A stretch of DNA of 42,062 nt. Source: Microbacteriaceae bacterium X2B (GTDB taxonomy: Bacteria > Actinomycetota > Actinomycetes > Actinomycetales > Microbacteriaceae). The notes beneath the pieces are model-generated. The model ran no database searches and was not told where the DNA came from. It worked only from the letters and a program-made list of their open reading frames with translations. The stretch spans positions 1 to 42,062 of the forward strand of contig SCPB01000020.1 in the NCBI GenBank assembly GCA_005502445.1, in the 5' to 3' direction. Made by a program: the position numbers and the translations under genes. Below are positions 1 to 42,062 of this stretch, in pieces. Within the stretch, counting starts at the first letter, position 1; each line of letters starts with the position of its first letter.

Positions 1-105
1 AACCACGCCATCCCCGTCGTGCTCACCTCGACGGGCAACGTCGGTGCCGCCCTGCGGGGCGAGCCGGTAGGCACCTGGTTCGACGCCGCGCCGCGCCTAC
101 ACTGA
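1..105 (+). CDS. proB: Glutamate 5-kinase, C-terminal end (partial)
   Basis: The first 34 codons read as the end of an open frame closing at TGA, cut by the window edge. The text resembles the end of the amino-acid-kinase domain of glutamate 5-kinase (VVLTS..., then a GEPVGTWF-like segment), and it lies 4 nt before proA, the next enzyme of proline synthesis. If correct, this is the short form without a PUA domain, because the frame stops about 10 residues after that motif. The call rests largely on position, since little of the protein is visible. Confidence 0.7.
   Translation, partial: NHAIPVVLTSTGNVGAALRGEPVGTWFDAAPRLH
98..103 (+). promoter_or_regulatory. Candidate -10 element for leaderless proA
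   Basis: TACACT lies inside the end of proB, exactly 6 nt before the proA ATG, so the predicted transcription start coincides with the A of the start codon. No clear Shine-Dalgarno sequence precedes proA. The same TAnnnT-N6-start layout recurs at several other genes in the window. No convincing -35 is seen. Confidence 0.4.
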
Positions 106-109
106 GAGC

Positions 110-1378
110 ATGATAGCCACGGCCACAGCGACCCCCGCGCTCGTCGACGTGCTCACCGCCTCGAAGCAGGCGTCGCGCTCTCTCGCGACCCTCACCGCAA
201 ACCGGAAGAACGCAGCCCTCGAGGCGATCGCCGCCGAACTCGAGATCGGCGGCGACCGCGTTCTCGCCGCCAATGCTCTCGACCTCGCCAACGGGCGCGA
301 GAACGGCCTCTCGGCCGGGCTGCTCGACCGGCTCCGGCTCGACGACGCGCGGCTCGCGGCCCTCACCGCGGCCGTGCGCGACATCATCGCCCTGCCCGAC
401 CCGGTCGGCGTCGTCGTGCGCGGATCGACCCTTCCCAACGGCGTCCGGCTCAGCCAGGTACGCGTGCCGTTCGGTGTCGTCGGCGCGATCTACGAGGCGC
501 GCCCGAACGTCACGATCGACATCGCCGCTCTCGCGCTCAAGAGCGGCAATGCCGCGGTGCTGCGTGGCGGCAGTGCGGCCGAGAACACCAATCGCGGGCT
601 CGTCGCGCTCATCCAGCAGGCCCTCGAGAGTGTCGGGCTGCCCGCCTCCGCCGTGCAGACGATCGATGAGTTCGGCCGCGCGGGGGCGACCGAGCTCATG
701 GGCGCACGCGGCTTGGTCGACGTGCTGATCCCGCGCGGCAGCGCCGACCTCATCCAGACCGTCGTGCGCGAGTCGACCGTTCCCGTCATCGAGACCGGCG
801 CCGGCGTCGTACACATCGTGCTCGACGCCACCGCCGACGAGAGCATGGCCGTCGACATCGTGCACAACGCCAAGGTGCAGCGACCCAGCGTCTGCAACGC
901 GGTCGAGACCGTGCTCGTGCACCGCGACGCGGCCGCCCGCCTGCTGCCGCCGGTGCTGACGGCCCTGCGGGCATCCGGAGTCGTCGTGCGCGGCGATGAG
1001 CGCGCCCGCGCGATCGACGCGGCGCTCGAGGTCGCGACCGAGGAGGACTTCGCGACCGAGCACATGGCGCTCGAGCTGTCGATCGCCGTCGTTGACGACC
1101 TGGATGCCGCGTTCGAGCACATCCGCCGGTTCTCGACCCAGCACACGGAGTCGATCATCACAGCCGACATGGCCAACGCCGAGCGCTTCCTCGCCGAGGT
1201 CGACTCGGCCGTCGTGATGGTCAACGCATCCACACGGTTCAGCGATGGCGGCGAGTTCGGCTTCGGCGCCGAGGTCGGCATCTCGACCCAGAAGCTGCAT
1301 GCCCGTGGACCGATGGGGCTGCCCGAGCTCACGAGCACGAAGTGGATCGTGCGCGGCGCCGGCCAGGTGCGCGACTAG
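110..1378 (+). CDS. proA: Gamma-glutamyl phosphate reductase
   Basis: This enzyme makes glutamate-5-semialdehyde from gamma-glutamyl phosphate using NADPH, the second step of proline synthesis in the cytosol. The 422-residue protein has the normal family length. It has the aldehyde-dehydrogenase-like fold signatures: VPFGVVGAIYEARPN in the N-terminal half, the catalytic cysteine in RPSVCNAVETV (Cys262), and the ProA C-terminal block with NASTRFSDGGEFGFGAE followed by STQKLHARGPMGL. The ATG at 110 follows the proB stop by 4 nt. It may be co-transcribed with proB or made from the leaderless promoter at 98-103. Nothing in the protein is unusual. Confidence 0.97.
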   Translation: MIATATATPALVDVLTASKQASRSLATLTANRKNAALEAIAAELEIGGDRVLAANALDLANGRENGLSAGLLDRLRLDDARLAALTAAVRDIIALPDPVGVVVRGSTLPNGVRLSQVRVPFGVVGAIYEARPNVTIDIAALALKSGNAAVLRGGSAAENTNRGLVALIQQALESVGLPASAVQTIDEFGRAGATELMGARGLVDVLIPRGSADLIQTVVRESTVPVIETGAGVVHIVLDATADESMAVDIVHNAKVQRPSVCNAVETVLVHRDAAARLLPPVLTALRASGVVVRGDERARAIDAALEVATEEDFATEHMALELSIAVVDDLDAAFEHIRRFSTQHTESIITADMANAERFLAEVDSAVVMVNASTRFSDGGEFGFGAEVGISTQKLHARGPMGLPELTSTKWIVRGAGQVRD

Positions 1379-1427
1379 ACCGCGATAGACTCGTGCGGCC
1401 GCATCGATCCCGTCAGGAGAACACAGC

Positions 1428-1622
1428 ATGTCGCTCACCAGCCTGCTCATCGCCTCGGAGGAGCAGCTCGCGCCGCTCATCGCCCCCCCGATCGTGATCG
1501 CGGGCGTCGCCGTGCTCGTCTTCCTCATGATGGGCCTCGTCACCTTCGCCTATCGCGACGTCGCGAACCGGCACTCCGGCAAGGGGCCGGCGGGCGGCGG
1601 CCACGACGGCGGCCACCACTAG
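1428..1622 (+). CDS. Small single-pass membrane protein (64 aa)
   Basis: This 64-residue protein has a short N-terminal segment, one hydrophobic helix (about residues 19-40, [19 protein letters not shown]) and a short soluble tail ending in a Gly/His-rich stretch, [15 protein letters not shown] lies just upstream of the ATG, so it has an ordinary ribosome binding site. A small membrane protein between proA and nadD is a familiar arrangement in Microbacteriaceae, but no function is known to me. The terminal histidines could bind metal; this is only a guess. It ends 71 nt before the first ATG of nadD. Confidence 0.75.
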
Positions 1623-1693
1623 ACCGGGACGTCGCGATCGCCGCCACCGCTGCTCCACCGACGTCCGCCGCCCGGCGGGCGCGGATCGGCATC

Positions 1694-2260
1694 ATGGGTG
1701 GCACCTTCGACCCGATCCATCACGGTCACCTCGTGGCCGCGAGCGAGGTCGCCGACCACTTCCACCTCGACGAGGTCGTCTTCGTGCCGACGGGTCGGCC
1801 GTACCTCAAGCCGGAGGCCACCGAGAGCGAGCACCGCTATCTCATGAGCGTCATCGCGACGGCGTCGAACCCGCGGTTCAGCGTCAGCCGGGTGGACATC
1901 GATCGTGGCGGGCCGACCTACACGATCGACACCCTGCGCGACATGCGGGCCCGGTTCCCGGACGCCGAGCTGTACTTCATCTCTGGGGCAGACGCGATCG
2001 CGCAGATCCTCGACTGGAAGGACGTCGCCGAGCTGTGGGAGCTGGCGCATTTCGTGGCGGTGAGCCGACCCGGTCATGCCCTCACTGTGAGCGGACTCCC
2101 CGATGGCGACGTAAGCTTGGTCGAAATTCCCGCCCTCGCGATCTCATCGACGGACTGCCGCGAGCGCGTCGAACGGGGATCGCCCGTGTGGTACCTGGTC
2201 CCCGATGGCGTTGTCCAGTACATCGCCAAGCACCGTCTGTACCGGAGAAGCACCTCATGA
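1694..2260 (+). CDS. nadD: Nicotinate-nucleotide adenylyltransferase
   Basis: This enzyme adenylates nicotinate mononucleotide to deamido-NAD in NAD synthesis. The nucleotidyltransferase signature [17 protein letters not shown] is at the very N-terminus, [12 protein letters not shown] in the middle, and the ISSTxxR motif ([10 protein letters not shown]) near the C-terminus. The first ATG gives MGGTFDP and would drop the beta strand (RIGI) that normally precedes GGTFDP. The frame is open upstream and encodes ...ARRARIGI, but I find no in-frame ATG, GTG, TTG or CTG back to about 1505. True translation may therefore start at a non-standard codon between 1631 and 1690. The stop overlaps the next ATG (ATGA). 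Confidence 0.93.
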
Positions 2261-3786
2261 CTACCCCCAACGAACAGCCTGTGAGCCGTCGTGCTGCGCG
2301 CCGTGCTCAGCAGGCCGCGCAGCCCGGTGACGAGCACCGCGACGGCGGGCCGCGCGCCGACTCCGCCTCGGGTCAGGACGACGCCGGCGCGTCTGTGCCG
2401 GGCTCGGTGCCCGGAACGGAATCGATCGACTACCGGACAGCCGTGCGCCCCCGTGTCCCTCGCTACGCGCCCGAGGCCGCGGCGCCGCTCGACCCCGCCC
2501 CGACCGTGCCCGCATCGTCCCCGCTCGCGCCACCGTTCGCTCCGCGGACCGCCCCCGCGTCCGGCGGAGGCACCCGATCGCGTGACTTCCGTCCGCCATC
2601 CGAGCGCGGCGGCTGGTCGTCGACCTTCTCCCCACCGCCATCCGATGCTGCGCTCGACTATCACACGCAGGCGAGTTCGCCGGTCTCGAACACCGAGCCG
2701 CCCGCCTCGACGTCGTGGCCGACGTTCTCCGCCCCCGCCTTCTCTGCCCAGGCGACGTCCGCTCCGGCTGTCTCGGCCCCGGCAGGCTCCGCGCACGCCG
2801 ATCTCGTTCCGTCCGCCGATCCCGACCCGGACGGGCGGGCCGGCGGCCTCGAGCTCGCCGCGCCGGAGTACACCATGACGCGCCGAGAGCTCCGCGCCCT
2901 GCGCGAAGCGCACGCCGCGGAGCCTGTGCACGAATCTCCTGTCGAGGCGCTCATCGAGCCTGAGCCGGCAGCCGGCACCGTCGACGTCGAGACCGATGCC
3001 GCCGCGACCGAGCCGCCGACCGACGCCGACGGCGTCGACAACCGCGGAACGCCGACCTCCACCGGGCTCGGCATCGACGCGTTCGACGCTCTCCTCTCTG
3101 GAGCCAGAACCGAGGCACCCATGATCGAGTGGGGGCCGGACGAACGCTCATCGGTGCGCTCTGCGAGCGCGTCTTCCGCCCCGAGTGCACCCGCAGCCGA
3201 TGCGATCCCGGCCGCAGAGTGGCGGCCTTCCTCGGTCGAAGCCGCGGAGCCCGCGCCTCTCATCGAGCCTGGGGAGCCCGCCACGGGCGGCATCGCCGTT
3301 CCCGCCCCCTCGGCCTCCGCGGGCTCGCACTGGTCGGCCGGTTTCAACGAACCGGCGGACGATCCCTTCGAGAACACCTTCAGCCGGCAGGTCGGCTCCG
3401 CGTCGGTCTCGACCAACGCCCTCGTGCTCCCCGAGATGCCCGTCGGCAGTCTCGCCGGACCGGTGCCGGGGACGGGCGAGATCATCATCACCGGCATGGT
3501 GGAGGTTCCCTCGAGCATCGCCTCCACGGGTGCGGTGCCCTCGGTGCACGACAGTCCCGACCTGGACGATCTCATCGACGCCGACGATCGCGAGCTCGTG
3601 AGCACCGACTCGGCGCCGGTGAGCGCGATCAACGCCGTGAGCGGCCACACGGCGACACGCAGTGTCATAAGCGGTCGGCGGACGCGCGGCAACCTCCTCA
3701 CGACCGTGCTCATCATCTCGACCGTCGTCATGGCGGTCGCCGCTGTGACGATCTTCATCGTCGCCGCGGCCAACGGCCTGTTCTGA
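2257..3786 (+). CDS. Long disordered protein with C-terminal membrane anchor
   Basis: I recognise no enzymatic domain in this 509-residue protein. It is dominated by Pro, Ala, Ser, Glu and Asp and looks intrinsically disordered. Two short basic/helical islands stand out: [12 protein letters not shown] near the N-terminus and [16 protein letters not shown] in the middle. The last 35 residues are RTRGNLL followed by a hydrophobic helix (about 25 residues), so the protein is probably tail-anchored with the bulk in the cytoplasm. The ATG at 2257 overlaps the nadD stop and has GGAGAAG upstream; the frame is also open upstream, but that part is nadD sequence read in another frame. Position between nadD and rsfS suggests a conserved Microbacteriaceae gene of unknown role. 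Confidence 0.8.
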
Positions 3787-3816
3787 CTGTTCCGTTCGAC
3801 GACCCCGAAGGATTCC

Positions 3817-4203
3817 GTGACCGCCACCGATCGCGCCATCGACCTCGTTCGCGTCGCCTCCCGCGCCGCAGATTCCAAGCAGGGCGTCGACATCGTCGCC
3901 CTCGACGTCTCGGCGCCCCTGCCGCTCGCCGATGCCTTCGTGCTCGTGACGGGTCGTAACGAGCGCAACGTGCAGGCGATCGCCTCCGAGGTCGAGGAGA
4001 AGATGATCGAAGCAGGGGCGAAGCCGCTCCGTCGGGAGGGGCGGGCCGAGGGGCGCTGGATCCTCATCGATTTCGGCGACGTCGTCGTCCATGTCTTCCA
4101 TGAGGAGGAGCGATTGTTCTACTCGCTCGAGCGACTGTGGAAGGACTGCCCCGTGATTCCGCTCGACCTCCCGGCTGCAACCGGATCGACCGATCGCCCT
4201 TGA
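3817..4203 (+). CDS. rsfS: Ribosomal silencing factor RsfS
   Basis: RsfS binds L14 of the large ribosomal subunit and blocks joining to the small subunit when nutrients are scarce. The 128-residue protein has the expected length and family blocks: VASRAADSKQGVDIVALDVS, DAFVLVTGRNERNVQAIA, then EGRWILIDFGDVVVHVFHEEERLFYSLERLWKD split over residues about 80-115. It starts at GTG 3817 with GGA about 5 nt upstream, 30 nt after the preceding membrane protein. The nadD-rsfS linkage, here with one gene between, is typical of Actinobacteria. Confidence 0.95.
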   Translation: MTATDRAIDLVRVASRAADSKQGVDIVALDVSAPLPLADAFVLVTGRNERNVQAIASEVEEKMIEAGAKPLRREGRAEGRWILIDFGDVVVHVFHEEERLFYSLERLWKDCPVIPLDLPAATGSTDRP

Positions 4204-4254
4204 GTTCCACTGGGCTCCCAGCGTCCTCTTACCTCGCCGGGCGATCGTCAGTAC

Positions 4255-4611
4255 ATGAAATGCCCCGCAGACGACTCCACCCTCGTGATGAGCGAGCGCA
4301 ACGGCATCGAGATCGACTACTGCCCCCAGTGCCGGGGCGTCTGGCTCGACCGCGGTGAACTCGACAAGATCATCGAGCGGTCGGCGGCCAACGACTCCGC
4401 CGCTCAGGGCTCTTCGGCGACGCCTCCCCGGATCGATCTGCCGCGCGACGTGCCGCCCGCGCACGCCGGCGGGTTCCCGCCCCCAGGCTACGCGCAGCCC
4501 GAGTACGGCCGCCAGCGGTGGGGGTCGAACTCGCCGTCGTCGGCACCGCGCTACGGCCACGGCGGCTACCGCGGCAGGCGCAAGAACTGGCTCAGCGAGC
4601 TGTTCGACTGA
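4255..4611 (+). CDS. Zinc-ribbon (TFIIB-type) domain protein
   Basis: The 118-residue protein opens with a zinc ribbon: CPxD at residues 3-6, then CPQCRGVWLDRGELDKI at about 24-40, the hallmark of the zf-TFIIB family of small bacterial proteins. The remainder is Pro/Gly/Tyr/Arg rich (PPPGYAQPEYGRQRWG, then RYGHGGYRGRRKNW) and looks disordered and nucleic-acid- or membrane-surface-seeking. The function is unknown. No Shine-Dalgarno sequence is visible; GATCGT sits 6 nt before the ATG and may be a weak leaderless -10. The gene ends before the convergent MFS gene. Confidence 0.85.
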   Translation: MKCPADDSTLVMSERNGIEIDYCPQCRGVWLDRGELDKIIERSAANDSAAQGSSATPPRIDLPRDVPPAHAGGFPPPGYAQPEYGRQRWGSNSPSSAPRYGHGGYRGRRKNWLSELFD

Positions 4612-4699
4612 TGCTGACTGCACCGTCTCACTGACCGGTTCGATCTCGATCACGCGATGGCAAAGTCACCCCGAAGAGCCATTCGGCTGTCGGAGCAGA

Positions 4700-5989
4700 C
4701 TATGCGCGCAGGAGGTGGTCGGTGCCGCGCATGCGTGCGGCCACGATGAGACCCGATACCGCGGTCAAGGCGGCCACGACAGCCACGGCGGTTGAAATGC
4801 CGAAGGCATCGGCCAGAAGGCCGGAGAGCAGTGCACCGACAGCGAACCCGCCGTCACGCCACAGCCGGTAGATGCCGACCGAGCGCGCCCGCCATTCAGG
4901 GTGGGCGACGTCGCCGATCGCGGCGAGCAGCGTCGGGTAGACCATGGCGGTGCCGGCTCCGAGGAGCACGGCGGCGGCGAGCCAGACCCCGAAGCTCTCC
5001 CCGAACGCAACCATGCTCAGGGCGACCGCCTGTACGATCATGCCGCCGACGATCAGCCACTTGCGGCCGATGCGGTCCGAGAGCCCGCCGGTGATCAGTT
5101 GCCCGGCTCCCCAGACCGCGGGATAGACGGCGGCAAGGATGCCGATGCTCTCGATACTGAGACCGGCGGTGGCAAACAATATCGGGAACAGGCCCCAGGC
5201 CAGGCCATCGTTGAGGTTGTTGGCGAGGCCGGCCTGGCTGACGGAAGACAGGGATCTGTCTCGGAGGCTGGTGAGGGTGAACACCTGCCAGGTGCTGAGG
5301 GCGGAGCTGGTAGCGGCGTGCGCATCGACGTGATCTGCCGCCTCGGCATGCGCGTGCTGGCGCGTTTCGCGCACGAAGAGCACAGAGAGGCCGAGGCCCA
5401 GGGCGATGAACGCCGCGCCGAGCACGAAGGGGCCGGGGCGCAACCCGTAGTTGGCGGCGATGTAGCCGGTCGCCAAGGCTGTGCCGGCGACGCCGAGGTA
5501 GCCGGCTGCCTCGTTGAAGCCCATGGCCAGACCACGGCGCTCCGGACCGACGAGGTCCATTTTCATCATCACGGTGGTCGACCAGGTCAGCCCCTGGCTG
5601 ATCCCCAGGATGACATTGGCGACGACGACCCACTCCCAGGACGGGGCGTAGATCAGCAGCAGCGGTACGGGCAGCGCCACAAGCCAGCCGGCCACGAGCA
5701 CGGGCTTACGGCCGTACCGGTCGGAGAGGGTGCCGGCGAAATAGTTGGTGCCGGCCTTGGACAGACCGAATGCTAGGATGTAGGTCAGCGCGCTCGTGTA
5801 GAGGTCGAGATGGAAGGCCTGCTCCGCCAGCAACGGCAGCACAGTGCGTTCTTGGCCGAGGGTGCCTCCCACGAGCGCATTGACGGCGACGAGCAGCATG
5901 AACTGGGCGATGTTCTGCCGCAGGCCCAGAGCGACCACGCGGCCGAACCCTTTCTGTTCCTCTGCGGTGCGCGGTGTTCGGCTCACCAT
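4700..5989 (-). CDS. MFS transporter of the sulfane-sulfur module
   Basis: This 429-residue major facilitator protein has 12 predicted membrane helices. The loop 2-3 motif appears in the N-half (GTLSDRYGRKPVLVAG) and again in the C-half (GGLSDRIGRKWLIVGG), and a central cytoplasmic loop is His/Ala rich (HAHAEAADHVDAHA). Its ATG at 5989 overlaps the stop of the upstream metallo-hydrolase gene (5983-5985), so the two are translationally linked. The substrate is not evident from sequence. From context, with an MBL/rhodanese protein and an ArsR-rhodanese regulator, it may export a sulfur compound or other toxic small molecule. A frame open further upstream is only the overlapping gene read out of phase. 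Confidence 0.88.
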   Translation of the reverse strand: MVSRTPRTAEEQKGFGRVVALGLRQNIAQFMLLVAVNALVGGTLGQERTVLPLLAEQAFHLDLYTSALTYILAFGLSKAGTNYFAGTLSDRYGRKPVLVAGWLVALPVPLLLIYAPSWEWVVVANVILGISQGLTWSTTVMMKMDLVGPERRGLAMGFNEAAGYLGVAGTALATGYIAANYGLRPGPFVLGAAFIALGLGLSVLFVRETRQHAHAEAADHVDAHAATSSALSTWQVFTLTSLRDRSLSSVSQAGLANNLNDGLAWGLFPILFATAGLSIESIGILAAVYPAVWGAGQLITGGLSDRIGRKWLIVGGMIVQAVALSMVAFGESFGVWLAAAVLLGAGTAMVYPTLLAAIGDVAHPEWRARSVGIYRLWRDGGFAVGALLSGLLADAFGISTAVAVVAALTAVSGLIVAARMRGTDHLLRA

Positions 5990-7356
5990 CCGGTCTCCAG
6001 CGAGCGACCCGCTTCGCGGGCCCAATCCGCGCCGCTTCCGTTCAAGACGGCGACGTCGGTGCGGCCGGCACGTTCGAGAATGCTGGCCGCGCTCATCGCG
6101 CGTTCGCTGTGCCCGCACATGACGACGAGAGGACCGGCCGGCAGCTCCGAGAGGTGCTCGACGAGTTCACCCAGTTCGATGTTCCGGGCGGCGGGCACGT
6201 GACCCGCCGCATACTCTGAAGCCTGGCGGATGTCGATGACGGCAGAGGACCCCTCGGCGCCTGCAACCAGCCTCTCGGCGTCGATCAGCGACCTCGTCGC
6301 GACGGCGGCCTTCCACGCGGGGAAGCCGCCGTCGAGTTCGCCGGCGAGCGCGTCGAAGCCGACCTTCGCCGCAGCCCAGACGATGTCCTCGGGATCCTGC
6401 CCCGGACCCCGCACGATGATGACCGGACGGTCGGGGTCGGCCAGCCAGCCGAGCCAGGTGGCGAACGCCGGGCGCAGCGCGATGGACAGGGACTCGGGGA
6501 TGTGTCCGGCGGCGAAGTCCGCGGGCTGGCGAACATCCACGATCTGGGCGCCTCGCTCGTGAAGCTCCATCACCCGGTCGGCAGACAGCGGCGGCAGCGG
6601 CGGTGCGGTTCCGAGAACGACGGATCCTCGCCGGTTGACCTCCCCGAGGCGCAGGAAGTAGTCGGGGAAGGTGCCGAGGGAACCGAGCAGCGCCCCGACG
6701 AAGGCCTCCTCGCCGTCGACCTGCAGGAGCGGGTTGGTCGCTCGTTCGCGGCCGATCGTCGTCGTCCGCTCTCCGCCGGCTGCGGCCGAGCAGAAGGATC
6801 CGGTGCCGTGGGTAGGCCATACCGGGGTGTCATCAGGCAGGTCCATCAGCCGCTGCAGGGAGCGGTACTGAGCGCGGGCCAGCGGCACGGTCATCTCTGG
6901 GGAGACCAGGTCGGTGCGTCCGGCGGTTCCGACCATCAACGACCCGCCAGTGAAGACGCCGACAATGCGCCCGTCGTCGAGAAGCAGGAAGGACAGGTGC
7001 TCGGGTGAGTGGCCCGGTGTCGCCACCGCCTGCAGCGTGAAGTCGCCCAGGTCGAGAGTGTCGCCGTCGCTCAACACGGTGTGGGAGAAACCGCGAAGAC
7101 CCGCTTCTGGCGCCAGCACTGTCGCGCCTTCGTCCGCTTCGAGTTCGCCCACGCCGGAGATGAAGTCCGCGTGCAGGTGCGTTTCTGCAGCGTACGCGAT
7201 GGACAGGCCCAGCCGCAGGGCCTCCGCGCGCACGGGGCGCACATCCCGCTCCGGGTCCACCACCAGCGCCCTACCCTGGCCCACGTTCAGGAGGTAGCTG
7301 GAGTTGCCCAGCCCCGTGTCGACGATAGGAACCGGAGGCGACGTCGCCATGTGCAC
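5983..7356 (-). CDS. MBL-fold persulfide-dioxygenase-like protein with two rhodanese domains
   Basis: The 457-residue protein has an N-terminal metallo-beta-lactamase fold (about 10-250) and two rhodanese domains (about 255-350 and 355-457), the layout of CstB-type persulfide dioxygenase-sulfurtransferases. Metal-site residues seen are THLHADF (His60, His62, Asp64), GHSPEH (His116) and PTHG (His183). Where ETHE1-type enzymes have the iron-ligand Asp (FTGD), this protein reads FTGG. The first rhodanese lacks the active-site Cys (IIVRGPGQ); the second keeps it (VVMCGHSE, Cys414). The likely role is detoxifying sulfide or persulfides in the cytosol. GTG 7356 is chosen because AGGAG lies 6 nt upstream; ATG 7350 is possible. 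It is probably controlled by the divergent ArsR-rhodanese regulator. Confidence 0.87.
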   Translation of the reverse strand: MHMATSPPVPIVDTGLGNSSYLLNVGQGRALVVDPERDVRPVRAEALRLGLSIAYAAETHLHADFISGVGELEADEGATVLAPEAGLRGFSHTVLSDGDTLDLGDFTLQAVATPGHSPEHLSFLLLDDGRIVGVFTGGSLMVGTAGRTDLVSPEMTVPLARAQYRSLQRLMDLPDDTPVWPTHGTGSFCSAAAGGERTTTIGRERATNPLLQVDGEEAFVGALLGSLGTFPDYFLRLGEVNRRGSVVLGTAPPLPPLSADRVMELHERGAQIVDVRQPADFAAGHIPESLSIALRPAFATWLGWLADPDRPVIIVRGPGQDPEDIVWAAAKVGFDALAGELDGGFPAWKAAVATRSLIDAERLVAGAEGSSAVIDIRQASEYAAGHVPAARNIELGELVEHLSELPAGPLVVMCGHSERAMSAASILERAGRTDVAVLNGSGADWAREAGRSLETGW

Positions 7357-7403
7357 GCACCACTCCTCATGTGTCGTCGACCCGCCGCGCGGCGGAAGGA
7401 TCG

Positions 7404-7435
7404 TTATTCCACTAAACCATGGATTACTGGAAGAT
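7404..7435. promoter_or_regulatory. Operator palindrome and promoter in the divergent sulfur-module intergenic region
   Basis: Arms TTCCACTAA (7407-7415) and TTACTGGAA (7424-7432) form an inverted repeat with one mismatch; the 8-nt centre ACCATGGA adds CCATGG, so 11 of 13 pairs match about a dyad at 7419/7420. It is an A/T-rich island between two divergent genes. On the minus strand TTCCAG and GAATAA are separated by exactly 17 nt and could be the -35 and -10 of the MBL gene, so a bound regulator would block it. The most likely ligand is the adjacent ArsR-rhodanese protein. Confidence 0.65.
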
Positions 7436-7468
7436 AGCTAGTATGGCAGTGAGTTCGAGGAGAGACGC

Positions 7469-8164
7469 ATGGGTGATCGCGGCAAGAAGTCGGCGCTGTT
7501 TGAGCAGTTCGCCCTTGTGGGGAAGGCGTTGGGCAGCGGGAAGCGCCTGGAGCTGATCGACCTGCTCGCCCAAGGTGAACGCACGGTTGAATCGCTGGCG
7601 GATGCGGCCGACCTCGGGCTGAGCACCACATCCGCCCACCTGCAAACCCTCAAGCGTGCGGGGCTCGTGATCACCCGCAGGGAGCGGACCAGGATCCATT
7701 ACGAGCTCGCTGGGGAGGACGTCGCATGGCTCTACAGCCTGATCCGCGTCGTCGCCCAGGCCCACCTTTCCGAGGTCGAGCAGGCACGCCGTGCCTACCT
7801 GGGGATCGATGAACCGGGCACGGCAGGCACCGTGGACGAGCGACAAGAGATGACGCCAGAAGATCTCCTCGTTTGCGCAGAGGCGGGAACGGTCACGGTG
7901 CTGGACGTCCGACCACGGCACGAATACACGGCAGGGCACATCCCTGGCGCCCTCTCGATTCCCGTCGGGGAACTCGGCGACAGGCTCAGCGAGTTGGCAC
8001 CCGATCGCGAAATTGTGGTTTATTGCCGCGGCGCCTACTGCGTCCTCGCCTACGAGGCCGTCGGCATCTTGCGTCAGAGCGGTCTCAGGGCGACCCGACT
8101 GAATGCCGGGATGCTGGAGTGGCGGCTGGAGAATCTGCCGGTGTCCTCCGGAACCGCTGCCTGA
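7469..8164 (+). CDS. ArsR-family regulator fused to a rhodanese domain
   Basis: In this 231-residue protein, residues about 10-95 form an ArsR winged helix (ALGSGKRLELIDLLAQGE, then recognition helix LSTTSAHLQTLKRAGLV), and residues 125-228 form a rhodanese domain with active-site loop YCRGAYC (Cys186, with Cys191 nearby). Such fusions are likely to sense persulfide or reactive sulfur through the rhodanese cysteine and release DNA. It is divergent from the MBL/double-rhodanese and MFS genes, with a strong palindrome between them, so autoregulation plus control of that operon is likely. GAGGAGAG lies 5 nt before the ATG. Cys186/Cys191 could form a disulfide or polysulfide switch; this is inference. 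Confidence 0.9.
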   Translation: MGDRGKKSALFEQFALVGKALGSGKRLELIDLLAQGERTVESLADAADLGLSTTSAHLQTLKRAGLVITRRERTRIHYELAGEDVAWLYSLIRVVAQAHLSEVEQARRAYLGIDEPGTAGTVDERQEMTPEDLLVCAEAGTVTVLDVRPRHEYTAGHIPGALSIPVGELGDRLSELAPDREIVVYCRGAYCVLAYEAVGILRQSGLRATRLNAGMLEWRLENLPVSSGTAA

Positions 8165-8320
8165 CCGGTTGCGATGGGCTCGCCGGATCCCGTGAAGCGA
8201 TCGGGTGGTTCGACGCCCGCTCGAAGCAAGGCGCCCCGCCTCAGGAGTTCGGCATCCTCCTATCGATCGGCGCGAGAGAGCCGCCCCCTTCCGCGACCGG
8301 CACGAGCGTCCTCGCTCGAA

Positions 8321-8350
8321 TTGGCCGGGGTCGCTCAGGTGTACTAGTCT
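8321..8350 (+). promoter_or_regulatory. Candidate promoter of tRNA-Ala
   Basis: TTGGCC (8321-8326) and TAGTCT (8345-8350) are separated by 18 nt and lie 34 nt before the tRNA. The sequence around the -10 (GTACTAGTCTTATC) is clearly A/T-richer than its surroundings. The rest of 8165-8383 shows no gene. Confidence 0.45.
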
Positions 8351-8383
8351 TATCGGGTTGTCACCGGCCCTGCCGGTGGCCAC

Positions 8384-8456
8384 GGGCCTGTGGCGCAGCT
8401 GGTAGCGCACCTGCATGGCATGCAGGGGGTCAGGGGTTCGAATCCCCTCAGGTCCA
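8384..8456 (+). tRNA. tRNA-Ala (anticodon GGC)
   Basis: The 73-nt sequence folds as a full cloverleaf. The acceptor is GGGCCTG with CAGGTCC, with one G-T pair. The D stem is GCGC/GCGC with loop AGCTGGTA. The anticodon stem is CCTGC/GCAGG with loop ATGGCAT, giving anticodon GGC (Ala, codons GCC and GCU). The T arm is AGGGG-TTCGAAT-CCCCT and the discriminator is A. CCA is not encoded. Both flanking genes point the same way, but the tRNA appears to have its own promoter and terminator. Confidence 0.97.
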
Positions 8457-8460
8457 CGAT

Positions 8461-8489
8461 GACGATCCCGGTTTCGGCCGGGTTTCGTC
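8461..8489 (+). terminator. Hairpin after tRNA-Ala
   Basis: An outer stem GACGA/TCGTC and inner stem CCCGG/CCGGG enclose the loop TTTCGG, starting 4 nt after the tRNA, with TTT just after the inner stem. A run of T is lacking, as is common in high-GC Actinobacteria. It is a plausible end for the tRNA transcript. Confidence 0.45.
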
Positions 8490-8578
8490 GTATCCGGCGC
8501 CTGCTGACCCGATCGGCGGGGCGGCGCGTCGGAGGCCGTGCGCGGTGAGCGTCGGCCCGGCCCGGAAGGACCACCCCC

Positions 8579-9985
8579 GTGAGCTCTCCGCTCTCCGCCG
8601 TTCGCCACTCCGACTCCGCCCAGCGCATGCATGTGGTGAGCGATGAGACCACGCAGATCGCCGACATGGTGCTCGACTATGCGCGGCGCCGGCTGCTCAG
8701 CACTGACACGCCGCTCGACAAGCCCTTCCCGCCGAGCGAGCTGCGTCGACTCGCCGCGGGCAGCATCGGCGAATCCGGCATCGGCGCCCGCCGCGCCCTC
8801 GCGCTGTTCGAGAACGTTCTCGCCCCGTCGTGCATCACGACCGACCACCCGCAGTATCTATCCTTCATCCCTTCGGCGCCGACGAAAGCGGCGACGGCCT
8901 TCGACCTCGTGGTCTCGGCGACGGCGGTCTACGGCGGTTCCTGGCTCGAGGGCTCGGGAGCGGTCTTCGCCGAGAACGAGGTGCTGAGCTGGCTCGCGAG
9001 CGAGTTCGGCCTTCCCGCCACGGCGGGGGGCGTCTTCGTGCAGGGCGGAACCGTGGGCAACCTCTCTGCGCTCGTCGCCGCACGCGACCACCGTGCTCGC
9101 ACCCTGCGCGAGCGGAACCGACCTCGGCCGGAACGGTGGGTCGTCGTCTGCAGCGCCGAGGCGCACTCCTCGATCGCCTCGGCCGCGCACGTCATGGACA
9201 TCGATGTCGTCGCGGTGCCGGTCGGCGAGTCGGGAATGCTGCGCGGCGAGCACATCGCGCCCGCGCTCGTCGAGCACGGCGACGCTGTCATCGCCGTCGT
9301 CGCGACGGCCGGGTCGACCAATTTCGGCATCGTCGACGACCTCGCCTCGGTTGCGGCGCTGAAGGACGAGCACGACTTCTGGCTGCACGTCGACGGGGCC
9401 TACGGTCTCGCGGCGATGCTCACCCCGGTCGCGCGCGCCCGGTTCGCGGGCGTCGAACGAGCCGATTCGCTCATCGTCGACCCGCACAAGTGGCTGTTCG
9501 CCCCCTTCGACGCGTGCGCGCTCGTCTACCGCGACCCCGAGAACGGCCGGCTCGCGCACACGCAGCATGCCGAGTACCTCGACACCCTCACCGCGGCGGC
9601 CGAGTACAACCCCTCCGACTACGCCGTGCAGCTGACGCGCCGCGCGCGCGGACTCCCGCTGTGGTTCTCCCTCGCCACGTTCGGCGCCGCCGCCTACCGC
9701 GAGGCGATAGGCATCTCGATCGACCTCGCCCGCCGTATCGCCGACGAGATCGGACGTCGGCCGCACCTGCGGCTGGTCCGCGAGCCGCAGCTCTCCGTCG
9801 TCGTCTTCGAACGCGAGGGGTGGGATGCGGCGGCGTACGCCGCCTGGAGCGACCGCCTGCTCGACGAGCAGCGCGCGTTCGTCGTGCCGAGTTCGCACGG
9901 TGGACGCGTGAACACCCGTTTCGCGATCGTCAACCCGATGACGACCTTCGAGCAGCTCGTCGAGGTCCTCGACTCGATGGCGTGA
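8579..9985 (+). CDS. PLP-dependent amino acid decarboxylase (group II)
   Basis: This 468-residue protein belongs to the fold-type I aromatic-amino-acid/glutamate decarboxylase family. Evidence: NPxY-like substrate segment DHPQYLSFIPSAPT, the phosphate-binding GGTVGNLSALVAAR, the cofactor histidine in SAEAHSS, HVDGAYG, and the Schiff-base lysine in VDPHKWLFAPFD (Lys304). The substrate cannot be told from sequence; Asp, Glu, aromatic and 2,4-diaminobutyrate enzymes share these motifs. GTG 8579 is preceded by GGAAGGA 8 nt upstream. The next gene downstream is pdxH, which makes the PLP cofactor, though that gene appears to have its own promoter. Confidence 0.88.
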   Translation: MSSPLSAVRHSDSAQRMHVVSDETTQIADMVLDYARRRLLSTDTPLDKPFPPSELRRLAAGSIGESGIGARRALALFENVLAPSCITTDHPQYLSFIPSAPTKAATAFDLVVSATAVYGGSWLEGSGAVFAENEVLSWLASEFGLPATAGGVFVQGGTVGNLSALVAARDHRARTLRERNRPRPERWVVVCSAEAHSSIASAAHVMDIDVVAVPVGESGMLRGEHIAPALVEHGDAVIAVVATAGSTNFGIVDDLASVAALKDEHDFWLHVDGAYGLAAMLTPVARARFAGVERADSLIVDPHKWLFAPFDACALVYRDPENGRLAHTQHAEYLDTLTAAAEYNPSDYAVQLTRRARGLPLWFSLATFGAAAYREAIGISIDLARRIADEIGRRPHLRLVREPQLSVVVFEREGWDAAAYAAWSDRLLDEQRAFVVPSSHGGRVNTRFAIVNPMTTFEQLVEVLDSMA

Positions 9986-10031
9986 GCCGGCGACGCTCGG
10001 CGCGCTCCCCGCGCTCCCCGCGCCACCCGCC

Positions 10032-10037
10032 TACGCT
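10032..10037 (+). promoter_or_regulatory. Candidate -10 element for leaderless pdxH
   Basis: TACGCT ends 6 nt before the pdxH ATG, so transcription would begin at the A of ATG. The surrounding text CCTACGCTGAGCGCATG is nearly the same as that before proA (CCTACACTGAGAGCATG). No ribosome binding site is seen. Confidence 0.45.
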
Positions 10038-10043
10038 GAGCGC

Positions 10044-10715
10044 ATGAGCCACGACGCCGTACCCGACCCCCTCGTCGACGCCCTGCATCGGCACACCGAT
10101 TACGGCTCCGAGGAGCTCGAGGAGTCGGATGTCGCCGACGACCCCATCGCCCAGTTCACCGCATGGCTCGCCGAGGCGGCCGACCGCGGCGTCTACGAGC
10201 CGAACGCGATGGTGCTGAGCACGATCGACCCGGACGGCGCACCGTCGATCCGCACGGTGCTGCTGCGCGGCGTCGACGAGCGAGGTTTCGAGTTCTACAC
10301 CGACTACACCTCGCGGAAGGGCCGCGCGCTGCTCGCCAACCCGGCCGTGGCGGTGGTGTTCCCCTGGTACACGCTGCACCGGCAGGTGATCGTCTTCGGC
10401 GAGGCGAACCCTGTCGAGCGCAAGGCGAGCGACGACTACTTCGCTCACCGACCGCGCGGCGCGCAGATCGCCGCCTGGGCGAGCGACCAGTCGCAGCCGA
10501 TCGCCTCGCGCGAGGCGCTCGAGCGGAAGGTCCACGACGCCGAGGAGCGCTTCGTCGATGCCGATGTCGTGCCGCGGCCCGAGCGGTGGGGCGGATTCCG
10601 CATCGCGCCGCACCGCGTCGAGTTCTGGCAGGGGCGCACCTCGCGCCTGCACGACCGGCTCGTGTTCCGGGCGGCCGTGGGCGGGGGATGGGAGCTCGAG
10701 CGCATTCAGCCGTGA
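10044..10715 (+). CDS. pdxH: Pyridoxamine 5'-phosphate oxidase
   Basis: This enzyme is an FMN-dependent oxidase converting pyridoxine or pyridoxamine phosphate to PLP. At 223 residues it has family length, with the split-barrel flavin-binding motifs: NAMVLSTIDPDGAPSIRTVLLRG, FEFYTDYTSRKG, and the C-terminal WGGFRIAPHRVEFWQGRTSRLHDR. The segment SRKGRALLANPAVAVVFPW is typical of PdxH rather than of generic FMN-binding proteins. It lies 58 nt after a PLP-dependent decarboxylase. The N-terminus is slightly acidic and of normal length. Confidence 0.95.
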   Translation: MSHDAVPDPLVDALHRHTDYGSEELEESDVADDPIAQFTAWLAEAADRGVYEPNAMVLSTIDPDGAPSIRTVLLRGVDERGFEFYTDYTSRKGRALLANPAVAVVFPWYTLHRQVIVFGEANPVERKASDDYFAHRPRGAQIAAWASDQSQPIASREALERKVHDAEERFVDADVVPRPERWGGFRIAPHRVEFWQGRTSRLHDRLVFRAAVGGGWELERIQP

Positions 10716-10760
10716 GCGGGCGCGAGGGAATAGCCCCGCGCATCCATGCGTTTGCATGAT

Positions 10761-10778
10761 TCGATACGGTGGTATCGA
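10761..10778. promoter_or_regulatory. Perfect inverted repeat upstream of the LLM oxidoreductase
   Basis: TCGATAC-GGTG-GTATCGA is a perfect 7-bp inverted repeat with a 4-nt spacer, 24 nt before the ATG at 10802 and just downstream of an A/T-rich stretch (TTTGCATGATT). Its size and position fit an operator for a dimeric repressor. No regulator gene is adjacent. Confidence 0.45.
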
Positions 10779-10801
10779 TCGCGAGAGAGACGGATGGCAC
10801 G

Positions 10802-11863
10802 ATGACGAGGCAGCTCGACCCGGTGGCCCTGCAGTTCGGGCTCAACACCTTCGGCGACGTCAGCAGCGATGCGAACGGCGATCCCGTGCCCTACCCGCAG
10901 GTGATCCGCGACGTGGTCGCCGAGGGAGTGCTCGCCGACGAGGTCGGCGTCGACGCCTTCGCGATCGGGGAGCACCATCGTGACGACTACGCCGTCTCGG
11001 CGCCCGACGTGCTGCTCGGCGCGATCGCCGCGCGGACCGAGCGCGTGCGGCTCTCGACGGCCGTGACGGTGCTGAGCTCCGACGACCCGATCCGCGTCTT
11101 CGAGCGCTTCGCGACGATCGACGCGATCTCGAACGGCCGCGCCGAGATCATCGTCGGGCGCGGATCGTTCACCGAGTCCTTCCCCCTGTTCGGTTTCGAG
11201 CTCGCCGACTACCAGACCCTCTTCGACGAGAAGCTCGACCTGCTCGCCGAGGTGCTGAAAGAGGGACCGGTCACCTGGAGCGGCAGCGTCCGCCCGCCGC
11301 TCGACGGCGTCGAGGTCTACCCGAAGACGGCCGCGGGGCGGATTCCGACCTGGGTCGGCGTCGGCGGCAGCCCCGAGTCGGTCGTGCGCACCGCGCGGTA
11401 CGGGCTGCCGATGATGCTCGCGATCATCGGCGGGGACCCGCTGCGCTTCGCACCGTACGTCGACCTGTACCACCGCGCTCTCGACCAGCTCGGCACCGAC
11501 CGACTGCCCATCGGCGTGCACTCGCCCGGTTTCATCGCCGACACCGACGACGAGGCGCGCGAGCTGTTCTGGCCGCACTACGCCCGGGCCTTCGGGCGCA
11601 TCGGCCGCGAGCGCGGCTGGGGTCCGACGACGCGCGACCACTACGACGCCGAGGTCGCGCACGGATCGCTCTACGTAGGCAGCCCCGATACCGTCGCCCG
11701 CAAGATCGCGGCGACCGTCGCCGGCCTCGGAGTCGACCGCTTCGACCTCAAGTACTCGACGGGACCCGTGCCGCACGAGGCGCTCCTGCACGCGATCGAG
11801 CTCTACGGCACGCGCGTGATCCCGATGGTGCGCGAACTCCTCGCCGAGCGCGTTCCGGCCTGA
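10802..11863 (+). CDS. LLM-class flavin-dependent oxidoreductase
   Basis: This 353-residue protein is a luciferase-like (F420/FMN) TIM-barrel monooxygenase. It shows VGVDAFAIGEHHRDDYAVSAP (the family's GxxHH region), RVRLSTAVTVLSSDDPIRVFE, NGRAEIIVGRGSF, and VGVGGSPESVVRTARYGLPM. The substrate is unknown; many such proteins are uncharacterised. ATG 10802 gives MTRQLDPVALQFG, a normal N-terminus; GTG 10769 in the same frame would add 11 residues lying over the palindrome and is less likely. The gene stands alone, converging on a rhodanese lipoprotein gene 14 nt away. Confidence 0.87.
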   Translation: MTRQLDPVALQFGLNTFGDVSSDANGDPVPYPQVIRDVVAEGVLADEVGVDAFAIGEHHRDDYAVSAPDVLLGAIAARTERVRLSTAVTVLSSDDPIRVFERFATIDAISNGRAEIIVGRGSFTESFPLFGFELADYQTLFDEKLDLLAEVLKEGPVTWSGSVRPPLDGVEVYPKTAAGRIPTWVGVGGSPESVVRTARYGLPMMLAIIGGDPLRFAPYVDLYHRALDQLGTDRLPIGVHSPGFIADTDDEARELFWPHYARAFGRIGRERGWGPTTRDHYDAEVAHGSLYVGSPDTVARKIAATVAGLGVDRFDLKYSTGPVPHEALLHAIELYGTRVIPMVRELLAERVPA

Positions 11864-11877
11864 TCGAGACCGCGCCG

Positions 11878-12243
11878 TCAGTCGGTGACGATGGGGATCC
11901 CCGTCGCGCCCGAGGCGCTCTCGACGCTCCCGCCGTTGACGAGGTCGGTGAACCCCAGGGCGGTCATGCGCTCGATCGCCTGCCCGGCACGGCTGCCGGT
12001 GCGGCAGTAAATGTAGTAGGCGCCCTCGGGGTCGAGCCGTTCCACCTGAGACTCGAAGTCGGGGGACTGCACGTCGATGTTGACGGAGCCCTCGAGGTGC
12101 CCGGCGGCGTACTCGGCGGGTGTGCGCACGTCGATCACGACGGCCGCCGGATCGAGCGCCTCGGGTTGCGCTGCGGGTGCGCACGCCGAGATGCCGGCGG
12201 CGAGGCTGAGGGCGAGGGCGGTCAGAGCGAGGATGCGTCGCAT
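11878..12243 (-). CDS. Rhodanese-domain lipoprotein
   Basis: The 121-residue protein has a lipoprotein signal peptide (MRRILALTALALSLAAGISAC; lipobox ISAC, Cys21) followed by one rhodanese domain: VVIDVRTPAEYAAGHLEGSVNID, then active-site loop YYIYCRTGSRAGQA with the catalytic Cys. It is likely a sulfurtransferase held on the outer face of the membrane. GGAG lies 5 nt before the ATG. A CsoR/CstR-type palindrome 46 nt upstream suggests control by copper or reactive sulfur. It follows the antiporter gene in the same direction and may be co-transcribed with it as well as from its own promoter. Confidence 0.92.
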   Translation of the reverse strand: MRRILALTALALSLAAGISACAPAAQPEALDPAAVVIDVRTPAEYAAGHLEGSVNIDVQSPDFESQVERLDPEGAYYIYCRTGSRAGQAIERMTALGFTDLVNGGSVESASGATGIPIVTD

Positions 12244-12284
12244 GGGGACTCCGGGATCGGCGGGCGATGTCGCTCCCCATCCTA

Positions 12285-13529
12285 TCAGATACCCCCTGGG
12301 GTATTCAGGCGATCGGGGCGGACGGCGTCGCCCCCGGGCCCGTTCGCGCGCTCGCGAGCGCGCCGCGCCGCCGATCGCGTGCGTTCGCGGAACCACGCGG
12401 TGTCGGGCAGTCGCGCGAGTGCGGAACCGCCGACGATCGTGATGAGCACGTACGCCGTCGCGAGCGGGGCGAGCTGCGGCTCGACGCCCGCAGCGACCGC
12501 GAGCCCCGCGATGACGATCGAGAACTCGCCGCGCGGCGTGAGAGTGAGCCCCGTGCGCCATCGACCGGGCACGGCGATGCCCGCGGAGCGCGCGGCGAGA
12601 TAGCCGGAAGCGACCTTGGTCGCCATCGTCACGACCGCGAGCACGGCCGCGGGCACGAGCACGGGCGGGATGTCGGCGGGATCGGTCGTGATGCCGAAGA
12701 AGACGAAGAACACCGCAGCGAAGAGATCGCGCAGCGGCGACAGCACGGTCTCGGCCGAGCGGGCGACCTGGCCCGACAGGGCGATGCCGACGAGGAACGC
12801 GCCGACGGCGGCCGAGACGTTGACCTGCTGGGCGACGCCCGCGACGAGCATCGTGAGCCCGAGCACACCGAGCACGAGCGACTCGGCGTGGTGCGGCGAG
12901 AACAGCGCCGAGACGATGCGGCCGTGCCGCAGTGCGAGGTAGAGGATGAACAGGGCGACCAGCACGGCGATCACGAGGGCTGTGGCGCCGGCGATCAGCC
13001 CCGCCCCGATGACGAGCGCCGAGAGCACCGGGAGGTAGAACGCCATGGCAAGGTCCTCGATGACGAGGATCGACAGGATGGTCGGAGTCTCGCGGTTCGA
13101 GAGTCGGCCGAGGTCGCGCAGCACCTTGGCGATGACGCCAGACGACGAGATCCAGGTGATGCCCGCGAGCGCGATCGCGGCGAGTGGCCCCCAGCCGAGC
13201 ACGAGCGCCATCGCCGCCCCGGGCAGCGCGTTCATGAGGGCATCGACGAGGCCCGCGCGCCGCGAGCGCTTCAGGCTGTCGATGAGCTCGGTCGCCGTGT
13301 ACTCGAGGCCGAGCATGAGCAGCAGCAGGATCACGCCGATCTCGCTGCCGATCGCGAAGAACTCCTCGCTCGCCTCGATCGGCACGAGGCCGCCGTCGCC
13401 GATGAGCAGCCCGATGACGAGATAGAGGGGGATCGGGGAGAAGCCCCAGCGGTCGGCGAGGCGCGAGAGCAGCCCGAGCGCGAGCAGGAGGGCGCCGACC
13501 TCGCTCAGGAGGAGCGTCGTCCCGTACAC
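12285..13529 (-). CDS. CPA2-type K+/H+ (cation:proton) antiporter, KhtU-like
   Basis: The 414-residue protein is almost entirely membrane helices (about 12-13). Family features are LIGDGGLVPIE, GVILLLLMLGLEYT, the discontinuous-helix region GITWISSSGVIAKVL, IEDLAMAFYLPVL and the late TPRGEFSIVIAGLAV. It lacks a cytosolic RCK tail; that role is taken by the KhtT-like gene directly upstream, 2 nt away. GTG 13529 is chosen because earlier in-frame codons overlap the upstream gene. The pair probably exports K+ in exchange for protons under alkaline or electrophile stress. Its last six codons (NTPGGI) are written over a CsoR/CstR-like palindrome. Confidence 0.88.
   Translation of the reverse strand: MYGTTLLLSEVGALLLALGLLSRLADRWGFSPIPLYLVIGLLIGDGGLVPIEASEEFFAIGSEIGVILLLLMLGLEYTATELIDSLKRSRRAGLVDALMNALPGAAMALVLGWGPLAAIALAGITWISSSGVIAKVLRDLGRLSNRETPTILSILVIEDLAMAFYLPVLSALVIGAGLIAGATALVIAVLVALFILYLALRHGRIVSALFSPHHAESLVLGVLGLTMLVAGVAQQVNVSAAVGAFLVGIALSGQVARSAETVLSPLRDLFAAVFFVFFGITTDPADIPPVLVPAAVLAVVTMATKVASGYLAARSAGIAVPGRWRTGLTLTPRGEFSIVIAGLAVAAGVEPQLAPLATAYVLITIVGGSALARLPDTAWFRERTRSAARRARERANGPGGDAVRPDRLNTPGGI
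12289..12304. promoter_or_regulatory. CsoR/CstR-type operator overlapping the end of the antiporter gene
   Basis: ATACCCC-CT-GGGGTAT is a perfect 7-bp inverted repeat with a 2-nt spacer, the G/C-tract-with-ATA-flank form of DNA sites bound by CsoR-family regulators (copper or persulfide sensors). It lies 46 nt upstream of the rhodanese lipoprotein start and within the last codons of the antiporter. The loop is too short for a terminator hairpin. The regulator gene is not in the window. Confidence 0.6.
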
Positions 13530-13531
13530 GA

Positions 13532-14041
13532 TCAGCCCGGCAGCATGCCGTCGGCGAGCAGTCGCGCGAGTCTCTCGAGCGCCGGTCTCGTGCCCACCAC
13601 GATGAGGGTGTCGCCGGCCTCCAGACGGGTCTGCGGCGTCGGGGAGGGAACGACCGAGTCGTCGCGCACGATCGCGACGATCGAGGTGCCCGTCAGCGTA
13701 CGCGCCTTCGTGTCGCCGAGGCATCCGCCGACGAACGGCGAGGATGCGGGCAGCAGCAGCTGCTCCGTGAAGAGGCCGGCCGCCTGCTCCCGGATCCCCG
13801 CGAGCTGGCCGAGCATGACCGAGGCGCCGAGCACGTCGGCGAGGGCGAGGGCCTCGTCCTCTGACAGCCGCACGCGCTCGCGGCACGCGTCGGGGTCGGC
13901 GTCGTCGAAGACCGCGAGCTCACGCTCGCCCGTGCGATGCGAGACGATGCCGATGCGTCGGCCGTCCTCCGTCACGATGTCATGCCGGGTCCCGATGCCG
14001 GGAAGGTCCACTTTCTCGATGCGCACGCCCACGAGCCTCAC
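13532..14041 (-). CDS. TrkA-C/RCK-type regulatory subunit, KhtT-like
   Basis: The 169-residue soluble protein has an N-terminal segment VEKVDLPGIGTRHDIVTEDG-like (here IEKVDLPGIG...) characteristic of KhtT, and a C-terminal RCK_C domain (about 95-165: VVPSPTPQTRLEAGDTLIVVG, then LERLARLLADG). KhtT-type subunits gate the adjacent CPA2 antiporter in response to nucleotides, pH or electrophiles. GTG 14041 begins MRLVGVRIEK, matching the family start; the frame is open further upstream but that stretch lies across the divergent MFS gene's start. It ends 2 nt before the antiporter and so forms an operon with it. Confidence 0.85.
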   Translation of the reverse strand: MRLVGVRIEKVDLPGIGTRHDIVTEDGRRIGIVSHRTGERELAVFDDADPDACRERVRLSEDEALALADVLGASVMLGQLAGIREQAAGLFTEQLLLPASSPFVGGCLGDTKARTLTGTSIVAIVRDDSVVPSPTPQTRLEAGDTLIVVGTRPALERLARLLADGMLPG

Positions 14042-14093
14042 GGTATCAGCGCTCGCACGGTCGGGCGCTGCGCTCGGATGGTTGACTGGCGGC

Positions 14094-15497
14094 ATGGTCT
14101 CGCGCGAACGCCCCGCACTCGACGGGCGGGTGCTCGCGGTGGCCGTGCTCGCCGCCTTCGTCGCCTTCCTCGACGGAACCGTCATCACGGTCGCCCTGCC
14201 GTCGATGAGTGCCGAGCTCGGCGGCGGCCTGCCCGTGCAGCAGTGGATCGTCGACGCCTACCTCATCACCCTCGGCGCGCTGATCCTGCTCGCCGGCTCG
14301 CTCTCCGACCTGTGGGGGCGCACGACCGTGCTGCGGCTGGGGCTCATCGGGTTCGGGGCGACCTCGCTCGCGTGCGGCATCGCGCCGACGGCGGAGCTGC
14401 TCATCGCCGCGCGCGCCCTCCAGGGCGTCGCCGGCGCGCTGCTCGTGCCGAGTTCGCTCGCGCTCATCATGTCGACCCATCGCGGTGCGGCGCAGGCGGC
14501 GGCGATCGGCATCTGGACCTCCTGGACCTCGGTCGCGTTCATCGCCGGGCCCGTGATCGGCGGAATCCTGACCGATCTCGCGAGCTGGCGCTGGATCTTC
14601 GTGATCAACGTCGTGCCGATCGCGGTGACCCTGTGGCTGCTCCGCGGGCTCCGCGTCGACGCGCCGCGCGCGTCCCCGCCCGTCGACTGGATCGGCGCCG
14701 CCCTCGGAGCGATCGGTCTCGGCGGCGTCGTGTTCGCCCTCATCGAGCAGGCCAACTTCGGCTGGGCGAGCCCGGTCGTGCTCGCGCCCGCCGCAGTGGG
14801 GGTCGCGAGCATCGCCGGGTTCCTCGTGCGCGAGCGCCGCGCCCCGCACCCGATGATGCCGCTCTCGCTCTTCCGATCCCGCAACTTCGCCGTCGGCAAC
14901 GCGGCGACCGTCGCCGTGTACGGCGCGCTCGCGATCGGCACCTTCGCGATCCCGATCTTCCTGCAGCAGTCGGCGGGGCTCTCCGCGACGCTCTCCGGTC
15001 TCGCGCTCATGCCCGTGACGCTCATCATGATCGCCCTCTCCTCGCGCTTCGGCGCGCTCGCCGGCCGCTACGGTGCGCGCTGGTTCATGGCCGCGGGCCC
15101 CGCTCTCGCCGGTGCGGGGTACCTGCTCATGCTCGCCGTCGACGCGCGGTTCGACTATGCGACGCAGCTGCTGCCCGGCGTTCTGCTGTTCGGGCTCGGG
15201 ATCACCATGACGATCGCCCCCCTCACCTCGGCGATCCTGGGCGCGATCGACGTCGACCGATCGGGCATCGCCTCGGCGATCAACAACGCCGTCTCGCGCG
15301 TCGCCGGCCTCGTCGCGATCGCGATGCTCGGCGCCGTCATCGGAACGCGCGTCGACGCCGCGTGGCTCGATCGGGCGGTCGTCCTGACGGCGGGTCTGCT
15401 CATCGCGGGCGGCGCGATCTCGGCCATCGGCATCCGGCGCTCCGGGGGGGATGCGGGCGCCGCCGAGCCGGCGCCGCCCGTCACGACGGAGCCATGA
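14094..15497 (+). CDS. MFS drug transporter, DHA2 (EmrB/QacA) type
   Basis: The 467-residue protein has 14 predicted membrane helices, the DHA2 topology. Motifs are FLDGTVITVALPSM in helix 1, WIVDAYLITLGALIL, motif A GSLSDLWGRTTVL, and motif C WTSVAFIAGPVIGGILTDLASWRWIF. It is likely a proton-driven multidrug exporter of unknown substrate. ATG 14094 is used; the frame stays open for 1.8 kb upstream but that is the antisense of the KhtTU genes. The gene is divergent from khtT, with starts 53 nt apart, and its last 17 nt overlap the end of the convergent UbiA-family gene. Confidence 0.92.
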   Translation: MVSRERPALDGRVLAVAVLAAFVAFLDGTVITVALPSMSAELGGGLPVQQWIVDAYLITLGALILLAGSLSDLWGRTTVLRLGLIGFGATSLACGIAPTAELLIAARALQGVAGALLVPSSLALIMSTHRGAAQAAAIGIWTSWTSVAFIAGPVIGGILTDLASWRWIFVINVVPIAVTLWLLRGLRVDAPRASPPVDWIGAALGAIGLGGVVFALIEQANFGWASPVVLAPAAVGVASIAGFLVRERRAPHPMMPLSLFRSRNFAVGNAATVAVYGALAIGTFAIPIFLQQSAGLSATLSGLALMPVTLIMIALSSRFGALAGRYGARWFMAAGPALAGAGYLLMLAVDARFDYATQLLPGVLLFGLGITMTIAPLTSAILGAIDVDRSGIASAINNAVSRVAGLVAIAMLGAVIGTRVDAAWLDRAVVLTAGLLIAGGAISAIGIRRSGGDAGAAEPAPPVTTEP

Positions 15498-16317
15498 TGA
15501 GCGCGCCCGCCCCCACGAGACTCACGACGGCGGCGAGCGCGGCCCCCATGATGATGCGGAAGAGCGCGCGCGAGCGCGGTGCCCGGCGCAGGACGATCGT
15601 GCCGGCGACGAGCAGGGCGAGCGCAGCCAGCGCGCCAAGGGCACTCGCCGGCGTTGTTCGACCGGGACCGACGACGCCGAGCAGCGCCGCCGTCGCGAGG
15701 CAGGCCAGGGCGACGAGCCCCGACGCGCGCGCGCCCCAGCGGTGCGGCAGGGAGCGGATCCCGTGCCGGGCGTCGTCGTCGAGGTCGGGGAGCACGTTCG
15801 CGAAGTGCGCGGCGGCACCCAGGAGCGCGCCCATCGCGATCGCCCACCACGCCGCCGGTCGCGGTTCGGGGGCCGAGAGCGTCACGATGAGCGGCAGCGC
15901 GCCGAAGCCGATCGCGTAGCAGGCGGTCGCGAGCAACCCGCGCTTGAGCCCCGCGTTGTATGCCCACCCGGCGCCGAGCAGCACCGCCTGGGCGGCCGCG
16001 GCCGCGGGGCCGAGCGCGAGCGAGAGCGAGACGGCGCCGACCGCGGCGGCGGCGGCGAGCCCGAGCACGACTCGCGCGCCGAGGTCGCCTCGGGCGACGG
16101 GCTTGTCGTCGCGGCCGTCGGCGGCGTCTCGCCCCGCGTCGAGGGCGTCATTGGACCAGCCGATCGACAGCTGCTGCAGCATGATCATGACGGTCACGAG
16201 CGCCACCCGGTCTCCCGGCAGTCCGATCGCGAACGCGAGGGCCAGGGCGACGAGCGTGACCACGAGGGTCGGGCCGCCGTGCGCGGCGGCGATCAGGGCG
16301 CGCGGGCGGCGGGGCAT
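15481..16317 (-). CDS. UbiA-family prenyltransferase
   Basis: The 278-residue protein has about nine hydrophobic helices and the two Asp-rich motifs of the UbiA family: NDALDAGRD (about 55-63) and, in the second half, DLDDDARHG. These bind Mg-prenyl diphosphate, so the protein attaches a prenyl chain to an aromatic or similar acceptor in the membrane. The acceptor is unknown; it is not clearly MenA, UbiA or a heme O synthase. The ATG at 16317 has no Shine-Dalgarno sequence, but TAGCAT (16324-16329) sits 6 nt upstream, so a leaderless transcript is likely. It overlaps the MFS gene tail to tail. Confidence 0.88.
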   Translation of the reverse strand: MPRRPRALIAAAHGGPTLVVTLVALALAFAIGLPGDRVALVTVMIMLQQLSIGWSNDALDAGRDAADGRDDKPVARGDLGARVVLGLAAAAAVGAVSLSLALGPAAAAAQAVLLGAGWAYNAGLKRGLLATACYAIGFGALPLIVTLSAPEPRPAAWWAIAMGALLGAAAHFANVLPDLDDDARHGIRSLPHRWGARASGLVALACLATAALLGVVGPGRTTPASALGALAALALLVAGTIVLRRAPRSRALFRIIMGAALAAVVSLVGAGALIMAPS

Positions 16318-16323
16318 GCGCCC

Positions 16324-16329
16324 ATGCTA
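16324..16329 (-). promoter_or_regulatory. Candidate -10 element for leaderless UbiA-family gene
   Basis: On the minus strand TAGCAT is followed by GGGCGC and then ATG, putting the predicted transcription start at the A of the start codon. No ribosome binding site is visible for this gene. The rest of 16330-16525 shows no convincing gene. Confidence 0.45.
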
Positions 16330-16525
16330 GGCGCGGGTGCGGCGGGTGCCGCTTCGTCTCGCGGTGCTTCTCGCGCCCCGGCCGCTCTCGATGCGCAGGT
16401 CTACCCTGGGTGGATGCGTGGAGCCGATCCGCCGTTCCGCTCGCGACTCCCGCGGCGCGCGATGCCCTCGCGCCGAACCGTCCTCGCGACGACCGCCCTG
16501 CTCACCGCCGCGCGCGGGCCGGCGA

Positions 16526-16699
16526 CTAGAGAGTAGGCAGCTGCACGTCGCGCACCGTCTTGACCTCCGAGAGCCCGGCGAAGGCGCGCTCGGCGTTCGG
16601 CGCAGTGCTCGTGAGGGCGACGGCGCCGACGGCGACGCTGCTCGAGAGCACGAGGCCCGCGAGGGCGAGGACGGTGATGCGCGCGAGCAGGCTCCGCAT
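16526..16699 (-). CDS. Small exported peptide (57 aa)
   Basis: The product begins MRSLLARITVLALAGLVLSS, an Arg followed by a long hydrophobic stretch (about 18-20 residues), then VAVGAVALTS and a short polar tail ending VRDVQLPTL. It is either a secreted peptide (possible cleavage around AVA-LTS) or a single-pass membrane protein. GAGAGGA lies 8 nt before the ATG, a good ribosome binding site. No family is recognised. It is divergent from the phosphotransferase gene (205 nt between starts). The clear start signal and exact signal-peptide layout support a real gene despite its size. Confidence 0.6.
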   Translation of the reverse strand: MRSLLARITVLALAGLVLSSSVAVGAVALTSTAPNAERAFAGLSEVKTVRDVQLPTL

Positions 16700-16904
16700 G
16701 AGCGCGATCCTCTCGGGTGGAGGAACCCGGAACCGCGGGGTACGGTCCCGTCCGCGCGATCCCGGCCGTTCGGGGGAGGACCGCGCGTATCCGCCATGCT
16801 ACGCCGCGCCGGGTCCGTGAGGGCTGCACCGGAGCCGGATGTCCGCGAAAACCCCGCGCGGCGCGGTTCGCGCGGGGGCTCGGTATCCCTCATGATGAGG
16901 AGCG

Positions 16905-18137
16905 ATGACTGCCCAGGGTTCCCCCGTCCTGCACCGTGATGTGCTGCACGCCGTCGCCGGTTCCCTCGGTGCGACGCTCGTCGACGCCCATGCCCTGCAG
17001 ATCGAGCCGACCGGCCACGGTTTCACGCACGGCTATCGCGTCACGCTCCGGGACGAGGCGGGGACGAGCGCGGATCACACGGTGTTCGTCGAGACCTCCC
17101 CTCCCGACACGTCGCGCTCGGGCGTGCTCACGCTCACGCAGCCCGAGACGGGCGAGCGGGTGGACGTGTGGGTGTACCCCGCCGACCCGTCGCTGCCGGC
17201 TCTGCGCACCGCGGTGTACGCCGAAGCCGCCTCGATCGTGCTCGCCCGTCTCGGGCTGCCCGTCGAGGACCTGCGGGTGAGCCTTGCCGCCTACCGCCCG
17301 GGCAAGCGCGCCGTCGTGCGCGTCGACACCGCCCGCACAGCGTACTTCCTCAAGGTCGTGCGGCCCCCCGCCGCCGAGCCGCTGCAGGCCAAGCACACCC
17401 ACTGGCGTCACGAGGGCGTACCCGTGCCGGCCGTGCTCGGCTGGAGCGAGGAGGGCCTCGTCGCGCTCGAGGCGCTCGCGGGCTCCGAGCTCATCTCGGT
17501 GCTCGATCGGGTGCCGAACCCCGACGTCCTCCTCGACGAGATCGTTCGCCTCATGCAGCGCATCGCGGCTGTGCCGTCGACCGCGCCCGCGCGCGCCTCG
17601 CTCGTGCGCCGACTCGACTGGTACGAGGAGCGCCTCATCGAGCAGCTCCCCGCCCACGACGGGCTCATCGAGAGCACCTCGCGCGCGATCTCGCGCCGGT
17701 TCCGGGCCGGTGGCGCACCGCCGCCGAGCCGTACGGTGCACGGCGACCTCCACCTCGCGCAACTGCTCGTCGATCCCGGTGCGCCGACGACCATCACCGG
17801 CGTGCTCGACATCGACACCTCCGGCTGGGGCGACCCGGCCGACGACGCCGCGGCACTCTACGCCCACCTCATCGCAACGGTCGTGCACGACGGCGGCAGC
17901 CGCGCGACGCTTCGCGCCTCGCGCGCCTCCGTGCTCGCCGACGGCTGGCGACGGCGCTGGTTCGCGTGGCCCGAGGCGGGGTTCGCCGACCGCGCCCACG
18001 CGATCGCCGCGACGCAGCTCCTCGGCCACGCCCTCGCCCGGTCCGCCGCGGGATCCGACGACGCCGCCGTGCTCATCGAGCGCGCGCACCGCGTCGTCGC
18101 GGCGATGGAGTCGCCGCTCACCTCCGCCTCGTGGTGA
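16905..18137 (+). CDS. APH/maltokinase-like phosphotransferase
   Basis: The 410-residue protein belongs to the aminoglycoside-phosphotransferase/choline-kinase fold. The C-terminal half has the catalytic loop VHGDLHLAQLLVD (Asp and His of the HGDxH motif) and the metal-binding DIDTSGWGDPADDAAALY. The N-lobe has RPGKRAVVRVDTARTAYFLKVV, with the Lys expected to hold ATP. It is longer than resistance-type APH enzymes (about 260-300), with an extra N-terminal region of about 120 residues. The substrate is unknown; sugar, choline or aminoglycoside are all possible. AGGAG lies 5 nt before the ATG. The two genes beside it give no pathway hint. Confidence 0.82.
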   Translation: MTAQGSPVLHRDVLHAVAGSLGATLVDAHALQIEPTGHGFTHGYRVTLRDEAGTSADHTVFVETSPPDTSRSGVLTLTQPETGERVDVWVYPADPSLPALRTAVYAEAASIVLARLGLPVEDLRVSLAAYRPGKRAVVRVDTARTAYFLKVVRPPAAEPLQAKHTHWRHEGVPVPAVLGWSEEGLVALEALAGSELISVLDRVPNPDVLLDEIVRLMQRIAAVPSTAPARASLVRRLDWYEERLIEQLPAHDGLIESTSRAISRRFRAGGAPPPSRTVHGDLHLAQLLVDPGAPTTITGVLDIDTSGWGDPADDAAALYAHLIATVVHDGGSRATLRASRASVLADGWRRRWFAWPEAGFADRAHAIAATQLLGHALARSAAGSDDAAVLIERAHRVVAAMESPLTSASW

Positions 18138-18151
18138 CCGCGCATGAGGCC

Positions 18152-18168
18152 GTGAGAGTTCTCTCATG
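18152..18168. promoter_or_regulatory. 17-bp inverted-repeat site upstream of exported acidic protein
   Basis: GTGAGAGTTCTCTCATG contains TGAGAG-TT-CTCTCA, a perfect 6-bp inverted repeat. The same 17-mer with one base changed occurs on the other strand at 19082-19098, before the remnant two-component gene. The shared site suggests that the exported protein was or is a target of that regulator family. Confidence 0.55.
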
Positions 18169-18248
18169 CTGACCCGTCGGCGTCGATCGGCCTGCGACCA
18201 TGGAGCGGAGGGCGCTCCCGCGAGCGCCTCGATCGGGAAGGCGCGACC

Positions 18249-18641
18249 ATGGAGCAGAACGGCTGGATCGCCCTCGGCGCCGCCTCGGCGCTCGCCCTCG
18301 GCGTTCTCGCCGGAGGAGCGGTCAGCGCAGCGACCGCCATGCCGCTGGCCGACTCGAGCGCACGCGTCGGCGTCGCCCCGATCTCGGATCTCCGCGACAA
18401 TGTGAAGTACTTCGCGGGCGTCGATCAGGTGCGCGGTGAACTGCCCGGCGGTTCTCCCGACCCCGCCGGCACCGCGCCCCAGACGGGCAGCCCCGCGCCG
18501 GTCGAGTCACGCGATCCCGCCATCGAGGAGTCCCCCGCGCCGCCGCCCGTGCCGGTCGCCCCCGCTCCGGGCCCGGTGTCGATCGGCACTCCGCCGAGCG
18601 TCGGCGACGAGCCCCACGACGAGCCCGACGACGACGACTAG
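18249..18641 (+). CDS. Exported Pro-rich protein with acidic tail
   Basis: In the 130-residue protein, residues 1-31 look like a signal peptide (MEQNGWIALGAASALALGVLAGGAVSAATA, probable cleavage near ATA/MPLA, split here only for description). The mature part is short, with PISDLRDNVKYFAGVDQVRGEL followed by a Pro/Ala-rich linker and a run ending EPHDEPDDDD. The acidic end could bind cations at the cell surface; no family is recognised. GGGAAGG lies about 8 nt before the ATG. The leader carries a small GGCGCTC/GAGCGCC hairpin (18211-18228) and, farther up, the 17-bp repeat shared with the two-component scar. Confidence 0.7.
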   Translation: MEQNGWIALGAASALALGVLAGGAVSAATAMPLADSSARVGVAPISDLRDNVKYFAGVDQVRGELPGGSPDPAGTAPQTGSPAPVESRDPAIEESPAPPPVPVAPAPGPVSIGTPPSVGDEPHDEPDDDD

Positions 18642-18689
18642 ACCGTCCGACCACCGGGGGGCGCCGGACCGCGATCGAACCACTCGCGG

Positions 18690-19042
18690 TCAGACCAGTC
18701 GGTAGCCCATGCCCCGCACCGTCTCGATGCGCTCGGCGCCGAACTTCCCCCGCAGGTAGCGCACGTAGACGTCGACGACGTTCGAGCCGGGGTCGAAGTC
18801 GAAGCCCCAGACCCGTGACAGCAGCTGCTCTCGTGAGAGCACCTGCTCGGGATGCTGCAGGAACTGCTCGGCGCGTAGCCGCTCGCGGCGAGACCCTGAT
18901 CGACGCTCTCGATCACGCGGTCGCGCTGCACGAAGTAGGCGCTGATGCCGGCGAAGGTCATGCCGAGCGTCGTGATGACGAGAATGACGGCGAGGATGCG
19001 TGCGCGCACCGACCATGCCGGGAGGACGGTCGGGCGCGACAT
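18690..19042 (-). pseudogene. Chimeric scar: sensor-kinase N-terminus joined to response-regulator C-terminus
   Basis: From ATG 19042 the frame reads [20 protein letters not shown]..., a membrane helix and [20 protein letters not shown], the start of a HAMP-type histidine kinase. Near 18880-18900 sense shifts to another frame, which reads [38 protein letters not shown] and [14 protein letters not shown], the winged-helix C-terminus of an OmpR/PhoB response regulator ending at 18690. The kinase core and the regulator's receiver domain are missing. A deletion joining two genes in kinase-then-regulator order explains this. GATAAT lies 6 nt before the ATG, so the promoter may survive. The product would not be a working protein. 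Confidence 0.75.
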
Positions 19043-19081
19043 GCCTTCATTATCGGCGCCCCCTGCGGCTCGCCCGACCGT

Positions 19082-19098
19082 CATGAGAGGACTCTCAC
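19082..19098. promoter_or_regulatory. Second copy of the 17-bp inverted-repeat site
   Basis: On the minus strand this reads GTGAGAGTCCTCTCATG, differing from 18152-18168 only at one central base. It lies about 40 nt upstream of the remnant kinase start, in the same orientation relative to its gene as the first copy. It was probably the autoregulatory site of the lost two-component system. Confidence 0.55.
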
Positions 19099-19206
19099 CC
19101 GTGACGGTCAGGCCCTATGAGGACGGCGACATCATTCGGTCTTGAAGACCAGGGCCTCGCGATGCAGATTCGTGGATCATCCCGACAGCGGAGTCGGGAT
19201 GCCGAC

Positions 19207-19290
19207 ATGCAATTGGAGGCCCCGGTGTTCAGCGAGGCTACGGTGATCTGGTTGGATGTGCACGCGCGCGGCGTGCGGGCGGCGGCGATC
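19207..19290 (+). mobile_element. Probable IS110-family transposase fragment
   Basis: The plus frame from ATG 19207 reads MQLEAPVFSEATVIWLDVHA then RGVRAAAIDMV, resembling the start of IS110-type transposases (GLDVHARSVxAAAID, with the first DEDD-site Asp). After about 28 residues the similarity stops, and the frame runs to 19455 with low-complexity Arg/Ser text. Two palindromes precede it: GGTCTT-G-AAGACC (19138-19150) and the hairpin CATCCCGAC/GTCGGGATG (19178-19201). The 530 nt from 19099 to 19627 contain no other credible gene. This could be the trace of the event that deleted the two-component genes; recognition is from a short segment only. Confidence 0.4.
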
Positions 19291-19560
19291 GACATGGTCG
19301 CGGCCGCGGCGCCGCGGGATAATCTACGACGGGTCGGTGACTCGGAGCAGCAGTCTCGGCACCGTGCGGGGAGCATGCAGCGTGAGGAGCGCATCAGCGA
19401 GTCGACTGTGAGCAGTCGCCCCCGGGCGGCCACGCTCGACCTCAGACAAGCGTGAACGCTCTCGCCGGAACAAGGGTCATGCGGTCGCCAACCCGCACAT
19501 ATCGGACTGACCACGCGTCGAAAGACACGCCGCATCCCGCCACCGCCCCAAGCGGACGAC

Positions 19561-19596
19561 GAAGCGCCGCCGGGCAAGCCAGCCCGGCGGCGCTTC
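19561..19596. terminator. Perfect 15-bp hairpin
   Basis: GAAGCGCCGCCGGGC and GCCCGGCGGCGCTTC form a perfect 15-bp stem with the 6-nt loop AAGCCA. It starts about 32 nt downstream of the stop of the minus-strand gene ending at 19628, so it is well placed to end that transcript, and it could act in both directions. There is no T run. Confidence 0.6.
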
Positions 19597-19627
19597 ACCT
19601 TGCCCACTTGACAGGAACCCCTGCATA

Positions 19628-19942
19628 TCAGTCGAGCGTGATCGGCTCGCGCTCGCTCATCACGAGCACGGGTGGCGAGAGGCCGTCGCCCGCGTGGAAG
19701 CCGAGGACGGCCGACCCCTCGAAGTCGCCGGCCGAGACCGTGGGCAGAGCCCCGCGGAAGCTCTCGCTCAGTTCGTTCTCGTCGTCACAGACGACGGGGA
19801 GGAAGCCCGCGACGTACTCGAACGACTCGACCGGGTCGAGGTCGAGCTCTGCGACCGGCTGGATGCCGGGGCCGTTCGTGTTCCACAGCGTGACGCCCTC
19901 CTGCTGCACCACGCGCATCCCTCTCTCGACGATTGCCCTCAC
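19628..19942 (-). CDS. Hypothetical protein (about 104 aa)
   Basis: The soluble protein reads VRAIVERGMRVVQQEGVTLWN, GIQPVAELDLDPVESFEYVAG, FLPVVCDDENELSESFRGAL and ends VLVMSEREPITLD. It is acidic, of normal composition, and codon use fits the genome, so it looks real, but I recognise no family. The start is uncertain: GTG 19942 has TGAGAGG immediately before it, and ATG 19918 has GAGAGAGGG directly before it; neither spacing is ideal. It lies 43 nt downstream of pckG in the same direction and may share its transcript, ending at the 15-bp hairpin. Confidence 0.6.
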   Translation of the reverse strand: MRAIVERGMRVVQQEGVTLWNTNGPGIQPVAELDLDPVESFEYVAGFLPVVCDDENELSESFRGALPTVSAGDFEGSAVLGFHAGDGLSPPVLVMSEREPITLD

Positions 19943-19985
19943 CCTCTCAGGCGAGCGCCGCGTCGGGAATGTCGGGGTGGCGCGC

Positions 19986-21854
19986 TCAGTCGTCGAGTCG
20001 CGCGCGCAAGAGCTCGAACTGGCGCGGCAGCTCGGCCGGCAGTCGCTCTCCGAAGGTCGCGAAGAACCGCTCGATGTCGTCGACCTCGACACGCAGGGCG
20101 GCGGGGTCGACGGCGAAGAGCTCGCGCACGCGGTCGTCGTCGAGGTCGAGCCCGTCGAGGTTCAGACCGTCGGCCGCCGGCACGCAGCCGAGCGGGGACT
20201 CGTCGGCGCTCGCGGTGCCCTCGAGCCGTTCGACCATCCACTGCAGCACTCGCGCGTTGTCGCCGAAGCCGGGCCAGAGGAACGAGCCGTCGGCGCCCTT
20301 GCGGAACCAGTTCACCTGGAAGACGCGCGGCACGCGGGCCGAGCGGCGCAGGCGGCGCCCGAAGTCGAGCCAGTGCGCGAAGTAGTCGCCCATGTTGTAG
20401 CCGCAGAACGGCAGCATCGCGAACGGGTCGCGGCGCAGCTCGCCCACGGTGCCCTCGGCGGCCGCCGTCTGCTCCGAGGCGATCGTGGCGCCCATGAAGA
20501 CGCCGTGATCCCAGTCGCGCGCCTCTACCACCAGAGGCACATTGCTTGCTCGGCGGCCGCCGAAGACGATGGCGTCGACGACGACGCCCTCCGGGTCCTC
20601 CCACGTGCTCGCGATCGAGGGGCACTGGCGGGCGGACACGGTGAAGCGGGAGTTCGGGTGGGCGGCACGCGTGCCGGAGCCGGGCGTCCACGACCGGCCG
20701 CGCCAGTCGGTGAGATGAGCGGGCGGGGTCGGGGTGAGGCCCTCCCACCACACGTCGCCGTCGTCGGTCGTCGCGACATTCGTGAAGATCGTGTTGCCCC
20801 AGAGGGTGTCGATCGCCGTGGGGTTCGTCGTCGCGCTCGTGCCGGGTGCGACGCCGAAGAAGCCCGCCTCGGGGTTGATGGCGCGGAGGCGGCCGTCGGC
20901 GCCGATACGCAGCCAGGCGATGTCGTCGCCGATCGTCTCGACGCTCCAGCCCGGGATGCTCGGGGTCAGCATCGCGAGGTTGGTCTTGCCGCACGCGCTC
21001 GGGAACGCCGCCGCGAGGTGGTACGCCTTGCCGCTCGGCGCCGTCACCTTGATGAGCAGCATGTGCTCGGCGAGCCAGCCCTCATCGCGTGCCTGCACCG
21101 AGGCGATGCGCAACGCGAAGGCCTTCTTGGCGAGGATGGCGTTGCCGCCGTAGGCCGAGCCGAACGACCAGATCTCGCGGGTCTCGGGGAAGTGGGCGAC
21201 GTACTTCGCGTCATTGCACGGCCAGGCGACGTCGTGCTCGCCCGGGGCGAGAGGCGCGCCGACGCTGTGCACGGCGGGCACCCAGTCGGCGCCTGCGGCG
21301 ATCGCGTCGAGAGCGGCGGAGCCCATGCGCGTCATCGTTCCCATGCTCACGACGACGTACGGCGAGTCGGTGACCTGCACGCCCATCTTCGCCATCGGCG
21401 AGCCGATCGGGCCCATCGAGAAGGGCACGACGTACATCGTGCGGCCGCGCATCGTCCCGCGGAACACCGCGGTGAGCTCGGCGCGCATGGCGACCGGCTC
21501 GCGCCAGTTGTTCGTCGGGCCGGCGTCGGCCTCGTCCTGCGAGCAGATGAAGGTGCGCGACTCGAGCCGGGCGACGTCGCCCTCGTGCGAGCGGGCCACG
21601 AACGAGTACGGGCGCAGCTCGGGGTTGAGCTGCTCGATCGTGCCGGCCGCGACGAGCTGCTGCAGCAGCTCGTGGCGCTCGCGCGTCGAGCCGTCGCACC
21701 AGTGGATCTCGGCGGGCTGCGCGAGCTCGGCGATGTCTGAGACCCAGGCGGCGACATCGGCGGGGATCGCGCGACCGTCGTACCCGCCCGGTGCCGAGGA
21801 TGCCGCGGTCGCCTCGTGCGCGGAGTGGATCCGGGGGGTCTCGAGCAGCGTCAT
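19986..21854 (-). CDS. pckG: Phosphoenolpyruvate carboxykinase (GTP)
   Basis: This enzyme converts oxaloacetate and GTP to PEP and CO2, the entry to gluconeogenesis. At 622 residues it fits the GTP-dependent family. Landmarks are [55 protein letters not shown], the kinase P-loop FPSACGKTN (about 284-292), and [17 protein letters not shown] followed by the TxxxxN metal/GTP region. ATG 21854 has GGAGAG 6 nt upstream. Another in-frame ATG at 21896 follows a TACGCT -10 by 6 nt, but its 14 codons are rare ones, so 21896 is more likely just the transcription start. It is divergent from a RamB/ScfR-like regulator that probably controls it. Confidence 0.97.
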
Positions 21855-21935
21855 GATCGTCTCTCCATTCCGGGAATGAAACCCTGTTGTGACCATGGTG
21901 CCAGCGTATGAGAGGCGTTTTCCGGGCATCCCGAC

Positions 21936-21964
21936 TTAAAGAAAGATGGTTCTTTCGGTACTGT
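21936..21964 (+). promoter_or_regulatory. Promoter with embedded operator of the RamB/ScfR-like gene
   Basis: TTAAAG (21936-21941) and TACTGT (21959-21964) have exact 17-nt spacing, and the -10 ends 6 nt before the ATG at 21971, predicting a leaderless transcript. Between them lies AAAGAA-N6-TTCTTT (21938-21955), an inverted repeat covering the -35 and spacer. A protein bound there would block transcription, which fits autorepression and control of divergent pckG. Confidence 0.6.
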
Positions 21965-21970
21965 CAAGGC

Positions 21971-23410
21971 ATGAGCGATCTCGTCACTCTCGGCCAGCGC
22001 ATCCGGCACTTCCGCACCGCGGCGGGCCTGACCCTCGATCAGCTCGGTGAACGCGTCGGGGTCGCCGGCAGCCAGCTCTCGCTCATGGAGAACGGTCGAC
22101 GCGAGCCGCGCATCACACTGCTCACGGCGATCGCCGAGGCGCTCGGCGTCGCCCTCGCCGATCTGCTCGACGAGTCGCCCCCCTCGCATCGCGCCGCCCT
22201 CGAGATCGAGCTCGAGCGCGCGCAGCGCTCGGGCCTCTACGCCTCGCTCGGGCTGCCGACCGTGCGCGCGACGCGCTCGATGGGCGATGAGGTGCTCGAG
22301 GCCCTCGTCGGTCTGCACCGCGAGCTCGTTCAGCGCGAGCGGCAGACGATCGCGACGCCCGAAGAGGCTCGGCGGGCCAACACCGAGCTGCGCCACCACA
22401 TGCGCACGCTCGACAACCATCTGCCCGAGATCGAGGCGCTCGCCGAGCGCACGGTGCGCGAGACGGGTCATGTGAGCGGCGCCCTCACCCACCGCGAGGT
22501 CGGGCTCATGGCCAAGAAGCTCGGCTTCGAGCTCGTCCACGTCGGCGACCTGCCGCACTCGGCGCGCTCGGTCACCGACCTCGAGAACGGTCGCATCTAC
22601 CTGCCGCCCGCCTCCATCCCCGGCGGACACGGCCTGCGCTCGATGGCGCTGCAGGCGGTGGCCCACCGCCTGCTCGGGCACGAGGTGCCCAAGACCTACG
22701 CCGAGTTCCTGCGCCAGCGGCTCGAGATCAACTACTTCGCCGCCGCGTGCCTCATGCCGCGCGAGCAGTCGATCGCCTTCCTCGGTCAGGCCAAGGCCGA
22801 CCGCAACATCGCGGTGGAGGACTTCCGCGACGCCTTCGGGGTCACGCACGAGGCTGCGGCCCTGCGGCTGACGAACCTCGCCACCTCGCACCTCGATCTG
22901 ACTCTGCACTTCTTGCGCGTCGGCGACGACGGCGCCGTGTACAAGGCGTACGAGAACGACGGGCTGCGACTTCCGGTCGACGTCACCGGCTCGATCGAGG
23001 GGCAACTCGTGTGCCGGAACTGGAGCGCGCGTGTCGCCTTCACGCGGACGAACCGCACGACCGAGTTCTACCAGTACACCGACACGCCCGAGGGCACCTT
23101 CTGGGAGTCCACGCAGACCGGCACGAGCGCGAACGACGAGTTCTCGATCACCGTCGGCGTGCCCTTCGCGCAGTCGAAGTGGTTCCGCGGTCGCGAGACG
23201 ACGAATCGGCGCACCTCGACCTGCCCCGATCCGGCGTGCTGCAAGCGACCCGACGGCGACCTCGCGAGCCGGTGGCGCGGCAAGGCCTGGACGAGCGCCA
23301 AGCTGCACGCGCACATCCTCTCGCCGCTCCCGAGCGGCACCTTCCCGGGCGTCGACGACCAGGAGCTGTACCGGTTCCTGGAGGCGCACGCCGAGGGCGA
23401 GAAGCATTAG
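21971..23410 (+). CDS. RamB/ScfR-like XRE-family regulator of carbon metabolism
   Basis: The 479-residue protein has an N-terminal XRE helix-turn-helix (about 6-65: LGQRIRHFRTAAGLTLDQLG, GSQLSLMENGRREPRITLLT), a middle IrrE-like region (AVAHRLLGHEVPKTYAEFLR, here without an HExxH zinc site), and a C-terminal Cys-containing domain (CPDPACCKRP). This is the layout of short-chain-fatty-acid/acetate regulators such as RamB and PrpC-operon activators in Actinobacteria. It is divergent from pckG, a sensible target. ATG 21971 has no ribosome binding site but matches a leaderless promoter; the frame upstream covers promoter sequence. Confidence 0.88.
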   Translation: MSDLVTLGQRIRHFRTAAGLTLDQLGERVGVAGSQLSLMENGRREPRITLLTAIAEALGVALADLLDESPPSHRAALEIELERAQRSGLYASLGLPTVRATRSMGDEVLEALVGLHRELVQRERQTIATPEEARRANTELRHHMRTLDNHLPEIEALAERTVRETGHVSGALTHREVGLMAKKLGFELVHVGDLPHSARSVTDLENGRIYLPPASIPGGHGLRSMALQAVAHRLLGHEVPKTYAEFLRQRLEINYFAAACLMPREQSIAFLGQAKADRNIAVEDFRDAFGVTHEAAALRLTNLATSHLDLTLHFLRVGDDGAVYKAYENDGLRLPVDVTGSIEGQLVCRNWSARVAFTRTNRTTEFYQYTDTPEGTFWESTQTGTSANDEFSITVGVPFAQSKWFRGRETTNRRTSTCPDPACCKRPDGDLASRWRGKAWTSAKLHAHILSPLPSGTFPGVDDQELYRFLEAHAEGEKH

Positions 23411-23464
23411 CCGTTCGGGGTGTCGAGTCGGCGGGGCCGGCGGCCGCCGTGGAGGCCGACGAAC

Positions 23465-23470
23465 TAGACT
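23465..23470 (+). promoter_or_regulatory. Candidate -10 element for leaderless moaA
   Basis: TAGACT is followed by GACGGC and the GTG start at 23477, again the TAnnnT-N6-start layout. No Shine-Dalgarno sequence is seen and there is no clear -35. Confidence 0.45.
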
Positions 23471-23476
23471 GACGGC

Positions 23477-24544
23477 GTGACCGGATCGGGGGAATCACCG
23501 CGGCTCGGCCCGATTCGGGGCGGGCCCGATGCACTGGGTCGTCCCATGCGCGACATCCGCATCTCCGTCACGGATCGCTGCAACTTCCGTTGCATCTACT
23601 GCATGCCGAAAGAGGTGTTCGGTCGCGACCACGCCTTCCTGCCGCGCGACGAGATCCTCAGTTTCGAGGAGATCACGCGGCTCGTGCGGATCGCCGCCGG
23701 CCACGGCGTCACCAAGGTCAGGCTCACGGGCGGCGAACCGCTGCTGCGGAAGGGCATCGTCGACCTCGTGAGCATGATCGGCGACGTGCCGACCTCCACC
23801 GGCGGCGCCCTCGACATCGCCCTCACGACGAACGGCTCGACGCTCGCCCGATTCGCCGTCGCGCTCAAGGACGCCGGCCTCTCGCGCGTGACCGTATCGC
23901 TCGACTCACCGGATGACGCCACGTTCCAGGCCATGAACGACGTGCGGTTCCCGGTCGCCGAGGTCCTCCGGGGCATCGAGGCGGCCCAGGAGGCGGGTCT
24001 CGGGCCGATCAAGGTCAACATGGTCGTCAAGCGGGGCATGAACGACCGCGACATCCTGCCGATGGCGCGACTGTTCCGCGGCACGCCGCACATCGTCCGT
24101 TTCATCGAGTTCATGGACGTCGGCGCGACCAACGGCTGGCGGCTCGACGACGTCGTCCCCTCGGCCGAGGTGCTGCGGGTCATCGACGCCACGCACCCGC
24201 TCGTCGCACTCGAGTCGTCGTCCCCCGGGGAGACGGCGAATCGATGGGCCTATGCGGATGGTGCGGGGGAGATCGGCGTGATCTCGAGCGTGACGCAGCC
24301 GTTCTGCCGGACCTGCTCCCGCGCCCGGGTCTCCGTCGACGGAAAGCTGTACACCTGCCTCTTCGGCACCCGGGGCCACGACCTGCGGGCCCTCATGCGC
24401 GATGGCTGCACCGACGACGAGCTCTCGTCCGCTCTCGCCGACATATGGCGCAACCGGTCGGACCGGTACTCCGAGACGCGCACGACGGCGGTCCGCGTCG
24501 AACAGCGGGTGGATCGGGTCGAGATGTCGTACATCGGCGGCTGA
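23477..24544 (+). CDS. moaA: GTP 3',8-cyclase MoaA
   Basis: This radical SAM enzyme starts molybdenum cofactor synthesis by rearranging GTP. At 355 residues it has the N-terminal [4Fe-4S] motif CNFRCIYC (Cys35, 39, 42), [14 protein letters not shown], the C-terminal second cluster motif [21 protein letters not shown] (Cys277, 280, 294), and the essential C-terminal Gly-Gly. All catalytic elements are present. It is separated from the other cofactor genes here (moeA, mod) by about 8 kb of anaerobic-metabolism genes. Partner genes moaC, moaE and moaD are not in the window. Confidence 0.97.
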
Positions 24545-24581
24545 ACTGGGGCCGCGATCCTCCTGGGCGCGACCGTGTGCT

Positions 24582-26021
24582 CTAGGCGGAGGGCGGAGTC
24601 GGGGCCTCGAGCAGCCAGGACACGACATCCTCGGCGCGCCAGCCTCCCGGGTGTCGTGCGCGAAGTGCGGCGAGCCCGTGGAGATCCTGCCCGAGGGTGA
24701 CGAGTGCCGGCTCCTGAACGTCGCCCCGCCGCGACTGGCCGAGCCCGACCGCCGCGGTCAGGGCGTTGCAGAGGCACACGCGACCGACCGTGTCGGCGGC
24801 ATCCCCGCCTTTCCGCACATACAGCGGGGCCGGTTCGCTCGCGCAGCGGAATCCGATGCCGCCGTTCGACTTCGCGAAGGGCTCGCGGAGGTAGCTGAGA
24901 TCGCACAACCGCTCTCTCGAGGCGTAGACGGCGGGCTCGGAGAGCGTGCCGTCCAGTTGCGCGATCTTGAAGGGGAACCCGGTCGGCGAGGCGGAGGCAT
25001 CCGCTCGCACCTCGAGCGTTCCCTCATCGAGTCGGCTCATGACACCCTCGCGCAGATCCTCGCGGAGTCCGGACTCCTGACTGAGCGCGAACAGGGTACC
25101 GACCTGCACCCCGGCGGCCCCCGCCGCGAGAGCGGCGGCGAGGCGATCGGGATGCCCGTAGCCGCCGGCGAGCCAGAACGGCAGTCCCAGCGCGGCGATC
25201 TTCGCGATGTCGGCGTCGTCACGCGGACCGTAGATCGGCTGCCGGTCCTCATCGAGAGTCAGCGGCCCGCGCGGCGGGGCGCTGTGGCCGCCGGCCGCGT
25301 GGCCCTCGATGACGAAGCCGTCGGGGCGGATCCCCTCATCGCGGGCGAGGTAGTAGGCGAGCACGTGGGCCGAGACGATCGCGAGGAACGCCGGGCGCCG
25401 CAGTCGCGGAGCGACGTCGCCGAGCAGCTCGTGCGCGTCCACCGAGATGCGGTGGGCCTCGGCGGAGCCGTGGACGTCGACGGAGATGGTCCCGGTGGAT
25501 CCCGCAGCGAGGTCATCGAGCAATCGGGGGATCTCGCGAGGGACGCCCGCTCCCATCAGCACGTAGTCGACCTCGGCGAGCATGGCGCCGAGCACGGCCG
25601 CGGGAGTCGCCAGCTGGACCTTCTCCATGTAGTTGACGCCGACGAGTCCCGAGTGCCCCTCCTTCGCGAGCCAGACCTCGACGAAGTTGCCGACGACCGT
25701 CAGTTCCTGCTGCGTGCGAGTCGGTCGGAACGACAGCTTGGGCACCGGCGCGTACGCCTTGCCAGCCGGGCGCCCTCCCGCGAGGAAGTAGCGCGAGCGG
25801 ATCGACTCGGCGACGGCGGGGATCGGGAAGCGGTCGAGTGCGCGGCGGATGTCGCCTTCCGGGTCGCCATCCTGCAGTCTGCGCGCGAGAACCGTGTCGA
25901 GCGCGATCCCCGACACCACGCCGAGCTGCCCCGCGCGTGAGACGCTGCGCGCGAGCCTCCACGAGGAGACCGCCATCCCCATCCCGCCCTGGATGACGCG
26001 AGGCGGCAATCGGTCGAACAT
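24582..26021 (-). CDS. Nitronate monooxygenase-like flavoprotein
   Basis: The 479-residue FMN TIM-barrel protein of the 2-nitropropane-dioxygenase superfamily has RVIQGGMGMAVSSWRLA at the N-terminus, LVGVNYMEKVQLA, FVIEGHAAGGHSAPPRG (the family's active-site/FMN segment) and AAGAAGVQVGTLFALSQESG. It is longer than classic nitronate monooxygenases (about 350), and related long forms include PfaD-like enoyl reductases, so the substrate is uncertain. ATG 26021 is chosen because GGAGG lies 5 nt upstream; in-frame ATGs at 26054 and 26114 have weaker signals. It converges with moaA and is divergent from nrdD. Confidence 0.8.
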   Translation of the reverse strand: MFDRLPPRVIQGGMGMAVSSWRLARSVSRAGQLGVVSGIALDTVLARRLQDGDPEGDIRRALDRFPIPAVAESIRSRYFLAGGRPAGKAYAPVPKLSFRPTRTQQELTVVGNFVEVWLAKEGHSGLVGVNYMEKVQLATPAAVLGAMLAEVDYVLMGAGVPREIPRLLDDLAAGSTGTISVDVHGSAEAHRISVDAHELLGDVAPRLRRPAFLAIVSAHVLAYYLARDEGIRPDGFVIEGHAAGGHSAPPRGPLTLDEDRQPIYGPRDDADIAKIAALGLPFWLAGGYGHPDRLAAALAAGAAGVQVGTLFALSQESGLREDLREGVMSRLDEGTLEVRADASASPTGFPFKIAQLDGTLSEPAVYASRERLCDLSYLREPFAKSNGGIGFRCASEPAPLYVRKGGDAADTVGRVCLCNALTAAVGLGQSRRGDVQEPALVTLGQDLHGLAALRARHPGGWRAEDVVSWLLEAPTPPSA

Positions 26022-26190
26022 GGGCGCCTCCGGCTTCTGCACGGCGCCGATCATGGGCTCGGTGGTCGAGCGGGCGGCCTCGGTACGGGATTCACGAGGC
26101 CCGCGTGCATGCATGTCGACTGTAGCCGAGCTCCGAGCCGTATCGACCGGGACTTTGGTCCTGAATCTCGCAGAGTCCGTGTTCCTCCTT

Positions 26191-26238
26191 ACCACTAGTA
26201 CTGGGACACGCCAGAATGAGATACCACTACATGTGGGG
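26191..26238. promoter_or_regulatory. Tandem NrdR-like boxes upstream of nrdDG
   Basis: ACCACTAGTACTGGGA (26191-26206) and ACCACTACATGTGGGG (26223-26238) share ACCACTA and a GGG-type right arm, and begin exactly 32 nt apart, about three helical turns. NrdR, the ATP/dATP-sensing repressor of ribonucleotide reductases, typically uses paired 16-bp boxes at such spacing. They lie 75-120 nt before nrdD. The wider 26022-26312 region holds no gene. Confidence 0.6.
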
Positions 26239-26312
26239 GTCGCGGGTCTATCGTGCGAGCCGACGACCCACCGTCGTCGATGCGCTCGGCAGCCCCAGGA
26301 AGGAACGTCATC

Positions 26313-28412
26313 ATGTCACTCCAGCCCCACCCGACCCCGTCCGGCGTCATCAAGCGATCCGGCGCAACGGTCGAGTTCGACGAGCAGAAGATCCGCGCGG
26401 CGATCGCAGCCGCCGCGGCGGCGGCGGGGGAGATGACCGCCGACGACATCGACCGCGCACAACGGACGGTGGTCGCCGCGATCGTCGACGCCGGCCGCTC
26501 GTACCCGACGGTCGAGGAGATCCAGGACGCGGTCGAGCTCGCCCTCATGGCCGGTCCGAATGTCGCGACCGCGCGCGCGTACATCGCCTACCGAGAGCAG
26601 CACGCGCGTCTGCGCAGCGACGCGCAGACGGTCGTGGATGTCGGCTCCTCGATCAACGAGTATCTCGATCGCTCCGACTGGCGCGTCAACGCCAACGCCA
26701 ATCAGGGTTACTCGCTCGGCGGGCTCATCCTCAACACCTCGGGCAAGGTCATCGCGAACTACTGGCTCTCGCACGTCTACAGCCCCGAGATCGGCAGGGC
26801 GCATCGCGAAGGCGACCTCCACATCCACGATCTGGACATGCTCGCCGGGTACTGCGCCGGCTGGTCCCTCCGCGTGCTGCTCGAAGAGGGGCTCAACGGC
26901 GTGCCGGGCAAGATCGACTCGCGACCGCCCAGGCACTTCTCGTCGGCCATCGGCCAGATCGTGAACTTCCTCGGAACCCTGCAGAACGAGTGGGCCGGCG
27001 CCCAGGCCTTCAGCTCGTTCGACACCTACATGGCGCCGTTCGTGCGCATCGACCGGTTGAGCTACGAGGAGGTTCGCCAGGGCATCCAGGAACTCATCTA
27101 CAACCTCAACGTCCCCTCGCGATGGGGAACGCAGACGCCGTTCACCAACCTCACCTTCGACTGGGTGTGCCCCGAGGATCTCCGCGAGCAGGTGCCCGTC
27201 ATCGGAGGCGTGGCGCAGGACTTCTCCTACGGCGACCTCGCCGAGGAGATGGCGGTGATCAACCGCGCGTACATCGAGGTCATGACGACGGGCGACGCGA
27301 GCGGGCGGGTCTTCACCTTCCCCATCCCCACCTACAACATCACCGAGGACTTCGACTGGGAATCGGAGAACGCCGATCGCCTGTTCGAGATGACCGCCAA
27401 GTACGGCACGCCGTACTTCCAGAACTTCATCAACTCCGAGCTCAAGCCGAACCAGATCCGGTCGATGTGCTGCCGGCTCCAGCTCGACCTGCGCGAGCTC
27501 CTCAAGCGCGGCAACGGATTGTTCGGGTCGGCCGAGCAGACCGGCTCGCTCGGCGTGGTGACGATCAACTGCGCGCGGCTCGGCTACCTCCACCCGGGCG
27601 ACGAGGCATCCGCTCTTGCCGCGCTCGATCGACTGCTCGACCTCGCCAAGGAGTCGTTGGAGCTCAAGCGCAAGGTGATCGACCGACTCATCACCGAGGG
27701 GCTCTTCCCCTACACGAAGCGATATCTCGGCGGCGGGCTGCGCAATCATTTCTCGACGATCGGCGTGAACGGCATCAACGAGATGATCCGCAACCTCACC
27801 GATGATCTGCACGACATCACGAGCGCTGAGGGGCACGCGATGGCCGTGCGCCTGCTCGATCACGTGCGTGTGCGCATGGTCGAGTTCCAGGAGAGTACCG
27901 GGCACCTCTACAACCTCGAAGCGTCTCCGGCCGAGGGAACCACCTACCGCTTCGCGAAGGAGGACCGCAAGCGGTTCCCCGGCATCCGTCAGGCGGGGAC
28001 AGGCAGCAACCCGTACTACACGAACTCCTCGCAGCTGCCGGTCGGCTTCACCGATGACCCCTTCGAAGCTCTCGACCGCCAGGACGAGCTGCAGACGAAG
28101 TACACCGGCGGCACCGTGCTGCATCTGTACATGTCGGAGAAGGTGTCGACGGCGGCCGCGTGCCGCGAGCTCGTCAGGCGCTCGCTGTCGACCCACCGGC
28201 TGCCGTACATCACGGTGACGCCGACCTTCTCGATCTGCCCCGAGCACGGCTATCTCGCCGGCGAGCACGAGAACTGCGAGATGTGCGGGGAGCCCTGCGA
28301 GGTCTGGACCCGGGTCATGGGGTACTTCCGGCCCGTGAGCTCGTTCAACATCGGCAAGAAGGGCGAGCACGCCGAGCGCGTGCACTTCCTCGAGGAGGCG
28401 ATGGCACGGTGA
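26313..28412 (+). CDS. nrdD: Anaerobic (class III) ribonucleoside-triphosphate reductase
   Basis: This glycyl-radical enzyme makes deoxyribonucleotides without oxygen. In the 699-residue protein, an ATP-cone occupies about residues 8-95 (IKRSGATVEFDEQKIRAAI). Catalytic-domain blocks include NANANQGYSLGGLIL, HIHDLDMLAGYCAGWSL and NVPSRWGTQTPFTNL. The C-terminal zinc site is Cys642, Cys655, Cys658 and Cys662, and the glycyl-radical loop RVMGYFRP carries Gly670, followed by FNIGKKGEH. AGGAAGG lies 9 nt before ATG 26313. The activase gene nrdG overlaps by four bases. NrdR-like boxes upstream suggest repression when dATP is high. The enzyme implies real growth or survival without oxygen. Confidence 0.96.
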   Translation: MSLQPHPTPSGVIKRSGATVEFDEQKIRAAIAAAAAAAGEMTADDIDRAQRTVVAAIVDAGRSYPTVEEIQDAVELALMAGPNVATARAYIAYREQHARLRSDAQTVVDVGSSINEYLDRSDWRVNANANQGYSLGGLILNTSGKVIANYWLSHVYSPEIGRAHREGDLHIHDLDMLAGYCAGWSLRVLLEEGLNGVPGKIDSRPPRHFSSAIGQIVNFLGTLQNEWAGAQAFSSFDTYMAPFVRIDRLSYEEVRQGIQELIYNLNVPSRWGTQTPFTNLTFDWVCPEDLREQVPVIGGVAQDFSYGDLAEEMAVINRAYIEVMTTGDASGRVFTFPIPTYNITEDFDWESENADRLFEMTAKYGTPYFQNFINSELKPNQIRSMCCRLQLDLRELLKRGNGLFGSAEQTGSLGVVTINCARLGYLHPGDEASALAALDRLLDLAKESLELKRKVIDRLITEGLFPYTKRYLGGGLRNHFSTIGVNGINEMIRNLTDDLHDITSAEGHAMAVRLLDHVRVRMVEFQESTGHLYNLEASPAEGTTYRFAKEDRKRFPGIRQAGTGSNPYYTNSSQLPVGFTDDPFEALDRQDELQTKYTGGTVLHLYMSEKVSTAAACRELVRRSLSTHRLPYITVTPTFSICPEHGYLAGEHENCEMCGEPCEVWTRVMGYFRPVSSFNIGKKGEHAERVHFLEEAMAR

Positions 28413-29101
28413 CCCCTGGGGCGCGCGCGGACGACCTGCGGATCGCGGGTCTCGTCCGCCTGTCGACGTGCGACTGGCCGGGCAGGCTCGTGGCGACCGT
28501 GTTCCTGCAGGGATGTCCCCTGTCGTGCACCTACTGCCACAATCCGTCTCTGATCGATCCGCGCGCGCCCGGAACCGTCTCGTGGCAGTCGGTGAGAGAG
28601 CTGCTCGACCGTCGGCGCGGCATGCTCGACGGCGTCGTCTTCTCGGGAGGGGAGCCGACACGCCAGGCCGGACTGGCGCCCGCGATGCGGGAGGTCCGCG
28701 AGCGCGGCTTCGCCGTCGGGCTCCACACCGCCGGCCCGTACCCGAGGCGATTCGCCGAGGTGCTTCCGCTGTGCGACTGGGTTGGGCTCGACATCAAGGC
28801 CCCGGCCTCCCGCTACGAAGCGGTCACCGGGGTGCCGTCGAGCGGTGCGCGAGCCTTCGAATCTCTGAGGCTCGCGCTCGAGGCGGAGGTCGACCTGCAG
28901 GTGCGCACGACCGTCGACCCCACCGTGCTCTCCCCGGGGGAAGTCGACGATCTCGTCGTCGCCCTCCGGGAGCTCGGCGTGCGCGAGCACGTCCGGCAGG
29001 AGGTGCGTGCCGAGGGAACCCGGCCCGAGTTCGCGGCGCGCCTCGAACGGGTGCGCCGCGAACTCAGTCGGACGGCGAACCGCTCAGCAGGTGCCGCGTG
29101 A
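28409..29101 (+). CDS. nrdG: Anaerobic ribonucleotide reductase activating protein
   Basis: This radical SAM activase generates the glycyl radical on NrdD. The 230-residue protein has GCPLSCTYCHNP giving the CxxxCxxC cluster (Cys36, 40, 43), and SGGEPTRQ downstream for SAM binding. It is somewhat longer than the E. coli type (about 155) and resembles the archaeal/actinobacterial form. GTG 28409 overlaps the nrdD TGA (GTGA), with AGGAGG 11 nt upstream; an upstream open frame is nrdD read out of phase. Its last 38 nt overlap the end of the convergent porphyrinogen oxidase gene. Confidence 0.93.
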   Translation: MTPGARADDLRIAGLVRLSTCDWPGRLVATVFLQGCPLSCTYCHNPSLIDPRAPGTVSWQSVRELLDRRRGMLDGVVFSGGEPTRQAGLAPAMREVRERGFAVGLHTAGPYPRRFAEVLPLCDWVGLDIKAPASRYEAVTGVPSSGARAFESLRLALEAEVDLQVRTTVDPTVLSPGEVDDLVVALRELGVREHVRQEVRAEGTRPEFAARLERVRRELSRTANRSAGAA

Positions 29102-30494
29102 TGCGCTCGCCGACGCGCTCGGCGTCGGCGACGCAACTGGCGAGGCCGACGCCGCGGTAGGCGGCCCCGACCAGGTGAAGGCCCGGTGCGGTGCGCAGGC
29201 GCTCGTCGATCCTCGTCATCCGGTCCCCGTGCCCGACGAGGTACTGGGGCATGCCTCGGGGCCAGCGCTGCACGATGCCGTGCGTCGGCTCCGCCGTCAG
29301 TCCCATCGCCTCCACGAGCTCGTCGTGCACGCGGCGGATCAGGGCGTCGTCGTCGAGGGCCGTCCAGCGGCGGTCGCCGCGCCGACCGACGGAGCACCGC
29401 ACGATCACGGTGCGGTCATCGGCGAGGTGGGGCCACTTGGCGCTCGACCACGTGCAGCCGACGAGCAGTCGGCCCTCTTCGGGCGGCACGAGGAACCCGG
29501 TCGCGTCGAGAGGGCCGACCAGCGCCGAGCGCGGGTAGGACAGCGCGACCGTCGCGACATCGGCGTAGACCGTTTCGGCGAGCAGTTCGGCGAGGGTCGG
29601 TTCGAGCCTGGCCAGCAGCCTCGCCGCGGTGTACGCCGGCACCGCGAGCACGACCGCATCGGCCTCGAGGCGCCGACCCGCCGTCGTCGTGACGACGTAC
29701 CCCGAAGCGCGACGGGCGATGTCGGCCGCGGCGTCGCCGACGATCAGGTCTTCGTCCGTGAACGGTGCCGCGAGCGCCTCGACCAGTCCGATGAGTCCTC
29801 CCTCCAGGGTGACCAGTGCCGGCCCGCCCGCCGCTTTGGCGCCCGATGTCGCTGAACGCCGGCGCAGCCGACGGATTCCGAAGTAGAGACTGCGGCTGCT
29901 ACGGGCGAGGGTCTCGATGTCGGGAACCGTGCTCCGCGCGCTGAGCTCGCTCGCGAGCCCCGCGTGCACGCCGCCGATGAGCGGCTCGACGAGTCGTGCG
30001 CTCACCTGGGCGCCGAGCCGCGAGCCGATCAGGTCGGCCACCGAGGGATCCACCGGGAACCGTCGTCGGCGCGGCAGCACGAGATCCAGCGCGGCCCGCG
30101 CGAGGCCGACGGGGGAGAGCAGCCGCGACGCCACGAGAGGCAGCACGCGGTCCGGGATCCCGAACATCGTTCCGCTCGGGATCGGCCGGAGCCGCCCGCG
30201 GGACCAGATGCGGGCCCCCAGCGCAGCGGGCGCTGTGGTCCTGCCGGCGAGACCGAGATCGTCGATGAGCGCGCCCACCGCCGGCGATCGGGTCAGCAGC
30301 GCGTCCGGGCCCGAGTCGATGAGATGCGGGCCCAGTCGCCGGGTCACGATCTTGCCGCCGAGCTGCGACGAGCCTTCGACGAGGACGACCTGCGCGCTGT
30401 CGCCGAGTGACTCCCGCAGGCGGTGGGCGGTCGTCAATCCACTGATGCCGCCGCCGACGATGACCACACGTCGTGCGCTCTCGGTAGCTGTCAT
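29064..30494 (-). CDS. hemY: Coproporphyrinogen/protoporphyrinogen oxidase
   Basis: This FAD enzyme of the HemG/HemY (CgoX) family oxidises the porphyrinogen late in heme synthesis; Actinobacteria use the coproporphyrin-dependent branch. The 476-residue protein has the dinucleotide motif VVIVGGGISGLTTAHRL at residues 9-25, EGSSQLGGKI, GPDALLTR, PLIGGVHAG in the middle and the C-terminal FAD segment GLHLVGAAYRGVGLASCVAD. The start context is CAGTCT-GATCGC-ATG, weakly like the leaderless layout. It stands alone rather than in a hem operon, between nrdG and a radical SAM gene, perhaps supplying heme for anaerobic respiration. Confidence 0.93.
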   Translation of the reverse strand: MTATESARRVVIVGGGISGLTTAHRLRESLGDSAQVVLVEGSSQLGGKIVTRRLGPHLIDSGPDALLTRSPAVGALIDDLGLAGRTTAPAALGARIWSRGRLRPIPSGTMFGIPDRVLPLVASRLLSPVGLARAALDLVLPRRRRFPVDPSVADLIGSRLGAQVSARLVEPLIGGVHAGLASELSARSTVPDIETLARSSRSLYFGIRRLRRRSATSGAKAAGGPALVTLEGGLIGLVEALAAPFTDEDLIVGDAAADIARRASGYVVTTTAGRRLEADAVVLAVPAYTAARLLARLEPTLAELLAETVYADVATVALSYPRSALVGPLDATGFLVPPEEGRLLVGCTWSSAKWPHLADDRTVIVRCSVGRRGDRRWTALDDDALIRRVHDELVEAMGLTAEPTHGIVQRWPRGMPQYLVGHGDRMTRIDERLRTAPGLHLVGAAYRGVGLASCVADAERVGERITRHLLSGSPSD

Positions 30495-30689
30495 GCGATC
30501 AGACTGCCGACTGCGTCGTGCGCCGCGCTCGGCATTCGACCGTGCTTAATTGCCGCGCGGTTCTCTCGTGCGCCGGACTTTTTCACGGGAGTCCTCGCTC
30601 CGGGCGGTGCGGCTCAAGGAGGACACTTCACGGAAGGGATGCCCGCGTCGGAGCATTCGACGCGAGGGCGCACGAACGGGAGGGGCCTC

Positions 30690-31901
30690 GTGACGACGAG
30701 CGATCGGTCCGGGAGATCGACGGCGACGGCGACCGGCACGGAACGCTCGTTGGGCGCCCGCGCCCGGCCCGTGCGCGCGTTGCACCACGATGTGTCCGAA
30801 CGGCCGTTCATCGTCATCTGGGAGGTCACGCGCGCCTGCCAGCTCGTCTGCGCGCATTGCAGGGCCGACGCGATCCGCGACCGCAATCCGCTGGAGCTCG
30901 ATACGCGCGAGGGGAAGCTGCTTCTTGACGACATCGCCTCGTTCGGCGCGCCGCGTCCGCTCGTCGTGCTCACGGGGGGAGACCCGTTCGAGCGCCCGGA
31001 TCTCGTCGACCTGGTGGCGCACGGAAGCGGGCAGGGCCTGAGCATGGCGCTCGCGCCCTCGGTGACGCCTCGACTCACCCGTCCCGTCCTGAGCGAATTG
31101 CGCGAGGCGGGGGCGAAAGCGGTGTCGCTCTCGCTGGACGGTGCCTCCGCCGCGACTCATGACGCGTTCCGCGGGGTCGGCGGCGTGTTCGACGCCACGG
31201 TCGACGCGGCGCGCACCGTGCGCGAGCTCGGCTTTCGGCTGCAGGTCAACACGACCGTCACACGCGGAAACGTCCGGGAGCTGCCGCGGATCCTCGCGAC
31301 GGTGCTGGAGTTCGGCGTCGCGCTGTGGAGCGTGTTCTTCCTCGTGCCGACGGGTCGCGGGAGCGCGCTCGAGCCGCTCGACGCGGCTGAGGAGGAAGAG
31401 GTCCTTCACTGGCTGCACGACGTCTCGGGGCTGATCGCGATCAAGGCGACCGAGGCTCCCCACTACCGGCGCATCGCGATCCAACGGGCCGAAGCCGCTG
31501 TCGTGGATGACGCGTTCCCGGCGGGAGGACTGCGCACCGCTCTGCAGCGCGAGACGGCCCGCCTGCTCAGCGGTCACGAGCCGACTCGCCGCAGCGCGCG
31601 CCCGCCGATCGACGTCAACGCGGGGCGTGGTTTCGCGTTCATCGACCACATGGGCACGGTGTACCCCAGCGGTTTCCTGCCGGTCGCGGTCGGTTCGGTC
31701 CGCGAGCAGCGGTTCGCGCAGATCTACCGCGATGCGCCCCTCATGCGAGCTCTGCGCACGCCGACGGCCTTCGGCGGCCGATGCGGACGGTGCGAGTTCG
31801 CGCCGGTGTGCGGGGGCTCGCGCTCATACGCCTACGCGGTCACAGGCGACCCGCTCGCCGAGGATCCCAGTTGCGGGTACCAGCCCGTGCGGAGGGGCTG
31901 A
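30690..31901 (+). CDS. Radical SAM/SPASM protein (AhbD/TIGR04053-like)
   Basis: In the 403-residue protein the radical SAM motif is CQLVCAHC (Cys50, 54, 57), preceded by RPFIVIWEVTRA, with VVLTGGDPFERPDL for SAM binding. The C-terminal SPASM-type auxiliary cluster region is CGRCEFAPVCGGSRSYAYA followed by a final Cys in DPSC. These features match the actinobacterial TIGR04053 group and resemble heme-synthesis AhbD/NirJ proteins. The substrate is unknown; the adjacent hemY and nitrogen-oxide genes make heme or a peptide modification plausible. GTG 30690 is favoured by GGGAGGGG 5 nt upstream; ATG 30639 would add 17 residues. A 6-nt gap to the next gene suggests an operon. Confidence 0.82.
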   Translation: MTTSDRSGRSTATATGTERSLGARARPVRALHHDVSERPFIVIWEVTRACQLVCAHCRADAIRDRNPLELDTREGKLLLDDIASFGAPRPLVVLTGGDPFERPDLVDLVAHGSGQGLSMALAPSVTPRLTRPVLSELREAGAKAVSLSLDGASAATHDAFRGVGGVFDATVDAARTVRELGFRLQVNTTVTRGNVRELPRILATVLEFGVALWSVFFLVPTGRGSALEPLDAAEEEEVLHWLHDVSGLIAIKATEAPHYRRIAIQRAEAAVVDDAFPAGGLRTALQRETARLLSGHEPTRRSARPPIDVNAGRGFAFIDHMGTVYPSGFLPVAVGSVREQRFAQIYRDAPLMRALRTPTAFGGRCGRCEFAPVCGGSRSYAYAVTGDPLAEDPSCGYQPVRRG

Positions 31902-31907
31902 CCGGTC

Positions 31908-32684
31908 GTGCCCGCGGCATCACGGACTCCTGTCGGCACCGAGCCGGTGCGTCGCGTCCCGAGGCGACGGTCTCCGGGCTGGGTGCCGAATCAGCACGGC
32001 GCGTGGGCGATGCTCCTCGTGCCCTTCCTCCTCGGCGTCGCCGAGGCGGGCCCCGACTGGCGCCATCTGCCGATGCTCGTCGCCCTCGTCGTGGGGTATT
32101 TCGCCTTCTTCGCCACCGGGCTCTGGCTGCGCTCGCACGGCAAGCGCCGATATCGGGCCCCGGTTCTCGCCTACGGCTCGGCGACGGTCGTGGTCGGCGC
32201 GGTCGTCATCGCGACCGATCCACTGCTGCTCGGCTGGTCGGTCGTTCTCGGGCCGCTGCTCGCCGTGAGCCTGTGGTTCTCGTGGCGCCGGCAGGAGCGC
32301 TCCCTCGCCAACGACGCGGTCGTCGTGATCGCGGCGAGCCTCATGACCGTGATCGTCGCCGGAGTCGGCGGAGCGTCCGTCGGCCCCCGCACCTGGGCGA
32401 TCGCGGCGCTCCTCGCCCTGTACTTCGGGGGCACCGTCCTGTACGTGAAGTCGATGATCCGCGACCGGGGGGATGCCTTCCGGTACCGTCTCTCGGTCGG
32501 CTATCACGTCCTCGCGTGCGCGCCGGCGATCGCGGCGGGGCTCGTGCCGGGTGCCGTGTTCGCTCTGCTGGCCGCGCGGGCCGCGCTCGTGCCCCGTCGG
32601 TGGGCTGCGGCGACTCCCGCTGCGATCGGGGTCGGCGAGATCCTGGCCAGCGCCGCCGTCGCTGCGGCGCTCATCGGCTCGTGA
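31908..32684 (+). CDS. YwiC-like membrane protein
   Basis: The 258-residue polytopic membrane protein has about eight helices after a basic N-terminal tail. The block WVPNQHGAWAMLLVPFLLG is the signature of YwiC-like proteins, and RRYRAPVLAYGSATVVVG and DRGDAFRYRLSVGYH follow. In Bacillus ywiC lies beside nitrate respiration genes (narK, fnr), which agrees with the present neighbourhood, but the biochemical role is unknown. GTG 31908 lies 6 nt after the radical SAM stop, so the two are probably co-transcribed. Its end overlaps modC tail to tail by 14 nt. Confidence 0.85.
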   Translation: MPAASRTPVGTEPVRRVPRRRSPGWVPNQHGAWAMLLVPFLLGVAEAGPDWRHLPMLVALVVGYFAFFATGLWLRSHGKRRYRAPVLAYGSATVVVGAVVIATDPLLLGWSVVLGPLLAVSLWFSWRRQERSLANDAVVVIAASLMTVIVAGVGGASVGPRTWAIAALLALYFGGTVLYVKSMIRDRGDAFRYRLSVGYHVLACAPAIAAGLVPGAVFALLAARAALVPRRWAAATPAAIGVGEILASAAVAAALIGS

Positions 32685-33783
32685 ACGACTCCGGGCCAGT
32701 CGCCGCGTACGTGGATCTCGGGTAGACCGAAACCGCGGCGGGGTCGATCGTCACCTGCACGCTCGAACCGGGTGCGAGGCCCAGGTGCAGGAGGCTGCCG
32801 GGGGAGAGCTCGGCGGCGATCGCGTGCTCCCGCACCCGGACCAGGACGCCGCTCACGCCCCGCTCCAGGGCGGCGACCGTCGCCGACCACGAGTGCGCTC
32901 CTGCCGTCGGTGAGCCGGCGGGCTCCAGATGCACGGCGCTGGGCGGGAACGCTGCGGACGCCGCCGACCCGACGGGAAGCCCGCTGTCGCCGCACGCGAG
33001 AGCCCGCCCGTCGTCCAGCAGCAGACGGTTCCCGGACGCGATCGTCCCGTGAAGCAGATTGATGCCCAGAAGGGCGGCGCCGAACTGATCCGACGGGCGG
33101 TCGAGCACGCGCGAGGTGGCGCCCATGTCGACGATCCGGCCGTCGCGCATGATCGCCACCCGATCAGCGAGCGCGATGGCGTCGACGATGTCGTGCGTGA
33201 CGATGAGGGTCGGCAGTCGCGTCTCGGCCAGGTGGCGCCGGAGCATCGCGCGCAGCGAGCCCGACGACTGCACGTCGAGCGCAGCGAACGGTTCGTCCAG
33301 GAGCAGGGCGGAGGGGCGAGCCGCGAGCGCGCGCGCGAGGGCGACCCGCTGCTGCTGACCGCCGGAGAGCTCGGCGGGTCGGCGCTCCGCGAACCCCGGG
33401 AGGTCGACCGCGTCGAGCCAGAGCCGCGCGCGTCGCCGCGCCGTGGACCGGCGCTCGCCCTGCGCGATCGCACCGAAGGCGACGTTGTCGACCGCGCGGA
33501 GATGAGGGAACAGGCGGGGCTCCTGGCCGAGCAGGCCGACCCCTCGACGCGAGGGGGCGAGGTGCAGTCGTCGTGAGGAGGTGCGCGCGCCGAGCGTGCG
33601 ATCGCCCAGCGCGATCTCACCGGAGTCGAGCGCGATCAGTCCGGCGATGGCCGCGAGCAGCGTCGACTTGCCCGAGCCGTTGGGGCCGAGCACGGCCAGC
33701 ACCTCTCCCTCCGCGACCGAGAGCGAGACGTCGAGGCGGAAGTCGCCGCGACGCACGGCGACGCGCGCACGGAGCACGGTCAT
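32671..33783 (-). CDS. modC: Molybdate ABC transporter ATP-binding protein
   Basis: The 370-residue ATPase powers molybdate import. Walker A is GPNGSGKST, the Q-loop region LLGQEPRLFPHL, the signature LSGGQQQRVALARAL, Walker B ALLLDEPFAALD, and the H-loop VTHD. After about residue 230 a TOBE/MOP-type domain follows (VLVRVREHAIAAEL, then SVQVTIDPAAVSVYP), as in ModC. The ATG overlaps the modB stop (ATGA). A related tungstate or sulfate ATPase cannot be fully excluded, but the TOBE tail, the neighbouring binding protein and moeA support molybdate. Confidence 0.92.
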   Translation of the reverse strand: MTVLRARVAVRRGDFRLDVSLSVAEGEVLAVLGPNGSGKSTLLAAIAGLIALDSGEIALGDRTLGARTSSRRLHLAPSRRGVGLLGQEPRLFPHLRAVDNVAFGAIAQGERRSTARRRARLWLDAVDLPGFAERRPAELSGGQQQRVALARALAARPSALLLDEPFAALDVQSSGSLRAMLRRHLAETRLPTLIVTHDIVDAIALADRVAIMRDGRIVDMGATSRVLDRPSDQFGAALLGINLLHGTIASGNRLLLDDGRALACGDSGLPVGSAASAAFPPSAVHLEPAGSPTAGAHSWSATVAALERGVSGVLVRVREHAIAAELSPGSLLHLGLAPGSSVQVTIDPAAVSVYPRSTYAATGPESFTSR

Positions 33784-34598
33784 CCCGCTCTCTCGGAGCG
33801 CCAGCTGCGCAAGAGGAGCAGCATGGCGATCGCGACGACGATCAGGAGGAGGGACAGGGCGATCGCGGAGTCCTGCGAGACCCCGGCCCCGTTGAAGGCG
33901 GTGTAGATCGCGAGCGGCATCGTGCGGGTCACCCCTGCCGCGTTGCCGGCGAACAGCGCGGTCGCGCCGAATTCGCCGAGTGCTCGGGCGAAGCACAGCA
34001 CCGTTCCCGCCAGAAGCCCCGGCGCGATGGACGGGAGGGTGATGCGGAGGAAGACCGTCCACGGGCGCGCACCGAGCGTCGCGGCCACAGCTTCGAGAGA
34101 GGTGCCGGCGGTGCGCAGCGCGCCCTCGACCGCGATCACGAGGAACGGCAGAGCCACGAAAGCCTGCGCGATCACGACGGCGGAGGTCGTGAAGGGGATG
34201 CGGATGCCGAATGCGAGGTCCAGCGCGCCGCCGATGAGGCCGTTCCTGCCGAGCAGTGCGAGCAGGGCGATGCCGCCGACGAGCGGGGGCATCACGAGGG
34301 GCAGAGTCACGAGCGCGCGGAGGAGCCCCGCGATGCTCGGGCGCGAGCGCGCGATGACCGCAGCCAGGGGCACGCCGAGGATCACGCACACCGCGGTCGC
34401 CGCCGTCGCCGTCTGCAGCGACAGTGCGAGGGCGCTCGCGGCCTCCGGCGACGTGATGGCGCCGGGCACGCGGGACCAGTCCGCGCGGCTCAGGAGCCCG
34501 ACGACCGGCAGCAGCAGGAGCGAGAGGCCCGCGAGCGCTGGCACGAGGACGGCGCGGGGGATCGCGCCGACGGAGGCAGGACGGGTTCCGCCGATCAT
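33780..34598 (-). CDS. modB: Molybdate ABC transporter permease
   Basis: The 272-residue membrane protein has about six helices and the ABC-permease EAA-type loop, seen as AVAATLGARPWTVFLRITLPSIAPGL, followed by the ModB/CysT-typical FARALGEFGATALFAGN and TRTMPLAIYTAF. ATG 34598 overlaps the modA stop and its own stop overlaps the modC ATG, so translation of the three subunits is coupled. The longer open frame upstream is modA in another phase. Confidence 0.94.
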   Translation of the reverse strand: MIGGTRPASVGAIPRAVLVPALAGLSLLLLPVVGLLSRADWSRVPGAITSPEAASALALSLQTATAATAVCVILGVPLAAVIARSRPSIAGLLRALVTLPLVMPPLVGGIALLALLGRNGLIGGALDLAFGIRIPFTTSAVVIAQAFVALPFLVIAVEGALRTAGTSLEAVAATLGARPWTVFLRITLPSIAPGLLAGTVLCFARALGEFGATALFAGNAAGVTRTMPLAIYTAFNGAGVSQDSAIALSLLLIVVAIAMLLLLRSWRSERAG

Positions 34599-35365
34599 GG
34601 CGCGCCGAAACCGGCGCGGGCGAGGATCTCGCGCGCGGTGGGTGAGCGGATCCAGGACACGAATGCCCGCGCAGCGGAAGGGTTCCCGGCCCCGGTCAGG
34701 GTCGCGATCGGGTACGTCGTCCGCGCCTCGTCCGACCCCTCGACGGCGATGCCCTCGAGCGCCCCTGCGGAGGCGATCACGTCGGTCGCGTAGACGATGC
34801 CCGCATCCGCTTCGCCCGCCTGGATCTTGGCGACGACGGCCTTGACGTTCTGCTCCTCGCTCGCGGCGACGATCGAGAGGTCTGCGGACCTCAGCAGTGC
34901 GCGCGCGGATGCGCCGCACGGCACCGACGCCGCGCAGAGGACGACCGTGAGCTCGTCGTCGGCGAGGTCGGCGAGGGTGCGGATGCCCGCCGGATTGCCG
35001 GCGGGCACGGCGATGACGAGGCCGTTCGTGGCGAAGGCGACCGGTTCTCCGTCGAGCTGCGCGGAGATCGCGGTCAGGCTGGCCTCGTCGGCCGAGGCGA
35101 TGACGTCGATTCGCCGACCGTCGCGTATCTGCGCGGCGAGGGTCGGCGAACCCTCGTAGATGATCGGCTCGATCGGGATCCCGGGGTGGTCGCTCTCGAA
35201 GGCCCGGGCGAGCTCGTCGAAGACTCCCGAGAGCGATGACGCCGCCGCGATTCGGAGCCCGGAGCGGCGTTCGTCGTCACCGCTTCCCGGGGAGGCGCAG
35301 GCACTGCTGAGGATCAGGGCCGTCGCGAGGACGGTTCCGAGCATCAGCGCTCGTCGCGTCGTCAT
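34595..35365 (-). CDS. modA: Molybdate-binding lipoprotein
   Basis: The 256-residue periplasmic-type binding protein is anchored as a lipoprotein: the signal peptide MTTRRALMLGTVLATALILS is followed by SACAS with the lipid-attached Cys. The mature protein has ModA features: LRIAAASSLSGVFDELARAF, DVIASADEASL, a loop with LAFATNGLVIAVP-like text (here VAFATNGLVIAVP), and the late GIVYATDV. It captures molybdate (or tungstate) outside the membrane for ModBC. Both ends overlap neighbours by ATGA. Confidence 0.93.
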   Translation of the reverse strand: MTTRRALMLGTVLATALILSSACASPGSGDDERRSGLRIAAASSLSGVFDELARAFESDHPGIPIEPIIYEGSPTLAAQIRDGRRIDVIASADEASLTAISAQLDGEPVAFATNGLVIAVPAGNPAGIRTLADLADDELTVVLCAASVPCGASARALLRSADLSIVAASEEQNVKAVVAKIQAGEADAGIVYATDVIASAGALEGIAVEGSDEARTTYPIATLTGAGNPSAARAFVSWIRSPTAREILARAGFGAP

Positions 35366-35763
35366 GGTTCCCGGGGCGTCTCGACGATCACCATGGTCGC
35401 CTTCACGACGGCCACGGCGAGGGCGCCGACCTCGAGCCCGAGTTCGCGGACCGCTTCGGTCGACATGAGCGAGACCATGCGGTGCGGCCCGCACTGCAAC
35501 TCGACCTGCGACATGACCGGATCGCTCACGATCGCGGTGACGAGCCCGACCAGCCGGTTCCGGGCGCTGCTGCCGATCACCGAGGGATCGCTCGGAGCCG
35601 TGGCGCGCTGAGCCGCGAGGGCGGCGAGCTGCGCGCCGTCGACGGCCTGCCGCCCCGCGGCATCGGTCGAGCTCGAGAGTGCGCCGGACGCGATCCAGCG
35701 TCGGAGCGTGTCATCGCTGACACCGAGCAGGGAGGCGGCTTCACTGATCCGGAACTGCGTCAC
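35362..35763 (-). CDS. HTH-TOBE molybdenum-binding regulator (ModE/Mop-like)
   Basis: In the 133-residue protein an N-terminal excisionase/MerR-type helix-turn-helix (FRISEAASLLGVSDDTLRRWI) is followed by a TOBE/Mop domain (SARNRLVGLVTAIVSDPVMSQVELQCGPHRMVSLMSTEAV, described across residues about 68-110, ending AVAVVKATMVIVETP). Such proteins bind molybdate and are thought to regulate or store it. It is first in the mod operon, with its stop overlapping the modA ATG. GTG 35763 gives the family N-terminus; an in-frame GTG at 35781 would add six residues. It faces moeA across an 87-nt gap containing paired GGATAAC/GTTATCC elements. Confidence 0.85.
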   Translation of the reverse strand: MTQFRISEAASLLGVSDDTLRRWIASGALSSSTDAAGRQAVDGAQLAALAAQRATAPSDPSVIGSSARNRLVGLVTAIVSDPVMSQVELQCGPHRMVSLMSTEAVRELGLEVGALAVAVVKATMVIVETPREP

Positions 35764-35772
35764 GAATCCCAA

Positions 35773-35829
35773 GGATAACACCGCAGATGCGGGGAAGAAG
35801 AGGAGATGAGCCCTCGTCTTCGGTTATCC
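35773..35829. promoter_or_regulatory. Paired elements between the mod operon and moeA
   Basis: GGATAAC (35773-35779) and GTTATCC (35823-35829) form a widely spaced perfect inverted repeat, one element near each divergent start. Between them is a second small palindrome, CCGCA-GA-TGCGG (35781-35792). The arrangement would let a molybdate-responsive HTH-TOBE protein control both directions. Assignment to that regulator is inference. Confidence 0.4.
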
Positions 35830-35838
35830 GGCGGTTGA

Positions 35839-35844
35839 TACCAT
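35839..35844 (+). promoter_or_regulatory. Candidate -10 element for leaderless moeA
   Basis: TACCAT ends 6 nt before the moeA ATG at 35851 and no ribosome binding site is present, so transcription probably starts at the ATG itself. Confidence 0.45.
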
Positions 35845-35850
35845 CTGTGC

Positions 35851-37119
35851 ATGGATCATTCCGGCGCTGAGGGGCGCGAGACCGTCAGCGTGGCGGAGCA
35901 TCGCCGGCGCATCCTCGAGACGATCGCACCGCTCGCCCCTCGGCCCGTCGCGGTGGCGGAAGCCCTCGGCCTGACCCTCGCGGACGAGATCGTCGCCCTC
36001 GTCGACGTGCCGGGCTTCGACAACTCGGCGATGGACGGATACGCCGTGCGCCGCTCCGACGTGCTCGACGCCGATGAGACGAATCCCGTCCGGCTGCGCG
36101 TGGTCGCCGACCTGGCCGCCGGTTCCGCGTCGAATCCGCGCATCGGCCCGGGCGAGGCGGCTCGCATCATGACCGGTGCGCCGATCCCCGACGACGCGGA
36201 CTGCATCGTCCCCGTCGAGCACACCGATCGGGGCGAGCCGATCGTGTCGGTCACCCGCGCACCGCTGCCGTCCGCTCACATCCGACTCAGCGGTTCCGAC
36301 GTCCGGCGCGGGGATCCGGTGCTCGGCGCGGGGCGCACCCTGCGCTCGCGCGATCTCGCGGCGGCCGCGGCGGTCGGAGTCGCGCGGGTCTCGGCCCACC
36401 CGGCTCCGCGGGTCGCCGTGCTCTCGACCGGAAGCGAGCTGCGGGCGCCGGGCGAGCCGCTCGCGCGCGGGCAGATCCACGACTCGAACTCGCTCCTCCT
36501 CGCCGCCGCCGTCGCCGAGACCGGCTGCGTGCCGCTCCGCATCGGAGCCGTGCCCGACGATGAGGACTCCCTGCGGGAGGTGCTCGCCGCGTGCGCATCC
36601 GATGTCGATGCCGTCATCACCTCCGGCGGGGTCAGCGTCGGCGCCTACGACGTCGTCAAGGCTGTGCTGGCGCCGCTCGGCGTCTGGTTCGGACCCGTGC
36701 GGATGCAGCCCGGCAAGCCGCAGGGCTTCGGCCGCTGGCTCGACGGAACCCCGGTGTTCGCGCTCCCGGGCAACCCCGTGAGCGCCACGGTCTCCTTCGA
36801 GGCCTTCGTGCGGCCTGCGCTGCTCAGGATGCAGGGCCGCGCCGACATCGAGCGGCCGAGCATCCTGGCTCGCGCGACCGAGGGCTGGCGCAGTCCCGGC
36901 GGGCGGACGCAGTACATGCCCGTCACGGTCGAGATCGATGCGCGCGGCGATCACCTCGTCCGCCGCGCGACGGAGGGCGGCTCGGGCTCCTACCTCGTCG
37001 CGAGTCTCGCCCGCGCGGACGGATTCGCCATCGTGCCCGAGGATGCCGTCGAGGTGCACGAGGGCGACGAGCTGCACGTCATCCTGCTCGGCGGGTCGGA
37101 GCTCCATTTCTCACGGTGA
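35851..37119 (+). CDS. moeA: Molybdopterin molybdotransferase
   Basis: MoeA inserts molybdenum into adenylylated molybdopterin. The 422-residue protein has all main blocks: VDVPGFDNSAMDGYAVR near residue 50-66, RIMTGAPIPDDADCIVPVE, the central MoCF-binding fold with STGSELRAPGEPL and GQIHDSNSLLL, the TSGGVSVGAYDVVK motif, and FALPGNPVSATVSFEAFVRP, then a C-terminal beta-barrel domain IV. It is divergent from the molybdate uptake operon, so metal uptake and insertion are placed together. A DUF2249 gene follows at 42 nt. Confidence 0.96.
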   Translation: MDHSGAEGRETVSVAEHRRRILETIAPLAPRPVAVAEALGLTLADEIVALVDVPGFDNSAMDGYAVRRSDVLDADETNPVRLRVVADLAAGSASNPRIGPGEAARIMTGAPIPDDADCIVPVEHTDRGEPIVSVTRAPLPSAHIRLSGSDVRRGDPVLGAGRTLRSRDLAAAAAVGVARVSAHPAPRVAVLSTGSELRAPGEPLARGQIHDSNSLLLAAAVAETGCVPLRIGAVPDDEDSLREVLAACASDVDAVITSGGVSVGAYDVVKAVLAPLGVWFGPVRMQPGKPQGFGRWLDGTPVFALPGNPVSATVSFEAFVRPALLRMQGRADIERPSILARATEGWRSPGGRTQYMPVTVEIDARGDHLVRRATEGGSGSYLVASLARADGFAIVPEDAVEVHEGDELHVILLGGSELHFSR

Positions 37120-37149
37120 TCGACCGTTCGGGGAGGCGCGGGGCACACC

Positions 37150-37155
37150 TATCGT
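37150..37155 (+). promoter_or_regulatory. Candidate -10 element for leaderless DUF2249 gene
   Basis: TATCGT, then GACGGC, then ATG at 37162. TTCGGG (37127-37132) lies 17 nt upstream of the -10 and may serve as a weak -35. Confidence 0.45.
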
Positions 37156-37161
37156 GACGGC

Positions 37162-37482
37162 ATGATCTCCGAACCCATCGCTCTCCACACCGCCCCCACC
37201 GCGCCTCGGGGCTCCCATTCCGGGTGCTCGTGCGGTCACGACGACGAGAACACCATTGTGCTGGACGCGCGGGCGATCCCGCACGCCGTGCGTCACGCCG
37301 CGATCATCGGAGCCCTCGACTCGCTCGCCGAGGGTGCCTCGATGGACCTCGTCGCTCCTCACGACCCGCTTCCGCTGCTCGCGCAGATCCAGCGGCGCAG
37401 CCCGGAGCAGTACTCCGTGGGATACCTGCAGGAAGGCCCCGAGACGTGGGTGCTGCGGTTCACCCGGCGCCCCGCATCCTGA
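37162..37482 (+). CDS. DUF2249 domain protein
   Basis: In the 106-residue protein, after a variable N-terminus containing Cys-Ser-Cys-Gly-His (about 22-26), the DUF2249 domain runs from about residue 32: VLDARAIPHAVRHAAIIGAL, SMDLVAPHDPLPLLAQIQRR, YSVGYLQEGPETWVLRF. DUF2249 proteins often occur with denitrification, hemerythrin or NnrS genes and are suspected to act in redox or nitrogen-oxide handling, but the activity is unknown. The N-terminal CxCxH could bind metal. It lies between moeA and the regulator of the copper nitrite-reductase-like operon. Confidence 0.88.
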   Translation: MISEPIALHTAPTAPRGSHSGCSCGHDDENTIVLDARAIPHAVRHAAIIGALDSLAEGASMDLVAPHDPLPLLAQIQRRSPEQYSVGYLQEGPETWVLRFTRRPAS

Positions 37483-37536
37483 TCGCCGGAGGCGGCACTC
37501 GGGGCTTTAGACCCTGGTCATAGCACCTGATCGAGG

Positions 37537-37542
37537 AACAAT
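37537..37542 (+). promoter_or_regulatory. Candidate -10 element for the four-cysteine regulator
   Basis: AACAAT is followed by CGAGGT and GTG 37549, the same 6-nt spacing as the other leaderless candidates. It is a weaker -10 match because the first base is A. GAGG inside the 6-nt gap could also act as a ribosome binding site if transcription starts farther upstream. Confidence 0.3.
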
Positions 37543-37548
37543 CGAGGT

Positions 37549-38205
37549 GTGGGAGAACGGAGCGAAGCGCTGGAGCGCACGCTGTCGTCGTACAGCAGGA
37601 TCCTCATCATGCACTCCTTGCGACACGGCGCCGAACTGACGATCGACGCCCTGTGCGAGGTCTGCGGGCTGCACCCCAACACCGTGCGCGAGCACGTGCA
37701 CCGGCTCATCGATGAGGGCTTCGTGCTCTCGCGGAGCGAGCGGCGCGAGCAGCGGGGCCGGCCCAAGGTGCTCTACCGCGCCGTTCAGGGAACCGAGTCG
37801 CACGAGTCTGTGCTCGCCACCCGGGTGCGCCTCGCGCACGAGCGCAGCGAGATCGTGCGCCGGGTGCTGCCGGACGTCCCCGCGGCCACCGGCGAGGAGT
37901 CGGTGGTGCGTCAGCTCGACGCCCTGGACGACCACCTCGACCAGGCAGGATTCGACCCGATCACCGACCAGCGCAATCGATGCGTCGACCTCACGCGGTG
38001 CCCGTTCGCCGAGATGGTGGCCAAGCACGAGCGGATGGTGTGCGATGTGCACTTCTGGCTGATCAGCACCGTGCTCAAGCAAGCCGACGGCCCGCTTCGC
38101 GCGAAGGAGCTGCTTCCCTTCGTCGAGCCCGATCGGTGCCGGGTGCAGCTCAGCGTCATCGACGATCACGTGGCGGGCCGCTCGGCGGTGCGCGCCGCCG
38201 GTTAG
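37549..38205 (+). CDS. HTH regulator with four C-terminal cysteines (possible Fe-S sensor)
   Basis: The 218-residue protein has an N-terminal winged helix (about 10-80: ALCEVCGLHPNTVREHVHRLIDEGFV, then RGRPKVLYRAV) of the ArsR/DeoR-like COG2345 type. The C-terminal half carries Cys145, Cys151 (CPFAEMVAKHERMVC), Cys165 and Cys197, the spacing style of SufR-like regulators that hold an iron-sulfur cluster. It could sense oxygen, nitric oxide or iron. It is directly upstream (17 nt) of the membrane protein and NirK-like genes, so it most likely controls them. Cluster binding is inferred from the cysteine pattern only. Confidence 0.82.
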   Translation: MGERSEALERTLSSYSRILIMHSLRHGAELTIDALCEVCGLHPNTVREHVHRLIDEGFVLSRSERREQRGRPKVLYRAVQGTESHESVLATRVRLAHERSEIVRRVLPDVPAATGEESVVRQLDALDDHLDQAGFDPITDQRNRCVDLTRCPFAEMVAKHERMVCDVHFWLISTVLKQADGPLRAKELLPFVEPDRCRVQLSVIDDHVAGRSAVRAAG

Positions 38206-38222
38206 GCCGCGAAGCCATCGGC

Positions 38223-39302
38223 ATGAATCGGTTCCTGCTCCTCGCACCGGCGGCGATCTCGCTCGTGCTCGGCGTCACGGGCGGCACGATCCTCCTCACC
38301 GGCTCGGGCGAGGGCATTGGTCGACGGCTGGCCGAGCAGCACGGCCTCCTCATGATCTTCGGGTTCCTCGGCACTCTCATCGCCCTCGAGCGAGCCGTGG
38401 TGCTCCGGCGGGCGTCCGCGTTCGTCGTCCCGGGGCTCATCGGGCTCGGCGGCGTCCTTCTCGCGGCACCCGTCCCCGAACGGGTCGGGCAGTCCGTCCT
38501 GATCGCCGGCCTGCTCGGGCTCGTCCTGCTGTACGCCGCGATCCGGGCGAGGCAGGCGTCGCTCGCGATCGAGGTGCAGGCTCTCGGCGCGGTCGCGGGA
38601 GCGGCGGCCGCGATACTCCTGGCGGGGGGCCTCGTCGTCGAGCGCGTCCTCGCCCTGCTGGTGGCCTTCCTGGTGCTGACGGTGGTCGGCGAACGCATCG
38701 AGCTCGCGCGGGTGCAGGTGCTCTCCGCCCGTGCGACCGTCGCCGCGCTGGTGGCGTCGATCGCGCTGGCAGCGTCGGCGATCGTCGCCGTGCCGCTGCC
38801 CCTCGTGGGCATGCCGGCGACCGGGCTCGCGCTCCTGGGGCTCGTCGCGTGGCTCTGGCGCTTCGATGTCGCGCGACGACTGCTCGGGGCTCCCGGGCTC
38901 CCGGGCTACGTCGCCGGATGCCTGATCGCGGGGTACGGATGGCTCGCGGTCGCCGCCGGGGTGTGGATGCTCTCTCCCGTGCCGCTACCCCACCGTGCCT
39001 ACGACGCGAGCATCCATGCGCTCTTCGCGGGATTCGTCCTCTCGATGGTCTTCGCCCACGCGCCGATCGTCCTCCCCGCCGTGCTCCGATTCCGTCTGCC
39101 GTACAGTCCCTTGCTCGCCATTCCGGTCGTGCTCCTGCATGTCGGCCTCGTGATCCGGGTCGTCATCGGCGACGGACGCGGAGTGGGTCCGGCCGTCCCC
39201 GTCGGCGCGTGGGTCATGGTGGCGGCTCTCGTGCTCTTCGTCGTCACGATCGTCCTGCGCGCGATCACCGCTCGCCGACCGAAAGTGGTGAGCACTTCAT
39301 GA
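38223..39302 (+). CDS. Polytopic NnrS-like membrane protein of the nirK operon
   Basis: The 359-residue protein consists of about 11-12 hydrophobic helices with short loops. His-bearing segments are LAEQHGLLMIFGFLGTLIALERA near the start and YDASIHALFAGFVLSMVFAHAPIVLP in the C-terminal part, which recall NnrS, a heme/copper membrane protein linked to nitric-oxide metabolism. Direct family assignment is uncertain. Its TGA overlaps the ATG of the NirK-like fusion (ATGA), so the two are translated together and may work as a complex in the membrane. The earlier open frame is the regulator gene in another phase. Confidence 0.75.
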   Translation: MNRFLLLAPAAISLVLGVTGGTILLTGSGEGIGRRLAEQHGLLMIFGFLGTLIALERAVVLRRASAFVVPGLIGLGGVLLAAPVPERVGQSVLIAGLLGLVLLYAAIRARQASLAIEVQALGAVAGAAAAILLAGGLVVERVLALLVAFLVLTVVGERIELARVQVLSARATVAALVASIALAASAIVAVPLPLVGMPATGLALLGLVAWLWRFDVARRLLGAPGLPGYVAGCLIAGYGWLAVAAGVWMLSPVPLPHRAYDASIHALFAGFVLSMVFAHAPIVLPAVLRFRLPYSPLLAIPVVLLHVGLVIRVVIGDGRGVGPAVPVGAWVMVAALVLFVVTIVLRAITARRPKVVSTS

Positions 39303-41959
39303 ACCGACGCAGCGCGACTCTCCGACTCAACGCCCTCGTCGGCGCATGGCTCCTGGCGGCCGTCGTCGCGGTGATCGTGCACCGATGGATTGAGTTCCCC
39401 GTCTGGCTGATGGTGCACACCGTGCTCCTGGGAGCGGGGAGCACGGCGATCCTCATCTGGAGCCAGCATTTCGCCGACGCGGTGCTCCGGAGCGGTTCCG
39501 CGACGGTGTCGAGATCGCTCGTGGTGCGCGTCGTGGTATTCACCGTCGGCGCGGTTCTCGTCGCAACGGGCCGGGTCGGGCAGATCCCCGAGCTGCTCAT
39601 AGCAGGCTCCGTCGTGCTGATCGTCGCGGGCGTGTGGCACTCGATCTCGCTGGGGATGCAGGTGCGTACGGCCCTGCCGGCCGGATTCGCCGTGCTCGTG
39701 CGGTTCTACGTCCTCGCCGGTGCGGCTCTCGTGCCCGGCGTGGTCGCGGGTGCGTGGCTCGCACGCAGCTCGGATGCCACCATCGTGGACCGTCTCTTCG
39801 TCGCGCACGTCTCCTTCACCGTCCTCGGCTGGATGGGCCTCACCGTGCTGGGCACCCTCGTGCTGCTCTGGCCCACCGTGCTGAGCATGCGCGCGCCCGG
39901 CGATGCCGTTCGCCGGGCGCGGCAGGCGGTGTGGATCCTCGCGGGGGCGCTCGTCCTGATCGGTGCGGCGGTGATCGTGGATGCGCCCGCCGCGGTCGCC
40001 GTGGCGGCCGCCGTGTGGCTGCTCGGAATGGCGCTCGTCCTGCTCCCTGCCGCCCGGCTCGCCCTGCGCATCCGCACCGCGAGCTTCGCCGCGATGAGTC
40101 TCGCCGCCGGCACGGTCTGGTTCGCGGCGCTCGTCGTCGCCCTCGGTGTCGCGGCGCTGACCGCCGGCCAGGACTGGGCCGCGCTCGGCGACGGCATCGC
40201 TCGGCTCGCCGTGCCCGTGACGGCCGGTTTCCTCGCGCAGGTCCTGCTCGGAGCGCTCGCCTACCTCATCCCGGTGATGGCCGGGCGCGGTCCCCGCAGT
40301 CGTGCCGCAGCCGCCGCCGAGTTCGATCGCGCCGCCGTCTTCCGCGTGAGCGCGACGAATGCGGGGCTGGCGGTGTTCCAGCTTCCGCTGTCGAGCCTGG
40401 TCTCGGTGGGGGTTTCGGTACTGGTCCTCGCCGTGCTCGCGAGTGCGCTCGTCCTCGCCGTCCGCGGGCTCGTCGCGGCGCGGCGCGAGCGCGCGGCTTC
40501 CGGCGAGGCGCCGACGCCCCGCGTGCCGATCGGGATGCCCGAGCGCCACCCCGTGCGCCCGCCGGCTCGCTCCGGCCAGGCGGCGTCGGCGGCGAGCGCC
40601 ATCGTCCTCGTCGTCGCGCTCGGGATCGCCCTCGACCCCGCAGCGGCCGGCATCGGCGTCGGCGCGGCGGCGGCGGAGGAGCCGACGTCGTCGACGGGCC
40701 GGACCACGACCGCGACCGTCACGGTCGTCGGGATGCGGTTCTCCCCCTCCGTCATCGAGGTCCCCGCGGGCGACCGCCTCGTCATCGAGTTCACCAACGA
40801 CGGCGGTGACGTTCACGACCTGACGCTCGCGAACGGAGCGACGACCGGTCGACTCGCGCCCGGGGGATCCGCGGTTCTCGACGCCGGAACCATCGGAGCA
40901 GCGATGCAGGCGTGGTGCTCGGTCGCGGGCCATCGGCAGATGGGGATGGTTCTCGAGATCCGGGTGACCGGCGAATCGACGAACGAGGCCCCCGGTTCGG
41001 CGTCGGACGGTCATTCGAGCCGCGACCACGGCGGCGGGCTCGGGTTCGCGCCCGACGGCCGCACCGGTCCCCCGGTCGACGTCGACCTCTCCCGCACGCT
41101 GCCGACCGGTGCGGATCCGTGGGATGCCGCACTGGCGCCGGCAGCGGGGGATCCCGCAGAGTCCACCGTTCACCGGGTACGCCTCACCGTGACGGAGAGC
41201 GTGCGCGAGGTCGCTCCGGGCGTGACGCAACGGCTGTGGAGCTACAACGGTCGGGTTCCGGGGCCGGTGATGAGGGGCCGGGTCGGGGACGTCTTCGAGG
41301 TGACCCTGCTCAATGACGGGAGCATCGGGCACTCCATCGACTTCCACGCCGGCGCGCTCGCCCCAGCCGGACCGATGCGCACGATCCTTCCCGGGGAGGA
41401 GCTCGTGTACCGCTTCACGGCCGTGCGGGCGGGCATCTGGATGTACCACTGCTCGACGATGCCGATGAGCACGCACATCGCGAACGGCCTCTTCGGTGCC
41501 GTCATCATCGACCCGCCCGATCTGGCACCGGCTCGCGAGTATCTTCTGGTGCAGAACGAGTACTACCTCGGGCCGCAGGGCGGTGTCGTCGATCCCGCGA
41601 AGCTCGCTGACGAGGACCCCGATCTGGTGGTGTTCAACGGCTACGCGAACCAGTACCGCGATCGTCCCCTTCCCGTCGAGGTCGGCGAGCGCGTGCGCGT
41701 CTGGGTGCTCGACGCCGGGCCGAACCGATCGACGTCGTTCCACGTCGTGGGCGGACAGTTCGACGGAGTGTGGGCCGAGGGGGCGTGGCGCTTGCGCGAC
41801 GGCGGCACCGGAGGGGCTCAGTCCCTGGGTCTGTTCGCGGCTCAGGGCGGATTCGTCGAGCTGAGCTTCCCCGAACCGGGTGACTACCCCTTCGTCAACC
41901 ATCAGATGGTCGACGCCGAACGCGGAGCGCTCGGCCTCTTCCGGGTCTCAGCCCGGTAG
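39299..41959 (+). CDS. Membrane-cupredoxin-NirK fusion (copper nitrite-reductase-like)
   Basis: In the 886-residue protein, residues 1 to about 395 form a membrane domain of roughly 11 helices with conserved His (MVHTVLLGAGST, VAHVSFTVLGWMG), and another helix lies near 435-455. Residues 468-560 form a cupredoxin with a complete type-1 site (His506, Cys540, His545, Met548 or 550). Residues about 615-886 form a two-cupredoxin NirK/AniA-like unit: HSIDFH (His678, Asp681, His683), YHC (His717, Cys718), His726 and His815. The expected axial Met after HIANG is Leu731, and the expected catalytic His after FNG is Tyr782. It probably reduces nitrite to NO at the outer membrane face using its built-in electron carrier, but the substitutions leave activity open. 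Confidence 0.85.
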   Translation: MNRRSATLRLNALVGAWLLAAVVAVIVHRWIEFPVWLMVHTVLLGAGSTAILIWSQHFADAVLRSGSATVSRSLVVRVVVFTVGAVLVATGRVGQIPELLIAGSVVLIVAGVWHSISLGMQVRTALPAGFAVLVRFYVLAGAALVPGVVAGAWLARSSDATIVDRLFVAHVSFTVLGWMGLTVLGTLVLLWPTVLSMRAPGDAVRRARQAVWILAGALVLIGAAVIVDAPAAVAVAAAVWLLGMALVLLPAARLALRIRTASFAAMSLAAGTVWFAALVVALGVAALTAGQDWAALGDGIARLAVPVTAGFLAQVLLGALAYLIPVMAGRGPRSRAAAAAEFDRAAVFRVSATNAGLAVFQLPLSSLVSVGVSVLVLAVLASALVLAVRGLVAARRERAASGEAPTPRVPIGMPERHPVRPPARSGQAASAASAIVLVVALGIALDPAAAGIGVGAAAAEEPTSSTGRTTTATVTVVGMRFSPSVIEVPAGDRLVIEFTNDGGDVHDLTLANGATTGRLAPGGSAVLDAGTIGAAMQAWCSVAGHRQMGMVLEIRVTGESTNEAPGSASDGHSSRDHGGGLGFAPDGRTGPPVDVDLSRTLPTGADPWDAALAPAAGDPAESTVHRVRLTVTESVREVAPGVTQRLWSYNGRVPGPVMRGRVGDVFEVTLLNDGSIGHSIDFHAGALAPAGPMRTILPGEELVYRFTAVRAGIWMYHCSTMPMSTHIANGLFGAVIIDPPDLAPAREYLLVQNEYYLGPQGGVVDPAKLADEDPDLVVFNGYANQYRDRPLPVEVGERVRVWVLDAGPNRSTSFHVVGGQFDGVWAEGAWRLRDGGTGGAQSLGLFAAQGGFVELSFPEPGDYPFVNHQMVDAERGALGLFRVSAR

Positions 41960-42062
41960 CTCGTCCGCGGAGGCCTCTCTCGCGGAGGGCCTCGCGTCCC
42001 ACGAATGCGCGAGTCGAACGGCGGCGGCGGCGGCCTCCTCCACGTCCTGCGCGGTCCCGCCC
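41948..42062 (-). CDS. MobA-like/DUF6457 protein, C-terminal end (partial)
   Basis: A minus-strand frame enters from the window edge and stops at 41948. It reads GGTAQDVEEAAAAAVRLAHSW and ends ADELPG. The segment resembles the end of DUF6457 domains, which in Actinobacteria are often fused to molybdenum-cofactor guanylyltransferase (MobA-like), and this would fit the molybdenum context. Only 37 residues are visible. It overlaps the end of the NirK-like gene by 12 nt, another tail-to-tail overlap. Confidence 0.5.
   Translation of the reverse strand, partial: GGTAQDVEEAAAAAVRLAHSWDARPSAREASADELPG

Follow-up and report, generated by a model that had tools for sequence, protein, structure and literature searches.

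The gene at 39299..41959 on the + strand of the window, the whole 42,062-nucleotide stretch of Microbacteriaceae bacterium X2B DNA that was analysed, is likely to encode a membrane-anchored actinobacterial copper nitrite reductase (Clade II NirK), which would reduce NO2- to NO and in which the axial Leu731 would only tune the site of electron input. Judged from the sequence, the best reading is to file the protein as a NirK variant, with new chemistry left unsupported. The gene is a single ORF of 886 amino acids with matches to TIGR02376, Cu-oxidase_3 and Cupredoxin_1, and a GC content of.75/.53/.88 at the three codon positions. The fusion of three parts in one chain, which an earlier note had described, is confirmed: a polytopic N-terminal domain with 13 predicted helices (residues 1-430, 39299..40588, +), in line with the membrane anchoring proposed there, a cupredoxin (residues ~464-555, 40688..40963, +), and the two-domain NirK catalytic unit (residues 601-886, 41099..41956, +), placed by alignments to AniA and HdNiR. 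The start codon lies within the stop of the upstream ORF (38223..39302, +) in an ATGA overlap, which agrees with the proposed translational coupling to a membrane partner. Further upstream are a winged-helix (ArsR-like) regulator (37549..38205, +; HTH_20 at 26.2 bits against a cut-off of 27, HTH_metalloreg also below its cut-off) and a DUF2249 protein (37162..37482, +; PF10006, E 5e-24). The window also holds a MoeA-type gene, modA (above its cut-off) and an anaerobic ribonucleotide reductase, and narG is found above its cut-off in the genome.

The catalytic unit was mapped on the ligands and catalytic residues of AfNiR. His678, Asp681, His683, His717, Cys718 and His726 align with His95, Asp98, His100, His135, Cys136 and His145, as the earlier note had proposed for the ligands and the active-site Asp. 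All of the type-1 ligands His95, Cys136 and His145 are thereby matched (H678, C718 with its codon at 41450..41452, +, and H726), as are the type-2 ligands His100, His135 and His306 (H683, H717 and H868) and the catalytic Asp98 and His255 (D681 and H815). His868, in VNHQM (codon 41900..41902, +), was missing from the ligand list of the earlier note, which instead counted His815 (41741..41743, +) as a copper ligand. The catalytic His255 of AfNiR sits in PHLIGG; the counterpart in the window protein is SFHVVGG, which makes His815 the catalytic histidine and not a ligand. The active-site histidine motif used for this mapping is the one given in PMC4770552. It follows that the catalytic histidine has not been replaced by Tyr782 (41642..41644, +), as had been thought: Tyr782 is non-catalytic, in an FNG motif where AfNiR has Ala223, and its column is variable, reading Y 159, V 16, H 12, R 12, F 11, I 8, T 4, S 3, M 3, A 2, E 1 and unread 1 at 232 loci, some of them from the same genome. 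Position 815 is His at 231 of these loci, the remaining one being not alignable that far. Sequence alignment to solved structures, on which the placement of Leu731 and Tyr782 is based, thus gives another His at the catalytic position but no other Met at the axial one.

Apart from the axial residue, every ligand is retained in 80 of the 80 nearest named homologues (61-73% identical), and the catalytic set is identical between those with Met and those with Leu. The closest solved structures are HdNiR and AniA. The TIGR02376 match (E 7e-49; 166.9 bits for the whole protein, 172 for the domain) stays below the cut-off of 296.3 bits; given that five Met-bearing relatives score 159-183 bits and two Leu-bearing ones 160, the model misses those relatives too.

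Leu731 (codon CTC, 41489..41491, +) aligns with the axial Met150 of AfNiR, which supports the earlier reading of a non-coordinating residue at this position. Its codon is two base changes away from ATG, making a sequencing slip unlikely. Met721 and Met723 lie between Cys718 and His726, but they are also present in the Met-bearing named homologues (69/75 and 74/75, compared with 4/5 and 5/5 of the Leu-bearing ones) and, therefore, are no substitute for the axial Met. Since Leu731 cannot coordinate copper, a three-coordinate type-1 site is expected, with a potential that is probably raised; the substitution should shift the voltage of the copper rather than the reaction. In other NirKs, engineering this Met away raises the potential of the type-1 copper and can make turnover slower. 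To our knowledge, the change from Met to Leu at the NirK axial site has so far been a laboratory experiment. A solved AxNiR chain (PDB 2jfc), which we take to be a laboratory variant, carries Leu at the same position, indicating that the NirK fold accepts it; AxNiR is a two-domain enzyme and the Leu of the window is natural. A search of the open-access literature returned neither a study of a NirK with a natural axial Leu nor a biochemical record of nitrite reduction by a Leu-bearing actinobacterial NirK. According to PMC4770552, the axial Met is among the residues that distinguish NirK. Nonetheless, a NirK with another residue there can reduce nitrite, as described in PMC6400189 for TsNirK of Thermus scotoductus, likewise a three-domain nitrite reductase with a NirK type-1 copper lacking Met, which differs in its axial Gln, a Ser replacing the catalytic Asp and a C-terminal cupredoxin.

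The fused cupredoxin is intact, as claimed before, with the type-1 set H506, C540, H545 and M550 and a PF13473 match at 464-529, and by itself it has no PDB match at E<=0.001. A CX4HX4M motif stands upstream of NirK at 184 of 193 Met loci, 31 of 31 Leu loci and 2 of 7 Gln loci, counts in which loci of the same genome enter more than once. The cupredoxin may deliver electrons to the NirK unit. The comparable copper of the N-terminal cupredoxin of HdNiR is unable to shuttle electrons according to PMC6400189 and PMC4770552.

The N-terminal domain and the coupled partner (359 amino acids, 12 helices) match no Pfam or NCBIfam model, and their character was approached through predicted structures. 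For the AF2 model of the membrane domain (pLDDT 89.5, pTM 0.90), Foldseek ranks 1-29 are all heme-copper oxidases or NO reductases (prob 1.00, E 0.0086-0.28, TM by query 0.45-0.63), with no match at E<=0.001. The partner model (pLDDT 93.6, pTM 0.92) has cbb3 CcoN, NorB, aa3 and qNOR at ranks 1-6 (prob 1.00, TM by query 0.53-0.70), with a best E of 1e-3 and none below 0.001. With TM values of up to 0.63 and 0.70, which stand without an unrelated control model, both are predicted to have the fold of heme-copper oxidase subunit I. Histidines are conserved in both: H28, H40, H57, H114 and H170 of the membrane domain are kept in 79, 81, 65, 79 and 82 of 82 rows, and H40, H265 and H279 of the partner in 73 of 73, the partner lying upstream of the fusion at 69 of the 80 named loci. 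In standard heme-copper enzymes, the low-spin heme is held by His of helices 2 and 10, and CuB and the high-spin heme by His of helices 6, 7 and 10. Assigned by helix number and not by residue superposition, the partner retains H40 (helix 2) and H265 and H279 (helix 10) without a conserved helix 6-7 His, and the fusion domain retains H40 (helix 2) and H170 (helix 6) without a His in helix 10, so that the metal ligand sets are incomplete in both.

The description of the partner as NnrS-like held in part. The predicted fold and a weak profile match speak for it (hhalign against one NnrS protein, prob 6.3, E 0.006; for the membrane domain, prob 55.7, E 1e-4; both weak and not calibrated against a database). 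The Pfam model does not: PF05940 matches nothing in the genome, even at E<=10, and none of 46 partner rows at E<=0.1, so that Pfam does not place the partner in NnrS. A plasmid search for NnrS relatives gave one weak match. Both membrane parts resemble heme-copper oxidase subunit I and NnrS in predicted fold, and differ from them in having no family-model match and incomplete metal ligands.

The models suggest a membrane module leading from quinol to nitrite. It is improbable, though less so than the other alternatives, that the module is instead an NO-handling partner, NnrS- or NO-reductase-like, that removes the NO made by NirK and is not an electron donor. Such a role would suit the NO reductase and cbb3 folds matched by both parts, and also the genome, where a single COX1-family match, an aa3-type oxidase, passes E<=0.001, so that a separate NO reductase of heme-copper type was not detected. 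On the other side, neither part has, by helix number, the conserved helix 7 His or the helix 10 HxH expected of a heme-copper centre, and the NnrS model finds no match in the genome.

Among the 80 nearest named homologues, 5 have the axial Leu; in a sample of the order, it stands at 2 of 85 places (Met 82, unreadable 1). In the genus of Nocardioides guangzhouensis it occupies 23 of the 35 motif-match places, which lie in 34 of 215 genomes. On the tree, switching between Met and Leu amounts to five changes, each of which may be a gain or a loss. A single Leu clade occurs in 0% of 200 bootstrap trees and is rejected by the AU test (p 0.00256), which rules out that Leu defines one clade; as Tyr is just the most frequent residue at a position that varies, neither substitution serves as the clade marker that the earlier note had asked about. 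Placement of the window within a Nocardioides-type group of 36 rows, Thermocrispum among them, is not rejected (p 0.204), and its Leu731 may therefore be an event of its own or shared with some of those rows. Position 725 may vary together with the axial Leu: in a selected Nocardioides-type set, all 23 of the 23 Leu rows have Ala or Thr there, against Val 8, Ala 3 and Thr 1 in the Met rows (n=12), a pattern that may reflect descent.

A decaying or sub-functional NirK, in which the change from Met to Leu marks relaxed selection in one genome, is quite unlikely. The gene is present in just 2 of 26 genomes of the genus, that of the window included, and the Leu motif is absent from the other 248 of the 249 family genomes searched, whether or not these carry the gene; the end branch of the window row is long (0.64-0.65 versus medians of 0.18 and 0.23), leaving room for relaxed constraint. 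Nonetheless, the protein departs at 4 of 126 conserved columns, an average value (median 3, rank 62 of 135), the ORF is of full length with a strong codon-position bias, and Leu is uniform across a 12-row clade of relatives (support 98), so that it may be stably maintained. We infer that the axial Leu has recurred and is tolerated, and that it tunes the site of electron input while leaving the reaction unchanged.

A copper oxidoreductase of different chemistry or substrate, with axial ligand and catalytic His both altered, as the earlier note had supposed, is very improbable: the axial Leu is real, and among distant two-domain copper proteins it goes with the multicopper-oxidase type, being present in 10 of the 11 rows that have HCH and a His in the place of Asp681, but the window protein keeps His815, Asp681 and the three type-2 histidines of nitrite reductases, and its relatives with Met or Leu do not differ in the remainder of the site. 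Apart from the window, axial Leu is confined in the phylum sample to oxidase-type proteins, presumably of that type by their signature of HCH with a His at each of the Asp681 and Val817 positions. Two-domain multicopper oxidases thus have the axial Leu (10 of 11 rows) in common with the window, and a laccase-type oxidase is ruled out, as HCS, D681 and V817 stand here in place of the HCH/H/H of 11 oxidase-type rows.

Leu731 departs from the axial Met expected of a NirK; since this exception recurs on the tree with Met relatives, the assignment is founded on the catalytic set together with the tree, and the protein is called a variant. The catalytic and type-2 residues are all shared with AniA of Neisseria and HdNiR of Hyphomicrobium, and HdNiR too has an N-terminal cupredoxin; both differ in the axial Met, and presumably have neither a polytopic membrane domain nor a coupled partner. 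The architecture of about 900 amino acids has already been published, in Propionibacterium acnes-type NirK (Clade II), with an N-terminal membrane domain of about 400 amino acids, a CX4HX4M cupredoxin and the NirK core; by the description in PMC4770552, the axial residue there is Met, differing from the Leu of the window, and the membrane domain is "of unknown function". Here, a predicted fold and a conserved partner can be assigned to that domain; new is that heme-copper oxidases rank first for both models.

In the preferred reading, the NirK core would assemble into the trimer typical of these enzymes, on the outer side of the membrane, receiving electrons from the quinol pool at its type-1 copper through the membrane module and/or the cupredoxin. 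Electrons would then pass over the Cys718-His717 bridge to the type-2 copper, and nitrite would be reduced at the complete set of H683, H717, H868, D681 and H815. More tentatively, the actinobacterial NirK system may be a quinol:nitrite oxidoreductase built on two degenerate proteins of heme-copper-oxidase fold, namely the partner and the fusion's own N-terminal domain, which would have lost the oxygen- or NO-reducing centre and now either conduct electrons through heme b to the tethered NirK or handle NO for it; its type-1 copper would have been retuned to high potential by the axial Leu for the built-in donor in several lineages, including that of the window and much of Nocardioides.

Natural switching between Met and Leu appears to be repeated, beside sisters of the same architecture, which provides natural pairs for testing how the type-1 potential affects nitrite reduction. 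For the membrane domain of a system found in many actinobacteria, the predicted fold offers a first testable role.

The ORF at 39299-41959 (+) encodes a chain of 886 residues in the window translation, in which a polytopic membrane domain (residues 1-430) is followed by a cupredoxin (residues about 464-555, PF13473) and a NirK two-domain unit (residues 601-886, TIGR02376, E 7e-49), to which the nearest PDB chains are those of HdNiR (2dv6) and AniA (1kbv). The start of this fusion lies inside the stop codon of the upstream ORF 38223-39302 (+), the partner, in an ATGA overlap. Both the three-part chain and the translational coupling proposed in the earlier note are thus borne out.

AfNiR numbering was anchored on the PDB sequence, and the window counterparts were obtained via alignments to the sequences of solved structures. 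The AfNiR residues which we take to have active-site roles, His95, Asp98, His100, His135 and Cys136, correspond to H678, D681, H683, H717 and C718, while His145, Met150, His255 (within PHLIGG), Ile257 and His306 (within NHNLIE) correspond to H726, L731, H815, V817 and H868. Leu731 indeed occupies the type-1 axial position, that of AfNiR Met150. The claim that Tyr782 replaces the catalytic His does not hold: this column, which contains Ala223 in AfNiR and the His of FNGH in AniA, is not the catalytic position. AfNiR His255 aligns with His815, which had been mislabelled, and His868, the counterpart of His306, had been missed. The assignment of His815 agrees with the SSFHV/TRPHL motifs in which the active-site His is placed in the excerpt of PMC4770552; it is this description, together with the mapping to AfNiR, that separates the correct axial claim from the incorrect catalytic one. 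Position 815 is a His in 231 of 232 loci, the remaining one being unread, and position 782 holds eleven different residues across the same 232. The second reported variation, an altered catalytic residue, does not exist.

Of at least 440 relatives found in the collection of named genomes, the best 80 have an axial Met in 75 cases and an axial Leu in 5, with the remaining ligands intact in all 80. The Leu loci belong to four Nocardioides (L014, L020, L047, L050) and to Thermocrispum agreste (L066). In the order sample, a DNA motif run against 396 genomes found 85 places in 84 genomes; the 81 read as pattern or region loci gave 79 Met, 1 Leu (L182) and 1 unreadable (L140), and the four others comprise the window, with Leu, and three Met loci, L004, L005 and L092. 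In the genus of N. guangzhouensis the motif occurs in 34 of 215 genomes at 35 places, 23 with CT (Leu) and 12 with AT, Met being confirmed in the 11 of these that were read as loci; this count is blind to other residues because the motif demands T at the second base. A Leu-only motif matched the window alone among 249 genomes of its family. The only other copy in the window's genus, where 2 of 26 genomes carry the gene, is L002 (G011), with one in-frame TGA inside the matched stretch. Another NirK homologue (L006 in G027, also read as L142) has a C-terminus that diverges after YPFVTP and lacks the third type-2 His in that frame, possibly through a frameshift or a rearranged end.

In the phylum sample, a profile matched 155 of 396 genomes. 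The 30 loci given carry 22 Met, 7 Gln and 1 Leu (the window), and the 40 places that follow in the list, which have no locus, carry 28 Met, 2 Gln and 10 Leu. All 10 of these Leu rows and one Met row bear the multicopper-oxidase signature, which we take to be HCH plus a His at the Asp681 and Val817 positions. The NirK-type rows read (n=59) have 49 Met, 9 Gln and 1 Leu. Across the rows read in this sample, axial Leu goes with the oxidase type and axial Gln or Met with the NirK type. The window shares axial Leu with these oxidases, but its catalytic set is instead that of NirKs, and the proposal of a different chemistry is unsupported. The Gln-axial proteins (L098, L100, L102, L103, L105, L107, L108, L243, L247) have their axial residue in common with TsNirK but retain the catalytic Asp; the two present in the quick tree both lie outside the window's group.

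In this quick tree (139 NirK rows, axial column left out), Leu needs 7 changes, of which starred branches force 2, and an all-Leu clade of 12 rows has support 98. The careful tree (68 rows, cupredoxin included) needs 5, with at least 3 forced by starred branches, and in 0% of its 200 bootstrap trees do the Leu rows form one side of a branch. On both trees the changes may be gains or losses alike. The earlier note had asked whether the substitutions define a clade; for Leu, the data reject a single clade (lnL difference 80.9, p-AU 0.00256). Grouping of the window with the 36-row Nocardioides-type group is not rejected (p 0.204). The position of the window is weakly supported and differs between trees, being beside L218 of the Nocardioides-type genus in the quick tree (support 80) and beside two mycobacterial rows in the careful one (71/81). 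It deviates at 4 of 126 conserved columns, like a typical row (median 3, highest 9). One record titled Sporosarcina (Bacillota; L016) has the fusion together with the partner, placed within an Arthrobacter-like clade, the result of either recent transfer or contamination.

The excerpt of PMC4770552 describes a P. acnes NirK of ~900 aa that combines a CX4HX4M cupredoxin with a membrane extension of 400 aa "of unknown function"; in its actinobacterial NirKs the cupredoxin is present in all and the membrane domain in part of the set. Among the best 80 of at least 440 named loci, the membrane domain is alignable in 76, the other four (L019, L028, L062, L076) being truncated where their contigs end. 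The partner ORF is found at 69 of the 80. The 11 loci without it include those four and two of the five Leu loci (L047, L050). The partner is always on the same strand as the fusion, and in 71 of 72 cases, some from beyond the best 80, its distance to the start of the fusion falls between -20 and 300 nt.

Family-model searches found no usable match for the membrane domain or the partner, with COX1 matched by 1 of 45 membrane-domain rows, at 2e-4. Their predicted fold is an unexpected gain of the analysis. AlphaFold predicts the membrane domain and the partner confidently (pLDDT 89.5 and 93.6, respectively), and in Foldseek heme-copper oxidases/NO reductases take ranks 1-29 for the membrane domain and 1-6 for the partner, with prob 1.00 and TM by query reaching 0.63 and 0.70, figures that come without a control model and with weak best E-values (9e-3 and 1e-3). 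Conserved His are found in both, in the partner H40, H265 and H279 (73/73 rows) and H306 (58), and in the membrane domain H28 (79/82), H40 (81/82), H57 (65/82), H114 (79/82) and H170 (82/82). By helix number, a low-spin heme could be ligated by H40 (helix 2) of the partner together with its H265 (helix 10), and the CuB set appears incomplete or missing in both parts.

The genome contains narG (1569 bits, cut-off 1084), and the window encodes modA (over cut-off), a MoeA-type gene and an anaerobic ribonucleotide reductase, a context consistent with nitrate-to-NO metabolism. The only COX1-family match at E<=0.001 in the X2B assembly (113 contigs) is an aa3-type oxidase, and therefore no heme-copper-type NO reductase was detected by this search. 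Upstream of the molybdate genes, 30423-31901 encodes a TIGR04053-family radical SAM/SPASM protein (over cut-off) with heme-synthesis-type relatives among its lower matches, and a DUF2249 protein (37162-37482) is part of the gene run upstream of the fusion.

An axial Leu would leave the type-1 copper three-coordinate and with a raised potential, as known for cupredoxin variants. The NirK fold accepts this residue, given that the solved AxNiR chain 2jfc carries Leu there. According to the excerpt of PMC6400189, TsNirK has an axial Gln, so that non-Met sites can work. Electrons may pass through the fused cupredoxin; for HdNiR, that source reports a demonstration that the distal type-1 copper cannot carry them. 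Nitrite reduction at the type-2 copper is the best-supported predicted function, and the fusion belongs to an already known enzyme type; its one real variation, the axial Leu, is recurrent.
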